Shown here: positions 1 through 56,366 of the stretch, piece after piece | Layout of the letters: every line of letters starts with the position of its first letter | Numbering within the stretch: the first letter of the stretch is position 1 | Source of the DNA: Planctomycetota bacterium | GTDB taxonomy: Bacteria; Planctomycetota; Planctomycetia; Pirellulales; Pirellulaceae | NCBI GenBank assembly: GCA_014381825.1 | Contig: JACNKX010000202.1 | Span: forward strand, 1 to 56,366 | DNA length: 56,366 nt | Reading direction: 5' to 3' | The notes under the pieces: model-generated | Databases searched by the model: none | What the model saw: the letters and a program-made list of their open reading frames with translations, nothing else | What the model was told of the DNA's origin: nothing | Position numbers and translations under genes: made by a program

Positions 1-147
1 CAACCTCGGCAGGCTACCAGAACCAGAATTCACCCACAGATTCTTTTAGGGAAGCTCTTTTTTTGTCATGACGGGAACACGGCGGCGAATCTCTCCCCAC
101 TTCTCCAAATCTGTAAACACCCTTCGACCTCACCTTCTTCCTTGATC

Positions 148-168
148 GGTTGGTTGAGAAAACCAACC
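148..168. repeat. Short hairpin upstream of the gntR promoter
   Basis: GGTTGGTT (148-155) and AACCAACC (161-168) form an 8-bp perfect stem around a 5-base loop. No T-run follows on either strand, so it is not a convincing terminator. The rest of 1-276 shows no gene I can support; only a 12-base direct repeat, GCGCTACGTTTT, stands out near 200 and 240. Confidence 0.4.
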
Positions 169-276
169 ATTCTCCAAAGGAAGAAGCTGTCGAGCATCGG
201 GGCGCTACGTTTTTACTCCGCCCGCCGCATTCCGCCGAGCGCTACGTTTTCTGGCCGCCGTTTACAAATTCGGCTC

Positions 277-305
277 TTGACGCCGCCTATGTGCATTACT
301 ATAGT
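277..305 (+). promoter_or_regulatory. Sigma70-type promoter of the gntR-ABC operon
   Basis: TTGACG (277-282) and TATAGT (300-305) are separated by exactly 17 bases, close to the sigma70 consensus. The predicted transcription start falls at about 311-314, next to the ATG at 314, so the regulator mRNA would be leaderless or nearly so. This fits the absence of any Shine-Dalgarno sequence before that ATG. Confidence 0.65.
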
Positions 306-312
306 GATGCAC
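291..312. promoter_or_regulatory. Palindromic operator, probable GntR/YtrA autoregulatory site
   Basis: A 22-base near-perfect palindrome has left half GTGCATTACTA and right half TAGTGATGCAC, with one mismatched pair. It covers the -10 box and ends one base before the gntR start codon. GntR-family dimers bind palindromes of this size, and YtrA-type regulators usually repress their own ABC-transporter operon. Repressor bound here would block RNA polymerase directly. The identity of the binding protein is inferred from position. Confidence 0.65.
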
Positions 313-313
313 T

Positions 314-709
314 ATGCCTGTGTCACCCTGCCAATTCACCGTATCGCCGTCTTCTGGCGTGCCCATCTTTCGGCAGATCATCGATCAAGTCCTTGCCTTG
401 GTCGTTGCGGGCAAGCTCAGCTCTGGGGACATGCTGCCTAGTATCCGAGAAATGGCCCGATCCTTGGAAGTCAACATGATGACTGTGTCCAAGGCGTATT
501 CAAAACTGGAGTCCGATGGTGTGGCCGAGCGGGTTCGTGGTCGCGGCATGCGAATCTGCTCCGCGCCGGCTAAAGGCACACTTAGTGAACGCAAGTCTGA
601 ATTCCAAACTCAGATCGAACCGGCACTTCATCGCGGTCGCCAATTGGGTTTGACCGATGAACAGATTCTTTCCATCGTCAAGAAACTCTTGGGGGACCGA
701 AGATCATGA
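314..709 (+). CDS. GntR-family transcriptional regulator, YtrA-like
   Basis: A 131-residue protein made of one winged helix-turn-helix and a short C-terminal tail, the size typical of the YtrA subgroup, which lacks a large ligand-binding domain. The signature runs G-V-P-I-F-R-Q-I (about residues 15-22), L-P-S-I-R-E-M-A (about 41-48), then V-N-M-M-T-V-S-K-A-Y-S-K-L-E, the recognition helix. The C-terminal helices (about 90-131) should dimerise. YtrA proteins normally repress an adjacent ABC transporter, and here the stop overlaps the start of an ABC ATPase by 4 bases. The start is the ATG at 314, immediately after a palindromic operator and without a ribosome site, which suggests leaderless translation. 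The inducer cannot be told from sequence. Confidence 0.9.
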   Translation: MPVSPCQFTVSPSSGVPIFRQIIDQVLALVVAGKLSSGDMLPSIREMARSLEVNMMTVSKAYSKLESDGVAERVRGRGMRICSAPAKGTLSERKSEFQTQIEPALHRGRQLGLTDEQILSIVKKLLGDRRS

Positions 710-1431
710 ATCCGCCAGTCATCACGTGCAGCGGTGTCACCAAGAACTTCGGCAAGACCGAAGTCCTCAAGGGCATCGATTTAGAAATCCCCCATGGTTC
801 AATCGTCGGCTTGTTGGGTACCAACGGCTCGGGCAAGTCGACGTTGATCAAGTGTCTGCTTGGCCTGCTGAAAATCGACTCGGGTGCGGCAACCGTTTGC
901 GGCGAAGACCCTTGGGACCTTTCGGCAGAAACGAAGAGCCAACTTGGCTACGTGCCTCAGGTGATCAAGTTGTACCCTTGGATGCGAGTCAGCCAAGTGA
1001 TTGATTACACTGGAGCTTTCTACGAAAACTGGGACGCCGAACACTGCAAGATGCTGATGGAACTGTGGGAGCTGGACGGTTCGAAGTGGATCAAAACCCT
1101 TTCAGGCGGGCAGTTGCAACGATTGGCGATCATTCTGGCGCTCGGTCATAAGCCGTCGTTGTTGATCCTGGACGAACCCGCGGCAAGTCTCGATCCCGTC
1201 GGACGACGATCGTTTTTGAAGTCACTTTTGGAAATGAACGCTGACGGAGAACAAACCGTGTTGTTCTCGACGCACATCACCTCCGATTTGGAACGTGTCG
1301 CGTCACACGTCGCCTTTCTCGAAGACGGCCGAGTCGATTTCTTCGGGGAGCTGGAAGAATTGAAAGATCGCGTTGGTGGCAACTTGGAAGACATCTTCTT
1401 GAAAATGAATCGCACGGCCGGGCATCAATAG
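706..1431 (+). CDS. ABC transporter ATP-binding protein
   Basis: A 241-residue ATPase with all key motifs: Walker A G-T-N-G-S-G-K-S-T (38-46), Q-loop around V-P-Q (84-86), signature L-S-G-G-Q-L-Q (132-138), Walker B L-L-I-L-D-E-P (152-158) and the switch histidine in F-S-T-H (190). It resembles the YtrB/NatA class that drives ABC-2 type permeases. The ATG overlaps the gntR stop (ATGA), so translation is coupled. The next gene, 13 bases downstream, encodes the probable membrane partner. Substrate is unknown; a GntR/YtrA-ABC set commonly answers cell-envelope stress or peptide antibiotics, which is only an analogy here. Confidence 0.92.
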   Translation: MNPPVITCSGVTKNFGKTEVLKGIDLEIPHGSIVGLLGTNGSGKSTLIKCLLGLLKIDSGAATVCGEDPWDLSAETKSQLGYVPQVIKLYPWMRVSQVIDYTGAFYENWDAEHCKMLMELWELDGSKWIKTLSGGQLQRLAIILALGHKPSLLILDEPAASLDPVGRRSFLKSLLEMNADGEQTVLFSTHITSDLERVASHVAFLEDGRVDFFGELEELKDRVGGNLEDIFLKMNRTAGHQ

Positions 1432-1444
1432 ACGGAGCAACAAA

Positions 1445-3718
1445 ATGCGTAAGCAACTTTGGATGATCGCCAAGGTTTGGGCGTACCGCCCGATGATGTG
1501 GCTGCTGGCAATCGTCGCACTGATTGCGCTGCTAGCGTCGATCGAAGATCGCAATCGAACGAAGATGCGAAGTTCGTTCGTTATTCCTGGTGAATTCGAG
1601 TCGATGGGGTCGGTCAAGCTGACGCCGATGTCGACTCTGAAAAACGGTGAGGTATTTCAGCAGTTTGCGCAATCGGGCGAAGTCGACACGTCGGTTGAAG
1701 GCATCGACTTGCAATCGATGGATTTGCGTGATCCCACCAATCCGCTGGAGGATTTTTCGAGTCTTGAGCACGCGTTAGCAAACTACCCGTCTGTGCGATG
1801 GATTCGATTCGACACGGATCAAATCCAACACGTCAGCGACGATACACTCAGCAAACTTTCTGACCTGGAAACGATCATCATTCATGACCACCAAGTCACC
1901 CAATCCGACGTCGACAAAATAGCTCAACTCAGAAGTTTGCAGATGTTGGTCGTCGAAACATTGGACTTCCCCGCATCGCTGAACACGCTTTCTAACTCGC
2001 CAAGTTTGAACACGTTGGTTCTGTCTCATAGCACCTTCAATATGGTCGACAGCCCAATGGAAAGCTTGTTTCGACCTGAAGTCTTGGCACAAACGCACGA
2101 CCTGGTGCATTTGCGTCGACTTGTCCTGAGGCCGCAGTGGTTGCCTGGCGAGGCTTATTTCGCTGGCAGAAAAACTCCTGATCCTGCGAGCGATCCGATC
2201 TTGAAAGAGAATGCGGCAAAGCTATTGCCAGGGCACCCGTCGCTGACGGATCTTTGGTTAGGCATCGCAAAGTACGAGCGTGCGGGAAAAGACTTAGCGA
2301 CGGTTCAAGCCGCAATGCCCGACGTGAGTGTTCGTTCCGCACAATACAACGAAACGAGTATTTCGCGGATTGGCTTCGGATTGCTTGCGATCGTGCTGTT
2401 GACCTCGGTTTCCATGTCTAACTTGAGCGGTCATTTCTCGATGCCGCAGCGTCGAGTCACTCCCAACTACGAAAAACCACACATGCGGTTTGTGTTCGGG
2501 TTCGCCGTGCTGGTCGTCTTTGTCTCCACGGTCGCGATTCACACACCCGTAGCGGTCGCTTGGCTGCCGGCGATAGCAGTTTCCGTGTTGGCGGTAGCCT
2601 TCGCGGCGACATTGGCGACGATGGCCATCATCAATCGACCTAATACCGCCCGCGCGTGGGTTCCACCCATTATCGTGATGGTGCTACTGTTTTTACAATG
2701 GACTTTGATCCATGCCCAGATCCGGCCTGTTCTTAGGCAGGCATTTCCCACGATGGAGCCTGCGATGGATCATTTCCTCGGCGGCCATCAACCAGTTTTG
2801 GCGATCGTCATCGCAGTCGCCTGCCTTCCCGCGATCTATTGGATGATCAGTCAGTTCACGGACAACGATCGACTCAATGCTGAGGCCGGTCTAACGGCGA
2901 CGATAACCGGAAACGACTTGGCGAAGCAGGGTGGGATACACATGTTGCAGCAGAGTGAGATACTCATTCTGCAGCGAGGAGGCACAGCGATTCAGCGGGC
3001 TCTGGATGCTTGGCATTTGAGGCTGGAGGCGCTAAAGTCGAAACCTCGAGGATGGCTGCGAGACGTGCGGTTGGATTGGATGGGCGAACCGATGCCGTTC
3101 GCAGCTTGGATCAGCTTCTTAGTCGGTGCAACTGTGGTCACATTCCTTGTCAGTCGCTTATCGATCAGCGGGCAGGAATTCGGGACGACGTACTTTTGTT
3201 TGGCGGTCGCGGCCGCTCTGATAATTCCCTTGGTGGCCAGTATATCGCGGCGAGATGTTTTGCCGTTGGAGTTGTTGTGTCCGAATTCGCGATCGCAGTT
3301 CATGCGTCGCCGCACGCTCAGCATTGCGACAAAGTATGCGTACTTGTTCGCAGGCTTGTTCGTCCATGTGGCAATCGTCCAGTACTTCTGCTTTCACACA
3401 CTGAGTCTTGAGAACATCATGCGAGCCGTCATCATGTTTGCCCCAACCACGATTGCGGGAACTGGACTGGTGTTGTGGGGCTCATCGATCCGAAACATAT
3501 TCGCGCTTGGTTTGCTTATTGTGGTGGGCCTCGTGACCCTTACGTTCGCATCATTTTCTTATCTCGATTTCCGCTGGATCGAAGAAGGGACAAGTGGAGA
3601 GGGAATCCACGAGTTCCTCACCAATCCCCTGTTCTATGCCGCCGGTTATGCGGTCGCCGGACTCTTGCTTTGGACTGGTTACTATCGTCTGTCACGCTGC
3701 GAATTGGCGCGTCAGTAG
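1445..3718 (+). CDS. ABC-2 permease-like membrane protein with an N-terminal LRR-like insert
   Basis: A 757-residue protein that is the probable membrane half of the preceding ATPase. One membrane segment lies near residues 13-35. A soluble stretch of roughly 270 residues follows. Within it (about 110-215) are repeated L-x-x-L-x-x-L pieces such as L-S-D-L-E-T-I-I-I, L-R-S-L-Q-M-L-V-V and S-P-S-L-N-T-L-V-L, resembling degenerate leucine-rich repeats. From about residue 310 onward there are some ten more hydrophobic segments in clusters, interrupted by a soluble loop near 465-550. Ordinary YtrC/ABC-2 permeases are about half this size, so the LRR-like insert is unusual. It may sense or bind an extracytoplasmic ligand; that is inference from topology. 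It sits 13 bases after the ATPase in the same operon. Confidence 0.75.
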   Translation: MRKQLWMIAKVWAYRPMMWLLAIVALIALLASIEDRNRTKMRSSFVIPGEFESMGSVKLTPMSTLKNGEVFQQFAQSGEVDTSVEGIDLQSMDLRDPTNPLEDFSSLEHALANYPSVRWIRFDTDQIQHVSDDTLSKLSDLETIIIHDHQVTQSDVDKIAQLRSLQMLVVETLDFPASLNTLSNSPSLNTLVLSHSTFNMVDSPMESLFRPEVLAQTHDLVHLRRLVLRPQWLPGEAYFAGRKTPDPASDPILKENAAKLLPGHPSLTDLWLGIAKYERAGKDLATVQAAMPDVSVRSAQYNETSISRIGFGLLAIVLLTSVSMSNLSGHFSMPQRRVTPNYEKPHMRFVFGFAVLVVFVSTVAIHTPVAVAWLPAIAVSVLAVAFAATLATMAIINRPNTARAWVPPIIVMVLLFLQWTLIHAQIRPVLRQAFPTMEPAMDHFLGGHQPVLAIVIAVACLPAIYWMISQFTDNDRLNAEAGLTATITGNDLAKQGGIHMLQQSEILILQRGGTAIQRALDAWHLRLEALKSKPRGWLRDVRLDWMGEPMPFAAWISFLVGATVVTFLVSRLSISGQEFGTTYFCLAVAAALIIPLVASISRRDVLPLELLCPNSRSQFMRRRTLSIATKYAYLFAGLFVHVAIVQYFCFHTLSLENIMRAVIMFAPTTIAGTGLVLWGSSIRNIFALGLLIVVGLVTLTFASFSYLDFRWIEEGTSGEGIHEFLTNPLFYAAGYAVAGLLLWTGYYRLSRCELARQ

Positions 3719-3726
3719 CCTCGCGG

Positions 3727-4005
3727 CTAAGAAACTCCGAGCAGAAGTTGCTTCTCGACCCTGGTGAGGTACACGAACGTGCCGTCAGGTGTGAAGACGC
3801 CGTCAGTGGATACCAAGGATGTGCGGATGAAGTTGACCAGCTCGCCGAAGGTCTGTATGCAGGCGACCATGCCTAGGATGGCATCGCGACGCTTCAGCTC
3901 CTGCCGAGAGGCCTTGACGGTGGATAGCCAGGCGGCGCGGGCCATTTCGCTCAGCAGACGACCGCCGTGGCGACAGAAGATGCGCAGACGCTTTGGAAAT
4001 ACAAG
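3727..4005 (-). pseudogene. IS91-family (Y2/HUH) transposase remnant
   Basis: Read on the minus strand, 4005 to 3727 gives F-P-K-R-L-R-I-F, then L-L-S-E-M-A-R-A-A-W, then a segment ending I-Q-T-F-G-E-L-V-N-F and finally D-G-V-F-T-P-D-G-T-F-V. These are consecutive blocks of an IS91-type transposase. The catalytic metal-binding motif, normally N-F-H-P-H-x-H, is broken by a frameshift just after N-F; shifting the frame recovers H-P-H-I. The ORF stops at 3727, so most of a transposase of about 400 residues is missing. The element is dead. It adjoins other broken genes and probably marks past rearrangement. Confidence 0.7.
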
Positions 4006-4338
4006 TCACCGTAAAGCATAGGCAATTGCGTTGAGCCAATCGGACCAACCGGGAACAAGAACGTCCAGATCATCATCTCCGGGAATCGCGCCTTCCACAG
4101 CTTAGTAAAGCCGCTGGAGTTCGTCCGCATCGAATCGCCGCCATCTTGCCAGAATCCAGAGGCAGCTCATCGCTTCGTTCACCAGCGGCAGCTTCATTTT
4201 CAGGCGGCCCGTTTGGAATCCACCTTGCAACTTCGACAGCGACCAGTCGACGCAGGCCGCCGCGAGCAACAATCGCTGTTGGTCCGACAGCGCTTTGATC
4301 CGGCTGGAAAGGCGACGTTTTCGCGGACTCCACAACAT
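4006..4338 (-). pseudogene. Broken hypothetical gene, in-frame TAA after codon 79
   Basis: Starting from the ATG at 4338, with a good ribosome site GAGAGG six bases upstream, the frame reads a basic, leucine-rich helical protein of 79 residues and meets TAA at 4104-4102. The same frame then continues for 31 codons with normal-looking protein sequence (V-E-G-A-I-P-G-D-D-D-L-D-V-L) to a TGA at 4008-4006. A single base change would restore a 110-residue protein. I do not recognise the family. It begins 17 bases after the stop of the ankyrin-SUFU gene and was probably co-transcribed with it. A genuine 79-residue protein is the alternative. Confidence 0.5.
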
Positions 4339-4354
4339 GGTTACCTCTCTTGAT

Positions 4355-5461
4355 TCAACAAGAGAAATCGTTGACTGAGAGCTTCGACCGCTCGGGGTCA
4401 AACAGATGCTCCCTCATTTCGCAGATTTGATCGTGTACCTTCCTGCCAACTCCGGACTGGCTCACCTGGCGGGACTCTTCATCGAAGAGAGGCACCAATT
4501 CGTGAACGTCTATCACCCGATGATCTAGCGTTGCAACGCTGATATCCCATTTATGGATTAACCAGCGGCGAAACGGGAGCTCAGAAGGCGCTTCTCGGGA
4601 CGCGACAACTGGCTTGCTAAACCACTTGCGTCTTGAATCAAGCGTTCTGACCAAACGAATTAGTTCATGGCGCGCCCAGTCTTGAGTTTCATCGCTTACG
4701 CCAATGGGCTGCGACACCAGAAGCTCCGAGCATGCGTACATCCGTTTGCGTGTTGGAAGCAGCCGGTCGCTCAGTCCCACTGTATAGACAATGTTTTTGA
4801 TTTTCTTTAGGCGGACGCATGGCTCCGTCTCTTCAACTTGAAACAATGCCTTGGGCTTCGCACCTAGTTGAAATGCAAATGTCTTATCGATCAAGGTATG
4901 GCCGGCACAAAAGTTATGTGGCGTGGTGTCCCGGAGGTCTTTGCCGCCCTGGGAGACAAGGAAGTCACGAATCCGAAACCGCTGGGTATGTTCTGCGAGT
5001 GTTGTGGCATTGCCATCCACTCCAATTGCGTGCAGGTCCGCACCATGCTCCACAAGCAACTTGACCACTGCAAAGTGCCCGTATCGAATTGCAGACCATA
5101 GGCTCATGCAACAGGGCTTGCCGTTCACAACAAAGTTGATTTGCGCCCCGTTCTCGAGCAGCCATTTCACGACGGAAACGTGCCCTTCCACTGAAGCCAT
5201 GAAGATGGGGCCTTCGGGATGGTAGAACTGAGTCCCCTCTCCGATGTTGGCTGACGCATTGACGTCGACCCCCAGGTCAACGAGAGCCTTGACTCCCTTG
5301 AGCCACCCCTCGCCAGCAACCCTCGCTAACCAGAAGTCATTTCCGTCGTCATCAAGCAGATTTCCGGGGTGCTTGCGCAGCAGGCTGCGTACGGTAGCTA
5401 GGTCTTTACGAGTCAGAGCCTCACTTATCTGACTGGCAATTCTAACGTCCCATGAGTTCAT
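4355..5461 (-). CDS. Ankyrin-repeat protein with C-terminal SUFU-like domain
   Basis: A 368-residue soluble protein without signal peptide. Residues about 15-175 hold four to five ankyrin repeats with the usual G-H-x-x-V-V-K-W/L-L-L-E-x-G-A core (for example E-G-H-V-S-V-V-K-W-L-L-E-N-G-A and Y-G-H-F-A-V-V-K-L-L-V-E-H-G-A). The second half contains V-G-L-S-D-R-L-L followed by Y-A-C-S-E-L-L-V and a W-x-R-H-E-L-I-R-L-V helix, the order of elements in suppressor-of-fused (SUFU) domains. Both ankyrin and SUFU proteins are frequent immunity proteins in polymorphic toxin systems. An immunity role is inferred from domain class and from the decayed accessory neighbourhood; no toxin is seen. The SUFU call is by eye. 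Confidence 0.7.
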   Translation of the reverse strand: MNSWDVRIASQISEALTRKDLATVRSLLRKHPGNLLDDDGNDFWLARVAGEGWLKGVKALVDLGVDVNASANIGEGTQFYHPEGPIFMASVEGHVSVVKWLLENGAQINFVVNGKPCCMSLWSAIRYGHFAVVKLLVEHGADLHAIGVDGNATTLAEHTQRFRIRDFLVSQGGKDLRDTTPHNFCAGHTLIDKTFAFQLGAKPKALFQVEETEPCVRLKKIKNIVYTVGLSDRLLPTRKRMYACSELLVSQPIGVSDETQDWARHELIRLVRTLDSRRKWFSKPVVASREAPSELPFRRWLIHKWDISVATLDHRVIDVHELVPLFDEESRQVSQSGVGRKVHDQICEMREHLFDPERSKLSVNDFSC

Positions 5462-5600
5462 CGCTGAGGCTCAAATTCGATTCGATAAATACACTTGCGA
5501 CCAGTCTAGGCGGTATCCTAGTGGCTGGCAGTCATTCGGTGCAATTCTTCGACGAAACTTGTCATCCCGTTGTGCAGAACCATCAGCAGGCGGAGTGGAA

Positions 5601-5896
5601 ATGCAGCTAGAAGACATCCGAATGCACGATGGCTCACGCCTGTTCGCCCCACTTCCTAAGAACGAACCGCGGATCGTTCTCCGTGACCACAGCGCCAACC
5701 CCGAAGGAGCGACAGTCACAGACTTTATCACCGACGGTGTGACCGAAGCATGGATAGATTTCGAGTTCGTCAACTACCGCTTCACCGTAAATAATCAGTT
5801 TGCCGAGTACTGTTTTTCGTTGATAACCCGTCGTGCAAGGATGAGACGTTGGACTAGGTGGCAGAGCACTGCTCGCGATTTTTGAGTACGTTGGGA
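5601..5896 (+). pseudogene. Frameshifted hypothetical gene (possible immunity-type protein)
   Basis: From the ATG at 5601, preceded by GGAG at 5592-5595, a plausible protein reads M-Q-L-E-D-I-R-M-H-D-G through D-F-E-F-V-N-Y-R-F-T-V-N-N-Q-F-A-E-Y. After about 5811 the original frame turns into arginine-rich nonsense, whereas another frame continues sensibly as F-F-V-D-N-P-S-C-K-D-E-T-L-D, a TAG at 5855-5857, then V-A-E-H-C-S-R-F-L. A frameshift plus a stop therefore inactivate it. The family is not recognised. It lies 140 bases from the divergent ankyrin-SUFU gene. The 3' limit is uncertain. Confidence 0.4.
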
Positions 5897-6010
5897 CAGC
5901 ATTATTGCTACTGGCGCTTGGACGCGTCGGCTTCATCGTCCGACGCACTTTGGTGGCTCGGAGGCGCACAGGACTTCCAGTCCAATACGTCCGACCTAGT
6001 GCGAGTCCAG

Positions 6011-6835
6011 CTACGCCGTCGGCAGCAATGCCAAAACGGATTCGCTGGGCCGAGCAATGACATGCGCAGCGATTAGAGTGCCGAGACTTTCGACTTTGGT
6101 TTGACCGGCGTCGATCGCAGCTTTCACGGCAGCGACGTCGCCTTTGATGATGACCGTGACGTAACCGCCGCCCAGCTTCTCTTTGCCAATGACCTCGACG
6201 TTGGCGGCTTTGCAAGCATTGTCGATCGCTTCGAAGACCGCAGTAAATCCCTGCGTCTCGATAAAGCCCAGGGCAAAAGATTCGGCGTCGCTCACAGCAG
6301 GCTCCTTGTTGTCGTTACTTGTCGCAACCGGCCCTTTCACAGTTGGCCCAGTCACGACGTCTTGTTGAATCAGTGGATTGAATTCTGGCTTGCTCTCAAT
6401 GGCGTTCCAAGCACGATCATCGGGACGATTGATTGTCGTGGAAACAGGCGATCCATTCATGTGTTCAGCGACGGCATGGCCTGCCGCAATCGCGCTCTGA
6501 ACAGCGTCAATCTCGCCAACGATCTTGATCACTACGCCCAAAAAGTCGTTCAGCTCGGCTTGTACGACGCGAATCGTCGCGGCTTTATCCATCGCATCCA
6601 GCCCACATATCGCGGGCGTGAAGCCGGTTGTTTCCAGTATTCCTAACGCTTGATGCAAGGTGACGCTTTCCGGTAGTCGCAAGACGGCGATTCGAATTAC
6701 TTCTTCAGTATAGCTCGCCATCCGTTCACGATCACCGAGTTTTCCGTGCGCCGCCTCGCGGCCTGCGATCAACAGGCAAGCGGATAGTTGCAGCTGGAGG
6801 TCTCGCACGCTACGTTTTAACCGCCCCATCGGCAT
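6011..6835 (-). CDS. Tandem BMC-domain shell protein (bacterial microcompartment)
   Basis: A 274-residue protein with two bacterial-microcompartment (BMC) domains. The second (about 183-274) is canonical: A-L-G-F-I-E-T-Q-G-F, K-A-A-N-V-E-V-I-G, G-G-G-Y-V-T-V-I-I-K-G-D-V-A-A-V-K-A-A-I, then A-H-V-I-A-R-P. The first (about 45-125) is more divergent but keeps A-L-G-I-L-E-T-T-G-F and D-A-V-Q-S-A-I-A-A-G. A polar linker of about 55 residues separates them. Such tandem proteins form shell trimers in microcompartments that enclose enzymes. No other shell protein or encapsulated enzyme is in this window. The first 38 residues are atypical, and the ATG at 6721 (M-A-S-Y-T-E-E-V) may be the true start; neither has a strong ribosome site. 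Confidence 0.85.
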   Translation of the reverse strand: MPMGRLKRSVRDLQLQLSACLLIAGREAAHGKLGDRERMASYTEEVIRIAVLRLPESVTLHQALGILETTGFTPAICGLDAMDKAATIRVVQAELNDFLGVVIKIVGEIDAVQSAIAAGHAVAEHMNGSPVSTTINRPDDRAWNAIESKPEFNPLIQQDVVTGPTVKGPVATSNDNKEPAVSDAESFALGFIETQGFTAVFEAIDNACKAANVEVIGKEKLGGGYVTVIIKGDVAAVKAAIDAGQTKVESLGTLIAAHVIARPSESVLALLPTA

Positions 6836-6870
6836 CCCGAATTCGTTTCAGGTAAACGTGAGAACAAAAA

Positions 6871-8139
6871 GTGAATGGTTGGTTAAAGATGCCAAAGTCA
6901 AATCTACTTTGGTGGATCGCGCCCTCGCTTTTTGTGGGGCTTTGGCTCGGCGGCAGAATCATTTGGCATGAAACGTTGATTCGAGACGGGTTCATCAATC
7001 CCTGGTTTCTTGCTTGTGTAGCGATGATCGTTTTCGCAGTTGGTTTGTGGTTCGAGCAGAAGTGGGCGCGGTGGCTTGGGCTGGCAATCATCGTTGCATG
7101 GGCGATCTATGCGACGGCACGCCTAGCGATGGCGGGCATCTCGACAGATCGGCTGATCGCCGCGGCGGCAAGCTACTTGAGTCTCTGGTATCTGTGGAGA
7201 GAGCCGATCGGAGTCTCGGATGACGAAGAAGACGAAGGGCCGTTCTTATCTCTAGTACTCTTGCTGCGAGAACCGCAGTACCTAGAAGCGTCCATGCTGG
7301 CAGAGTTAGCGACAAAAGCCTGGGGCGTGCAGATCACTGGCGGTAGCGGGGACGAAGACGATTCTTTAGACGATAGCAACGGCAACGAGGGCTTTATCGT
7401 TGGCGACTCGCCACTTTTCATCTGTCGCAGTCAGGATGCGTTTTTGTTGGTTCACAATTTCAGCGTCCCTTACTTCGATGATCCCGAAGCCGTTGCGGAG
7501 GACATGCAAGAGATGCGCGCTTCCGATGCAATTCGCAAGCATCAAGCATGGATCGGCGTCGATTTTGGACCTGGTTGGGAAGAAGATCCACCTGACGTTC
7601 GTATGGAACGCGCCTACCGACTCATTGCGCGGCTGCTGGCAGAACTTGCCGACGACAATTGTATGGCCGTCGTCGATCCCGATGCTGGACAGATCTTCGT
7701 CTACGATCCAGAGACGGAACAAAAGCTCCGTAGTTTGAATCCTTTAGTAGCGCTACGACAAACGTACTTTGCGCCCGTGGTCCGGATCGAAGGCGACGAT
7801 AAAGCAATGGAAGCCGCCGTCGAAGAAGCACGCAGACGTTGGCCTGAGTTCGTGCAGGCTTTTGAGTCTCGCGAAGTGGAAGAATCGCCGTTCTTGGTCA
7901 AGGCACCGTTTACCGACGAAGGTGAAACCGAATACATGTGGGTGGAGGTATCGGGGCTAGAGAACGACATGATCTATGGGACCTTGGGAAACATCCCGGC
8001 AAATCTATCGCGATGGCGTGAAGGAGATCGTGTGCAAGTAAAAGTTGAGGACTTGAACGATTGGGTCTGCGTCGTCGATGGCGAACCAGCGGGCGGCTTT
8101 ACGATAAAGGTCCTCGGCAATCGGACGCAAGAAGAATGA
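6871..8139 (+). CDS. Membrane protein with C-terminal DUF2314 domain
   Basis: A 422-residue protein with three to four N-terminal membrane segments (about 8-25, 40-58, 63-105) and then a large acidic soluble part. The C-terminal 90 residues match the DUF2314 pattern: F-L-V-K-A-P-F-x-D, E-Y-M-W-V-E-V, a central G-x-L-G-N-x-P and W-R-E-G-D-R-V-Q-V, ending D-W-V-C-V-V-D-G. The middle part (about 125-300) carries D-D and E-E runs and is unassigned. It starts with GTG at 6871; an in-frame ATG at 6889 is an equally good start because neither has a clear ribosome site. It is divergent from the BMC gene 35 bases away, so the two may share a control region. Function unknown. Confidence 0.75.
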   Translation: MNGWLKMPKSNLLWWIAPSLFVGLWLGGRIIWHETLIRDGFINPWFLACVAMIVFAVGLWFEQKWARWLGLAIIVAWAIYATARLAMAGISTDRLIAAAASYLSLWYLWREPIGVSDDEEDEGPFLSLVLLLREPQYLEASMLAELATKAWGVQITGGSGDEDDSLDDSNGNEGFIVGDSPLFICRSQDAFLLVHNFSVPYFDDPEAVAEDMQEMRASDAIRKHQAWIGVDFGPGWEEDPPDVRMERAYRLIARLLAELADDNCMAVVDPDAGQIFVYDPETEQKLRSLNPLVALRQTYFAPVVRIEGDDKAMEAAVEEARRRWPEFVQAFESREVEESPFLVKAPFTDEGETEYMWVEVSGLENDMIYGTLGNIPANLSRWREGDRVQVKVEDLNDWVCVVDGEPAGGFTIKVLGNRTQEE

Positions 8140-8359
8140 CTAATCTTACGAGCGGATGAAACGAAAGTTCGACTCGTCGCAGCAGCCGCCTGGATACTCG
8201 AGGCAGCATATCGCCCTGGTTCGTCGACCGTGGTTTGTGAAGATCGCGACGCGAATCGACGTTCTCAGCATTTATCACCGCCCGATTGAATTCGTTCGAC
8301 ATCTGTTCATCAAGCTTCGACCTCCTTCGCGTCGATAAAGAGAAGCGGAGGAATGGACG

Positions 8360-9001
8360 ATGAACTCAACACAATTGCTTTGTCTTATCGCGATTGCTAG
8401 CAGCGGGATTGCTTCATCTGCAAACGCTCAATACAACACCGAGCGCGGTGCCGTTCTGGGCGGGCTGACGGGAGCAGCGGCTGGAGCAGTGATCGGAAAT
8501 CAGAACGGCGAGACCGCTGAGGGTGCATTGATTGGAAGTGCGATCGGGCTGTTCAGCGGAGCCTTGCTCGGAAACTCGATCGATGCTGAGCAGTCTCGAC
8601 AAAGGTACGTCGAGCAGCGTTACATGGCTCAGAACGCGCGAGCCGTGACGATCGGCCAAGTGTTAAGCATGACACAGGGTGGTGTGAGTGACGCCGTGAT
8701 TATCAACCACATCAATCAACACGGCGTACAGCAACGACTTGAGGTTTCTGATGTCATCCTGCTCCATCAGCAAGGCGTTAGTGAGCCAGTTCTGACGGCA
8801 TTACAGCGTGCCCAAATCGGTGGAACGCCCGTCTACGCTGCTCCCCGGCGCAGCTACTCCGCACCGGTTGTGGTGCATGATTACCACTATGTGAGACCTG
8901 CGTATCGGGCGTACGCCCCGAGGTATTACCGTCATCATCACCCGCACCACGGACACTATCGCTCGCCGGGTGTGAGCTTTGGATTCTCGGTAGGTCGCTG
9001 A
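8360..9001 (+). CDS. Exported glycine-zipper protein
   Basis: A 213-residue protein with a signal peptide ending at A-N-A-Q-Y (about residue 24). Residues about 29-75 are a glycine zipper, a G/A-rich membrane-inserting segment: G-A-V-L-G-G-L-T-G-A-A-A-G-A-V-I-G-N and G-A-L-I-G-S-A-I-G-L. A middle helical domain follows, and the last 65 residues are rich in His, Tyr, Arg and Pro with repeated H-H-P-H and R-Y-Y-R. Glycine-zipper proteins are outer-membrane or envelope components in Gram-negative bacteria. The His/Tyr-rich tail could bind metal or surface polymers, which is speculation. It has its own ribosome site (AGCGGAGGAATG region). The 220 bases upstream hold no supported gene. Confidence 0.75.
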   Translation: MNSTQLLCLIAIASSGIASSANAQYNTERGAVLGGLTGAAAGAVIGNQNGETAEGALIGSAIGLFSGALLGNSIDAEQSRQRYVEQRYMAQNARAVTIGQVLSMTQGGVSDAVIINHINQHGVQQRLEVSDVILLHQQGVSEPVLTALQRAQIGGTPVYAAPRRSYSAPVVVHDYHYVRPAYRAYAPRYYRHHHPHHGHYRSPGVSFGFSVGR

Positions 9002-9060
9002 GGTGGTTCATGGTGCGGCTTGCGCCAGCACCCTACGTCGACGTCTAATAGCGTTGGGCA

Positions 9061-10284
9061 CTATGAGCTGAGGTCGGGTTTCTTTTCCTCGGGCTTGTCG
9101 CCAGCTGGCTTCTTCTTGTCGGCTGGTTTTTTGTCAGAGGAAGACTTGTCTGCGGGCTTCTTCTTTGTCGCGGCCTCTTGCTTTTTGGCGTCCGGCTTTG
9201 GAGCATGTTCTGGCTTCTTTGGTTTCGCTTCTTCCGTCGTTGGATAGACCGGGAATTTCGAAACGGGCGTCAGTCCACGATCGATTAGCCAGATATTGCG
9301 AAAGCGGACGGGGTCTTTGTGGTTTTGGAATCGAATCGGCAGCAAGGTTGGTTCTTCTTCCTTTCCGGCGCCGGTTTTGTTTGGTAGCTCTACATCGTCT
9401 TGGACCTTCACCCCATTCAGCCAAGCCGTAACGCGAGCGTTTCGGATCTTGCTTCCGTCTGCTGCCCAACGTGGGGCGGTAAAGGCAACGTCGTACGTCT
9501 GCCATTGAAGCGGAGGTAAACACATGTTGACGTCGGGTGCGCGAGTTCGGTACAGACTGCCGATGCCATTGATCGTGGGCTCTTCGGCAAACGAGTCGAG
9601 AACTTGCAGTTCATAGCGACTCTGTAGATACAGTCCGCTGTTACCGCGGGCTTGTCCTGTCGCTGCGGGCATATACGGCAAACGAAACTCAACGTGAAGA
9701 TTGAAGTCTTGGAACATGGGCTTCAAGTCGGCACCCGCCATCAGCAGTCCGTCGGATGTCATTTCGCCAACGCTGAACTGATCCGTATTCGTTCCGTCGA
9801 ACAAGGCGATGGCGTCCTTGGGTGGTTGTGCGCCGAGCGTCGTACTTTGCCGGACGACGCGTTCCAGCCGCCCGACTTGTTCACCCTCGCGATCGACAAG
9901 CAGGCAATGATCCTTCTCGACGAAGATCGCCCAAGGGCCGCCGGACATCACCACGAAGTCACCGGATCGAAGGCCGATCAACTTGATCGCCTCGGGCTTA
10001 TGAGTCTTCTGTCCGGGCAAGCCACCTCGATACTGCAATGCTTCAAAATTGTCGCCACCGAGAGGTCGAATCTGCAACGCCAGCGGCTCGTACTTGTTTT
10101 CGCCAACCGAGATCGGCCCAACGAATTCACCTAAAAGTGCGTAGACTGGATCATTCTCCGGAACACTCGTGAAGGCTGCCTGCTGTGCGCCATCAGCGGC
10201 TAGGACCGAAGCGGCCATTGCTACGACTATCGCAAAGAAAGAGTTGGCAAGCACGAAGAGCGAACGGGGAGTTCGAATAGACAT
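9061..10284 (-). CDS. Exported 3-keto-disaccharide hydrolase-type protein (DUF1080) with Lys/Pro-rich tail
   Basis: A 407-residue secreted protein; the signal peptide covers about residues 1-29 (ends V-L-A-A-D-G). Residues about 155-345 form the DUF1080/LamG-like jelly roll: A-I-A-L-F-D-G-T-N, D-F-N-L-H-V-E-F-R-L, G-N-S-G-L-Y-L-Q-S-R-Y-E-L-Q-V-L-D-S and P-I-R-F-Q-N-H-K-D-P-V-R-F-R-N-I-W. This domain, expanded in planctomycetes, is linked to glycan or keto-sugar processing. The last 55 residues are an extreme Lys/Pro/Asp/Ala tail (K-K-P-A-D-K-K-K-P-A), probably disordered. The gene is convergent with the glycine-zipper gene and stands alone. Substrate cannot be inferred. Confidence 0.85.
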   Translation of the reverse strand: MSIRTPRSLFVLANSFFAIVVAMAASVLAADGAQQAAFTSVPENDPVYALLGEFVGPISVGENKYEPLALQIRPLGGDNFEALQYRGGLPGQKTHKPEAIKLIGLRSGDFVVMSGGPWAIFVEKDHCLLVDREGEQVGRLERVVRQSTTLGAQPPKDAIALFDGTNTDQFSVGEMTSDGLLMAGADLKPMFQDFNLHVEFRLPYMPAATGQARGNSGLYLQSRYELQVLDSFAEEPTINGIGSLYRTRAPDVNMCLPPLQWQTYDVAFTAPRWAADGSKIRNARVTAWLNGVKVQDDVELPNKTGAGKEEEPTLLPIRFQNHKDPVRFRNIWLIDRGLTPVSKFPVYPTTEEAKPKKPEHAPKPDAKKQEAATKKKPADKSSSDKKPADKKKPAGDKPEEKKPDLSS

Positions 10285-10480
10285 TTACATCCTCAATCAG
10301 AACTGGGGTGTCGAGCCAAGGTGGGGGGAGAATTCACCCGTTCAATTCTGATTAAGGGATCTGCGCAATGCAAGACGCAGAAAACCCCGTCTCGACGTCA
10401 GAGTCTAGACAGACTCGCCGTTATCGCATACCGACATTGTCCACGCGAAGTGAGTTGATCGCCGCTCGCCGTTCACCCTC

Positions 10481-12298
10481 CTAAGGTGTTGAGGAACTTG
10501 TATCGGAACTACCGCTTGAGGAATCGGAGTCACTAACATCCGAATCTGACTTCGCCGCTTCGGACGCCTCCTCGTCAGCGGCTGGCGCGGTTGAATCGCT
10601 CGCGGCGGTTTCGGTCTTATCGGGGCCATCGGCTATCTCTTCATGCACTGCTGCATGGTCACCCGTGAACTTGATTTTGTTCTTCTCGAACCATTTATGT
10701 TCGGGGCGGGCGAGAATCTCGTCGATGACCGCTAATACGGCTTCCGCTTGCTCGCCTCTGCCGGCGGCAGCACCATGCTCCGCGATCTCCCGAGCTTGAG
10801 GAATCAACTCCTGATAGAACCGCTCGGCGACTTCGTACATCCCGTGCCAGTGAGCATAGTCGGGCGCCATCATCGAGGCACCGTGCCGGGCGCGGCGACC
10901 TTCATGATGCCAGAGATAGAACCAAGTCCACTCGATCTCGTCGTCGAATTGGGCTTTGCTGATTAGTTCGTTGCTGGTGAGCGCGCCCATGATCGCCTGG
11001 CCTGGCTTCGCGAACTTCTCGTTGTAATTAACGACGAAGTCATCGTATTGCTTGTAGAACGAATTGACATAGTTCTGTGTGTGGCAGTGAAGACAGACCT
11101 GCTGCATGTTTTGGCGTTTATCTTGCCAAGTGCTCGTCACCATTTCTCGCCGCTTTACGGGATCGGTTTCCTTCACAACCTTGCCGTTGATGTCGGTGTC
11201 CATGACGGCACTCACAGGCGGACGATTCGTCCACGAAAGCCGCTCGCCGGGGTCGTGCGTGATCTTCTCGCCGTTCAACATGTTGGCGGACATGTGGCAG
11301 GACGCGCAGGTTGGAGCTTGAGTATAGTCGCGACCGAGTACCCAATCTTTGGCATCGAGATTCATGTGTTCTTTCAAGTCGCGGAACGCGACGCCGTGCT
11401 TTGATTCTTCGTAGATCTCTTTCTGAGGATGATCGGGACCAAGGTGACACTTGCCACAGTTCTCTGGCTGCCGAGCACGTCGCGGTGAGAAATCGTGTCG
11501 CGAGTGACACGCCGAGCAAGAGCCTAGCGAGCCGTCGAGATTCAACCGCCCGATGCCTGTGTTTGGCCACGAACTGGGACTGAGAACAGGCCGACCACTT
11601 GCGTCATGCTTGATCAACGCCACGGCGTCTGGATTCGTCGGCTTGCCCGTCGCGTCGGGCTTCAGCTGTTCAACCGTTATCAAGCTGCCGTCCGTTCCTT
11701 CAAGAGCGACCTTGCTGCCGTGGCATTGCTTACAACCAACGTTGACGCTGGCCATACCGTTGACTGTGTCGATCGCCATTCCAGGTGTCGGCGAATGTGG
11801 ATTGAATCGTGTCAGCGACTCGATGACGTTGCCCTCTTCATCCGTGACATCTTCGCGGAATCCTTCGACAATCTCGGCCAGGCGGTTGTCGAGCGAAGCT
11901 AGAATGTTGCCCGCTTTCGCATGATGGCTGCGCTCGAACTCTTTGTGCTCGTTCTGATGACAGTGGCCACAGTCACGCGGTGTGACGACGGTTGCAATTG
12001 TATGGCCATAGTGCGCGAAGGCATCGACGTCGACCGGCGCGGCTTTGTGGCATTCCACACAACCGACACCCTTCACAGCGTGCGTACTGCCTTTCCAGTG
12101 ATCGATAATGCCCGGTGAAGACTTAGCATGACATTCAACACACTGTCGAGATGTCATCGGCACGGCGACGTGGTGTGCGGTAAGGCCGGCTTCCTCTTGC
12201 TTGCGGGTAACTTCCACCCACTGAACAAAGACCAGGGAGAGGAGAAAGATGAAACCAAGAATCGCAATAATGATTTGTTTTGCTCGTAGACTCATCAT
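10481..12298 (-). CDS. Membrane-anchored octaheme cytochrome c, hydroxylamine-oxidoreductase (HAO)-like
   Basis: A 605-residue protein with a single N-terminal membrane anchor (about 8-28) and eight C-x-x-C-H heme sites at residues 53, 80, 110, 189, 261, 281, 331 and 402 (first Cys). After heme 8 come W-H-H-E-G-R-R-A-R and P-D-Y-A-H-W-H-G (Tyr481), the region that in HAO carries the tyrosine cross-linked to the catalytic P460 heme. The cross-link is plausible here but unproven. The acidic Ser-rich tail is atypical. HAO-family enzymes oxidise hydroxylamine or hydrazine, or reduce nitrite when the tyrosine is absent. I start at 12298, behind GAGAAG and 47 bases after the cytochrome b stop; the longer frame from 12370 would overlap that gene. 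It is the last gene of a Rieske-cytochrome b operon and may replace cytochrome c1/f. Confidence 0.85.
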   Translation of the reverse strand: MMSLRAKQIIIAILGFIFLLSLVFVQWVEVTRKQEEAGLTAHHVAVPMTSRQCVECHAKSSPGIIDHWKGSTHAVKGVGCVECHKAAPVDVDAFAHYGHTIATVVTPRDCGHCHQNEHKEFERSHHAKAGNILASLDNRLAEIVEGFREDVTDEEGNVIESLTRFNPHSPTPGMAIDTVNGMASVNVGCKQCHGSKVALEGTDGSLITVEQLKPDATGKPTNPDAVALIKHDASGRPVLSPSSWPNTGIGRLNLDGSLGSCSACHSRHDFSPRRARQPENCGKCHLGPDHPQKEIYEESKHGVAFRDLKEHMNLDAKDWVLGRDYTQAPTCASCHMSANMLNGEKITHDPGERLSWTNRPPVSAVMDTDINGKVVKETDPVKRREMVTSTWQDKRQNMQQVCLHCHTQNYVNSFYKQYDDFVVNYNEKFAKPGQAIMGALTSNELISKAQFDDEIEWTWFYLWHHEGRRARHGASMMAPDYAHWHGMYEVAERFYQELIPQAREIAEHGAAAGRGEQAEAVLAVIDEILARPEHKWFEKNKIKFTGDHAAVHEEIADGPDKTETAASDSTAPAADEEASEAAKSDSDVSDSDSSSGSSDTSSSTP

Positions 12299-12345
12299 CT
12301 TCTCGTTTTGAATCCCAGTGAAATTGGTAACAACAATCGGTAGAG

Positions 12346-13395
12346 CTAGTGCGTGACGACAGCTTCCCAAACGGTCAATCCAACCAGTAACAACGTCGCG
12401 ACAATACCGATATAGACGCTGATCTCTTCTTTGCCAGTGATCTTTCTCAACGCGCCATCAATCCACGGCCACAGGAACATGGCTCCAACGATGAAGCCTG
12501 TACTCAGTACAGCGAAAGATAGCGAAAACAGTTTCAGCCAACGGAACGAGACGTAGAACCACCACTCCGGTTTGATAACTTCAGGCGTCGTCAGTGGGTC
12601 CGCCTTGGGGCCCATCATGACGGGAAAGATCGTCGATATCGCGCTGAGCAAGATCATCAACACCAGACCGATGGTAATCTCGGTGAGTAGGTGATCCGGA
12701 AAGAAGTTGAAGTGGCGAGGGGCATCATCAGATTCTTCTTCTGCTTGAAGTTCCGAGACACCATGTAGACGAATGAACATGATGTGGATGGCGATCAGTA
12801 GGATCATCGTCGCTGGCAGCACGGCTGCGTGCAGGATATAGAACCGCGAGAGCGTTCGCTCGTTGTAACTATCGCCACCGAGCAACATCTGCTTGGCGAA
12901 TCGTCCGGCCACCGGTACTGCGTCGCTGATGTTTGCTGCGACGGTTGCGCCCCAGTAGCTGAGTTGCTCGAACGCCAAACTGTAACCTGTGAATCCGATT
13001 AACAGCGTGCACATCAGTAGGCACATACCAATTAGCCAGTTGATTTCACGTGGGCGTCGATACGCTCCGGTGAAATAGACTCGCATCTGATGTAAGATTA
13101 CGGCGGCAATCATAAAGGTTGCGGCCCATTTATGCATGCTCCGGATAAACCAACCGTAACTGGCGTGGTCGGTGATATATGCAATCGAATCGTAGGCCGT
13201 CGTGGCAGACGGCTGATAATAGAACGCCAACAGAATGCCTGTGATGATCTGCACAACGAACAGATACGCGGGAGTTCCACCTAAACAGAACCACCATCGC
13301 TTCAGGTGATTCGGAACGGGTTCGTTCGTTAATTCGTGAAGCTGCGCCCCGCTGACGGGAACACGTTCCGCGAGCCACTCTGCAATGCGCGACAA
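12346..13395 (-). CDS. Cytochrome b6-type protein fused to a subunit IV-like region
   Basis: A 349-residue quinol-oxidising cytochrome b with about eight membrane segments. Heme ligands are H88/H102 and H189/H204; the spacing of 14 and 15 is that of cytochrome b6, not mitochondrial-type b (14 and 14). The motif W-W-F-C-L-G-G (Cys37) aligns with the b6 cysteine that covalently holds heme c-n (c-i). The C-terminal part contains P-E-W-W-F at 276-280, a variant of the quinol-site PEWY, so b6 and subunit IV are fused into one chain. It begins 3 bases after the Rieske stop and is followed by the octaheme cytochrome. It should oxidise menaquinol and pass one electron to the Rieske cluster. No cytochrome c1 or f gene is present. 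Confidence 0.9.
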   Translation of the reverse strand: MSRIAEWLAERVPVSGAQLHELTNEPVPNHLKRWWFCLGGTPAYLFVVQIITGILLAFYYQPSATTAYDSIAYITDHASYGWFIRSMHKWAATFMIAAVILHQMRVYFTGAYRRPREINWLIGMCLLMCTLLIGFTGYSLAFEQLSYWGATVAANISDAVPVAGRFAKQMLLGGDSYNERTLSRFYILHAAVLPATMILLIAIHIMFIRLHGVSELQAEEESDDAPRHFNFFPDHLLTEITIGLVLMILLSAISTIFPVMMGPKADPLTTPEVIKPEWWFYVSFRWLKLFSLSFAVLSTGFIVGAMFLWPWIDGALRKITGKEEISVYIGIVATLLLVGLTVWEAVVTH

Positions 13396-13398
13396 AGC

Positions 13399-13956
13399 CT
13401 ACGCCTCCGTCTCTTCGGAACGATTGTGATGCGACGGCTTTGTTGCGGATGCAATTCGTGTGCCCGTATCGAGGACCGATTGCAACGGAACTTCGATGAA
13501 CAGCAGCCCATCATCGACTTGCAGCGGGAATCGCGTGAGCTGTTGCCCGGCTGCGGCAGGAGGACCTTCTGTCGGATTGCCCTGCGGATCGAAGGCGCCG
13601 TTATGGCAAGGGCAGAAAAAGCGATCGTTTTGCGATTCCCAATGAACTGCACACCCGAGATGCGGGCAAACGCTGGAAAGCGCGATAAAATCTTCGGCTG
13701 TATCGCCGTCACTCTGCCGCGCGATAACGACCTTGGCACCACTTGGTGTTGTGTACGGCAATGACTCGCCAATGGAAAGCTGGTTGGTCCGACAGAGGAA
13801 CTGCCAACCCACGGAATCACCGTCGCTGGCATGGAGAAAGCGAATGGCCATGACACCAAGCGTCCCGTACCCGGCCGCTAATCCGCCCACCATTGCCGAC
13901 GATTCCATGAAGTGGCGTCTATTCACAGAGTCGTCCGATTGTTCTTCTGCCATCAT
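13399..13956 (-). CDS. Rieske [2Fe-2S] protein of a bc/b6f-type complex
   Basis: The Rieske cluster motifs are C-P-H-L-G-C (C97, H99, C102) and C-P-C-H-N-G (C115, C117, H118), counted from the ATG at 13956. The N-terminus has a twin-arginine-like R-R-H-F-M followed by a hydrophobic anchor (about 18-40), as expected for export of a folded iron-sulfur protein by Tat. The protein is about 185 residues. A longer frame from 14103 exists, but its first 49 residues are unlike the family, so I prefer 13956 (or the adjacent ATG at 13953). It is the first gene of the operon with cytochrome b and octaheme cytochrome and passes electrons from quinol to the c-type partner. Confidence 0.9.
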   Translation of the reverse strand: MMAEEQSDDSVNRRHFMESSAMVGGLAAGYGTLGVMAIRFLHASDGDSVGWQFLCRTNQLSIGESLPYTTPSGAKVVIARQSDGDTAEDFIALSSVCPHLGCAVHWESQNDRFFCPCHNGAFDPQGNPTEGPPAAAGQQLTRFPLQVDDGLLFIEVPLQSVLDTGTRIASATKPSHHNRSEETEA

Positions 13957-14248
13957 TAGTTCCACTTGGATATGCTCACCACGCGTGTTCCGAAACCGGA
14001 TCGCGCGCGTCAAGCTTGAGTTGGTTGTAGGAGAGACCATTCTCTCTTTAGTTATTGTTGTCGATCGAATGTGCGATAACGCGCGATACGTGCGAATACG
14101 CACATTCCGCGGGGCTTGTACAGCAGCAAGATCGCATCAGCGTTGCGGAACACGCCACTCGGTCACTGCGCAGAGTTCAAGAGGCAACTGGCGCGCCGCG
14201 ACGAACTCGCGCTGCCGTCGGGAATCTGGCAAGTTCCAGGAATGAACT

Positions 14249-15376
14249 TTACGAAGATTCGATCCAGCCGCCACCGAGTACACACTCGCCGTCGTAACAC
14301 ACGACCGCCTGACCGGGAGCGATGCCGAATGGCGCTTCGTCGAATTCGACATGGAGTCGTTGGCCAGCCAAGACTTTGGCTGTCGCCGGAATTGCGGGCG
14401 AGTTGTAACGGATTTGGGCATTGCAGCGGAACGGCCCGACGGGAGGATCGCTCAACCAATTTGTTTCGGCAGCGGTCAACTCAATGCTGGCGAGTTCATC
14501 ACGCTGACCAATGACAACCTGATTGAGTCCGGGATCGATTCGAGTCACAAAGTACGGCTCGCCCATCGCGACACCGAGTCCTTTGCGCTGACCGACGGTA
14601 AACCGCTCGATTCCGGAATGTTGGCCGACGACTTTGCCTGCCGTAGTAACGATCTCACCCGCCGTATCGATGTCGGTTCGGCGAGCGCGTACGAATTCGT
14701 CATGCTTGCCGCTGGTGACGAAACAGATTTCTTGGCTGTCCTTTTTCTCCGCAACATTCAGGCCCAAGCTGCTAGCGATCTCGCGAATCTTTGTCTTCTC
14801 ATAACCCCCGACCGGAAGCAACATCCGGGACAGCATGCGGCGCTCGATGCCGAACAGGACGTACGATTGATCCTTGGAATCGTCGATGCCCCGATAGAGT
14901 CGTGGTAACGCATCGTCGACTCCCGGAAGCAATCTGGCATAGTGACCGGTGGCCACGAACTCGGCGTCGACGCTGTCCGCATAGTCGAATAACTTTCCGA
15001 ACTTGATCCAATTGTTACACATGACGCACGGGTTGGGTGTACGACCGACCGTGTACTCGTCGACGAAGTAGTCGATGATTTGCCGAAACTCGGCTTGAAG
15101 ATTTAGCGCGTAGAATGGAATGCCCAACCGATCGGCGACGCGGCGACCGTCCTCGGCATCCGACGCGCTGCAACATCCTTGTTTGTGGTCGGCACGCTTG
15201 TTCAGAAGTGGCAGCAACGGGCTGTTGGCTTGGCTCCCGTCGACCGAGCACGCTTCGACTGCCTCTTCGCCGTGACGCATGAATACGCCAATTAGTTCAT
15301 GCCCCTGCTCGATCAGCAAGTGCGCGGCGACACTGCTGTCGACTCCGCCGGACATGGCTAAAACAACACGGGACAT
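14249..15376 (-). CDS. mnmA: tRNA-specific 2-thiouridylase MnmA
   Basis: MnmA transfers sulfur to U34 of tRNA-Lys, -Glu and -Gln in the cytoplasm. The ATP-binding PP-loop S-G-G-V-D-S is at 9-14. The catalytic cysteine lies in N-P-C-V-M-C (C117) and the second cysteine in S-Q-E-I-C-F-V (C218). G-H-Y-A-R and K-D-Q-S-Y-V-L are further hallmarks. Length (375) is normal. It is in the same orientation as the redoxin gene upstream, 69 bases away. A 145-base non-coding gap separates it from the extended Rieske reading frame downstream. Confidence 0.96.
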   Translation of the reverse strand: MSRVVLAMSGGVDSSVAAHLLIEQGHELIGVFMRHGEEAVEACSVDGSQANSPLLPLLNKRADHKQGCCSASDAEDGRRVADRLGIPFYALNLQAEFRQIIDYFVDEYTVGRTPNPCVMCNNWIKFGKLFDYADSVDAEFVATGHYARLLPGVDDALPRLYRGIDDSKDQSYVLFGIERRMLSRMLLPVGGYEKTKIREIASSLGLNVAEKKDSQEICFVTSGKHDEFVRARRTDIDTAGEIVTTAGKVVGQHSGIERFTVGQRKGLGVAMGEPYFVTRIDPGLNQVVIGQRDELASIELTAAETNWLSDPPVGPFRCNAQIRYNSPAIPATAKVLAGQRLHVEFDEAPFGIAPGQAVVCYDGECVLGGGWIESS

Positions 15377-15445
15377 AACAAATCGACAGAGGTTGAAGCG
15401 AATTAGGTAAAGCGTGCGAGTGTCGTAGATCGCGACGATTCCATC

Positions 15446-16024
15446 CTATCGGTCGCTGTCTTCGCCAACAACGTTAGCGCCGGCAAGAATCCTTAACTGC
15501 TCGATCAGTTCATCGTTTGTCGGTTGATCCGCAGAGTGTTGTGGCATGTGGATGTAGCCGACGATACCTTTGCCATCGACGATGAATGATCCATGAAGTT
15601 GCAGAACATCACCGACGGGCTTTCCGATACCAGCTCGAAGCGTTGCTTTAAGCCCGCCCGCCCAAACGGCTGGCCCAGCTACCTGCAGGACGCTCGCGCG
15701 CGGAACGCCGAATGCCTGATACGCGACGCGATTGGGATCTGCCAAGCAAATAAAAGGGAGTTGGTTTCGATCACGAAAAGCGGCGGTTTGCTCAACGGAT
15801 CCCATCGTGATCACCGCGACGTCGCCTTTCGCGTCGAGAAATCGATCATAGTCATTTCGCACGTCGACCACGTGCTCGCGGCACATCGGTCATCCAAAGT
15901 GGCGGACGAACAACAGCACTCGCGGTTGCGACGACCAGAGAGAAGCCAACGAAACCATCTGCCCTTCATGGTTGGATAGCGTGACGTCGGGCGCTCGGTC
16001 GCCGGTGGCAAGTTTTGTATTCAC
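15446..16024 (-). CDS. AhpC/TSA-type peroxiredoxin-like selenoprotein (in-frame TGA = Sec45)
   Basis: Ordinary gene calling gives 146 residues from an ATG at 15886, but that start lies inside the redox motif. The same frame runs upstream through a TGA at 15892-15890 to a GTG at 16024, with no other start before the TAA further upstream. The full product is 192 residues. It begins with A-T-G-D-R-A-P-D-V-T-L-S, the usual opening of AhpC/TSA redoxins, and reads L-L-F-V-R-H-F-G-U-P-M-C-R-E-H across the TGA. Homologs of this PRXL2/AhpC-TSA_2 type have Cys at the U position, giving a U-x-x-C pair (Sec45, Cys48). A SECIS-like hairpin follows at the expected distance. The rest is a normal thioredoxin fold (V-A-V-I-T-M-G, L-H-G-S-F-I-V-D). 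It needs selA, selB, selC and selD, which are not in this window. Likely role: thiol peroxidase or disulfide reductase. Confidence 0.85.
15859..15875 (-). promoter_or_regulatory. SECIS-like hairpin downstream of the redoxin TGA
   Basis: On the minus strand GCACGTGGTCGACGTGC forms a perfect 6-bp stem (GCACGT/ACGTGC) around loop GGTCG. The loop starts 20 bases after the TGA. The E. coli fdhF SECIS has a GGUC(U) loop on a short stem 18 bases after its UGA, and bacterial SECIS elements fall about 16-37 bases downstream, so loop and spacing both fit binding by SelB. Confidence 0.75.
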
Positions 16025-16243
16025 AGAATTGGAGAGAGATCTTGGTTAATGGTCGAATTCGCTCGCGTTATCGAGCCGTCGTAGATTGGTGCAGTAATTG
16101 GCACACGCAATGCTTTTAACAATTCTCAAGTCTACCAGAGGACACGAAACCGTTGATAATCCACCCACCGCAATACATTGGTAGGACAACTTTGCAAAAC
16201 ACCAAAGATTGGGGTTGTAAAGATTTCAATACCGGGCCACATT

Positions 16244-16276
16244 CTTGCCTCCGTTAGGCAAGGTCTTTTTTAGACC
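16244..16276 (+). terminator. Rho-independent terminator-like hairpin, possible leader attenuator
   Basis: CTTGCC (16244-16249) pairs with GGCAAG (16257-16262) and is followed by GTCTTTTTT. It points toward the thioredoxin-protease gene, 119 bases upstream of its start, within the 370-base gap between two divergent genes (16025-16394). An alternative stem GGTCT (62-66)/AGACC (72-76) overlaps the T-run and the base of the first stem, so the two folds exclude each other. That layout resembles an attenuator, but no leader peptide or ligand fold was recognised, and the rest of the gap shows nothing else I can support. Confidence 0.5.
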
Positions 16277-16394
16277 GACGATTTTGCTAGCACGCGCAGA
16301 TTGAACTGGCTCGTGTCGGCGGTGGTGACAGGATGTTGCCGCTTGATGGTGTCTGACAATTCGTAAACGACTGACCGATCCACGGAGGGACACG

Positions 16395-17813
16395 ATGGTC
16401 ACTTTCAACGCTCTTGCGCTCGTTGTCGCTCTGACTGGAGCCGGCGAAACCGTCTTGCTGGACTTTACGTCTCCGACTTGTGGACCTTGTCTTACCATGG
16501 AGCCGACGCTTGGACGCTTGACGCGCGACGGGTATCCCGTCAAACAGATCGACGTTACCCAACATCCGGACATCGCCGCGCAATTCAAGATCACTGGCGT
16601 TCCATCCTTCGTGATGATTGCGAACGGTCACGAAGTTGATCGCGTTGTCGGGGCATGCAGTCACGCGCGACTTGTCGAGATGTTCACGGCGGCCAAGCCC
16701 GATTCGTCGAGTGGCCCGCCAAACAGTCCACGCCCTTCAAGTTTCAATGAGCCTTCAAGTTTCAATGAGATTGTGCGGGCGCAATCGCCTGATTCAAACC
16801 TTGTTTCGATCGCCGATTCGAATCAGCACACGACCGACCCTCGTCGCAGCGCTTATGACGCAACGATTCGACTTAAGATCGAAGACGCGAATGGCCATTC
16901 AGTTGGGACGGGTACAATCGTCGACACACATGGCCACGAAGCACTGGCGATGACTTGCGGCCACATCTTCCGCGATTCAGGCGGACAAGGTCGTGTGCTC
17001 GTCGATCTGTTTCCCGACGGCCAGCTTCGTACCGTTGAAGGAACTCTCATTAGCTACGATCTCACTCGCGACATTGGATTGGTCAGCTTCGTACCAGGGT
17101 TTGCAGTTTCCCCAGTAAGGATCGCGCCAGCTGGCTATCGGTTTGCGAAGGGTGATGCCGTCTTCAGCGTCGGTTGTGACAACGGCAGCGAGCCGAGTGT
17201 CCGAGACAGTCGAATCAGTTCGATCGATCGTTACGTCGGCCCGCCCAACATTGAAACGACTGGCGAGCCGGCACAGGGACGCAGCGGCGGCGGCTTGTTC
17301 TCGCGAGATGGCATTCTTATCGGGATTTGTAATCACGGTGACCCCAGTGACGATGAAGGGATTTATGCTTCGTTGCCTACCATCCATTGGGAACTCGATC
17401 GTGTCGGACAACGCCGGCTGTATCAGCCGAGCGCGGAAGCGTTTGCGATGCAAAGTTTGTCTCCCAGTCGCATCGAGCCTCGTCGTATTGAGGCGAACCC
17501 TTTGGCAACTGCCCAAGTTGTCTCGCCGGCTGACAGTACTCCGATCGGATTGCGAGATCGTTCTCCCGGCGACACGGAAGTTATTTGCATTGTGAGATCC
17601 AAAGGCAACCCCCGAGCACAGGAGCAGGTGTTCGTGTTAGAGCAACCCTCGTCTGATCTGCTCAACCGGTTGGCCAGAGAATCGCGAGGAGCCGTCTCGA
17701 CAAACCAAGTTGCAACTCGACACGTCCGCCCGCTAGCCTCGCGCCCGAACGTGATCCGACCGATCGCTCAAGGTGAGCCGGTTGTGCGAGCGCAATCCGG
17801 TGACCAGCGGTAG
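16395..17813 (+). CDS. Thioredoxin domain fused to a trypsin-like serine protease domain
   Basis: A 472-residue protein. Residues 15-100 form a thioredoxin fold with active site C29-G-P-C32 and cis-proline in T-G-V-P-S-F (about 67-72). A low-complexity linker holds two copies of P-S-S-F-N-E. Residues about 153-340 are a chymotrypsin/HtrA-like protease with the triad His190 (T-C-G-H-I-F), Asp226 (R-D-I-G-L-V) and Ser297 (G-R-S-G-G-G). The last 130 residues look disordered, with R/Q/P/S-rich sequence. There is no classical signal peptide, only a hydrophobic start (about 5-15), so location is uncertain. The fusion couples thiol redox with proteolysis, possibly in protein quality control. It is divergent from the selenoprotein gene. 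A small membrane-protein gene follows. Confidence 0.85.
   Translation: MVTFNALALVVALTGAGETVLLDFTSPTCGPCLTMEPTLGRLTRDGYPVKQIDVTQHPDIAAQFKITGVPSFVMIANGHEVDRVVGACSHARLVEMFTAAKPDSSSGPPNSPRPSSFNEPSSFNEIVRAQSPDSNLVSIADSNQHTTDPRRSAYDATIRLKIEDANGHSVGTGTIVDTHGHEALAMTCGHIFRDSGGQGRVLVDLFPDGQLRTVEGTLISYDLTRDIGLVSFVPGFAVSPVRIAPAGYRFAKGDAVFSVGCDNGSEPSVRDSRISSIDRYVGPPNIETTGEPAQGRSGGGLFSRDGILIGICNHGDPSDDEGIYASLPTIHWELDRVGQRRLYQPSAEAFAMQSLSPSRIEPRRIEANPLATAQVVSPADSTPIGLRDRSPGDTEVICIVRSKGNPRAQEQVFVLEQPSSDLLNRLARESRGAVSTNQVATRHVRPLASRPNVIRPIAQGEPVVRAQSGDQR
16734..16769 (+). repeat. Tandem 18-base repeat within the thioredoxin-protease linker
   Basis: The unit CCTTCAAGTTTCAATGAG occurs twice without a gap or mismatch and encodes the duplicated P-S-S-F-N-E in the linker. 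An in-frame unit of this size can expand or contract without breaking the gene. Confidence 0.9.
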
Positions 17814-17974
17814 GCTCTCCTATCGATCGTCGCGATCAATACAATCGTGAGTCGTACGATCAAGCGTGGGCACTTCACGAACTTGCCTCCCAGGTCCGAC
17901 TCCGCTTTCGATGGTCGTGATCTATACTTTGCGCGGGACACCAGCAGAAATCTTCCTTGAGCCGTGCGGTCCAG

Positions 17975-18184
17975 ATGCTTGCATCATCCTTTCAATTCAG
18001 CTTCCTTTGCGTCGTGGCTTTGGCAAATATCTGCTTGGGCGTCGCTCTCGCCTCTCGTCTAGGATTGGGACCGCCTCTGAGTGCGCTATTGCAAGTCGGT
18101 CAAGTATCCCGGGTCGAGCGACCTGAGCCGTCCGATGCCGACTCGCCGGACGCCACGCCGTTGGTAACCGAAGACACCGCGTAA
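17975..18184 (+). CDS. Small single-pass membrane protein
   Basis: A 69-residue protein from the ATG at 17975 (a TTG at 17957 gives six more residues). It has one hydrophobic helix, about residues 5-28, beginning F-Q-F-S-F-L-C-V-V-A-L-A-N, then a short polar, acidic tail rich in Asp, Pro and Thr. Short planctomycete proteins of this layout exist, but I know no function. It follows the thioredoxin-protease gene on the same strand, 161 bases later; nothing else is visible in that gap. Confidence 0.5.
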   Translation: MLASSFQFSFLCVVALANICLGVALASRLGLGPPLSALLQVGQVSRVERPEPSDADSPDATPLVTEDTA

Positions 18185-18268
18185 TTGGATTACGCCTGCG
18201 AATCGAGTTGTCAGAGTAAGAACGACGGCTGTAGATCCGGTGGCGAAGTAACTCTCGTTATCTTCTTA

Positions 18269-19513
18269 TCACCACACGCCAGATGCTTCGTTAGCTTCGA
18301 GCCGTCGTTCTCGATCAGGATCCGACAGATACACGGCCGTTCGCGCTAGAATGCGGGCTCCAACTCGGAGTGCTTCTTCGTCGATGTCGAACATCGGCGT
18401 GTGTAATCCCGATCCGCCGGCACGTTCGGATGTGCAACCGATTCGGATCATCGCACCCGGCACTTTGTCCAGATAGAAGGCAAAGTCCTCGCTCCCCATG
18501 CTTGGTCGTGCGATGTCCTCGAATCCATCCGTCTCCAGAACGTCGCGAGCGGCGTGTCGCAATACCTGAATGATATTCGCGTCGTTCATGACGGATTTAC
18601 AACCGAGTCCAAATCGCACGTCGATCTTTGTCTCACTTGTCTGGCCCACGGAACTCGCGATCCGGCAGACGTGTTCCATGGTCTTGCGTCGCAAGACGCG
18701 ATCCAAGGTGCGGATCGTGCCTCGCAGAGTAACACGCTCCGGAATCACATTTGCGTGATCGCCGCCGCCGATCTGGCCGATCGTTACAACAACGGCGTCC
18801 TGGCTGTCTGTAACGCGAGGAATGAACAGATACAGCGCGTTCACAAGTTGAGCCGCCGCAGCGATCGGATCGCTCGCTTCATGGGGTCGCGCGGCGTGAC
18901 CGCCTCGACCATCGATTGTGATCTCCATTTCGTCACAGTTCGCGGTTAAGACACCTGCTCGAAAACCGACATGTCCAACTTGGCGTGTCGGGTCCATGTG
19001 AACGGCAATGATCGACGTGATGTGTTCTAAGGCACCAGCATTGATCATCGCGGTCGCGCCCGCACAAGTCTCTTCGGCCGGCTGAAAGATGCCCCGAAAT
19101 GACACGTCCCAAGGCAAATCATTAGATTCTTGAAGTGCCTTCAAAGCAGCGATCGCTCCAAAAACGGTGGCCGTGTGCGCGTCGTGACCACAGGCGTGCA
19201 TGACGCCCTCGGCTTGGCTGCAGTAGTCGACTTGCTTCGCGTCTTGAATATGTAACGCGTCGATATCTGCGCGAAGTGCGACGCGGGACTTCGCGGAGTC
19301 TGAATCATTATCGGCGATCAGGCCACATCCCTCGGGACCCATCTGAACTGCGAAGCCTAAATCGCCAAGCAGTTGATAGAGATACAAGCTCGTATCGCGT
19401 TCTTGTCCCGAAAGCTCTGGATGAGTGTGCAAGTGACGCCGGATCTCAACGAGTTGTGAGAACCGTTCGTCGATAGCACGATCGAGAGATTCCCGCCAAT
19501 CGGTCGACATCAT
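18269..19513 (-). CDS. M20-family amidohydrolase / aminoacylase-type metallopeptidase
   Basis: A 414-residue zinc-dependent hydrolase of the M20D class (N-acyl-amino acid, hippurate or IAA-conjugate hydrolases). Key motifs are R-R-H-L-H-T-H-P-E-L-S near residue 25, L-R-A-D-I-D-A-L, M-H-A-C-G-H-D-A-H-T (metal ligands), the dimerisation-domain G-G-H-A-A-R-P-H and M-G-S-E-D-F-A-F-Y-L near the end. The open frame continues far upstream to 20197, but that part overlaps two other genes, so I use the ATG pair at 19513/19510 (M-M-S-T-D-W-R-E-S), 17 bases after the small membrane-protein gene. It probably cleaves an N-acyl group from an amino acid; the exact substrate is unknown. Confidence 0.9.
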   Translation of the reverse strand: MMSTDWRESLDRAIDERFSQLVEIRRHLHTHPELSGQERDTSLYLYQLLGDLGFAVQMGPEGCGLIADNDSDSAKSRVALRADIDALHIQDAKQVDYCSQAEGVMHACGHDAHTATVFGAIAALKALQESNDLPWDVSFRGIFQPAEETCAGATAMINAGALEHITSIIAVHMDPTRQVGHVGFRAGVLTANCDEMEITIDGRGGHAARPHEASDPIAAAAQLVNALYLFIPRVTDSQDAVVVTIGQIGGGDHANVIPERVTLRGTIRTLDRVLRRKTMEHVCRIASSVGQTSETKIDVRFGLGCKSVMNDANIIQVLRHAARDVLETDGFEDIARPSMGSEDFAFYLDKVPGAMIRIGCTSERAGGSGLHTPMFDIDEEALRVGARILARTAVYLSDPDRERRLEANEASGVW

Positions 19514-19530
19514 CAACTCGCTGCTGTTAG

Positions 19531-19788
19531 CTAGTCGTCTTGCTCTTCTTTGAGAGCCTCTTCCCGAAGGACTCGTGTCATCCACCGGCCCCAAACGACA
19601 TAATGGAATCCAATAATACCGAAGAACATCACTCCGCCGAATACGACGACGGGCCCGATGAAACCCGTTGGCAGCATCAGCAGTGTGCCAGCACACACCG
19701 TGCCGATCACGAGCAGCATGATCACCGTTAGCAACGAGTTGCTGGCTCGCGGAGGTGACTCTTGCGGTTTCGGGGGGCGTTCGAGCAT
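19531..19788 (-). CDS. Small membrane protein, two membrane segments
   Basis: An 85-residue protein with a Pro-rich N-terminus (P-P-K-P-Q-E-S-P-P), two hydrophobic helices (about 20-40 and 45-66) and a charged C-terminus E-E-A-L-K-E-E-Q. No family recognised. It ends 17 bases before the M20 amidohydrolase and is probably translated from the same mRNA. It is divergent from the HAD gene at 19958. Confidence 0.65.
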   Translation of the reverse strand: MLERPPKPQESPPRASNSLLTVIMLLVIGTVCAGTLLMLPTGFIGPVVVFGGVMFFGIIGFHYVVWGRWMTRVLREEALKEEQDD

Positions 19789-19865
19789 GGGCGCTTCGTC
19801 TTGAAGTGATCTTGTGGTTTGGCTCGTCGCATTCTAGTCGACGCCACACGCTTCGACTAGCTTCT

Positions 19866-19903
19866 CTCCCTGGACGGCATCGCGCTCCCTGGACGGCATC
19901 GCG
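19866..19903. repeat. Tandem 19-base duplication in a divergent intergenic region
   Basis: CTCCCTGGACGGCATCGCG occurs twice head to tail without mismatch, between the start of the small membrane-protein gene (minus) and the HAD gene (plus). It looks like a recent slippage duplication; it could change promoter spacing for either gene. Confidence 0.85.
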
Positions 19904-19957
19904 CCGCGGAGTACACTCAATCGATTCCCCTGTAAATCTCAATGCACCGCGAAACCG

Positions 19958-20779
19958 ATGACTTCCACCAGCGCGATTGAAATCGTAAACGCAAACCATC
20001 CGCAGGGACCGTTTCGCGCCGCAATCTTCGATTTTGACGGAACGTTGTCGCTGCTCCGTCGGAATTGGCAAGCTGTCATGATTCCGATGATGGTGGATAT
20101 TCTGGCGGAAACAGGGACGACGGAGAGTCGCGAGCACTTGCATCGTTGCGTTGACGAGTTCGTTATGCGGCTGAACGGCAAGCAAACGATCTACCAAATG
20201 ATTCAGCTGGCCGAAGAAGTTTCAAAACGCGGCGGCGTTGCTTTGGAACCGCTCGCGTACAAGCACCAGTACCACGACCTTCTTTGGGAGCAAGTCGGCG
20301 GCCGTGTCGAGGCCGTACGAAGCGGACGCGTTCACCCCGACTTGCTTACCGTCCCCGGATCTCGTTCCTTACTGGAGTGGTTTCAGCGGCGAAGTACTTC
20401 GATGTACCTCGCCTCCGGAACGGACATATCGTTCGTTCGCGATGAACTCTCGGTACTCGGACTCGATCAATTCTTCGGCGATCATATTTATGGAGCGATC
20501 GACGACTACGAGAACTTCTCGAAGGCCATGATCATCGAACAGATGATTCGCGACGCTGGATTCGACGGCACTGAAATCGTCGGTTTCGGGGATGGATTTG
20601 TCGAGATCGAAGAGATCAAGAGAGTTGGTGGCTTGGCGATCGGTGTGGCGAGTGAAGAGGAGACTTGTGAGGGAGTCAACGCGTGGAAGCGCGAGCGGTT
20701 GATCCAAGCAGGTGCCGATGTCATCATTGGCGACTATCGAGAATTTGATTCGCTGACGAAATTGGTTCGTCTCGCATGA
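19958..20779 (+). CDS. HAD-superfamily phosphatase
   Basis: A 273-residue hydrolase. Motif I is F-D-F-D-G-T-L-S (Asp25 nucleophile, Asp27 acid), motif II is in Y-L-A-S-G-T-D (about 148-154), and the final acidic motif is G-F-G-D-G-F-V-E-I (about 210-218). The cap inserted between motifs I and II is large and helical, typical of subclass C1. The E-I-E-E substitution after G-D-G is like sugar-phosphate phosphatases. Its stop overlaps the next ATG by 4 bases, so it is translationally coupled to the deoxyhypusine-synthase-like protein and the PfkB kinase. It may dephosphorylate a heptose- or sugar-phosphate made by that kinase; this is inference from context. Confidence 0.88.
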   Translation: MTSTSAIEIVNANHPQGPFRAAIFDFDGTLSLLRRNWQAVMIPMMVDILAETGTTESREHLHRCVDEFVMRLNGKQTIYQMIQLAEEVSKRGGVALEPLAYKHQYHDLLWEQVGGRVEAVRSGRVHPDLLTVPGSRSLLEWFQRRSTSMYLASGTDISFVRDELSVLGLDQFFGDHIYGAIDDYENFSKAMIIEQMIRDAGFDGTEIVGFGDGFVEIEEIKRVGGLAIGVASEEETCEGVNAWKRERLIQAGADVIIGDYREFDSLTKLVRLA

Positions 20780-21765
20780 CTTTATATCCTCAATTCGACC
20801 GTTCGCGTCTGGTCATTAAACCACTTGCTGAGCGAACGCACGACCTTCAGCATTCGTCGCTGCTTTCGCTCGACGACGGGCCGGTGGATTTAGACCAAGT
20901 CTCGATGCGGCGTGTCGCGATATTGGGCCAGCGATTGGTTGCAGCGCGCCGACGAAATGCGTCGATCTTGATGCTGATGGGCGCTCACGTGTTGCGCGCT
21001 GGAGTCCAACGCCAGTTAATTGACTTGCTCGAACGCGGCTTGATCACTCACGTCGGCATGAACGGCGCCGGACCAATTCACGATTACGAGTTGTCACGCA
21101 TTGGTGCGACTTGTGAAAGTGTCGCCCGCTACATCCGCTCCGGCGAGTTTGGTTTGTGGCGCGAAACGGGCGAGATCAACGACATCGTTCGCGATGGTGC
21201 AGCGGCAGGGATGGGACTCGGCGAGGCAGTTGGTCGGGCGATCTTAGAGAGCGACTTTCCTCATAAAGACACGAGTGTGACGGCGACGTGCGTCCGACTT
21301 GGCATTCCGATCACAGTTCACCCAGGCATCGGCTACGACATCATTCACGAACATCCAAACTTCGATCCTGCAGCGTTCGGCGCAGCGAGCTATCGGGATT
21401 TTCTGACGGTTTGCGATACCGTCAGCAATCTAGAGGGCGGTGTCTTTCTGTGTTTCGGTTCGGCGGTCATGGGACCCGAGGTCTATCTCAAGGCACTGTC
21501 GATGGCTCGAAATGTCGCGCATCAGGAAGGGCGGCAGATCGCGAACTTTACGACTGCTGCATTCGATTTGATATCGATTGATGGGGATTTTGAGAAAGAG
21601 GCTCCGAAGTCAAATCCTCAGTATTACTACCGGCCTTGGAAGACGATCCTTGTGCGCACTGTGGCCGATGGCGGCGAGAGTTACTACGTGTGCGGCGACC
21701 ATCGCCATACGTTCCCTCATCTTCGACAAGCTGCCCTAGCCGCCGAAGAATCAATATCGGAGTGA
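20776..21765 (+). CDS. Deoxyhypusine synthase-like protein
   Basis: A 329-residue protein with the Rossmann-type fold of the deoxyhypusine synthase family: A-S-I-L-M-L-M-G-A-H-V near the start, G-M-N-G-A-G-P-I-H-D, and, near the end, Y-Y-Y-R-P-W-K-T-I-L where synthases carry their catalytic lysine. Bacteria have no eIF5A, so homologs act on something else: some make homospermidine, others sit in nucleotide-sugar clusters without a proven role. It overlaps the HAD gene (ATGA) and lies 9 bases before the PfkB/RfaE-like kinase. That suggests a sugar or heptose pathway rather than polyamine synthesis. The family call is by motif reading only. Confidence 0.7.
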   Translation: MTLYPQFDRSRLVIKPLAERTHDLQHSSLLSLDDGPVDLDQVSMRRVAILGQRLVAARRRNASILMLMGAHVLRAGVQRQLIDLLERGLITHVGMNGAGPIHDYELSRIGATCESVARYIRSGEFGLWRETGEINDIVRDGAAAGMGLGEAVGRAILESDFPHKDTSVTATCVRLGIPITVHPGIGYDIIHEHPNFDPAAFGAASYRDFLTVCDTVSNLEGGVFLCFGSAVMGPEVYLKALSMARNVAHQEGRQIANFTTAAFDLISIDGDFEKEAPKSNPQYYYRPWKTILVRTVADGGESYYVCGDHRHTFPHLRQAALAAEESISE

Positions 21766-21774
21766 GTCGACCTT

Positions 21775-22791
21775 ATGCTTTCACGTTCGCGACTCGAATC
21801 GATTCTTTCGCACTTCCCCAAGTTGACGATCGGGTTGATCGGCGATTTATTTTTGGACCGGTATCTCGATATCGAACCGGGAGTCGAAGAGATTTCCATC
21901 GAGACCGATCTCGAAGCGTATCAAATCGCGTCGGTTCGCAACTCGCCGGGCGCTCTTGGCACGGTCATGAACAACCTCGCGGCCTTGGGCGTTGGACGAC
22001 TTGTTCCGGTGACAGTAATCGGTGACGACGGACAGGCCTTTGATCTCATCAAAGAGCTACGCCGGTTGCCCATCGACGAAACTCATATCATTCAAGACGA
22101 ACATCGGCTGACGCCCACGTACACAAAACCCATGAAGCAGGACGCCGAGGGCAACTGGCGCGAACTGAACCGACTCGATCTTCGGACGCGGTCGCCCTTG
22201 TCAGCCTCCACTTGCGAGCGACTCCGTCGAAACTTGTCGGATGCATTCGCGAAGTGTGATGGAATAATTGTGCTTGATCAAATCAACGAGACTAATTGGG
22301 GCGTCGTCAATGACGAGATTCAGAGATTGCTCGACGAGTTAGCAGTTGCCAATCCAGAGAAGTTAGTCTTCGTCGACAGCCGCACGCACCTCGGTTGTTT
22401 TCAATCCGGTGTTCTGAAGGGCAATCGTTCCGAGTTGCTCGGCGCGATTGGAACGTCGGCGGAAGCTACATCAACGGTTGAGGAGGCGGCTCAGAGTCTG
22501 TCGAGTCGAACGGGACGAGCGGTCTACGTGACGCTCGGTGCTGAGGGAATCATGGTTTCCCACCCGGACGGCGATTGTTTTCGATCCCCGGCACATCCGG
22601 CGAATGGCCCGATCGATATCGTTGGAGCGGGCGATAGTGCGACGAGCGGTATCGTTGCTTCGTTGCTCAGCGGCGCGACTGATCTCGAAGCTGCCGACGT
22701 TGCTAACCTCGTCGCTGGAATCACGGTCCAGCAACTTGGCACGACGGGAACGGCAACTCCGGCTCAGATCCTTGAGCGTCACGCCGAGTAG
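21775..22791 (+). CDS. PfkB-family sugar kinase, RfaE/HldE-like
   Basis: A 338-residue ribokinase-fold kinase. It opens with I-G-D-L-F-L-D-R-Y, has the substrate loop N-S-P-G-A-L-G-T-V-M-N-N, an E-L-N-R-L-D-L-R-T-R segment typical of RfaE1 (heptose-7-phosphate kinase), and the ATP/anion-hole signature G-A-G-D-S-A-T-S-G with catalytic Asp near residue 286. It lacks the nucleotidyltransferase half of bifunctional HldE. As third gene of the HAD/DHS-like operon it would phosphorylate a sugar or heptose-phosphate. The start is ATG at 21775, nine bases after the upstream stop. Confidence 0.88.
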   Translation: MLSRSRLESILSHFPKLTIGLIGDLFLDRYLDIEPGVEEISIETDLEAYQIASVRNSPGALGTVMNNLAALGVGRLVPVTVIGDDGQAFDLIKELRRLPIDETHIIQDEHRLTPTYTKPMKQDAEGNWRELNRLDLRTRSPLSASTCERLRRNLSDAFAKCDGIIVLDQINETNWGVVNDEIQRLLDELAVANPEKLVFVDSRTHLGCFQSGVLKGNRSELLGAIGTSAEATSTVEEAAQSLSSRTGRAVYVTLGAEGIMVSHPDGDCFRSPAHPANGPIDIVGAGDSATSGIVASLLSGATDLEAADVANLVAGITVQQLGTTGTATPAQILERHAE

Positions 22792-22895
22792 ACTCTTCGT
22801 GCGCGACCGGCGAGACCTTGCTTCTGGGAACCGACATAGAGACACTGATGGCACCGACTTGCGTTGCCACGGAATATTGAAAGGACGATCGAGCC

Positions 22896-24053
22896 ATGTC
22901 GTTACGAACCAATTCCTTCCTGATTCTGACGATCTGGTACGCCAGCGGTGTCGCATTCGATGCCAATGCTGCCGAGCCTCTTCCGGCCGCGTACACGATC
23001 CCGACGATCGATCTTGCCGATCAGAAGCAACGGCAAGTTGTGGTCGATCGTGAGGCTGGACAATATCTCGGACATCCCACGACGGTTTTGCTGGAGGACA
23101 ACAAAACGTTGCTCTGCGTCTATCCGAAGGGACATGGCCGCGGAGGGATCGTTTATAAACGCAGCAACGACACGGGACTGACTTGGTCGGAGCGACTGGC
23201 AACTCCGGCCAGTTGGGAGACGAGCAAAGAGGTGCCGACGATTCATCGAGTCGTTGACGCTGACGGCAAGAAGCGGCTGATCATGTGGTCCGGATTGTAC
23301 CCGGCGAGGCTCGCGGTTAGCGAAGACGATGGTGCGAGCTGGTCGGAGCTGAAGCCAGTTGGTGATTGGGGTGGAATCGTAGTCATGGGCTTCGTCGGCA
23401 AGCTCAATGAGGCGGGCCACTACCTAGCCATGTTCCACGACGACGGACGTTTCTTTGCTGACAACGGCGCTCGAAAGAAACCCGTCGAGTTTCGTCTGTA
23501 CAAGACGTTTTCGCAGGACGGCGGTTTGACTTGGTCCGCGCCAGAGATAATTCAGAGGGACACAGCGGTTCATCTCTGCGAACCTGGATTGATCCGTTCG
23601 CCCGACGGGATGCAAATGGCCGTACTGCTAAGAGAGAACAGTCGCCGTCGCAACTCGCACGTGATTTTCTCGAACGACGAAGGCCAATCATGGAGCGAGC
23701 CGCGCGAGTTGCCCGCATCTCTTACTGGCGACAGGCACACGGGAGTGTATGGGCCCGATGGTCGCCTGTTCATCTCGTTCCGCGACACGACTCGCGAGAG
23801 CCCGACAAAGGGCGATTGGGTTGCTTGGGTTGGGAGTTATGAAGACATTGCCGAAGGTCGCGAAGGGCAGTATCGAGTTCGCTTGATGGACAACCACAAG
23901 GGTGCTGATTGCGCGTACCCGGCGGTCGAGATTCTGCCTGACGGAACGATCATTGCAACGACGTATGGTCATTGGGAAAAGGGAGAAGCGCCGTATATCG
24001 TAAGCGTTCGTCTGAAGTTGGAAGAACTCGACGAATTTCAAGCCGGCAAGTAG
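22896..24053 (+). CDS. Exported sialidase-like BNR-repeat protein
   Basis: A 385-residue secreted protein with signal peptide (about 1-26, ending A-N-A-A-E-P). Four Asp-box (BNR) motifs, S-x-D-x-G-x-x-W, are visible: S-N-D-T-G-L-T-W, S-E-D-D-G-A-S-W, S-Q-D-G-G-L-T-W and S-N-D-E-G-Q-S-W, marking a six-bladed beta-propeller. An R-x-x-x-x arginine cluster and E-P-G-L-I-R fit the exo-sialidase superfamily, but many planctomycete relatives are not sialidases and act on other glycans. It is likely periplasmic or outer-surface. It is monocistronic, 104 bases after the PfkB gene. Confidence 0.85.
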   Translation: MSLRTNSFLILTIWYASGVAFDANAAEPLPAAYTIPTIDLADQKQRQVVVDREAGQYLGHPTTVLLEDNKTLLCVYPKGHGRGGIVYKRSNDTGLTWSERLATPASWETSKEVPTIHRVVDADGKKRLIMWSGLYPARLAVSEDDGASWSELKPVGDWGGIVVMGFVGKLNEAGHYLAMFHDDGRFFADNGARKKPVEFRLYKTFSQDGGLTWSAPEIIQRDTAVHLCEPGLIRSPDGMQMAVLLRENSRRRNSHVIFSNDEGQSWSEPRELPASLTGDRHTGVYGPDGRLFISFRDTTRESPTKGDWVAWVGSYEDIAEGREGQYRVRLMDNHKGADCAYPAVEILPDGTIIATTYGHWEKGEAPYIVSVRLKLEELDEFQAGK

Positions 24054-24095
24054 TTGGGCTACTTTAGACTGGTAAAGCAGCGAGACTAAGGTTCT

Positions 24096-24593
24096 ATGGC
24101 ACACGATATTCAGGCGCTAATCGCATCACTCGCATCCACTGAAGTAACAACGCGGCGCGAGGCAGCAGAGTCGTTAGCGAGAATAGGGCCGGAGGCCGTC
24201 AACGCAGCCGTGGCGCTAGTTCAAGCCTGCGGTGACGATGACGAACAGGTTCGCGATTGGGCCGTCGCTGCACTCGAAGAGCTGCCTGCCCCGAGCTCTT
24301 CGGAGGTGACTTCGCTTGAGGCGTTTATCAACGGCGAGAATCTTGATGTCGCCTATTGGGCAACAACGCTGTTGGGAAGGATGGAGGAGGCAGCTGCTTT
24401 GGCAGTTCGGACTCTTGCCACCTCCGTATCCAGTCATCCCGAGCTAGTTGTCCGGCAGCGAGCCGCTTGGGCGCTCGGCAAGATCGGCAAATCGGCAGCC
24501 CACGCGATTCCGCAGCTGGAAGCCGCCGCGACCTCCGAAGATGCGCGTCTGGCCCGATTTGCGACGATTGCCTTGGAATCGATTCGCTCGTAA
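24096..24593 (+). CDS. HEAT-repeat protein
   Basis: A 165-residue all-helical protein with about five HEAT-like repeats, each with A-A-x-x-L and a D-x-x-V-R-x-x-A-A-x-A-L-G pattern, for example R-R-E-A-A-E-S-L-A-R-I-G, V-R-D-W-A-V-A-A-L-E-E-L and V-V-R-Q-R-A-A-W-A-L-G-K-I-G. No signal peptide. Such proteins are protein-binding scaffolds or phycobilin-lyase-like. It lies 42 bases after the sialidase-like gene, so the two may be co-transcribed. Function unknown. Confidence 0.8.
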   Translation: MAHDIQALIASLASTEVTTRREAAESLARIGPEAVNAAVALVQACGDDDEQVRDWAVAALEELPAPSSSEVTSLEAFINGENLDVAYWATTLLGRMEEAAALAVRTLATSVSSHPELVVRQRAAWALGKIGKSAAHAIPQLEAAATSEDARLARFATIALESIRS

Positions 24594-24731
24594 ACGTCTT
24601 GCCATTCGTAGTGCGATATCAAGATTGCCCGCTATTGCGGTTTATGCGTTACGGAGATACAATATTTGCACGTGCTTATTTTGTAGCTACGAAAACAGTT
24701 GTTAGCCGGCATAAAAAGGGAACTCGGAAAT

Positions 24732-25244
24732 ATGGGAGAGACTCACATATCGCGTGACGATTTCCTGGGAGATCCACAGGGCAGAACCTTCGCCGACGTT
24801 GTCAACGATTCGAGTCAACCCTTCGACAGCGTGCTTGACTTCTTTGATGACGCGGATCGTCAGCGACGGATGGAGGAATCAGAACTGCACCACGACCGCG
24901 CTCCGTTAGCGGGTGTTGTACGAGAGCTTGAAACACAGACGACGATTGACCGGTTTCTCACCGGTGTACACGTCCGACAGAGTACGCGATTCCGGCAGGC
25001 GATCGGCGTCTTGGTTCGCATAATTATGGAACGTCGCGGCTGGCAGAAGACGGGGCGAAAGGGGTCGCTCGGCGTGCGAGCCGCAGGAGCTGCGCAAACA
25101 CCAGCGCACAATACTGGTGGCTTGGCGTTCTGGTTCGTCCGCGCCGAAAGATACAAACGATCTGATGGAATGCCGTTTCGGTCGGTGCGCGAGCGATGCC
25201 AGGAATTGGAATCCACTGCACCACGGAAATCGCCAAACAATTAA
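24732..25244 (+). CDS. Hypothetical protein
   Basis: A 170-residue protein starting at ATG 24732 (M-G-E-T-H-I-S-R-D-D); the upstream AAGGGA supports this start over the in-frame start at 24699. The first half is acidic (D-F-F-D-D-A-D), the second half basic (R-R-G-W-Q-K-T-G-R-K-G). No recognised domain, signal or membrane segment. It lies in the gap between the HEAT gene and the nucleotidyltransferase and could be the first gene of that operon (39 bases to the next start). Reality of the gene is supported mainly by length and spacing. Confidence 0.5.
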   Translation: MGETHISRDDFLGDPQGRTFADVVNDSSQPFDSVLDFFDDADRQRRMEESELHHDRAPLAGVVRELETQTTIDRFLTGVHVRQSTRFRQAIGVLVRIIMERRGWQKTGRKGSLGVRAAGAAQTPAHNTGGLAFWFVRAERYKRSDGMPFRSVRERCQELESTAPRKSPNN

Positions 25245-25283
25245 ACCGCTGGCCGTTCTTAGAACGCTAAACGCCAGCCAAGA

Positions 25284-26081
25284 ATGGAGACTATGGACGA
25301 TACAGCAAGCAAGCAAGTCACTACTGCCGTACTACTCGCGGCCGGTACAGGAAGCCGGCTTCAGCCGCTAACGAACGACGCCCCCAAATGTCTTTCAGAA
25401 GTTAACGGGATCGCAATTCTCGAACGCCTCGTTCGCTGCTTGCGTAGTAACGGCTTCGAACGCTTGATTGTGGTAGTTGGCTATTTGGATCAGCGGGTCC
25501 GCAAGTTTCTCGATCAGTGGGACGATGAACTACAGATCGACTATGTCATCAATCCTGTCTACGCTACGACGAACAATCTCTATTCGTTCTGGCTGGCCCG
25601 CGAGAGCATCAACGAACCATTTCTGTTGGTTGAAAGCGACGTCGTATTCGACGCCGCGTTGATGGAAGACATGTTACAGCCTGACAAGATTGCGGTCTCT
25701 AATATGCAAGACTGGATGGATGGCACGACTGTCACCGTCGACCTGTTTCAGCGAGTATTCGCCTTCCAGATTGGCTCGGGCGGTGACCTAGGTGGGGTCC
25801 GCCACAAGACGGTCAATATGTATAGCTTCACGCTGGCATCGTGGCGTCGCGTGTCGGAACGTTTATCGCAGTATGTCGCGGCGGGCCGAGTGAACGACTA
25901 CTACGAAACAGTTTTCGCGGAAATGGTCGCTGATGGCAGTCTGTCACTGGAAGCTGTCGACTTCGATAGCGGACGTTGGTACGAGATCGACACGCTAGAA
26001 GATCTCCATGAAGCCGAGCTGATGTTCCCAGGGAGACCACTCGGAGGAGACTCGTTAAGTCTCGCCGTGACTACAACGTGA
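25284..26081 (+). CDS. Nucleotidyltransferase (NTP_transferase family, LicC/IPCT-like)
   Basis: A 265-residue GT-A fold enzyme. The signature L-L-A-A-G-T-G-S-R-L-Q-P-L-T (about 17-30) is followed by P-K-C-L near residue 36, binding NTP and metal, and L-V-E-S-D-V-V-F (about 115) for the catalytic Asp. The C-terminus D-F-D-S-G-R-W-Y-E-I-D-T-L-E-D-L is typical of choline-, glycerol- or inositol-phosphate cytidylyltransferases. The next gene encodes a CDP-alcohol phosphotransferase, so this enzyme most likely makes the CDP-activated substrate, as in archaeal IPCT/DIPPS pairs. The alcohol is not identifiable from sequence. The start may be the ATG at 25284 or the one 9 bases later. Confidence 0.85.
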   Translation: METMDDTASKQVTTAVLLAAGTGSRLQPLTNDAPKCLSEVNGIAILERLVRCLRSNGFERLIVVVGYLDQRVRKFLDQWDDELQIDYVINPVYATTNNLYSFWLARESINEPFLLVESDVVFDAALMEDMLQPDKIAVSNMQDWMDGTTVTVDLFQRVFAFQIGSGGDLGGVRHKTVNMYSFTLASWRRVSERLSQYVAAGRVNDYYETVFAEMVADGSLSLEAVDFDSGRWYEIDTLEDLHEAELMFPGRPLGGDSLSLAVTTT

Positions 26082-26119
26082 CGTTCTCGATATCGGACCA
26101 GTGTAGCGGCTTAGGAATC

Positions 26120-26963
26120 ATGCAAACGACGCGCACAGAAACTGAGTTTTCTCATCTATAAGAATCTGGCTAACGCCGTCTCGATCCTTGGTGTACTCCC
26201 GCTGTGCATCCTCTTTCGGGAAAGCGGATATCAGTATCTGATTCCGCTGATCGTGTACAACAACGTGATGGACGATTTGGACGGCATCCTAGCTGCCCGG
26301 CTGAACATTAAGAGCGAGTTCGGCGCCTTACTGGATAACGTCTGCGACGCGATCTCGCACACCATTTTAATAATGGTCGTGGGAATGCACTTCGGTGGAC
26401 TCTGTATCGTCGCAGGCTTGATCGGGGCGATGGCGGTCGTGCTCCGCAGCGTTAGCCGCATGGTTCCGGCGCGAGCTGCGGGCACCGGCTCACCAACAAA
26501 TGAATTGATCCGGCATATCTTGTTCATTCTGCTATTGGCAGAACTTTTCGAATTCAGTACCGGTCCCGTTTTGATCGCCGCGTTCCTGCTGCATTCGGTG
26601 TCGATGCTAGTACCGTACAAATTGCCGTATCTGATTCGCGGCATGACAAAGTCACACGTCGCCATTGGGCTGGTGAACGTTGCGTTGGCCATCGCTTGGT
26701 TGGTCCCTGAATCGACAGCGATTATCGCGGCTTGTTTTATCCTTCCATATCAGTACTCGCTCAGTTCTGCGTTCATCAAGAAAGCCACATCGGTGGATGC
26801 TGCCACTTCAGTCTCGGCGGCATCTTGTGCCTCCTTTAACTCGCTGCAACGGTCTATCTCAACTCAGGAACAACTCGACGGCGCGTGCGGGGAACTAGAA
26901 AGTCAATGCGCGAGCGATGGCACTGAGATGAAGCCGCAAGACGAGGGAACAACTGCCGGATGA
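26120..26963 (+). CDS. CDP-alcohol phosphotransferase family membrane protein, 5' end frameshifted
   Basis: The open frame from GTG 26253 gives 236 residues with five to six membrane helices and the motif D-D-L-D-G-I-L-A-A-R followed by G-A-L-L-D-N-V-C-D, the CDP-alcohol phosphotransferase active site (D-x2-D-G-x2-A-R-x8-G-x3-D-x3-D). The usual Arg is shifted one place. The same frame extends upstream as N-L-A-N-A-V-S-I-L-G-V-L-P-L, the expected first helix, but it has no normal start before TAG at 26112. An ATG at 26120 opens a different frame that ends at TAA 26159. A +1 shift near 26150-26160 would join M-Q-T-T-R-T-E to the family domain, so I read one gene with a frameshift or a base error. 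It should join the CDP-alcohol to a phosphate acceptor. It overlaps the TPR gene (ATGA). Confidence 0.7.
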
Positions 26964-27295
26964 ATGTCTTCAAATTGCTGACTGGCCGATTCTCCAGCCG
27001 CGGTAAGGCGTTGGCGTTCTACAAACGGGGTATGGCAAGTTCAAAAGAGCATGACCACCAGAGTGCAATCGATGATTACACGACCGCCATCGGTCTGCAA
27101 GATGTTCCGCTGGATGTGAAGGCAATGGCCCTCTATAACCGCGCGTTAGTTTACGCGGCAATGGGCGACGACGCGAAAGCGACTGCCGACCTGGACGCTG
27201 TTCTTGACATGGAAACGGCATTGCCCAAGATTAAGGCCGAGGCAAAGCGAAAGCTTGTGAGAATGCAACGCGGATCCAAAAAGACGGACAAGTAG
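26960..27295 (+). CDS. Small TPR-repeat protein
   Basis: A 111-residue protein with two tetratricopeptide repeats: A-L-A-F-Y-K-R-G-M-A-S-S-K-E and A-M-A-L-Y-N-R-A-L-V-Y-A-A-M-G-D, then A-T-A-D-L-D-A-V-L. It has a basic C-terminus. The ATG overlaps the previous stop (ATGA), so it is translated with the CDP-alcohol phosphotransferase. TPR domains mediate protein-protein contacts; no partner is known. Confidence 0.8.
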   Translation: MNVFKLLTGRFSSRGKALAFYKRGMASSKEHDHQSAIDDYTTAIGLQDVPLDVKAMALYNRALVYAAMGDDAKATADLDAVLDMETALPKIKAEAKRKLVRMQRGSKKTDK

Positions 27296-27414
27296 CGATG
27301 CCGAGCGTATCCTGACCGCGCGAAATGCGATATGCTCTACTGAGGCCAGAAGTGTGCGGCTCCAGCACTTTAGTGAAATAGAGTAATCCTATTGCCTTTA
27401 GCGCGAGATGAATT

Positions 27415-27741
27415 ATGACAGTCCAGGATAAGACCCGTTGGAAAGATTGGGCGGACGAATTACGCCAGGAAATGATGAGCGGATTGACGCCGGAGGTCAC
27501 TAAGTCGGTCGAAGTCATTACTTCCGAGACGGCCACATCCAAATCAGCAAGTTCGCTCCGGAGCGTGCGATTTTGGCGAGCCTGTCAGCTGGGTGAAAAG
27601 CCAAATGACGTCTTGGCACGAGCTGGTTTTGACATCGAGTTCCAACAGAATGAAGAGCAGAAGGTGCAGGAAGTAACATTGCGGCTCAATCGATCCTGGA
27701 TGACAATTCTGGATCGAGTACGTGATCGCAAGAATACGTAG
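27415..27741 (+). CDS. Hypothetical protein
   Basis: A 108-residue protein, charged and Thr/Ser/Glu-rich, with T-R-W-K-D-W-A-D-E-L near the start and a final helical basic region R-V-R-D-R-K-N-T. No signal peptide, membrane segment or known domain. The ATG at 27415 lies 119 bases after the TPR gene. A stand-alone small gene before the cold-shock gene; the call rests on length and coding-like composition. Confidence 0.5.
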   Translation: MTVQDKTRWKDWADELRQEMMSGLTPEVTKSVEVITSETATSKSASSLRSVRFWRACQLGEKPNDVLARAGFDIEFQQNEEQKVQEVTLRLNRSWMTILDRVRDRKNT

Positions 27742-27922
27742 CGGTCGTGCGTCAACAAGATAATGAAAGCAAAAGCTGCGGAAGATCTGGCATCGATATC
27801 GGAGCGCCATCTGTTCGGCTTCGTTCCAATCGTTGAGAATGTAAAGTTGTGTTTGCAGCGGAGCAGCCCGAACAGTGTAGTGTCGGGCCACGCGGCAAGA
27901 GTTTTTTGTAGGGACTGAACAA

Positions 27923-28120
27923 ATGGCTGAAGGTACTATCAAACGTTTGACGCAAAAAGGTTTCGGATTTATTGATAACGGAACGGACAAGGATTTGTTT
28001 TTTCACTCGTCGGCTCTCGAAGGTGTTAGCTACGACGAGCTTCAAGAAGGACAACGCGTGTCATTCACCGAAGGTCGCGGACAAAAAGGACCTTGTGCAG
28101 AAAACGTTACGCTGGCCTGA
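27923..28120 (+). CDS. Cold-shock-domain protein
   Basis: A 65-residue single cold-shock domain with RNP1 K-G-F-G-F-I and RNP2 D-L-F-F-H-S-S-A-L. Start A-E-G-T-I-K-R-L-T is typical. Binds single-stranded RNA or DNA and acts as an RNA chaperone. The 181 bases upstream contain no gene and could carry a long 5' leader, as is common for csp mRNAs; no fold could be verified. A tiny Lys-rich gene follows 42 bases downstream. Confidence 0.92.
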
Positions 28121-28162
28121 CTGAGCTGTGACGCGTTCGTCTTTAATCAGGGAGAAATCACG

Positions 28163-28270
28163 ATGGGCGACAAGGGAAGCAAAGACAAAGGTAAGCGTGA
28201 GCAACAGAAGAAGGCTCAACGCACCCCGAAGGAAAAGAGGAAGCTGAAACAGGAAAAGAAGAATAAGTGA
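28163..28270 (+). CDS. Very small Lys-rich basic protein downstream of csp
   Basis: A 35-residue protein starting M-G-D-K-G-S-K-D-K-G-K-R-E-Q-Q and ending K-Q-E-K-K-N-K, nearly half Lys/Arg. GGGAG ten bases before the ATG is a clear ribosome site, and the gene ends with a TGA at 28268-28270. Small basic proteins beside cold-shock genes recur in Gram-negative bacteria, but their function is not known. It is too short for most gene finders. Confidence 0.7.
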   Translation: MGDKGSKDKGKREQQKKAQRTPKEKRKLKQEKKNK

Positions 28271-28569
28271 TCCGCTTCTTCACATAGCTCGTGGCTCGCG
28301 TCGCAGCATGGATGCTCGATGAAGAGCTTGGAACACGCTCCCCGAGTTCTTGAGCCTGAAGCGCTGGCGTCAAACGTCGGCTTCATTCCGCAAACTGCCC
28401 GTAATCAATCAAGCAGTATGGCGGTGGTTTGTTCGAACGAAAACTTTTCCGTGGCAGTGAAGTGGGCAAGGTGCTGACGATTAGGGAACATGGTTGTATT
28501 CAGGGGGTATCAACGTATCCTCGCTGAGTTCCGCTTTCATCATTCTGATGACCTCGCCCACCGGGCGAA
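28271..28569. other. Intergenic region with no supported gene
   Basis: About 300 bases between the small basic gene (plus) and the end of a DUF1501 gene (minus). Short overlapping frames exist but none has a ribosome site or domain. I saw no clear hairpin with a T-run. Confidence 0.5.
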
Positions 28570-29988
28570 TCACGCCAAGATGTCGCGCACAACCTCACCG
28601 TACACATCCGTCAGTCGATAGTCGCGACCGAGGTGCGGAAACGTCAGCCGCTCGTGGTCCATGCCTAGCAAGTGCAGCATTGTTGCGTGCAGGTCGTGCA
28701 AGTGAACACGGCCTTGCACCGGTTTGTAGCCGAAGTCGTCGGTCACGCCGTGTACGAAGCCCGGCTTCACGCCGCCGCCAGCCAACAGCGTGCAGAAACT
28801 TTCCTGCTGATGCTCCCGGCCGTGAGTCGCGATCGGCGAAGTCCCGGAGAGATCCTGGCTCCAATACGTCCGACCGAATTCCCCAGAGATCATCACCAGC
28901 GTGTCCTCCAGCAGCCCACGTCGTTTCAAATCGGCGATCAGCCCAGCGACCGGCTTGTCCGCACCGGCACACGAACCGGGCAAAGCATTGCGTATGTCAC
29001 CATGATGGTCCCATCCGTCCATCGTAATCTGAACGAAGCGAACGCCGGCCTCGCTCAGTCGACGTGCCATCAGACAAGCACGACCATTGCGGTCCGCCGG
29101 ACCTTTGTTGATCCCGTACAGATCGAGAGTGCCTTGAGTTTCGTTGGACAAGTCGACCAGCGCCGGCGTCTCGGCTTGCATGCGGAATGCCAACTCGAAC
29201 GACTCGATGACCCCTTCCATCTGTGAGTCCGTTTTCACTCGATGCAGAAGCCGTTGATTAATACGCTGCAAGAAGTCGAGCCGACGTCTTTGACTTTCCG
29301 GGGCCGCGTCTGCGTCTTGCAAGTTGGCGATCGCCAAATCCCCCTCGTTGCCCGGCACTCGCAGCGGTGTGCCTTGGTGAATTGCGGGCAGGAACGAGGC
29401 ACCATAAGTTCGTTCGTCTTGCTTTGGGTGAATCGTCATAAAACTAGGCAGATTGTCGTTCTCGGTGCCGAGTCCATAACTGATCCACGAGCCCATCGAC
29501 GGTCGTGCCTCGGCGATGTGACCAGTGTGAAACTGCAATGCAGCCGGAGCATGGGCCTTGTTATCCGACACGACACCGCGCAACATGCAGAGTTCATCCG
29601 CTACGCCAGCCAGATTCGGCAATAAGTCGGAAATCATCAGTCCCGAGTTGCCACGCGGTCGAACGGGCGCGACCGGTGCCATTGGAAGAAACTGCGCCAC
29701 CCCCACACGAATCTGACCGTCGTCACCGACTGGCGATTCAATGGCTTTGCCGTGGTTGTCGGTAATGAATTTCTTCGGAGCAAACAGGTCACCTTGCGAC
29801 GGTCCGCCGGCCAGGAACACGAAGATCACACGCTTTGCTCGCGGAGTGAACTGGGCATCACGGGCCGCCAACGGGTTGCTAGCCGCCCGGGAGTCACGGC
29901 TCATTAGGCCGCCAAGCGCCACGCTGCCAAATCCACAGGCGGTTGTTCGCAGCAGTTCACGTCGAGTGAAGAACGGTGCATGTTTCAT
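28570..29988 (-). CDS. DUF1501 protein, Tat-exported
   Basis: A 472-residue alkaline-phosphatase-superfamily-like protein of the DUF1501 family. The N-terminus has T-R-R-E-L-L-R-T and a hydrophobic stretch, a Tat signal (about 1-35, ending R-A-A-S-N). The body shows F-L-A-G-G-P-S-Q-G-D-L-F, D-G-W-D-H-H-G-D and I-S-G-E-F-G-R-T-Y-W. In planctomycetes DUF1501 nearly always sits next to a PSCyt/DUF1553 protein, as here: its start is 3 bases after the stop of the DUF1553 gene and it is the last gene of the sulfatase operon. Catalytic role unproven; probably periplasmic. Confidence 0.9.
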   Translation of the reverse strand: MKHAPFFTRRELLRTTACGFGSVALGGLMSRDSRAASNPLAARDAQFTPRAKRVIFVFLAGGPSQGDLFAPKKFITDNHGKAIESPVGDDGQIRVGVAQFLPMAPVAPVRPRGNSGLMISDLLPNLAGVADELCMLRGVVSDNKAHAPAALQFHTGHIAEARPSMGSWISYGLGTENDNLPSFMTIHPKQDERTYGASFLPAIHQGTPLRVPGNEGDLAIANLQDADAAPESQRRRLDFLQRINQRLLHRVKTDSQMEGVIESFELAFRMQAETPALVDLSNETQGTLDLYGINKGPADRNGRACLMARRLSEAGVRFVQITMDGWDHHGDIRNALPGSCAGADKPVAGLIADLKRRGLLEDTLVMISGEFGRTYWSQDLSGTSPIATHGREHQQESFCTLLAGGGVKPGFVHGVTDDFGYKPVQGRVHLHDLHATMLHLLGMDHERLTFPHLGRDYRLTDVYGEVVRDILA

Positions 29989-29990
29989 GA

Positions 29991-32489
29991 TCAGAGTCTC
30001 ATTAGAAATTCGTTAGACGCAAGCAGCGCGTGACACAATTCGATCCATGCTTCGTCACCCGCCGCTAAAACAAATGCTTCCGCCTCGCTGCGCTCGGATG
30101 GTGAGAGCGGGCGGTTGAGCAGGGTCAGCCAGAGTTGATCCAGTCTTTCGCTTTCTTTCTCAGACGATTTCGTAAGTCGCTCCGCCACCGCCGCGGCTCT
30201 CTCTTTTACGACAGTGCCGTTCATCAGGAACAATGCCTGCGTGGGAACTGCCGTCGTTGCTCGCTGTCCCGCAAACTGCGAGGGCTGTGGAAAATCGAAA
30301 ACGTTTCGCAGGGCTGCCGGGCCCGGTTGTCCCGAGTGGCGGATCACGGGCAAGTAGATTGTTCGTTCAAAGTCTTGGCTCGGGCGCCACCTGGCGAGCC
30401 GGAAGTTCGGCGGGTTTACATCCTTGGGATTGAGACCGCCGACGTTCTCAGGAAACTCAAGCGGCATCGCCGGGCCACCAGTGGACGAATTCAGCTGCCC
30501 GCTGACGAAGATCATCGCGTCGCGCAGTGCCTCGGCATCGAGCCGCACGCGGTTCATACGCCACAGTAGACGATTATCGGGATCGATCGAATGGGCGCGA
30601 TCATCGTGGACGCTGCCGAGGCGATAAGTGCGACTGAGCACGAGCGAGCGGATTAATTGTTTCTGCGACCAGCCATCGCGGATGAAGCGGCTCGCCAGAA
30701 AGTCCAGGAGCGCGGGGTGCGAAGGTCGTTCGCCCGGCAAGCCAAAATAGTCGACTGATCGGACCATCCCGTGGCCGAACAGCTTTTGCCAGATCCGATT
30801 AACGGCGACACGAGCAGTCAGCGGGTTCTCGCTGCTCGCAATCCAGTCCGCGAGCTGAAGCCTTCCACTTTGGCCCTGAGGAACGTGCGGGGCCGTTTCA
30901 GTGACGACACTTAGAAATCCGCGAGGCACTTCGTCGGCCAGAGCGCGCGGGTTTCCTCGAATTGTTATGTTCATGTTGCCGGGAGCTTCAACGTCGTGAA
31001 CTCCGTGAGCCTGCGGCACCGCCGGGGCGAAGAAATCGGCATGTAGAATGTCCCGGTTCAACGTTCCGATTTGCCCGCTCTTCTCGTTGCGTTCCTTCGT
31101 CAGTTGGTCTCGTTCATCTTTTGGCAGCTGTTCATTCTTCAATAATTCGTCGAGTTCATTTTTCCTCGCTATCGCTTGTTTGCGTTCGAGTTGCATTTTG
31201 GCGAGCCGCTCGGCGTGCGCCTGAGTCTGTTGTGTACGTTCCGCTTTCTGCGAGTCGGTCTCAGGTAACTCGTTCGTGTTGACGTCGCTCCACACGCCCC
31301 GATCCGTCTTGTAAATCGACGACGTGCCGTGGAAGAAACCGCCGATCGCGTAGTAGTCGCGTTGCAAGATGGGATCGAATTTGTGATCGTGGCAACGAGC
31401 ACAGTCAATCGTCATTCCGAGGAACGCTTTGCCAGTTTTGTTGACTTGCTGGTCAACGATGTCGACCAGCAACTTTGCCTTGTCGGCCTCCACAATTTCA
31501 ATGTCACCCAACACAAGAAAGCCCGTTGCCACTAGATTGGCTGATCGCTGTTCGATCGTCTCGTGGGGCAGCAAGTCGCCGGCGACTTGCTCGCGAATGA
31601 AGCGATCAAACGGTTTGTCGTTGTTGTACGCGTCGATGACGTAGTCACGGTACCGCCACGCATGTTGCGCGAAGACCGAGTTTGAGGTGCCAACTTGATC
31701 TGCGTAGCCCACGAGGTCCAACCAATGCCGAGCCCAACGCTCGCCGAAAGCACGCGAATCGAGCAGCCTGTCGACCACCTTCTCGTGAGCCTCATCCGAC
31801 TCGTCTGTCTCAAACTCACGAATCTCTTCCACAGTCGGCGGCAGTCCTGTTAAGTCGAAACTCACACGACGCAGCCAAGTGTATCGATCTGCATCCTTAA
31901 CCGGACGCAAGTCGTGTTCTTCGAGTTTAGCAAGCACAAACCGATCCAAGTCGCTCTGAGGCCACTCGGCGTCTTTGACTTCTGGCGGCAACTCGTCACG
32001 CAATGGTTGAAATGCCCAATGCTTGCGACCCGCTTCGAGGTCGATCCGCCTGGTGGACCGAGTTGCTCGAGTCACCCTCGGGTCGTGCGCACCGGCGGCA
32101 ACCCATTGCTGGAGGCGGGAGATCAGCTCGTCCGGTAATTTTCCGGTGGGCGGCATCTCAAAGTTTTCGTATCGGACGGCTTTGATCAGTAAGCTCTCGT
32201 CCGGTTTGCCGGGCACAATCGCAGTTCCCGATTCGCCTCCCTTAGTCCAGCCGATACGCGAGTCGAGCATCAGCCCGCCCTTCGCCTTCTCTGCTTCATG
32301 GCTGTGGCACTTGTAACAGTGCTGCTCGAGAATCGGTAGCACATTCTTTGTGAACGATGCTTCCGCTTCTTTATTCGCCGGCTTAGCATCAGCAGCGTGA
32401 CAGGCGTTGGACGCCGCATGTATCGCCAACGCTCCAAGCAAAACGAAGCGAAGAACGCTCCCTCGTTTAACGGCAGTCGGTATCATCAC
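29991..32489 (-). CDS. Planctomycete cytochrome C (PSCyt1), PSCyt2/DUF1549 and DUF1553 protein
   Basis: An 832-residue exported protein; signal peptide about 1-33 (ends C-H-A-A-D). Heme site C-Y-K-C-H (58-62) is the PSCyt1 domain with F-E-M-P-P-T-G-K as its distal loop. The PSCyt2/DUF1549 domain covers about 150-360 (R-R-V-S-F-D-L-T-G-L-P-P and C-A-R-C-H-D-H-K-F-D-P, a second C-x-x-C-H). DUF1553 fills the C-terminus (R-V-A-V-N-R-I-W-Q-K-L-F-G-H-G, S-R-T-Y-R-L). The central 400-450 segment is a charged coiled coil. Overlaps the sulfatase by 4 bases and precedes DUF1501. Likely an electron-transfer or surface protein; the reaction is unknown. Confidence 0.92.
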   Translation of the reverse strand: MMIPTAVKRGSVLRFVLLGALAIHAASNACHAADAKPANKEAEASFTKNVLPILEQHCYKCHSHEAEKAKGGLMLDSRIGWTKGGESGTAIVPGKPDESLLIKAVRYENFEMPPTGKLPDELISRLQQWVAAGAHDPRVTRATRSTRRIDLEAGRKHWAFQPLRDELPPEVKDAEWPQSDLDRFVLAKLEEHDLRPVKDADRYTWLRRVSFDLTGLPPTVEEIREFETDESDEAHEKVVDRLLDSRAFGERWARHWLDLVGYADQVGTSNSVFAQHAWRYRDYVIDAYNNDKPFDRFIREQVAGDLLPHETIEQRSANLVATGFLVLGDIEIVEADKAKLLVDIVDQQVNKTGKAFLGMTIDCARCHDHKFDPILQRDYYAIGGFFHGTSSIYKTDRGVWSDVNTNELPETDSQKAERTQQTQAHAERLAKMQLERKQAIARKNELDELLKNEQLPKDERDQLTKERNEKSGQIGTLNRDILHADFFAPAVPQAHGVHDVEAPGNMNITIRGNPRALADEVPRGFLSVVTETAPHVPQGQSGRLQLADWIASSENPLTARVAVNRIWQKLFGHGMVRSVDYFGLPGERPSHPALLDFLASRFIRDGWSQKQLIRSLVLSRTYRLGSVHDDRAHSIDPDNRLLWRMNRVRLDAEALRDAMIFVSGQLNSSTGGPAMPLEFPENVGGLNPKDVNPPNFRLARWRPSQDFERTIYLPVIRHSGQPGPAALRNVFDFPQPSQFAGQRATTAVPTQALFLMNGTVVKERAAAVAERLTKSSEKESERLDQLWLTLLNRPLSPSERSEAEAFVLAAGDEAWIELCHALLASNEFLMRL

Positions 32490-33982
32490 GGCGCGGCGCC
32501 TCCAAGTAACAGTTCAGTTGCCGGAAACCGTTTGCGAGTGTCGCTGTCGACGGGCTTGCCGGTTCGCATGCTCCACCACTCTCCGGCTCGCTTCGGATTG
32601 TAGTGCGGATTCGGAATCGGCATTCGAGCCACGACGTCTTGCCGCCATCGCTGCAGCTTGTGTTTCAGGTCGGTAGCGCGGCCTTGCTTCTCGTTTGCCA
32701 GATTGTTGGCCTCGCCAAGGTCTTTCGCAAGATGATAAAGCTCCACATCGCCTGTTCCGTCTAGATACTCGATTAACTTCCAATCACGTTCGCGGATGCT
32801 GCTTGCTGGGCGATCATGGTGATAGTGGGGATAGTGCCAATGAAGCGCGGTCCGCTCTAATTTTTCGCCTGGATTCGTGAGCAGCGGTTTCAGGCTAAGT
32901 CCGTCAATCGTTTGGTTCTTGGGCAGAGATCCACCGGCCAGATCGACGAAAGTGGCAAAGAAGTCGTAGCTTATCGTTGGCTCGGAACACACCGCGCCGG
33001 ACTTTGCCAGCGGTGGATACTTCACGATCAACGGTACGCGAACGCCGCCTTCGTGCAGCGATCCTTTCTCGCCTTTCAATGGCGCGAGACTCGATACGTT
33101 GTCATCGGCTTGTTCGCGATAGTCGTAACGTCGATGCAGCCCGCCATTGTCGGATGTGAAGACGATCATCGTGTTGTCGGTCAGGCCCTGGACTTCGACA
33201 GCGTCGACAATCCGCCCGACCATGTCGTCGCAGTGTTCCACCATGGCGGCATATACCGGATGCGGCAACATGCGATTCATCTCGTCGGCCTTCTTTGTAT
33301 ACTTCTCGACTTTCTGCGACATGGCACCGAGTGGAATATGCACTGCGAATGGCGAGAGCATCAGAAAGAACGGCTTCTCCTTGTTCTCCTCGATGAAGTC
33401 GATGCACAGATCTGCCTCGAAGTCAGTTCGGTATTGTCCTGGCTTTGGCTTAAGACCGGTTCTTCCCTGAACACGATATTTCCCGGGCAAGTGTGGACCG
33501 CCGATCACGGCAGAAAAGTCGTATCCTTGCTGGTCTGGTTGGAACTGCGAGCCATTGCCGAGATGCCACTTGCCCACATATCCAGTCGAGTAGCCTGAGT
33601 CCTTCAACGCTTCTGCCACGGTGACGGTATCCAGTGGGAGTGCCATCGTTGTCAAAGGAGTGATCACGCGATCAAACGGTCGCCAATGGCCAGGTATGTG
33701 CGCCGTGATCCCAATCCTCGCTTGGTTCTGGCCGGACTGAACCGCGCAGCGAGTCGGCGAACAAACGGCACCGGCCGCATAGAAGTCTGTGAAGCGCACA
33801 CCCTGTGTGGCAAGGCGATCGATTCGCGGCGTATCGATGAAATCATTGCCGTAGCAGCCAACGTCGCCCCAGCCCATGTCGTCGATAAAAATGAGAACGA
33901 TGTTGGGCTTGTCCGCCGCGAAGACTGATGCGTTCGCGGCGAAACATGCGAGCGCGGTTAAAAGGTAAATCAGATGTTTCAT
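32486..33982 (-). CDS. Type I sulfatase, exported
   Basis: A 498-residue sulfatase. The signal peptide is about 1-23. N-I-V-L-I-F-I-D-D-M-G (Asp pair binding calcium) is at 27-37, and C74 in C-S-P-T-R is the residue converted to formylglycine by the maturase; R78 completes the motif. A G-K-W-H-L-G motif (about 140) and T-S-D-N-G-G (about 275) are other active-site blocks. The maturase and the sulfated-glycan substrate are not in this window. First gene of an operon with PSCyt/DUF1553 and DUF1501; its stop overlaps the next start. Confidence 0.95.
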   Translation of the reverse strand: MKHLIYLLTALACFAANASVFAADKPNIVLIFIDDMGWGDVGCYGNDFIDTPRIDRLATQGVRFTDFYAAGAVCSPTRCAVQSGQNQARIGITAHIPGHWRPFDRVITPLTTMALPLDTVTVAEALKDSGYSTGYVGKWHLGNGSQFQPDQQGYDFSAVIGGPHLPGKYRVQGRTGLKPKPGQYRTDFEADLCIDFIEENKEKPFFLMLSPFAVHIPLGAMSQKVEKYTKKADEMNRMLPHPVYAAMVEHCDDMVGRIVDAVEVQGLTDNTMIVFTSDNGGLHRRYDYREQADDNVSSLAPLKGEKGSLHEGGVRVPLIVKYPPLAKSGAVCSEPTISYDFFATFVDLAGGSLPKNQTIDGLSLKPLLTNPGEKLERTALHWHYPHYHHDRPASSIRERDWKLIEYLDGTGDVELYHLAKDLGEANNLANEKQGRATDLKHKLQRWRQDVVARMPIPNPHYNPKRAGEWWSMRTGKPVDSDTRKRFPATELLLGGAAP

Positions 33983-34042
33983 AATTGCTCGTTTACAGGT
34001 GGATAACGTGCGCTGATTGCATCGCAGGCATTTCTAAACTCA

Positions 34043-34103
34043 GTGGCTGGGGCTTCCAGCCGCAGCAGGTGTCGCGAAAGCTGCGGCAGGATGCCCCAGC
34101 CAC
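34043..34103. repeat. Long imperfect palindrome (REP-like hairpin)
   Basis: GTGGCTGGGGC (34043-34053) pairs with GCCCCAGCCAC (34093-34103), and GCCGCAGC (34059-34066) with GCTGCGGC (34080-34087), making a two-part stem around a short loop. It lies in the 204-base gap between the sulfatase (minus) and the dehydrogenase/cytochrome gene (minus). GC-rich hairpins of this kind recur in planctomycete intergenic regions. It may also serve as a transcription-end structure for the upstream gene, though no T-run follows. Confidence 0.65.
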
Positions 34104-34186
34104 GTGTTCGAAGCAGGTTTTGAAATGCCATCTATTGAATGTCGGGAACTTGACTCGTTAAAACAAGACTCAGTGGCGTCGTCCAA

Positions 34187-36823
34187 TCACTTGCGGAACA
34201 TTTCGTGCTGTGTGTCGCCGACGCTAATGACATAGGCAAGCAAGTCGAGAATCTCTTCTTTCGTCATTCGATCAAAAAGTCCGACGGGCATCGGCGAGAC
34301 TTTCGAAACTGTCAGTTCATCGATTTGCTTGCGGTCGATGTTGACTCGCTTATTGGGATCCGTCAAATCCGTGTTAAGTGTCATCGAATCGCCATTTAGG
34401 TTGACGACAACGCCCGTGTGAATGAGGCCAGCTTCCGTTAGTACTGTAATCGCGGAAAATTGTTCGTTGATAACTTTGCTGGGATTGATTACTTGATCCA
34501 AAAGATCATGCGGTGAGTATCGCCGCCCGGCAGATGTCAGGTCCGGTCCGTTCATTCCACCCTGATTTCCGAATCGATGACAGGCGTAGCAGCCAGTGGC
34601 CACGAACATCTTGCGACCATTGTCGAAGTCGCGGTTCTTCAAGCCCGTGCGAGTGGCAGCCGACAGTTCGTCGAGCGTCCATTTTGTCGAATCACGCCCA
34701 GCAAAGACTTCGCCCAGGCTATCGAGCACCGACTTTTTCTCAGGTTTCTTCGCGAGCAATTCGGCCAATGAACTTTTCTCGGCTTCGCTTAACGAAGCCA
34801 CCGCGTCGTCGCGAATAAATTGGATGAACTTCTCGAAGCTCGCGCCACCGCGATAATTGGCTGCTTTGAGGAACCAATTGAAATACGCGGTACGCAGCTC
34901 CGGAGTCCAGCCCTCTTTGAGCATCCGTATCGATCGAGCGTACTGCATCTGCTCGTCTTGCGTTGGTGCGGCGTGAAGCAAGGCCATCGTCTCTTTCGCG
35001 ACGGTGGGAGACTGGAGCCAAGCCAGCGTTTCGCTCAACAACCAGTTCAGCTCCGCCGATTCCGCGGGGAACAGCGGGTCGAAACGGTCAATCAGTTTGC
35101 CGATCGTCGCATCGTCTGGTCGACCGAAACGATTCAGAACGATTTGAGTCGTTCGAATTAGAGTCAGTTGCTCGGTGTGTCCCAGGTCGTCAGTATCGAT
35201 AGAAATGATCGCGCCAAGTAGCTTATCTCGCATCGCCGTGTTGACAGCGGGAGTCTTCTCATTTCGATGCTGCCGACAAACGCCAGTAACGCGAGCCAGA
35301 GCGAGTAACGCTTCGACTTGCTTGGCCGCGTCGGATTCCGTCAACGCTTGATCGGCCCACGTCTCAATCGGTTGGTGTTCCACCGCTGTACGTGCTGCAA
35401 AGCGAATGAAGCGGTCTTCGTCTGACAAATGAGGCCATGCGGCATCAATCGCTTTTGGGTCTTGCTTACCATGAAACGCTTCCAGCGAGTGACGCGTGTT
35501 CCGGGCTTCGCTGACGGATGGTTTGGTCTCGACAAGATCTGTCGGTTCGTCACCAACATAGGTCACGCGATAAAGCCCCGACTGCACACGCCGTCCGCCG
35601 ATCGTAAAGTACATCGCGCCATCGTCGGGATGGATGATCGCGTCGGTGATCGGTAACGGTGCTCCCGTGACGAACTCTTCTTTGGTCGCCTTGTAGGTCG
35701 AGCCGTTAGGTTCGAGATGCACTGCGTAGAGCTTTCCCCAACTCCAATCGAGAGCGTACAATGCGTTTTGATACTTCGCGGGAAACTTTGCGCCATAACC
35801 AAACGTCATCCCCGTTGGCGAGCCGGGCCCGATGTCGAGTACCGGCGGCAAATTGTCAGCGTAGAACGTCGGTCGTTTTCCCGCTCCGTTTCGCCAGCCA
35901 AATTCCGCTCCGCTGACGACGTGACAAATTCTCGTCGGACGATACCAAGGTGTGTTAAAGTCGTACTCCATATCTGCGTCGTAAGTGAACAGCTCGCCAT
36001 CACGATCGACCGCGGCATCGAACACGTTTCGAAAGCCGGATGCGTACGCTTCGAACTTTTTTCCGTCCGGTGAAACGCGATAGATGATTCCGCCCGGAGC
36101 GAGTACGCCACGATTGTGGCCGCGACCATCAGGCATGCTCGGCAGAAGATGATCCTCGCCCCAGACTTGTCGAACGGGAGAGCTCGCTTGCAACTCCGGA
36201 GGAAGCGTGTTATTCCCTGTCACTAGATAAAGGGCCTTGCCATCCGGTGTTGGCATCAACGCGTGAACACCATGATCGCTCTTTGAATCGACTTCGTGCA
36301 GCAGCTCAACTTTGTCGAGTTGATCATCGCCATCGCTATCAGTGATTCGATATAGGCCGGACGGGATCTTTCGTTCGTAGTCATTCACGCCGACGTAAAG
36401 TGCATCGAAAGCCCAGACCATCCCGTTGACGGCTCGAATGTCAGCGGGCACTTTCTCTACGCTGGCGGAGTCAAGCGGCTCTCCGGCAGGCGGCGGAGTA
36501 ACGCGATACAGCCCACCGTACTGGTCGCTTACCAGAATCCGCCCTTTGTTGTCCGTGCAAAGATTGACCCAGGATCCTTGCTCCGCGCCTGGCACGGAGT
36601 ACAGCAACTCAACTTGAAAGCCCTTCGCGACGTTGATTCGATCGATCGGCGTTGCCTTGTTCCCGCCGATAGCGGGCCCGACGACATTGGGTCGAGTTGG
36701 CCGCTTCTTGGTCTTTTTCGCCCTTGCTTGTTGAGCGAAGAGATTGGGTGCGAAGCTGATTGCGCACAAGGTGATGACGAGGGTGGTCTTGAAAGCGGAA
36801 ATCTGAGGTGTCATTCGTGGCAT
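34187..36823 (-). CDS. PVC-type membrane-bound dehydrogenase with C-terminal heme-binding domain
   Basis: An 878-residue exported protein with signal peptide about 1-30. Residues about 55-430 form a beta-propeller of the PVC membrane-bound dehydrogenase/NHL type (P-G-G-I-I-Y-R-V, F-R-N-V-F-D-A-A, L-D-W-S-W-G-K-L-Y-A). A HEAT-like helical middle part follows (about 450-720). The end holds C-Y-A-C-H-R-F-G with G-P-D-L-T, a c-type heme domain seen mainly in planctomycetes. By analogy it oxidises a sugar or alcohol and passes electrons to its own heme. It starts 17 bases from the divergent DUF1501 region and has no obvious operon partner. Confidence 0.88.
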   Translation of the reverse strand: MPRMTPQISAFKTTLVITLCAISFAPNLFAQQARAKKTKKRPTRPNVVGPAIGGNKATPIDRINVAKGFQVELLYSVPGAEQGSWVNLCTDNKGRILVSDQYGGLYRVTPPPAGEPLDSASVEKVPADIRAVNGMVWAFDALYVGVNDYERKIPSGLYRITDSDGDDQLDKVELLHEVDSKSDHGVHALMPTPDGKALYLVTGNNTLPPELQASSPVRQVWGEDHLLPSMPDGRGHNRGVLAPGGIIYRVSPDGKKFEAYASGFRNVFDAAVDRDGELFTYDADMEYDFNTPWYRPTRICHVVSGAEFGWRNGAGKRPTFYADNLPPVLDIGPGSPTGMTFGYGAKFPAKYQNALYALDWSWGKLYAVHLEPNGSTYKATKEEFVTGAPLPITDAIIHPDDGAMYFTIGGRRVQSGLYRVTYVGDEPTDLVETKPSVSEARNTRHSLEAFHGKQDPKAIDAAWPHLSDEDRFIRFAARTAVEHQPIETWADQALTESDAAKQVEALLALARVTGVCRQHRNEKTPAVNTAMRDKLLGAIISIDTDDLGHTEQLTLIRTTQIVLNRFGRPDDATIGKLIDRFDPLFPAESAELNWLLSETLAWLQSPTVAKETMALLHAAPTQDEQMQYARSIRMLKEGWTPELRTAYFNWFLKAANYRGGASFEKFIQFIRDDAVASLSEAEKSSLAELLAKKPEKKSVLDSLGEVFAGRDSTKWTLDELSAATRTGLKNRDFDNGRKMFVATGCYACHRFGNQGGMNGPDLTSAGRRYSPHDLLDQVINPSKVINEQFSAITVLTEAGLIHTGVVVNLNGDSMTLNTDLTDPNKRVNIDRKQIDELTVSKVSPMPVGLFDRMTKEEILDLLAYVISVGDTQHEMFRK

Positions 36824-36998
36824 TTTGTGTTCCGTGCTGTCGTTCGATGTAAGTTGCTTTTTAATAAGATCGTTTGGCCGTGCCGGAGCGTCAATGGATG
36901 AGTGCCATCATACCTACATCATGGGAGAATTTCCGATTGCCGGTGAATCACTGGATTCTTGTTGCCGAAACGCTGATAATCGTGACGAAGGAGAAACT

Positions 36999-38492
36999 AT
37001 GCTGCGGATTCTCGGATCGTCGAAAAAACTGTGCGGAGGCGTCACACGCCGCGATATGCTGCGAGTGGGCGGTTTGGGGCTTGCTGGCCTTGGACTGGCG
37101 GATCTTCTCCAGCTTCGTGAAGCTTCCGCCACTTCATCACTGCATGGTCCGTCTTTCGGCAAAGCCAAATCGGTGATCCTGATTCATCTGTACGGCGCGC
37201 CCAGTCAGCTGGAATGGGCTGACATGAAGCCAGACGCACCAGTTGAAATTCGCGGCGAGTTAACCGGAATTCCATCGACGCTGCCCGGTTGCGATGTTTG
37301 CGAGTTGCTGCCGAACCATGCCAAGGTGATGGATCGTGTGACCGTACTTCGTTCGCTGACACATCCGCATCCAATTCATGGCGTTGCCTATGCGCTGACC
37401 GGAATCCCGGCGATCGAAGTCTCGATGGAATTGAGTCCACGCGATTCACGGCATTGGCCATTCTTCGGTTCGGTTGTTGATTACGTCGAAAGCCAAGGCG
37501 TCGATCGACCATCTGCGATTCCGAAAAACATCGCCTTGCCGTTCCGATTCAGTAGCAATCGCGAGGGTGAAGTTCCGCGAGCTGGCCCATACGCTGGGTT
37601 CCTTGGCAGCCAGTACGATCCGCTGTGGGCCGACTTTGCCGGCACGGCGACGAAGGGGCACGAGAAAACTTTGCGCGACATGGTCTACACCGACAACGAT
37701 CCCTATATGGGCGTTGCCGATGATTGTCGATTCTTCTTGCCGAACGCAACTCGATCCGACGACGATGTGACGCTCGATCGACTTAATGATCGCAAGTCGC
37801 TGCTCACTCAACTCAATGACGCGGTACCGCGACTTGTTGATTCGAGAGCCGGAAGGGAGCTGACGCGTCACCAGGAGTCGGCGCTCGCAATTCTCGAATC
37901 GGATGGTTTGGCGAACGCTCTGGATATTCGTCGCGAACCGTCGAAGACGCGTGAACTATACGGCGCGACATTGTTTGGCCAAGCTTGTCTTGCCGCGCGG
38001 CGACTGACCGAGGCCGGGACTCGCGTCGCAACCGTCTTCTGGGACGAGTATGGCCTGGCTGGTACGGGATGGGACACGCACTGGAATCACTACGCTCGAA
38101 TGAAGAACGAACTTTGTCCTGGCTTTGACATGGGCTGGTACGGGCTGATCACCGACCTCGATCAGCGCGGCTTGCTCGACGAGACACTTGTCGTTTGCAC
38201 GAGCGAACACGGACGAACGCCGAAGATCAACAAGGCAAAAGGCGGCGGTCGCGATCACTGGTCGCGAGTCTACACTTCGTTGATAGCAGGAGCCGGAGTG
38301 AAACGCGGGCACATCGTTGGAGCTTCTGATCAGCATGGTTCGGACGTGGCCGATCGCCCCATCAGCCCCAAGGATCTTCTTGCCACGATGTATCATCTGC
38401 TTGGCATCGATCCGCATCTGACGATCGCCGATCGCACCGGTCGCATGCTGCCATTGGTTGACGGGCAAGTGATTGCGGAAGCTCTGGCGTAG
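36999..38492 (+). CDS. Second DUF1501 protein, Tat-exported
   Basis: A 497-residue DUF1501 protein. The true start is ATG 36999, with AAGGAG seven bases upstream; the open frame continues to 36825, but that part is unlike the family. The Tat signal is T-R-R-D-M-L-R-V followed by G-G-L-G-L-A-G-L-G-L. Later motifs are H-L-Y-G-A-P-S-Q-L-E-W, G-T-G-W-D-T-H-W-N and C-T-S-E-H-G-R-T-P-K. No PSCyt partner is next to it; instead an FAD oxidoreductase follows 8 bases downstream. Role unknown. Confidence 0.88.
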   Translation: MLRILGSSKKLCGGVTRRDMLRVGGLGLAGLGLADLLQLREASATSSLHGPSFGKAKSVILIHLYGAPSQLEWADMKPDAPVEIRGELTGIPSTLPGCDVCELLPNHAKVMDRVTVLRSLTHPHPIHGVAYALTGIPAIEVSMELSPRDSRHWPFFGSVVDYVESQGVDRPSAIPKNIALPFRFSSNREGEVPRAGPYAGFLGSQYDPLWADFAGTATKGHEKTLRDMVYTDNDPYMGVADDCRFFLPNATRSDDDVTLDRLNDRKSLLTQLNDAVPRLVDSRAGRELTRHQESALAILESDGLANALDIRREPSKTRELYGATLFGQACLAARRLTEAGTRVATVFWDEYGLAGTGWDTHWNHYARMKNELCPGFDMGWYGLITDLDQRGLLDETLVVCTSEHGRTPKINKAKGGGRDHWSRVYTSLIAGAGVKRGHIVGASDQHGSDVADRPISPKDLLATMYHLLGIDPHLTIADRTGRMLPLVDGQVIAEALA

Positions 38493-38500
38493 TCACGAGT

Positions 38501-40078
38501 ATGCAATACGACGGCATCATTCTTGGCACGGGGCACAACAGCCTTGTGCTGCAAGCGTACGCTGGACGCGCCGGCCTAAAGACCCTGTCGATCGATCGCC
38601 GTGAAGAACTGGGTGGCGGTTTGTCGACGATCGAACATCCCCTCGGTTCTGGATTCCGTCACAACATTCATTCGTTCTTTCACCGTGGCCTCACACAGCT
38701 GCCGTGGTATCGCGATCTCGAGTTGGCTCGTCACGGTGCGAGCTACTTTCAACCTGACTTAAACGTCACGATGCTCTGTCGCGATGGGCGATCGTTGCAA
38801 TGGTGGAATGACTTCGACAAGACCGCGGCATCGGTTGCGACCTTCAATGCTCGCGATGCCGAGACGTTGCAACGATGGCGCGACGCGTTTCGCCCGATCG
38901 TCCAGAATATCCTCGTTCCGGAGTCGCAATCACCACCGATGCCACTCGTCGAACGACGACGACGATTACAGCAATCGGCTGAAGGGCGGCTGTTGCTCGA
39001 AACCAGTCAGTTCTCCCCGTTGGAGTTCGTTCAACGAGAGTTTGAAGATCCAGCGGTTCAAGCAGGCATGTTGTTCTTCAACGGTCTGCGCGAAGTCGAT
39101 TTGCGTCAGCCTGGATTCGGCCATCACATTCCTGCTTTGCTGGCCAGCGACGCGATGGCCCAGATGTGTGTTGGTGGCTCGAAGCAGTTAGCGGTGGCAT
39201 TGACCAAAGCCATTCAGGAGTCGGGCGGTGACACGCGGCTGGGAACATCGCTGCGGAAGATCGTCGTCGAGAACAGCCGAGCCGTCGCGATCGAGACCAC
39301 TGACGGAGAGCGGATTGAGGCGAAACGGTTCATCGCCTCTGGCCTCAATCCGCAACAGACCTTTCTCGATCTGATCGACTCTGCACATCTTCCGACCGAG
39401 TGGATCGAGAAGGCTCGTAACTTCCAATACAACTTGTTAGCTCCGCTGTTCGGGCTGAATCTGAACTTGCGTGAGGCACCTCGCTACAACGACGCTGAAG
39501 CGAACGACGCCTTGATGGTGATTCTTGGGTTGGATCACGTTGATCAGTTCTCGGAAATCGTCACTCACCACGAAGCTGGAACGATTCCACCGACAGTTAT
39601 GTGGGGCGCGTGCCCGACGCAGTTTGATACGACACAAGCACCGACCGATCGTCACACGGCGTTTATGTGGGAGAAGCTGCCGTACGCCTTGAACGGCCAG
39701 CCTGGCGAATGGGACGCTGTGAAGGACAAGCACGGAGCCAAGATGCTTGAACTTTGGTCTCAATACTCGCCTAACATTACCGATGCGACTATCGAATCTT
39801 TCACTCGCAGCCCGCTGGACACCGAACGCATGCTCCCAAACATGCGAGGCGGTGATCTACTCGTTGGTGCGTTTGCCAACGATCAGGTTGGCTATCATCG
39901 ACCGTTTCCTGGAGCCGGCCACTACCGAGCCCACATCTCGGGGCTGTATCTTTGCGGATCTTGCTGCCATCCGGGAGGTAACATCACGGGACTTCCGGGG
40001 TACAATTGCTCCCAAGTTTTGTTCGCCGACCTCGGCATTTCGAGCCCCCTGGATAGCATGAAACAGCGGGAACACTAA
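38501..40078 (+). CDS. FAD-dependent oxidoreductase, phytoene desaturase-like
   Basis: A 525-residue flavoprotein of the CrtI/phytoene-desaturase superfamily. The N-terminus reads Y-D-G-I-I-L-G-T-G-H-N-S (a G-x-G-x-x-x variant of the FAD Rossmann motif), then a substrate loop with G-F-R-H-N-I-H-S-F-F, and the C-terminal G-L-Y-L-C-G-S-C-C-H-P-G-G-N-I-T-G-L-P-G-Y-N signature. It may desaturate or isomerise a carotenoid-like or other lipid; no carotenoid genes are in the window. It begins 8 bases after DUF1501 and is probably co-transcribed. Confidence 0.85.
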   Translation: MQYDGIILGTGHNSLVLQAYAGRAGLKTLSIDRREELGGGLSTIEHPLGSGFRHNIHSFFHRGLTQLPWYRDLELARHGASYFQPDLNVTMLCRDGRSLQWWNDFDKTAASVATFNARDAETLQRWRDAFRPIVQNILVPESQSPPMPLVERRRRLQQSAEGRLLLETSQFSPLEFVQREFEDPAVQAGMLFFNGLREVDLRQPGFGHHIPALLASDAMAQMCVGGSKQLAVALTKAIQESGGDTRLGTSLRKIVVENSRAVAIETTDGERIEAKRFIASGLNPQQTFLDLIDSAHLPTEWIEKARNFQYNLLAPLFGLNLNLREAPRYNDAEANDALMVILGLDHVDQFSEIVTHHEAGTIPPTVMWGACPTQFDTTQAPTDRHTAFMWEKLPYALNGQPGEWDAVKDKHGAKMLELWSQYSPNITDATIESFTRSPLDTERMLPNMRGGDLLVGAFANDQVGYHRPFPGAGHYRAHISGLYLCGSCCHPGGNITGLPGYNCSQVLFADLGISSPLDSMKQREH

Positions 40079-40082
40079 TCAT

Positions 40083-40195
40083 CGCTGATCAACGCTAATT
40101 CACTAAAGACAAGTAAGTTAATTCACGTCGAGGCGCTGATAGAACGAACCGCTTCTGCTCGTCTCTTCATTAGCGTCTATCAGTGACGATCAGCG
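40083..40195. repeat. Inverted repeat pair flanking a short intergenic segment
   Basis: CGCTGATC and ACGCTAAT (40083-40099) are mirrored by ATTAGCGT (40169-40176) and GATCAGCG (40188-40195). The arms have matching internal order reversed, as in a small palindromic mobile or REP-derived element. It fills the gap between the FAD oxidoreductase and the YunC-like gene. Confidence 0.5.
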
Positions 40196-40232
40196 TTCCT
40201 CGACAAGGTCGCCCAAAAATCTAGGTGAAACA

Positions 40233-40571
40233 ATGAACGACCCACTTCCACGAACAATCTCGCGCCCAATTCAATTCAAAAACGGTTGTGCGATTGGCAT
40301 CAGCAACCGCTGGCAGAACGGACAATACTGCTCGATCTTGACCGAGACAGGCATCGTTGGCTGCGGGATCTACGACGTAAAGACGGCCGGCGAATTTGGA
40401 CAAGCGATTGCGATCGCAAAGGGAACTCCTGAGAACCCCTTGGTCGATCCCGAAGACCTCTTTGAAGCGAAGATCGTCGACATGACTCCAAAGGCCAAGG
40501 AACTCGGAGTCGAAATCGGAATGAGCGGTCACGATGCGGTCGAACTTTTGCTCGCGGCGGCGAACAGCTAA
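40233..40571 (+). CDS. DUF1805 (YunC-like) protein
   Basis: A 112-residue protein of the YunC/DUF1805 family. Visible blocks are S-I-L-T-E-T-G-I-V-G-C-G-I-Y-D, G-Q-A-I-A-I-A-K-G-T-P-E-N-P-L, P-E-D-L-F-E-A-K-I and L-G-V-E-I-G-M-S-G. Length matches the family; function is unknown. No signal peptide. An O-methyltransferase gene follows 54 bases later. Confidence 0.85.
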   Translation: MNDPLPRTISRPIQFKNGCAIGISNRWQNGQYCSILTETGIVGCGIYDVKTAGEFGQAIAIAKGTPENPLVDPEDLFEAKIVDMTPKAKELGVEIGMSGHDAVELLLAAANS

Positions 40572-40625
40572 GCCTGCGGTATTTCGCCACATTCCGAATC
40601 GCAATTCTCGACGGAGACGAGTCGC

Positions 40626-41681
40626 TTGTCCAATCAACGAGCCTCGGCGATCAACACGCCGACCACCGATCCAACGTCTATCTTCGAACACTTTCGTGGC
40701 AGCTATGGAACGGAACTGCTCACGGCAGCCGTTGCGCACTTCAATGTGTTCGGATTGTTGGCTGACGAGTCGAAGTCGTTTGATGAACTCCGCCATGCGT
40801 TAGGTATTGCTGAGCGACCAGCCGTGGTGCTTGTTACAGCACTGCGCGCGATGGGGTTCATTGAGAACGGCGACAGCGAGCGATTGGCACTCGCTCCGAT
40901 GGCAGCGGAACATCTGGCACCCGGAACGGCGTTCGAGGTCACCGATTATATAGGGCTGGCGGCGACGAGCCCCGGTGTCTTGGAGATGGTCGAGCGTTTG
41001 CGGACTAATCAGCCGGCCGATGTCAGTGGCGACGGCGGTGCCGCATTTATCTTCCGCCAAGGCACCAAGTCTGCGATGGATCAGCAAGATCTGGCGCGAC
41101 ATTTCACGCTGGCATTGGCTGGTCGAGCCAAAAATGTAGCACCGGTGTTGGCCGAGCGACTGCCGATGGACGGCGTGACTCGCGTATTGGACGTAGGTGG
41201 CGGAACAGGGATCTATAGCATCGCGCTGTTGCAGAAGCATCCGCAGCTGCAAGCGATCGTACTCGACCACACCGAAGTCTTGAAAGTTGCGGCAGAAATG
41301 GCGGAGAACTATGGCGTTGCCGATCGACTAGAGCTTCGTGAAGGAGACATGTTCGCTGATCCATTGCCGACCGACTGCGAAGTCACACTGTTGTCGAACA
41401 TCTTGCACGATTGGGACGTGCCGCAATGCCGACAACTCGTAAACCGTTGTGCCGAGGCGCTGCCGGCCGCGGGGCGATTACTGATCCACGATGTGTTCTT
41501 GAACGACGCGTTAGATGGCCCGCTGCCGATTGCTCTTTACTCGGCAGCTTTGTTCACCCTGACCGAAGGACGTGCGTACAGCCAAGCAGAGTATCACGGC
41601 TGGCTCAAAGATGCAGGACTGACGACAAGCGAGATGATTCCGACGCTGATTCATTGCGGTGTTCTCGCCGGAGCAAAGTAG
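40626..41681 (+). CDS. Class I SAM-dependent O-methyltransferase
   Basis: A 351-residue enzyme with an N-terminal winged-helix dimerisation domain (about 1-105) and a C-terminal Rossmann methyltransferase. SAM motif I is V-L-D-V-G-G-G-T-G-I-Y (about 186-196). N-I-L-H-D-W-D (about 258-264) holds the catalytic-base region of the plant-type COMT/hydroxyneurosporene family. The start is TTG at 40626 with GGAG nine bases upstream. The substrate (phenol or carotenoid hydroxyl) is not identifiable; the nearby desaturase-like FAD gene is suggestive only. Confidence 0.88.
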   Translation: MSNQRASAINTPTTDPTSIFEHFRGSYGTELLTAAVAHFNVFGLLADESKSFDELRHALGIAERPAVVLVTALRAMGFIENGDSERLALAPMAAEHLAPGTAFEVTDYIGLAATSPGVLEMVERLRTNQPADVSGDGGAAFIFRQGTKSAMDQQDLARHFTLALAGRAKNVAPVLAERLPMDGVTRVLDVGGGTGIYSIALLQKHPQLQAIVLDHTEVLKVAAEMAENYGVADRLELREGDMFADPLPTDCEVTLLSNILHDWDVPQCRQLVNRCAEALPAAGRLLIHDVFLNDALDGPLPIALYSAALFTLTEGRAYSQAEYHGWLKDAGLTTSEMIPTLIHCGVLAGAK

Positions 41682-41767
41682 GGCCGAGCGATCGCGCGAT
41701 CAAATGTGACTTCCGCTACACTGGAAGGACATCCCTACCGCACTATCCTCCAGCCAGCACTCCTTTT

Positions 41768-42946
41768 ATGGCCTTTCGGTTCTTGATTTCCCTATCACTT
41801 GTTGCTGCCACCGCGCAGCAAGTCCGCGCGGAGGGCGAGTGGGAGATAACTCGAGAGAGCGAACAAGCTCTGGAGCGTGGATTAGAATGGTTGGCCAAGA
41901 ACCAAGGACGTGACGCAAATTGGTCATCGAACGATATTGGGCTGGTCAGCTTAGGCGTTCTTGCGTTTTTATCCAACGGACATGCGCCGGGGCGTGGACG
42001 GTACGGAGACGTTGTTCAATCGGCGCTCGACTACATCGTCGACAACGCCAAGCCAACTGGCTTGCTGAACATCTCGAACTCGCAACGCGATATGTACAAT
42101 CACGGATTGTCGACGTTCGTTCTGGGACAAGCTTATGGCATGACGACGACACGTGATCGACGTCTGCACACGACTCTCGATCGCGCGCTGCGTCTGATTC
42201 AAGATACTCAGTGCGGTGACGGCGGCTGGGACTATCGAGCGCGGCGATTGGGGCGCGGGCATGACTTGAGTCTCGTCGTGATGCAAGCCAAAGCGTTGCG
42301 GAGCGCCGCCGATAGCGGCCTGGACGTCCCCCCCGAAGTTATCGAGGCCGCGATTGTCTCGGTGCGTGACCATTACTGGCCCAAGCACGGTGACAAATCA
42401 GTTACCGAGTCTCAGCTGCAAGTTGGCCCAGGTCAATTCGCGTACAGCAAGGGTGGTGGCGGTGAGACGATTGCGATGGCGGCGGCGGGAGTTGTCTGCC
42501 TGCAAGAGTTCGGCGAGTATGACGATTGGCGAATCGGCAAGAACATGGATGTGATTCTCGCCGCAATCGCCGAGTTGCCGGAGTCGCGTCGTAATGGCAC
42601 GCTGCCTTTCGATGCGTATACGCTGTACTACGTAGCTCAGGCTCTTTATCAAGGCGGTGGTCCCGCTTGGGATGAGCACTACTCGACGCTTCGAGATTAC
42701 CTCGTCGTTTCGCAAATGCTTGCGTCAGGTGACGACGCCGTTCATGGCTCGTGGCGCGACAATGGAGCCAATGGCGGTGGCAAAGTTGGCGGCAAACCGG
42801 GCGACTTGTTTGGCACGGCGGTCGCTTGCTTCACCCTCGCGATGCCGAACCGATATTTGCCAATTCTGCAAGAGAATGTCGTTGCTCGCTCCGCAAACGA
42901 GCGACCCTTCGCGGAGCGAAAGGCGACAGACGAGGCAGCGCCATGA
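41768..42946 (+). CDS. Exported prenyltransferase/squalene-cyclase-repeat protein
   Basis: A 392-residue protein starting at ATG 41768 with a signal peptide (about 1-21, ends V-R-A-E). It has alpha/alpha-toroid repeats of the prenyltransferase and squalene oxidase type: L-E-W-L-A-K-N-Q-G-R-D, D-T-Q-C-G-D-G-G-W-D-Y and G-E-T-I-A-M-A-A-A-G-V. No catalytic D-x-D-D motif is seen, so it is probably a binding or scaffold protein. The open frame back to 41411 overlaps the methyltransferase and is rejected. Its stop overlaps the BatA-like start (ATGA): it is the first gene of the MoxR/BatA operon. Confidence 0.85.
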   Translation: MAFRFLISLSLVAATAQQVRAEGEWEITRESEQALERGLEWLAKNQGRDANWSSNDIGLVSLGVLAFLSNGHAPGRGRYGDVVQSALDYIVDNAKPTGLLNISNSQRDMYNHGLSTFVLGQAYGMTTTRDRRLHTTLDRALRLIQDTQCGDGGWDYRARRLGRGHDLSLVVMQAKALRSAADSGLDVPPEVIEAAIVSVRDHYWPKHGDKSVTESQLQVGPGQFAYSKGGGGETIAMAAAGVVCLQEFGEYDDWRIGKNMDVILAAIAELPESRRNGTLPFDAYTLYYVAQALYQGGGPAWDEHYSTLRDYLVVSQMLASGDDAVHGSWRDNGANGGGKVGGKPGDLFGTAVACFTLAMPNRYLPILQENVVARSANERPFAERKATDEAAP

Positions 42947-45225
42947 ATTGGCTACCATCTCTTGGCGCATGGCAGTTCGCAGCGGCCGGAGTCGCCGGGG
43001 CGGCTGGCACGGTCTTGATTCACTTTCTCAATCGACGCCGACATCAGTTGCTTCATTGGGGCGCGATGGAGTTTTTGCAACAAGCGATCAAACGAAATCG
43101 GCGTGTCATCCAACTCCGCGATGCGATACTCTTGGCGTTACGCTCGCTCGCCGTGCTATTTTTCGGATTGGCGCTGTCGCGGCCTTATTATTCACAGCAA
43201 GATATGCATGTCGGCCCACGACCAATCCACGCTATCGTCGTGATCGATAACAGCCTGAGCATGTCGTATCGGACACTCCAAGGCTCGCTGTCGACCCTCG
43301 CGAAGCAAGCCGCGGTCAAGCTCATCGAACGCATGCCTGAGGGGAGCCAGGTCTCTGTGTTGGCGTCATGCGGAGACGCCACTGCCGCTTCGCAAGAGCC
43401 GATGACAGACTTTCGAGAGGCCTGCTCGGTGATCGAGAGCATCGAAGTGGCCGATCTCTCGGCGAGCATCAAGGAAGTGCTCGCCGGGGCTAATGCGGTC
43501 GCACATCGAGCAGCGGATCTGCCGCATCGAATCGTCTTTTTTACCGATCAACAAAATGTAACTTGGAAAGGCGTAGCGGGAGCAGGTGACGCTGGCGAAG
43601 TGGAACAGCTCCAGGTCGTCAACATCTCACCACGACAACGCGATAACACGTGGGTTGCCATGATCGACGTGCAAGATGGATTCGCCGAAGCTCGCACCGT
43701 GTCAACGATTCACGTGAGCGTCGGGCGCAGTGGCGGCAACTCGGTGCGGCAAGCGGAAGTCTCGTTGTTGGTTGACGAGCAATTGGTCGGTTCGAAGAGC
43801 GTCACCCTTCAAGCGGGCGAAGGCTCTCAGCTCGTGACATTTCGGCATTCATTCATCACCAATGCAGCTAGTGGCTCGGTTCACATACCGATCAAAGCTG
43901 TGATTACCCCGGATCGATTGACAATCGACGACACTTGTCATGCGTTGATACCAGTTATCTCTCGACTGCCAATCGTTTTCGTCGACCAATTCGGGGCGGA
44001 TAGAGAAGACGTTCGACTCAGTCGGCTTGGCGAAACGCGATCGTTGCGTCGACTCCTACGGAGTGACCGTGAGGACGATCTGCGTGAAGTCGTTGTTGGC
44101 CAGCGTCATGTGACAATCGAAGATCTCGATGCGGATGCGATCGAAGGCGCGCGGCTGGTCGTTCTGGCGGGAGTGCGAAGTCCTGGCGAAAGCGTCGCCG
44201 TACTGCGAAAGTTCGTGGAAGACGGAGGGCAGCTGTTGATCGCAGCTGGCGGCGACTTCTCGGCGCGGCAATGGCACGAACTTGCGTGGCTTGATGGCAA
44301 CGGAATTCTCCCTGCGCCGCTGACGGGGAACACGCGTGGCCGTTCGCTCCGCCAATCGCAATCTGATCCGTCGATCCGGTTAACACCAACTTTCATTTCG
44401 TTCGAAAGCTTGCGGAACAGCCAATGGCTGCGCCTGCCGGGAAGTTCCGACGAGATGCTAGAAGATTTGTATTCAGAACCGCTGTTTTTCAAGTGGACGG
44501 AAATCGATGAGTCGCCAGACTTTGCATCCGCCTATCATGTTGTCGCTCGGTTAGAGGATGAGAGTGAATCGCCACTGCTCGTCGAGCGCGATATTGATCA
44601 AGGTCGAGTGCTGTTCTTCGCCTCGGCGATCACCTCGGATTGGAATACGTTATCGAAATCGAACGCGGTTGTAATGCTTGACCGACTCGCACGGGAAATG
44701 CTCCGGTCGACTCTCGACGATCCTAATGCGACGACTCAATCTGGCCTGCAAATCGAGCTGCCGGTCGTGGCCCAAGATGCGACCGTGATGATCGAGCGTC
44801 CCGATCACGGTGTCGCCGCGCCAGTTGAATCCGACTTTCTTGATCGTGAGCGATTCGGAGTGACGATTCGCGACGCCTATCGCCGCGGAGTCTACAAAGT
44901 TGCGGCAATGTCGCACGACGAAAATGGAACTGTAAAGACGATCGATCCGATATGGGAAATGGAACTCGCGCTGAACGGTGACCCAGCGGAATCGGATCTC
45001 ACTTCAGTGGACGACGCCAAGATCGCAGCGTTGGCGCAGCACATCAACGTCAGTCTGGCGCGATCGAGTGACGAGATCAGCCTGACCGATTCGCCCACGA
45101 TGGCTCATGGGCTTTGGTGGTGGTTAACGCTCGTCGTACTCGCTCTGCTGATGGCGGAAACGTTGACGCTTGTTTCGGCTCATCGTCATCGCCGCTCAAT
45201 CCGGGAAGCGGAGTGGGCGACATGA
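42943..45225 (+). CDS. BatA-like membrane protein with VWA domain
   Basis: A 760-residue protein. The N-terminus is the BatA/aerotolerance domain (about 1-90): I-H-F-L-N-R-R-R-H and W-G-A-M-E-F-L, with two membrane helices. A von Willebrand A domain follows, with metal site D-N-S-L-S (D-x-S-x-S) near residue 100. A long beta-rich region comes next, then one membrane helix near the C-terminus (about 722-745). It starts by ATGA overlap with the previous gene; the longer open frame from 42751 is a shadow. Bat proteins are tied to membrane stress and MoxR chaperones. Confidence 0.85.
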   Translation: MNWLPSLGAWQFAAAGVAGAAGTVLIHFLNRRRHQLLHWGAMEFLQQAIKRNRRVIQLRDAILLALRSLAVLFFGLALSRPYYSQQDMHVGPRPIHAIVVIDNSLSMSYRTLQGSLSTLAKQAAVKLIERMPEGSQVSVLASCGDATAASQEPMTDFREACSVIESIEVADLSASIKEVLAGANAVAHRAADLPHRIVFFTDQQNVTWKGVAGAGDAGEVEQLQVVNISPRQRDNTWVAMIDVQDGFAEARTVSTIHVSVGRSGGNSVRQAEVSLLVDEQLVGSKSVTLQAGEGSQLVTFRHSFITNAASGSVHIPIKAVITPDRLTIDDTCHALIPVISRLPIVFVDQFGADREDVRLSRLGETRSLRRLLRSDREDDLREVVVGQRHVTIEDLDADAIEGARLVVLAGVRSPGESVAVLRKFVEDGGQLLIAAGGDFSARQWHELAWLDGNGILPAPLTGNTRGRSLRQSQSDPSIRLTPTFISFESLRNSQWLRLPGSSDEMLEDLYSEPLFFKWTEIDESPDFASAYHVVARLEDESESPLLVERDIDQGRVLFFASAITSDWNTLSKSNAVVMLDRLAREMLRSTLDDPNATTQSGLQIELPVVAQDATVMIERPDHGVAAPVESDFLDRERFGVTIRDAYRRGVYKVAAMSHDENGTVKTIDPIWEMELALNGDPAESDLTSVDDAKIAALAQHINVSLARSSDEISLTDSPTMAHGLWWWLTLVVLALLMAETLTLVSAHRHRRSIREAEWAT

Positions 45226-47573
45226 CACAATACCTAGGCTGGCTGTTCGGTTTCGAGAATGTTCGATCGGTTGACTCGATCAGCGTGTCATTCGCGGCAC
45301 CGTGGGTAGGCGAACAGATGTGGGCGCTTTTAGGTTGCTGCCTGCTCGCAATCGGTGGTGTTGTCGTCTTCTACCGACGTTACGAAAGTTGTAACACGCG
45401 CGCGCTGCGATTGACGCTGACGTTCGTAAGAGCGGCGTTGTTGTGCTTCCTTCTTGTGACGCTTGCCGCGCCCGTCGTTCACAGCGGCGCGACCGTGTTG
45501 CGATTACCTACGGTTTATCTGGTCGCCGACGATTCCGAAAGCATGACCGTTGCCGATGTGCAAGACGGCGATTCGGGCCCCGTGACTCGGACGGAGCAAC
45601 TGCGTCGCCTCTTGAGCGACCAAGGCGGTGCCCTTGTCCAGCGACTTGAAGAGGAAGCCAAGTGTCATGTCGAGCTGTTTAAGTTGGCAAATGATGCCCT
45701 CAGTAAGGTCGATCGTCAGAAGATTGAGAGCGGACTGGTTGGTGAAGGCAAGACGACTCCCTTACTCGGCGCCTTAGCTTCGCTCCCACGATCAGCTCCA
45801 GCCACCGCGATCGTGCTCAGTGATTTCGTGGACACTTCGAGCGGAGTGAAGCGAGACGAACTACTGACGGCGATCTCGTCGATCGGCATTCGAGTTCACA
45901 GCGTTGGACTTGGCGCGACCGAGTTAACCGACATTGCGATCGACATGCGAACCGAGATGAAGGTGAAGCGCGGAGAGCCTACGACCATAACGATTGACCT
46001 CCGACAAAGTGGTCTCGATCTACAAGATGCCACGGTAACACTGGAGGCCAGGCCGTTGGAGTACGAAGCTACGAGCGAGGACCGACCAGTTCAATCAGCC
46101 GACGAGCGGACGGTCACATTAGATGCGGCGACCAAGACGTTGGAGCTGACCTTCGTTCCGGAGACCGCGGGTGTCGTGGAGCTTGTCGCGAAAGTAACCT
46201 CGTTCGATCGAGAAGTGCTGCTCGAAAACAACGTAGCGACTCGGCAGATCGGAGTGATTGAGGACTACCTTCGGATCACCTATGTGGACTACGAACCGAA
46301 TTGGGAGTGGCGTCAAATCAAAGAAGTATTCGGGCGCGATGACCTGGTTGGCCGCGATGGGTTCCGGGCTTACCTTGCATCAGCTGCCGAAAATGTTCGA
46401 TCGGAAAACACGTTGTTTAACAACTTTCTCGTTTCGCCGCGAAGTGAATTTTATGCGAATGATGTGTTCTTTATCGGCGATGCTCCGAGTGAATTGTTCA
46501 CTCCTGAGTTCTGTGATCTGGCGGAAGAATTCGTCAGTCGTCTCGGAGGAGGTTTAGTTGTTGTCGCTGGTCCAAGGTTTGGCCCTGGGCAACTCGCCGA
46601 CACGCCGCTTGCGAAGATGCTACCGGTGATCGTCAATGCTGATTCGAGACTGCGCGATCAGAGTGAGTATATGCTCCAGCGGACGAGCGGCGCGGCGCTG
46701 TATCCGTTCATGCAACTTGCCGAGACTGAAGCGGAAGATGCGGCTGCCTGGAATAATTTGGGGAAGCTGCCTTGGTATCAGCCAGTCGCCGGACTTCACG
46801 AGCACTCCCAAGTCCTCGCGGAACATCCGACCGATCTGTGCGACGACGGCAAGACGCGACAGCCGTTGATAGCGATTCGACCTTATGGAAAAGGGCAAGT
46901 TGTTTATGTCGGTTTCAATGAGATGTGGCGTCTGAGGAGGCGATATGGCAATCGCTACTACCAGCGATTTTGGTCGCAGCTAATCTATCGTCTTGGGATG
47001 AGTCATGCGGTCGGTGCCGACAAACGATTCGTTGCTCAGTTCGATCGTCATGTTTTCCCTGTCGGCGAGGACGCGATGTTCAGCGTTGATGCGTTCGACG
47101 ACGAGTATCAACCGTTGGGACTGAGCCAACTGACCGAAGGGGCGCTCATTGCGGATCTTTCGTATCCGACCGAGGACGGTCAGGCGACTCGGAAGCTCTC
47201 ACTGCAATCATCGCAGCCCGGTCATTTCGAAACGATTATTCCGATCTCGTCGGCGGGACGCTATTCGGTACGAATTACCGACCCGATCACCGACAAGACT
47301 TACGAACGAACCTGCGTCGCCTCAGAGATCTCGCTCGAGAAACGAGAAGTGATCCGTGATTCGGAGTTACAACGACGAATCGCAGCAGCAACGGGCGGCA
47401 AGGCTTATGATATCTCGCAAGTTGATAAAATGATTCGTGAACTAGAACTCGAGCCAACATTCGAGCAAGAACATCGGCAAGTTGCGCTTTGGAACACGCC
47501 GCTGTGGTTCTTGTTCATCGTTGGATTAATGCTTAGCGAATGGACGCTTCGAAAACTAGCGTTTCTACGATGA
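45222..47573 (+). CDS. VWA membrane protein with class I glutamine-amidotransferase-like domain
   Basis: A 783-residue protein. Two N-terminal membrane helices (about 28-50 and 60-85) precede a VWA-like domain with D-D-S-E-S (D-x-S-x-S). A central beta-sandwich region is followed at about 430-600 by a GATase1-like fold (G-L-V-V-V-A-G-P-R-F-G). One C-terminal membrane helix (about 756-775) closes the chain. It starts by ATGA overlap with the previous gene. The architecture is typical of the large VWA proteins in planctomycete MoxR/Bat operons. It may sense or bind envelope proteins with the MoxR ATPase. Confidence 0.8.
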   Translation: MTQYLGWLFGFENVRSVDSISVSFAAPWVGEQMWALLGCCLLAIGGVVVFYRRYESCNTRALRLTLTFVRAALLCFLLVTLAAPVVHSGATVLRLPTVYLVADDSESMTVADVQDGDSGPVTRTEQLRRLLSDQGGALVQRLEEEAKCHVELFKLANDALSKVDRQKIESGLVGEGKTTPLLGALASLPRSAPATAIVLSDFVDTSSGVKRDELLTAISSIGIRVHSVGLGATELTDIAIDMRTEMKVKRGEPTTITIDLRQSGLDLQDATVTLEARPLEYEATSEDRPVQSADERTVTLDAATKTLELTFVPETAGVVELVAKVTSFDREVLLENNVATRQIGVIEDYLRITYVDYEPNWEWRQIKEVFGRDDLVGRDGFRAYLASAAENVRSENTLFNNFLVSPRSEFYANDVFFIGDAPSELFTPEFCDLAEEFVSRLGGGLVVVAGPRFGPGQLADTPLAKMLPVIVNADSRLRDQSEYMLQRTSGAALYPFMQLAETEAEDAAAWNNLGKLPWYQPVAGLHEHSQVLAEHPTDLCDDGKTRQPLIAIRPYGKGQVVYVGFNEMWRLRRRYGNRYYQRFWSQLIYRLGMSHAVGADKRFVAQFDRHVFPVGEDAMFSVDAFDDEYQPLGLSQLTEGALIADLSYPTEDGQATRKLSLQSSQPGHFETIIPISSAGRYSVRITDPITDKTYERTCVASEISLEKREVIRDSELQRRIAAATGGKAYDISQVDKMIRELELEPTFEQEHRQVALWNTPLWFLFIVGLMLSEWTLRKLAFLR

Positions 47574-49258
47574 GTGAATTACAAACATTTCGGGCGAAGC
47601 TTGCGAGGCTACGAAGCCGTCGTGCGTTTACGCGTTGGCAAACGGTCATCGCGCGCGGTGTAATGCTAGATGTCATCGCACTATTCGTATTACTGCTCGC
47701 CGACTTTTCATTTCGTTTGGAAGTCGTGCCTCGTTCAATCGTGATCGCGGTGGTCGTCGGTGTAGTGAGTTGGCGAATGCTCCGTCACTTCACTTCGGAC
47801 CTTTTGACGCATGAGACAATCGTCGACATCGCGCTGCTGTTAGAACAGACGAATCGTGTGGACAGTGATCTCGTGGCTGCATTGCAATTCGACACGACGG
47901 CTAGCAGCAGCGTTGGTTCACGAGAGCTTCAGAGAGCCGTCGTCGATCGAACAGCAAGGATCTCAGAGACGCTGGACTTTCGCTCGGTTGTACCGAAACA
48001 CGACGCGCGGCGAGCGGCCCGCCACGCCACGCTCGCCGTGGTAGCAGTCTTGGTTTGTTGGCTCGCATTTCCCGATCATGCGCGCGCGTTCTGGAATCGT
48101 TTGTGGTTGGGCGACGCGAAATATCCAACTCGGACGCAAATCGAAGAAGTTGCCATCAATGGACGGACGGATGCAGCTCGCGTCGTCGAGGGCGAAGCGG
48201 TTATGTTTCGCGTCAAGTGCTCCGGTGTCACCCCCGACAAAGCCATCGCGAGATTGCGAGGAGTCGAAACCGGCGACTCGACAAGCCTGGTGCTAAAACG
48301 CATCGATACAGCGGTCGACACCGCGATTTACGCAGCCGAAGGGCCGATGGTGAACGAGCCGTTGGAGTATTCATTACGGGTTGGCGACGCGGAAGCAGAA
48401 TCACGCAGCATCGCGCTCATTCGTCGTCCGATTGTCGAGCTGACGATCGAAGTCGAGGCTCCCGTGTACATGCAACGCGAAAAAATTCGCCAGCACGAGC
48501 AGCACGCCCAAGTAATGGAAGGTTCGACGGTCCGGTTTGCCATTCGCTGCACGAATCGAAAGCGTTTGAAGCAAGCCCGATTCGAGATCGTAAAAGACGA
48601 CGAGCAAGATGCCGAACGCGAGTCGGTTACCTTTTCACCGACCGACGACTCGGGGACAAGTTGGCATCTGGACGCAGCATCAGCCGGGCTTACGCGTGTG
48701 GCAAACGGCTTTCAATTTAGAGTCGCCGTTTTGGATGAGGACGGACTGGGGACCTACCATCCGATCGAAGGTGCCATTCGAGTCAAGCAAGATCTCGCAC
48801 CAGTTGCCGCGCTCGCGTCGCTGCACCAAGTTGTGATGCCAAACGCTCGCCCTTCGATCGCTTACACGGTCGAAGACGACTTTGGAATCGGCGCGATCGT
48901 GATGCACGCGAGAAGATCCGAGACGCGACGACCGGAGGATGTACAAACCGAACCAGTTTCGATCGAGCTCCATTCTTCGGGTGCGTCAAGTCCGATGAAC
49001 AAATCGACCATCCGCTCCGAATACAGTCTCGACTTGAGTCCGCTCAAGCTCGTCAAACGCGACAAAGTCCTCGTATGGTTAGAAGTCACGGACTATCGTG
49101 GCACTTCATCGGGAGTTTCTACGAACTCCGAATCGATCGAGCTTGAGGTCATGGATGAACGCGCCGTTTTGGAAGCGATTCTGCGCTCCGATGCCGACGC
49201 CGAACAGATTTTGACCGACGCGATTGAAAAGGAACTAGGCTTGGAGACCGAACGATGA
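47570..49258 (+). CDS. DUF4175-like membrane protein
   Basis: A 562-residue protein from ATG 47570, overlapping the upstream stop (ATGA). Membrane segments lie at about 35-55, 60-80 and 152-175; beyond them is a large beta-rich extracytoplasmic part with repeated acidic turns. It matches the layout of DUF4175 proteins in alpha-proteobacteria and planctomycetes, where they accompany MoxR/DUF58/Bat genes. Function is not known. Overlaps the next gene by 4 bases. Confidence 0.65.
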   Translation: MSELQTFRAKLARLRSRRAFTRWQTVIARGVMLDVIALFVLLLADFSFRLEVVPRSIVIAVVVGVVSWRMLRHFTSDLLTHETIVDIALLLEQTNRVDSDLVAALQFDTTASSSVGSRELQRAVVDRTARISETLDFRSVVPKHDARRAARHATLAVVAVLVCWLAFPDHARAFWNRLWLGDAKYPTRTQIEEVAINGRTDAARVVEGEAVMFRVKCSGVTPDKAIARLRGVETGDSTSLVLKRIDTAVDTAIYAAEGPMVNEPLEYSLRVGDAEAESRSIALIRRPIVELTIEVEAPVYMQREKIRQHEQHAQVMEGSTVRFAIRCTNRKRLKQARFEIVKDDEQDAERESVTFSPTDDSGTSWHLDAASAGLTRVANGFQFRVAVLDEDGLGTYHPIEGAIRVKQDLAPVAALASLHQVVMPNARPSIAYTVEDDFGIGAIVMHARRSETRRPEDVQTEPVSIELHSSGASSPMNKSTIRSEYSLDLSPLKLVKRDKVLVWLEVTDYRGTSSGVSTNSESIELEVMDERAVLEAILRSDADAEQILTDAIEKELGLETER

Positions 49259-51006
49259 TCCATCGCCGAATTGCTTGTTACGTGGTGTTGCTCGTCGCGG
49301 CAGAGACCGGAATTGCAGCGGCGCAGCAGTTTGTCAGTGTTGGAAACCGTCTTGAAGCTCACACACAGGCCCGCGCGTTGGCGAATGAGTTGGTTGCATC
49401 TGTATTTGATATCCAATTACGTCACCTGGAAGAGAACGGACTTTCCGAGCAGTCGATCTATGCGGAGATCCGAGCATCGCGTCAAAAGATCGATCAGCTC
49501 GCATCGCAGGATATGGAGCAGCTAACGCGTCTATTGACAGATTTACAGACCGCGCAAGCCGCAGCCCGCAGCGAGTCGTTGTCCAAAGCGAGGGTCGCCG
49601 CGCGACAAGTTGCTGTCGCGATGATGGCAGAGCGTCACCGGCTTCGCGGGCGACTGAGATCTTCACGAACGATCATCTTGGCGCGGCAGATGATCACGTT
49701 GGAAATGCAAGCGATCGCTGCGACGGACAGGCTGATGTCGCAACCGAATTCAGAGCGGCGGAGGCCGGCGCAGGACGTCGTTCAATCACACTTGGATCTT
49801 GACGTCCTTTACGACCAGCTCGTGTTGGCGCTTCAGCAAGGCCAGGAAGTGATTGGACAAGAACGCATTGTTGCGACGACTGTGTTCGATCATTTGACAA
49901 ATGAACAGACAAAGGAGCACATTGCGCGTGTGGCTGAGTTATTAAGATCTGGCGACTACGAAGACGCTCGTCGCGATGAGCAAGCGATCGTCGGGGCACT
50001 GCAGGAAGCGTTGCGCCTACTGCAGCAAGGCGACAAGCTCGAGGAGGAGGCTCGGCGGAAGGCGATCGAAGCGATTGAGAGAACGGTAAAAGAGCAACAG
50101 GAGGTACGGCAGCTGACCGAGTCGACCGAGTTGTCCGAATCGAAGCAACGCGAGGACCTCGCGGCAAAGCAACGCCGCATTGCCGAGCAACTCGGTCAGC
50201 TGCGGGAACCACTTAGCCAACTAGCACGCGTCGATAAACAGATGCTTGCGGCTACTGATGCAGCTGAAGAGGCGGTGCAGCTTCTTGACGAAGGCGAGAA
50301 AAGGCCAGCGATGAAACGGCAAGAAGCGGTGCTTAGCTTGCTGGACGAAATCTCAAGGCACTTGAATATTGAGTCTCTTGATCCTGACGCGCTTGCGGAT
50401 CGTGCGGCGCAGCTGGAGGAGCTTAGTTCGTCCTTGGACGAGCTGGTCGAGAAACAGGCCGAGGTAGGCGAACTCGTAGCCGATGATCCTGCGACTGCCG
50501 CAGAGCTGGAAGCGGCAATCGCCGAGTCGCTTGAGGAAGCAGATGATGCAAGTCAATTGAGTAACGAAGTCGAAATGCAACTTGATGAAGCCCAGGATGC
50601 GGTTGCAAAAGCACTGGAGTCGCTGGACGATGGTTCACCCTCGGCCGAGCAAAGCCGCCTCCAAGCGGTCGATAATGCGGAGAATTCTCTCATGGAGGCG
50701 GCAGCTGAAGTACAATCGCAACTCGCCGATGCGCAGCAAGCGATGGAAGCGGGGAATCCTTCCGAGAGCAACACTCCTTCGGACAGCACCTCGAAAAATG
50801 AGGCGTCGAGTGGTACAACCCGTGATTCGGGATCGAACACCCTTTCCGAGCAAGCGATAGACGTCGAAGCACGGAAGTTCGAGAATGAAGCATGGTTCTT
50901 GAGTTTACCCGCAGCACTTCAGAATCGAGTACGCGCAGCGACCCGTCGGCCACCGCCGCGAGGCTACGAGATGAGATTGCAGCGATATTTTCAAACTAGT
51001 GATTAA
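49255..51006 (+). CDS. Exported coiled-coil protein
   Basis: A 583-residue protein with a signal peptide (about 1-23, ends A-A-A-Q-Q). Nearly all the rest is charged heptad repeat, Gln/Glu/Leu/Ala-rich, forming long coiled coils (L-R-L-L-Q-Q-G-D-K-L-E-E-E-A). A disordered Ser/Asn/Thr region sits near 500-540, and a short end domain with A-L-Q-N-R-V-R-A-A-T-R-R-P-P follows. Probably a periplasmic structural or scaffold partner of the Bat proteins. ATGA overlap upstream; 27 bases to the MoxR gene. Confidence 0.75.
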   Translation: MIHRRIACYVVLLVAAETGIAAAQQFVSVGNRLEAHTQARALANELVASVFDIQLRHLEENGLSEQSIYAEIRASRQKIDQLASQDMEQLTRLLTDLQTAQAAARSESLSKARVAARQVAVAMMAERHRLRGRLRSSRTIILARQMITLEMQAIAATDRLMSQPNSERRRPAQDVVQSHLDLDVLYDQLVLALQQGQEVIGQERIVATTVFDHLTNEQTKEHIARVAELLRSGDYEDARRDEQAIVGALQEALRLLQQGDKLEEEARRKAIEAIERTVKEQQEVRQLTESTELSESKQREDLAAKQRRIAEQLGQLREPLSQLARVDKQMLAATDAAEEAVQLLDEGEKRPAMKRQEAVLSLLDEISRHLNIESLDPDALADRAAQLEELSSSLDELVEKQAEVGELVADDPATAAELEAAIAESLEEADDASQLSNEVEMQLDEAQDAVAKALESLDDGSPSAEQSRLQAVDNAENSLMEAAAEVQSQLADAQQAMEAGNPSESNTPSDSTSKNEASSGTTRDSGSNTLSEQAIDVEARKFENEAWFLSLPAALQNRVRAATRRPPPRGYEMRLQRYFQTSD

Positions 51007-51033
51007 ACGAAGATACAACAAGAGCGTATTCCA

Positions 51034-52098
51034 TTGACCACCGAACAAACGATTGAACGAGAGCAAGGCGATGTCGCTGCCGTTGAGCGGTGTCAAGTGT
51101 CGTATCACCGGATCCGCGATGAGCTAAATAAGGTGATCGTCGGCCAGGGCGAAGTGATCGAACAGGTCTTAATCACGATGCTGTCAGGTGGTCACGCGTT
51201 GCTCGAAGGCGTTCCGGGGTTGGCGAAGACATTGCTCGTGAGCTCTCTCGCCGAGTCGCTGCATCTGAGTTTTGGCCGCATTCAGTTCACGCCCGACCTG
51301 ATGCCGAGCGACGTTACTGGAACGGAAGTCATTCAAGAAGATCCCGAAACTCGTGAGCGCCGCTATCGATTCCTTCCCGGTCCGATATTTGCGAATTTTC
51401 TTCTTGCAGACGAAATCAATCGGACGCCACCCAAAACACAGGCGGCGATGCTCGAAGCCATGCAGGAGCGGCAGATTAGCGCCGGTGGTGAACGTCATCT
51501 GTTGCCGTCGCCCTTCTTCGTGCTGGCGACCCAGAATCCATTGGATCAAGAAGGGACTTATCCGCTGCCTGAGGCGCAGCTCGACCGATTCTTAATGCAC
51601 ATCAAGGTTGACTATCCAACCGGAAGCGACGAATGGGAGATCGCGCGACGTGTTACGAGTGGTCAACTGGGGTCGATCGAACCGTGTATGTCTGGCGACG
51701 AGATTCTTGAGCTTCAGGAGCTTGTGAAACGTGTTCCGGTAAGCGACCAAGTGCTGGGGTATGCTTGGGCCCTAGTACGGGCTTCGCGCCCTGGCACTGA
51801 CGAAGCACCTGATTTCGTAAATCAATGGATCAGTTGGGGCGCTGGGCCGCGCGGTTTGATTACTCTTATCTTGTGTGCCAAATCCCGAGCCGTGTTGAAC
51901 GGTCGCCATCACGCTACGGTTGCGGATGTCGAAGCGGTGACGAAACCAGCACTACGGCACCGGATTGCCGGCAACTATGCTGCACAGGCGAAGCATTTGA
52001 ACAGCGAAGCGTTGATCGAAATGTTATTGGATGCAGTGCCGTCGGACAAACGGTACGAGCCGCCACGCGCGGAAGTCCCAAATCCCAACGACCAGTGA
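51034..52098 (+). CDS. MoxR-family AAA+ ATPase
   Basis: A 354-residue AAA+ ATPase. Walker A is G-V-P-G-L-A-K-T (59-66), Walker B F-L-L-A-D-E-I-N (about 125-132), sensor 1 A-T-Q-N-P (about 168), and the MoxR hallmark P-L-P-E-A-Q-L-D-R-F. It starts with TTG at 51034 after AAGAG. MoxR proteins act as chaperones that mature protein complexes with VWA partners, here the DUF58, VWA and BatA proteins around it. The C-terminal 80 residues are the lid domain. Confidence 0.93.
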   Translation: MTTEQTIEREQGDVAAVERCQVSYHRIRDELNKVIVGQGEVIEQVLITMLSGGHALLEGVPGLAKTLLVSSLAESLHLSFGRIQFTPDLMPSDVTGTEVIQEDPETRERRYRFLPGPIFANFLLADEINRTPPKTQAAMLEAMQERQISAGGERHLLPSPFFVLATQNPLDQEGTYPLPEAQLDRFLMHIKVDYPTGSDEWEIARRVTSGQLGSIEPCMSGDEILELQELVKRVPVSDQVLGYAWALVRASRPGTDEAPDFVNQWISWGAGPRGLITLILCAKSRAVLNGRHHATVADVEAVTKPALRHRIAGNYAAQAKHLNSEALIEMLLDAVPSDKRYEPPRAEVPNPNDQ

Positions 52099-52101
52099 CG
52101 A

Positions 52102-53004
52102 ATGCGAACGATTCTATCTCGATATATTGATCCGGCCGTTTTGGCGCTGGTTGCAGATCGGCACTTTGAGCCGCGTGATTTGATCGTTGGCAACATGGCG
52201 GGGGCACACAAGTCGCCGTTGTCCGGGTTCGCCGTTGAATTTGCGGGGCATCGCGAGTATGTGCCAGGCGATGATCCGAAGCATATCGACTGGCGTGTCT
52301 TCTTTAATCGCGACAAGTACTTCGTCAAACAGTACGAGTTGGAAACGAACTTTGTCTGTAACTTTGTGCTCGATACAAGTGCTTCGATGCGCTATGGCGA
52401 AGCCGCCGAACAAAAGCTTGCGTATGCATCACGTTTGGCGATGACGCTCGCCTTCTCAGTCGTACGGCAAAGCGACAAAGCTTCTTTAGCGCTGTTCGAC
52501 GACCGCGTTCGGCAATTCGTGCCGCCTGGAAACTCGCTTGAACAGATTCTCCGCATGGGAGATCAGTTGGATCGGAGCGCGACGACCGAGAAAACGAGGC
52601 TCGGCGCGTGTTTGAGTGAAGTGGCCGGTCGGCTGGGACGACGCGAGATCGTAATGATTTTCAGCGACTTCTTTGGCGACATCGACGAGTTGGAGAAGGG
52701 TATTCAGCGATTGCGGTACGACCGACACGAAGTCCTCCTGTTTCACGTGTTGCATGAGGATGAAGTTCGTTTCCCGTTCGATGGGATGTTGCGGATTGTC
52801 GGTCTCGAAGACGACGGCAACATTCCACTCGCCGCCGCCGACGTCCGTGGCGAGTACCTGAGTTTGTTTCAGCGATTTCGCGAGGGCGTGCAGTCGATTT
52901 CAGATCGAAATCAATGCGAATACATCCTGACAAGTACCGTCGATCCGCTTGCTGATCTTCTGTCGGACTACTTGAATGAGCGGAGCCGCAACAAGGATCG
53001 TTAA
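52102..53004 (+). CDS. DUF58 (VWA-like) protein
   Basis: A 300-residue cytoplasmic protein. The DUF58 motif is Y-V-P-G-D-D-P-K-H-I-D-W-R (about 50-62), followed by a VWA-type metal site D-T-S-A-S (about 91-95). DUF58 proteins are the standard partners of MoxR ATPases and follow them immediately, as here (3 bases). Last gene of the seven-gene operon. Role: adaptor between MoxR and the membrane VWA proteins, inferred from family behaviour. Confidence 0.9.
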   Translation: MRTILSRYIDPAVLALVADRHFEPRDLIVGNMAGAHKSPLSGFAVEFAGHREYVPGDDPKHIDWRVFFNRDKYFVKQYELETNFVCNFVLDTSASMRYGEAAEQKLAYASRLAMTLAFSVVRQSDKASLALFDDRVRQFVPPGNSLEQILRMGDQLDRSATTEKTRLGACLSEVAGRLGRREIVMIFSDFFGDIDELEKGIQRLRYDRHEVLLFHVLHEDEVRFPFDGMLRIVGLEDDGNIPLAAADVRGEYLSLFQRFREGVQSISDRNQCEYILTSTVDPLADLLSDYLNERSRNKDR

Positions 53005-53322
53005 GGCGAAACAGCGCTCTTTCCTATGTATTCGCTGCCAAGACTCGCACGCATTGTGGCTATCCACATCACTTTTCGGGAGATTACGATAGCACGGTTC
53101 GAACGAATGTCCGATGATTTCTCGAAGGTGGTCTCGTCGCGGGGGATCCGATGGCGGCAGCAGGTGTTGGCAATTCGCTGACACCTGGGTCATTCAATCC
53201 CTGCTCGGACCGCCTTTTTTTGTCATCACGCCGATGCTTCGATCTTCTCTCTTCCACTCGGCTTGGTTCACGATCGATGCTAACGCATAATCATTGGCGA
53301 TTGATGCGGCGAGGAAGCATGG
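53005..53322. other. Intergenic region with no supported gene
   Basis: About 320 bases between DUF58 and the sensor kinase. A run of seven T near 53214 has no stem in front of it. No ORF here has a ribosome site or domain. A ribosome site GAGGAAG lies just before the kinase start. Confidence 0.5.
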
Positions 53323-55464
53323 ATGACAGACCGAGATGAAAGCAAGATGGGAGCCACGGCTTTGCAGGGTGAGGCAAAGCGTTTCGCCATGGCGCTGCAG
53401 ATCACTGATTCGGCAAACATCGCCGAAGAGCTCGCAGCTCGATACCGCTTGTTGCTTGATAACTCTGGATTTCCCGTTTCGTATATGGATCGCGACGGTC
53501 AGTTCCTCTATGTAACCAACAAGGGCGCGACGAACTTGGGCGATTCGCCGGAGAATGTCGCCGGGCGAACCGTCTACGATTATTTCCCGGCGCAAGATGC
53601 AGATGAATACGTCCGTCGTTTTCGCGAGGTGATCGACAATGATCGAGAGCTTACGTTCGAAGACGAAGTTAGACTTCCGGACGGGACGCGCTGGTATTGG
53701 TCAATCCTTCACCCGCTCAAGAACAGCAGTGGCGAGATCCTCGGCGTACAGATCGTTTCGCACGACTTAACGGAGCGGATGACAGCGGAGGCGGCGCTCG
53801 AAGAACGCTTACGATTCGAACGGTTGATTGCAAAGCTCGCATCGGGGTTCGTGAGCCTATCGATGCCGGAAGTCTCAGCGGCTGTCGATGCAGCGTTAAA
53901 GAAAATTGGCATTTACATGGCTGTCGATCGCGTTTTGCTCTTTCAGTTTTCGGACGACTACCAGATTCTTGATTGCACGCACGAGTGGCATCGATCGGGG
54001 ATGGAGTCGGCGATGCCTCGATTGCAAGGCAACACAAACTCCCAGGTTCCATGGACATTTCACAAGCTGCTCCTTGGTGAAATTATCGCGATACCAAACA
54101 CGAACGAATTACCCGAAACCGCACGTGCAGAGCGGGAGATCTATCAGAAACATGGCGTCCGATCGACGATCGCAGCACCGATTCGGATTGTTGGCCGGAC
54201 GGTCGGTGCGCTTTGTTTTGATTGCCTCGGCGCCGAACGCGAGTGGTCCGATGTGATTTCGCAACGCGTAACGTTACTCGGGCAGATGATCTTTAACTCG
54301 CGTGAGAGAGCTAGGATCGAACAGGAGTTGAAGGAAAGTCGTCAGCTAGTTCACGCCGCGACGGACGCATCGCCGCACGTCACCTATGTTCTCGACTTCA
54401 TCAACTTGAAATGCATCTTCATCAGTGCTCAAGTCAAAGAGGAACTTGGCTATACGCCCGAGGAAATCTATGCGATGGGAGCATCGCTGGTCACCGATAA
54501 TCTGCATCCGGACGACATGAGTCGCCTTGGCGAGTTATTAGAACGTTGGATCCACGTCCGCGACGAAGACATTCTCGAGACGGAAATCCGACTTCGTCAC
54601 GCGGATGGCTCATGGCGCACGTGTATCAGTCGCGATCGCGTATTGAAACGCGCCCCGGAAGGTCATGTCACACAGACGATTGGCTCGATGCGCGATATCA
54701 CAGAGCAAAAGCGCGCCGACGAAGAACTCCAATCTCACCGCGAGAAACTGATTCACGTTGCTCGCCTCAGTACGATGGGAGAAATGGTCGCGGGAATCGC
54801 TCACGAGTTGGGGCAGCCGCTTTATAGCATCTTGAACTTTGCGAAGGCCTCGCATAACGTATTGAACGAATACGATGATCCGCGTCTGGAAGAGGCCCGC
54901 CAATGGAATGATCAAGTTGTCCAATCCGCCGCTCGCGCCGGTGAGATTATTCGCAGGCTTCGCGATTTCTCGCGTCGCTCGACACCGAAGCGCGAAGACC
55001 TTGACATCCGAGCGGTTGTCGAAGAGGCGGTGCAGTTATTAGCATATGAAACCCGTCGACTCGCCATTCACACCGATCACGACGTGACTGGCGAACCACT
55101 CGTCGTGAGGGCCGATCGCGTTCAGCTTTTGCAAATACTCGTGAATCTGATTCAAAACGCGATCGAGGCGATGACAGAAACCACATGCGATGTGCGAAAA
55201 CTGACAATTCGTGCGGAACCGTGTTCCGGTCGCGTCGAGGTGAGTGTTGTGGATCGAGGGCACGGATTGCCGGATTCGACGACGCCTATCTTCGATGCAT
55301 TCGTTACCACGAAGGAGGACGGGATGGGAATGGGGTTAGCGATTTGCAAAACGCTCGTCGAAAGTCACGATGGTAAACTAGACTGCGAAACGAACGAAGA
55401 TGGCGGTGCCACGTTTCGACTTATTTTGCCGCTAGCCGTGGGAGTTGAGCCCGATGGAGAGTGA
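53323..55464 (+). CDS. PAS-GAF-PAS sensor histidine kinase, FixL-like
   Basis: A 713-residue soluble kinase without membrane segments. Order: PAS (about 38-150, ending with the PAC segment G-V-Q-I-V-S-H-D-L-T-E), GAF (about 165-330), a second PAS (about 340-465, Y-V-L-D-F-I-N-L-K), HisKA with phospho-acceptor His494 in G-I-A-H-E-L-G-Q-P-L, and an HATPase domain (about 590-705) with N-box N-L-I-Q-N-A-I-E-A and G-box G-M-G-M-G-L-A-I-C-K. The FixL/NtrB-type HisKA and coupling to a FixJ-type regulator suggest a cytoplasmic or redox/ligand signal; no heme-PAS signature was verified. Its stop overlaps the regulator start by 11 bases. Confidence 0.93.
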   Translation: MTDRDESKMGATALQGEAKRFAMALQITDSANIAEELAARYRLLLDNSGFPVSYMDRDGQFLYVTNKGATNLGDSPENVAGRTVYDYFPAQDADEYVRRFREVIDNDRELTFEDEVRLPDGTRWYWSILHPLKNSSGEILGVQIVSHDLTERMTAEAALEERLRFERLIAKLASGFVSLSMPEVSAAVDAALKKIGIYMAVDRVLLFQFSDDYQILDCTHEWHRSGMESAMPRLQGNTNSQVPWTFHKLLLGEIIAIPNTNELPETARAEREIYQKHGVRSTIAAPIRIVGRTVGALCFDCLGAEREWSDVISQRVTLLGQMIFNSRERARIEQELKESRQLVHAATDASPHVTYVLDFINLKCIFISAQVKEELGYTPEEIYAMGASLVTDNLHPDDMSRLGELLERWIHVRDEDILETEIRLRHADGSWRTCISRDRVLKRAPEGHVTQTIGSMRDITEQKRADEELQSHREKLIHVARLSTMGEMVAGIAHELGQPLYSILNFAKASHNVLNEYDDPRLEEARQWNDQVVQSAARAGEIIRRLRDFSRRSTPKREDLDIRAVVEEAVQLLAYETRRLAIHTDHDVTGEPLVVRADRVQLLQILVNLIQNAIEAMTETTCDVRKLTIRAEPCSGRVEVSVVDRGHGLPDSTTPIFDAFVTTKEDGMGMGLAICKTLVESHDGKLDCETNEDGGATFRLILPLAVGVEPDGE

Positions 55465-56071
55465 AGCGACGGTATTTGTTGTTGACGACGACGCGGAGGC
55501 ATTGGCCTCGGTTCGTGCCTTAGTTACGTCGATGGGCTTGACATGTAAACCGTTCTCTTCGGCCGAAGAGTTTCTCGAGTTCTGCGACGAGGGCGCGGAT
55601 TTGGCCGGTTGCTTAGTCACCGATGTTCGCATGGTTGGTATCAGTGGCATCGAGCTTCAAGAGCAGTTGGCGCAACGTCACATCTCGATTCCCGTGATCG
55701 TCCTGACGGCCTTTGCGAGGACGCCGCTCACCGTTCGCGCGATGCATAATGGAGCCGTGACGATGCTCGACAAACCGTACGACGATGACGACTTGTGGGA
55801 CGCTATTCGCGAGGGGCTCAAGCGAGATGTGGTTCAGCGTGAAGGTGACGCTGCAAAGCAAGCGGTTCAGAAACAGTTCGAATCGCTCACCCCGTCTGAG
55901 CGCGAAGTATTAGATCTGGTTGTTGCCGGACTGCCGAATAAAGTGATTGCAAGTCGGCTCGATGTGAGTGTTCGTACCGTCGAGAATCGCCGTCGAGAAA
56001 TCTTCACAAAGATGCACGCCGACTCCGTAGCCGACCTAGTACGACTTGCTGTTCAGTTTGGTGTCGAGTAA
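55454..56071 (+). CDS. FixJ/NarL-type response regulator with LuxR HTH
   Basis: A 205-residue regulator from ATG 55454. The receiver domain has acidic pocket D-D-D (11-13), phospho-acceptor Asp57 in L-V-T-D-V-R, T85 and K107 in L-D-K-P-Y. The output domain (about 140-205) is a LuxR-type HTH with L-T-P-S-E-R-E-V-L-D-L-V, A-G-L-P-N-K-V-I-A and S-V-R-T-V-E-N-R-R-R. Partner of the kinase in the same operon. Its target genes are not evident here. Confidence 0.93.
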   Translation: MESEATVFVVDDDAEALASVRALVTSMGLTCKPFSSAEEFLEFCDEGADLAGCLVTDVRMVGISGIELQEQLAQRHISIPVIVLTAFARTPLTVRAMHNGAVTMLDKPYDDDDLWDAIREGLKRDVVQREGDAAKQAVQKQFESLTPSEREVLDLVVAGLPNKVIASRLDVSVRTVENRRREIFTKMHADSVADLVRLAVQFGVE

Positions 56072-56175
56072 CAAGGTCGCGCCTCGAGTGTTCGCAAAAC
56101 GCGAACTGAGCTTATCGGGCGTCGCACACCAAAGCCCGAATCCTTACGAATCCGGCTACCCCAAGATTAAGGCTG

Positions 56176-56197
56176 GACGACGCACTAGTGCGTCGTC
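56176..56197. repeat. Perfect 22-base palindrome
   Basis: The left half GACGACGCACT is followed by its exact reverse complement, with no mismatch, giving an 11-bp stem with no loop as DNA and a small-loop hairpin as RNA. It is intergenic, 100 bases after the response-regulator stop, beside further REP-like repeats. It could be a protein site or part of a mobile palindrome. Confidence 0.75.
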
Positions 56198-56219
56198 ACA
56201 TACGTGTAGCGACAAACTC

Positions 56220-56278
56220 GTAGCTGGATTCGCAAGAATTCAGCCATCCCGTTTCGGAGTTCTTGCGAATCCCGCTAC
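56220..56278. repeat. Inverted repeat of a GTAGC-GGATTCGCAAGAA motif (REP/MITE-like)
   Basis: The left arm (56220-56241) and right arm (56257-56278, reverse complement) match at 20 of 22 positions around a 15-base loop; their shared core is GGATTCGCAAGAA. A third, diverged half-copy, CTTACGAATCCGGCTACC, sits near 56142-56160. The cluster looks like a dispersed palindromic repeat family inserted downstream of the FixJ-like gene. The window ends at 56366 with no further gene. Confidence 0.7.
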
Positions 56279-56366
56279 AGATAAAAGACGATTGCACTAG
56301 CGCCACCTTCCTGAGTTGATCAATGAATGAGAACGAGAGTTTGCGTATCTTTACCGCGTTGCGGTA

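Follow-up and report, generated by a model that had tools for sequence, protein, structure and literature searches.

The redoxin locus and its surroundings

The window analysed here, a stretch of 56,366 nucleotides from a member of the Planctomycetota (contig JACNKX010000202.1), contains on its minus strand a gene that very probably encodes a selenoprotein, a SelL-related redoxin of the AhpC-TSA family with 192 amino acids (15446..16024). The reading frame opens with GTG at 16024, closes with TAG at 15448-15446 and is interrupted by a single TGA at 15892-15890, in the codon of residue 45, exactly as the preliminary description had reported. This TGA lies on the minus strand in the active-site context G-U-P-M-C-R-E-H, in which Cys48 (15881..15883, minus strand) is the second residue of a U-x-x-C motif. 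Mechanical ORF calling yielded a product of 146 amino acids that starts from an ATG at 15886, two codons past the TGA. A gene caller without a selenocysteine model would therefore drop the N-terminus together with the active-site residue, as had been predicted; the missing part, 46 of 192 residues, is a quarter of the protein and not the third that was stated.

With the TGA read as selenocysteine, the Pfam family AhpC-TSA spans residues 8-157 of the product (E 1.3e-19) and hence both sides of the TGA. Redoxin matches residues 7-108, and AhpC-TSA_2 (PF13911) matches residues 57-160. The ratio pN/pS was compared without gaps in 15 pairs of six genes and ranged from 0.22 to 0.70 in the 38 codons preceding the TGA and from 0.13 to 0.74 in the 59 codons following it; the values are rough, because saturation is close or already reached at synonymous sites (dS saturated in three of the 15 pairs). 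The ratios before the TGA are consistent with an upstream part that is translated as protein. Together with the domain match across the TGA, they agree with the coding character which had been proposed for this part.

The gene mnmA (14249-15376; Pfam tRNA_Me_trans) follows the redoxin gene downstream in the same orientation. The two genes also adjoin each other in the related genomes G001 and G002; in five other relatives, the flanks that were read revealed no mnmA. On the upstream side, a divergently oriented gene on the plus strand (16395-17813) codes for a fusion protein with thioredoxin and trypsin-like peptidase domains. It is kept beside the redoxin in G002 and was not found beside it in G001. 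Further downstream, a minus-strand cluster for a multihaem cytochrome, a cytochrome b and a Rieske protein (10481-14103) resembles a bc1 complex with a multihaem partner. A contig search for relatives of the redoxin locus returned only two, both from Planctomycetota MAGs.

Selenocysteine machinery in the genome

A search for selA, selB, selC and selD in the genome of the window (9.69 Mb, 238 contigs) had been suggested as a check, and all four genes were found. The tRNA-Sec scored 67 bits (contig C119), and ARAGORN assigned it the anticodon TCA. The genes selB (352 bits) and selA (565 bits) adjoin each other on contig C59. The selD gene on contig C135 (345 bits) has an in-frame TGA of its own within C-A-G-U-A-G-K, presumably the usual Sec/Cys site of selD. 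A stem with the loop GGUCG is located 32 bases past this UGA and is present in the lowest-energy fold. A second selD match (contig C45, 42491-43399; 284 bits) has no in-frame TGA and may represent a fused selD, because it is situated inside an open frame of 741 amino acids.

Selenocysteine and cysteine forms among relatives

The window protein was searched in 117 related genomes, 103 of which gave a match at E 0.001, and all 41 TGA-flagged rows among the matches listed were read. Within these matches, 45 genes were compared, the window gene included: 32 have TGA at the codon of residue 45 and 13 have a codon for Cys. The TGA genes comprise 17 of the best 30 loci (L016-L045) and 15 further ones (L054-L068). 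The other 13 of the best 30 loci all have TGC or TGT, and thus Cys, at residue 45, so that the TGA does occupy the Cys position of the relatives as the preliminary description had claimed. No other in-frame stop was observed between -35 and +109 in the stretches at hand of the 32 TGA genes; for L028 the stretch covers 64 residues past the Sec site, and for L054-L068 frames with TAA or TAG between -25 and +60 had been excluded beforehand by a filter. Nine TGA-flagged rows stand outside these counts. Seven of them belong to another redoxin group described below, and the rows of G030 and G008 show Cys at this position, their TGA being at the gene end; selB was above the cut-off in neither genome.

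The active-site stretch conserved among the relatives is R-H-x-x-U/C-x-x-C. In 246 genomes drawn from the phylum, ten matched at E 1e-20, six of these with a TGA, the window gene included (the position of the TGA was read in the window gene only). A plasmid search with the window protein gave 11 weak matches, all below 60% identity.

At least two changes between Sec and Cys are required on a tree built from 51 proteins, for which the program warned of long branches. One of the changes sets nine Cys proteins apart as a clade. The window subgroup contains 13 proteins, nine with Sec and the Cys pairs L021/L026 and L023/L024, and how these pairs branch relative to each other has weak support. Since the change just named belongs to the nine-Cys clade, the subgroup itself needs at least one Sec/Cys change, and more than one switch inside it seems possible from the tree.

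The 32 TGA genes come from 29 genomes, that of the window included, and a tRNA-Sec of at least 62 bits was present in all 29. SelB was above the cut-off in 26 of them. Among the 12 genomes for which the Cys form alone was read, tRNA-Sec was found in four and selB in four; G029, a Cys genome that also holds a TGA gene, was counted among the 29. The difference in tRNA-Sec between TGA-form and Cys-form genomes gave a Fisher p of 5e-6, and against the background of 65 in 117 genomes the chance of all 29 falling among those with tRNA-Sec was 1e-9; both values ignore kinship, and the counts and p-values overstate independence because the redoxin sequences are related. Across the 117 genomes, 61 combined selB with a strong tRNA-Sec, four had selB only and four a strong tRNA-Sec only.

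The line of 62 bits was chosen after seeing the data and lies in the gap between 62.2 bits and the next match at 58.9 bits. At the Rfam cut-off of 47 bits, 90 of the 117 genomes would count as having tRNA-Sec, and five of 14 control genomes match as well; the matches below 62 bits were taken for look-alikes. SelB above the cut-off was absent in the TGA-form genomes G004, G036 and G065. The SelB search recovered a C-terminal half in G036 and, in G004 and G065, only matches sized like other elongation factors. G070, from the same genus as G004, has a full SelB. The missing selB of G004, a genome rated 99% complete, is assumed to be a gap.

The hairpin downstream of the UGA

A SECIS-like hairpin lies shortly past the TGA on the minus strand (15859..15875). 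It consists of a 6-bp stem, GCACGU/ACGUGC, which begins 14 bases past the TGA, and the loop GGUCG (15869-15865), which begins 20 bases past it; this is the geometry that had been reported before. According to the accessible text of PMC1088965, the bacterial SECIS is a hairpin that immediately follows the UGA and whose small apical loop contains a G. The window hairpin, with the loop GGUCG 20 bases past the UGA and with covariation in relatives, corresponds to that description. An Rfam scan of 15400-16100 returned no SECIS family. By itself the window hairpin proves little, because 17% of synonymous recodings also reach six of six pairs (p = 0.17).

The TGA genes fall into two registers, one with a loop GGUNN from 20 bases past the UGA (register A) and one with a loop AGUU from 25 bases past it (register B). 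The pairs of register A are kept in 60 of 60 cases in ten genes, the window gene included (synonymous null 45.9, sd 2.6, z 5.5), and those of register B in 126 of 132 cases in 22 genes, all with the loop AGUU (null 88.1, sd 4.7, z 8.0); both z values are somewhat inflated, because the registers were assigned by eye after seeing the alignment rows. The two-sided changes in register A include G-C to A-U and C-G to G-C, and five cells changed on both sides. The 13 Cys genes retained 29 of 78 pairs in register A and 25 of 78 in register B, no better than the null. Register-B genes pair above the synonymous null when tested in register A (99 of 132 pairs, null 79.6, z 5.3), so that this null cannot serve as a clean control. 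Covariation scores of 0.363 for register A and 0.534 for register B were each reached by none of 500 shuffles, and the maxima for slid registers were 0.167 and 0.117. Doubly changed pairs were not unusually numerous, since 111 and 328 of 500 shuffles had at least as many. Judging by these aligned genes, the TGA genes, but not the Cys genes, have preserved the hairpin through compensatory changes.

Folding was calculated from two starting points, counting the TGA as bases 1-3. When bases 4-50 of the window gene were folded, another structure had the minimum energy (no pair of the six, mean probability 0.45 for the stem). When the fold began at base 12, which mimics a ribosome sitting on the UGA, the stem was predicted with all six pairs and a mean probability of 0.90. 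The register-A stem was part of the lowest-energy structure in five of ten genes from base 4 and in all ten from base 12, and the register-B stem in 16 of 22 and 18 of 22 genes, respectively. Among the 13 Cys genes, one had the register-A stem and none the register-B stem in the lowest-energy structure, from either base.

Two single genes deserve mention. L029 has a register-A hairpin though the tree groups its protein with register-B proteins. The Cys form L021 (G021:C1:8417561-8418079), whose genome contains selB and tRNA-Sec, keeps five of six register-A pairs, which is not significant (null 4.79); this pairing is possibly the relic of a lost Sec site.

A second group of UGA redoxins

Seven TGA-flagged rows share the motif R-S-A-D/S-W-U-P and represent another redoxin group. 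One of them, L069, is encoded in the genome of the window (G000:C75:8293-8697, minus strand); it reads R-S-A-D-W-U-P-F-C with the TGA at the active site and has relatives in six other genomes. Its RNA can form GCAGUU/AACUGC with the loop GGUCG at the same place as in the window gene, and its lowest-energy fold differs from this. In the genomes of this group, selB was above the cut-off in seven of seven and tRNA-Sec reached at least 62 bits in five of seven. No tRNA-Sec of at least 62 bits was found in G016 and G074, both with selB and a UGA redoxin, a laxer second search included, which points either to an assembly gap or to an unusual tRNA-Sec. The copy L075 (G018:C315) has an in-frame TAG shortly past the UGA; it is possibly decayed or an error and was excluded from the tree of 51 proteins.

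Reading of the in-frame UGA

We consider it very probable that the TGA is read as selenocysteine, because the relatives keep both the codon and the RNA hairpin and the genome has the machinery. The selenoprotein proposed in the preliminary description is thereby supported, with Cys homologues at residue 45 and redoxin sequence in the upstream part; none of the three findings named there as grounds for rejecting it was obtained. The frame is admittedly interrupted, and the ATG two codons later opens an ORF of 146 amino acids, as expected of a pseudogene or of a sequencing error at the TGA, in which case translation would be confined to the downstream ORF or absent. Yet among the matches listed, 29 genomes, that of the window included, share this TGA in a total of 32 genes. 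Changes in the preceding codons are mainly synonymous, further in-frame stops are missing from the stretches at hand, and the hairpin covaries, all of which makes such a defect exceedingly improbable. Hardly any weight can be given either to a reading in which translation starts at the ATG of 15886, so that the shorter product is the real protein and the part before it is untranslated. This product is what mechanical ORF calling yields, but it would be without residues 1-46, residue 45 among them, and the codons further upstream show conservation at the protein level.

That the UGA yields a different residue, e.g. Trp or Cys, through readthrough or reassignment has a marginally better but still very small chance. 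DNA comparison alone cannot name the inserted residue; on the other hand, the TGA sits at the Cys position of the relatives, tRNA-Sec is present in the TGA-form genomes, with the anticodon TCA in the window's own, and the hairpin past the UGA is conserved. In the favored reading as selenocysteine, SelB and the Sec-tRNA would bind the hairpin with the loop GGUCG just past the UGA and Sec would be inserted at residue 45, giving a SelL-related redoxin of 192 residues with a U-x-x-C active site. In the redoxin set, nature has provided the Sec and the Cys form of one enzyme for comparison across related genomes. Two hairpin registers that rely on one kind of machinery can be compared in it as well.

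Active site and proposed chemistry

The preliminary description had regarded Sec45 as the peroxidatic residue. This assignment is at odds with the phmmer alignment to the Bcp of Aeropyrum (2cx3), in which Sec45 is opposite the Ser of S-P-V-C and Cys48 opposite its Cys, which we take to be the peroxidatic Cys of that protein. The same alignment would suit a selenoprotein that is a genuine peroxiredoxin in function, in which Cys48 is peroxidatic and Sec45 resolving. We regard this as rather unlikely, though clearly less so than the readings without selenocysteine discussed above, as the conserved R-H-x-x-U/C-x-x-C also aligns with the C-x-x-C of the prostamide/prostaglandin F synthase 9us9 and the score for the thiol peroxidase model PRK09437 is far under its cut-off.

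From the motif and these alignments we infer a thioredoxin-like Sec-x-x-Cys reductase. In such chemistry, the selenolate of Sec45 would attack a peroxide, endoperoxide or disulfide substrate, Cys48 would then close a selenenylsulfide, and a cellular thiol system would reduce it. An AlphaFold model of the redoxin from three sequences (mean pLDDT 49.4) was too poor to inform the mechanism. A wider scenario may be put forward tentatively, and we would sooner doubt than accept it in full: SelL-related redoxins might be widespread planctomycete selenoproteins with more than one Cys/Sec swap and the hairpin registers A and B, in which Sec replaced the Thr or Ser of a former peroxiredoxin site to give a selenenylsulfide reductase of peroxides or endoperoxides.

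Relation to known redoxins and selenoproteins

The NCBIfam model NF040769 (SelL-related redox protein) matched residues 10-176 of the window product with 135.3 bits, above the curated cut-off of 120. A TGA relative of register B, L031, reached 187.8 bits. The Cys relative L033 scored above the cut-off as well (131.9) and the Cys relative L021 just below it (112.2). SelL proper carries a U-x-x-U diselenide motif; this is absent from the window product, which has G-U-P-M-C instead. A term search for 'SelL-related' or NF040769 found no paper, and a search for SelU with AhpC turned up only SelU as the tRNA 2-selenouridine synthase, in the accessible part of a review.

The similarity to the Bcp/PrxQ peroxiredoxin 2cx3 extends over window residues 7-107 (phmmer E 4.8e-10), and the site there is S-x-x-C. 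PRK09437, the next NCBIfam model, gave 39.4 bits, far short of its curated cut-off of 140. The window protein also differs from Sec peroxiredoxins of the T-x-x-U type, since its Sec45 is placed opposite the Ser and its Cys48 opposite the Cys of 2cx3. In 9us9, presumably of eukaryotic origin, the C-x-x-C lies opposite the U-x-x-C of the window protein (phmmer E 8.7e-6), with Cys at the site where the window protein has Sec.

Among the bacterial selenoproteins, the accessible parts of the literature include Prx-like proteins of pfam00578 with U-x-x-C, such as the Prx-like thiol:disulfide oxidoreductase and GOS Prx-like 1 (PMC9312934, PMC13188914, PMC2398784), and reviews name a U-x-x-C redoxin family protein (PMC9312934, PMC13188914). 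The window gene shares the AhpC-TSA domain and the U-x-x-C motif with the pfam00578 proteins, judging by the available descriptions, and may belong with them. A peroxiredoxin-like family protein of pfam13911/cd02970 is likewise counted as a bacterial selenoprotein in the portions available of PMC9312934 and PMC13188914. PF13911 matches both, but that protein has U-x-x-S where the window protein has U-x-x-C.

For planctomycetes, the accessible text of PMC4807772 describes two members from Porphyra that have complete gene sets for Sec insertion along with putative selenoproteins; complete sets are also given there for G. obscuriglobus and I. pallida. A relative of the window gene may already be contained in candidate table S9 of that study. 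As far as these partly available sources go, the window gene extends the reported planctomycete selenoproteins (PMC4807772) by a member of a selenoprotein kind that is already known, and not by a new class.
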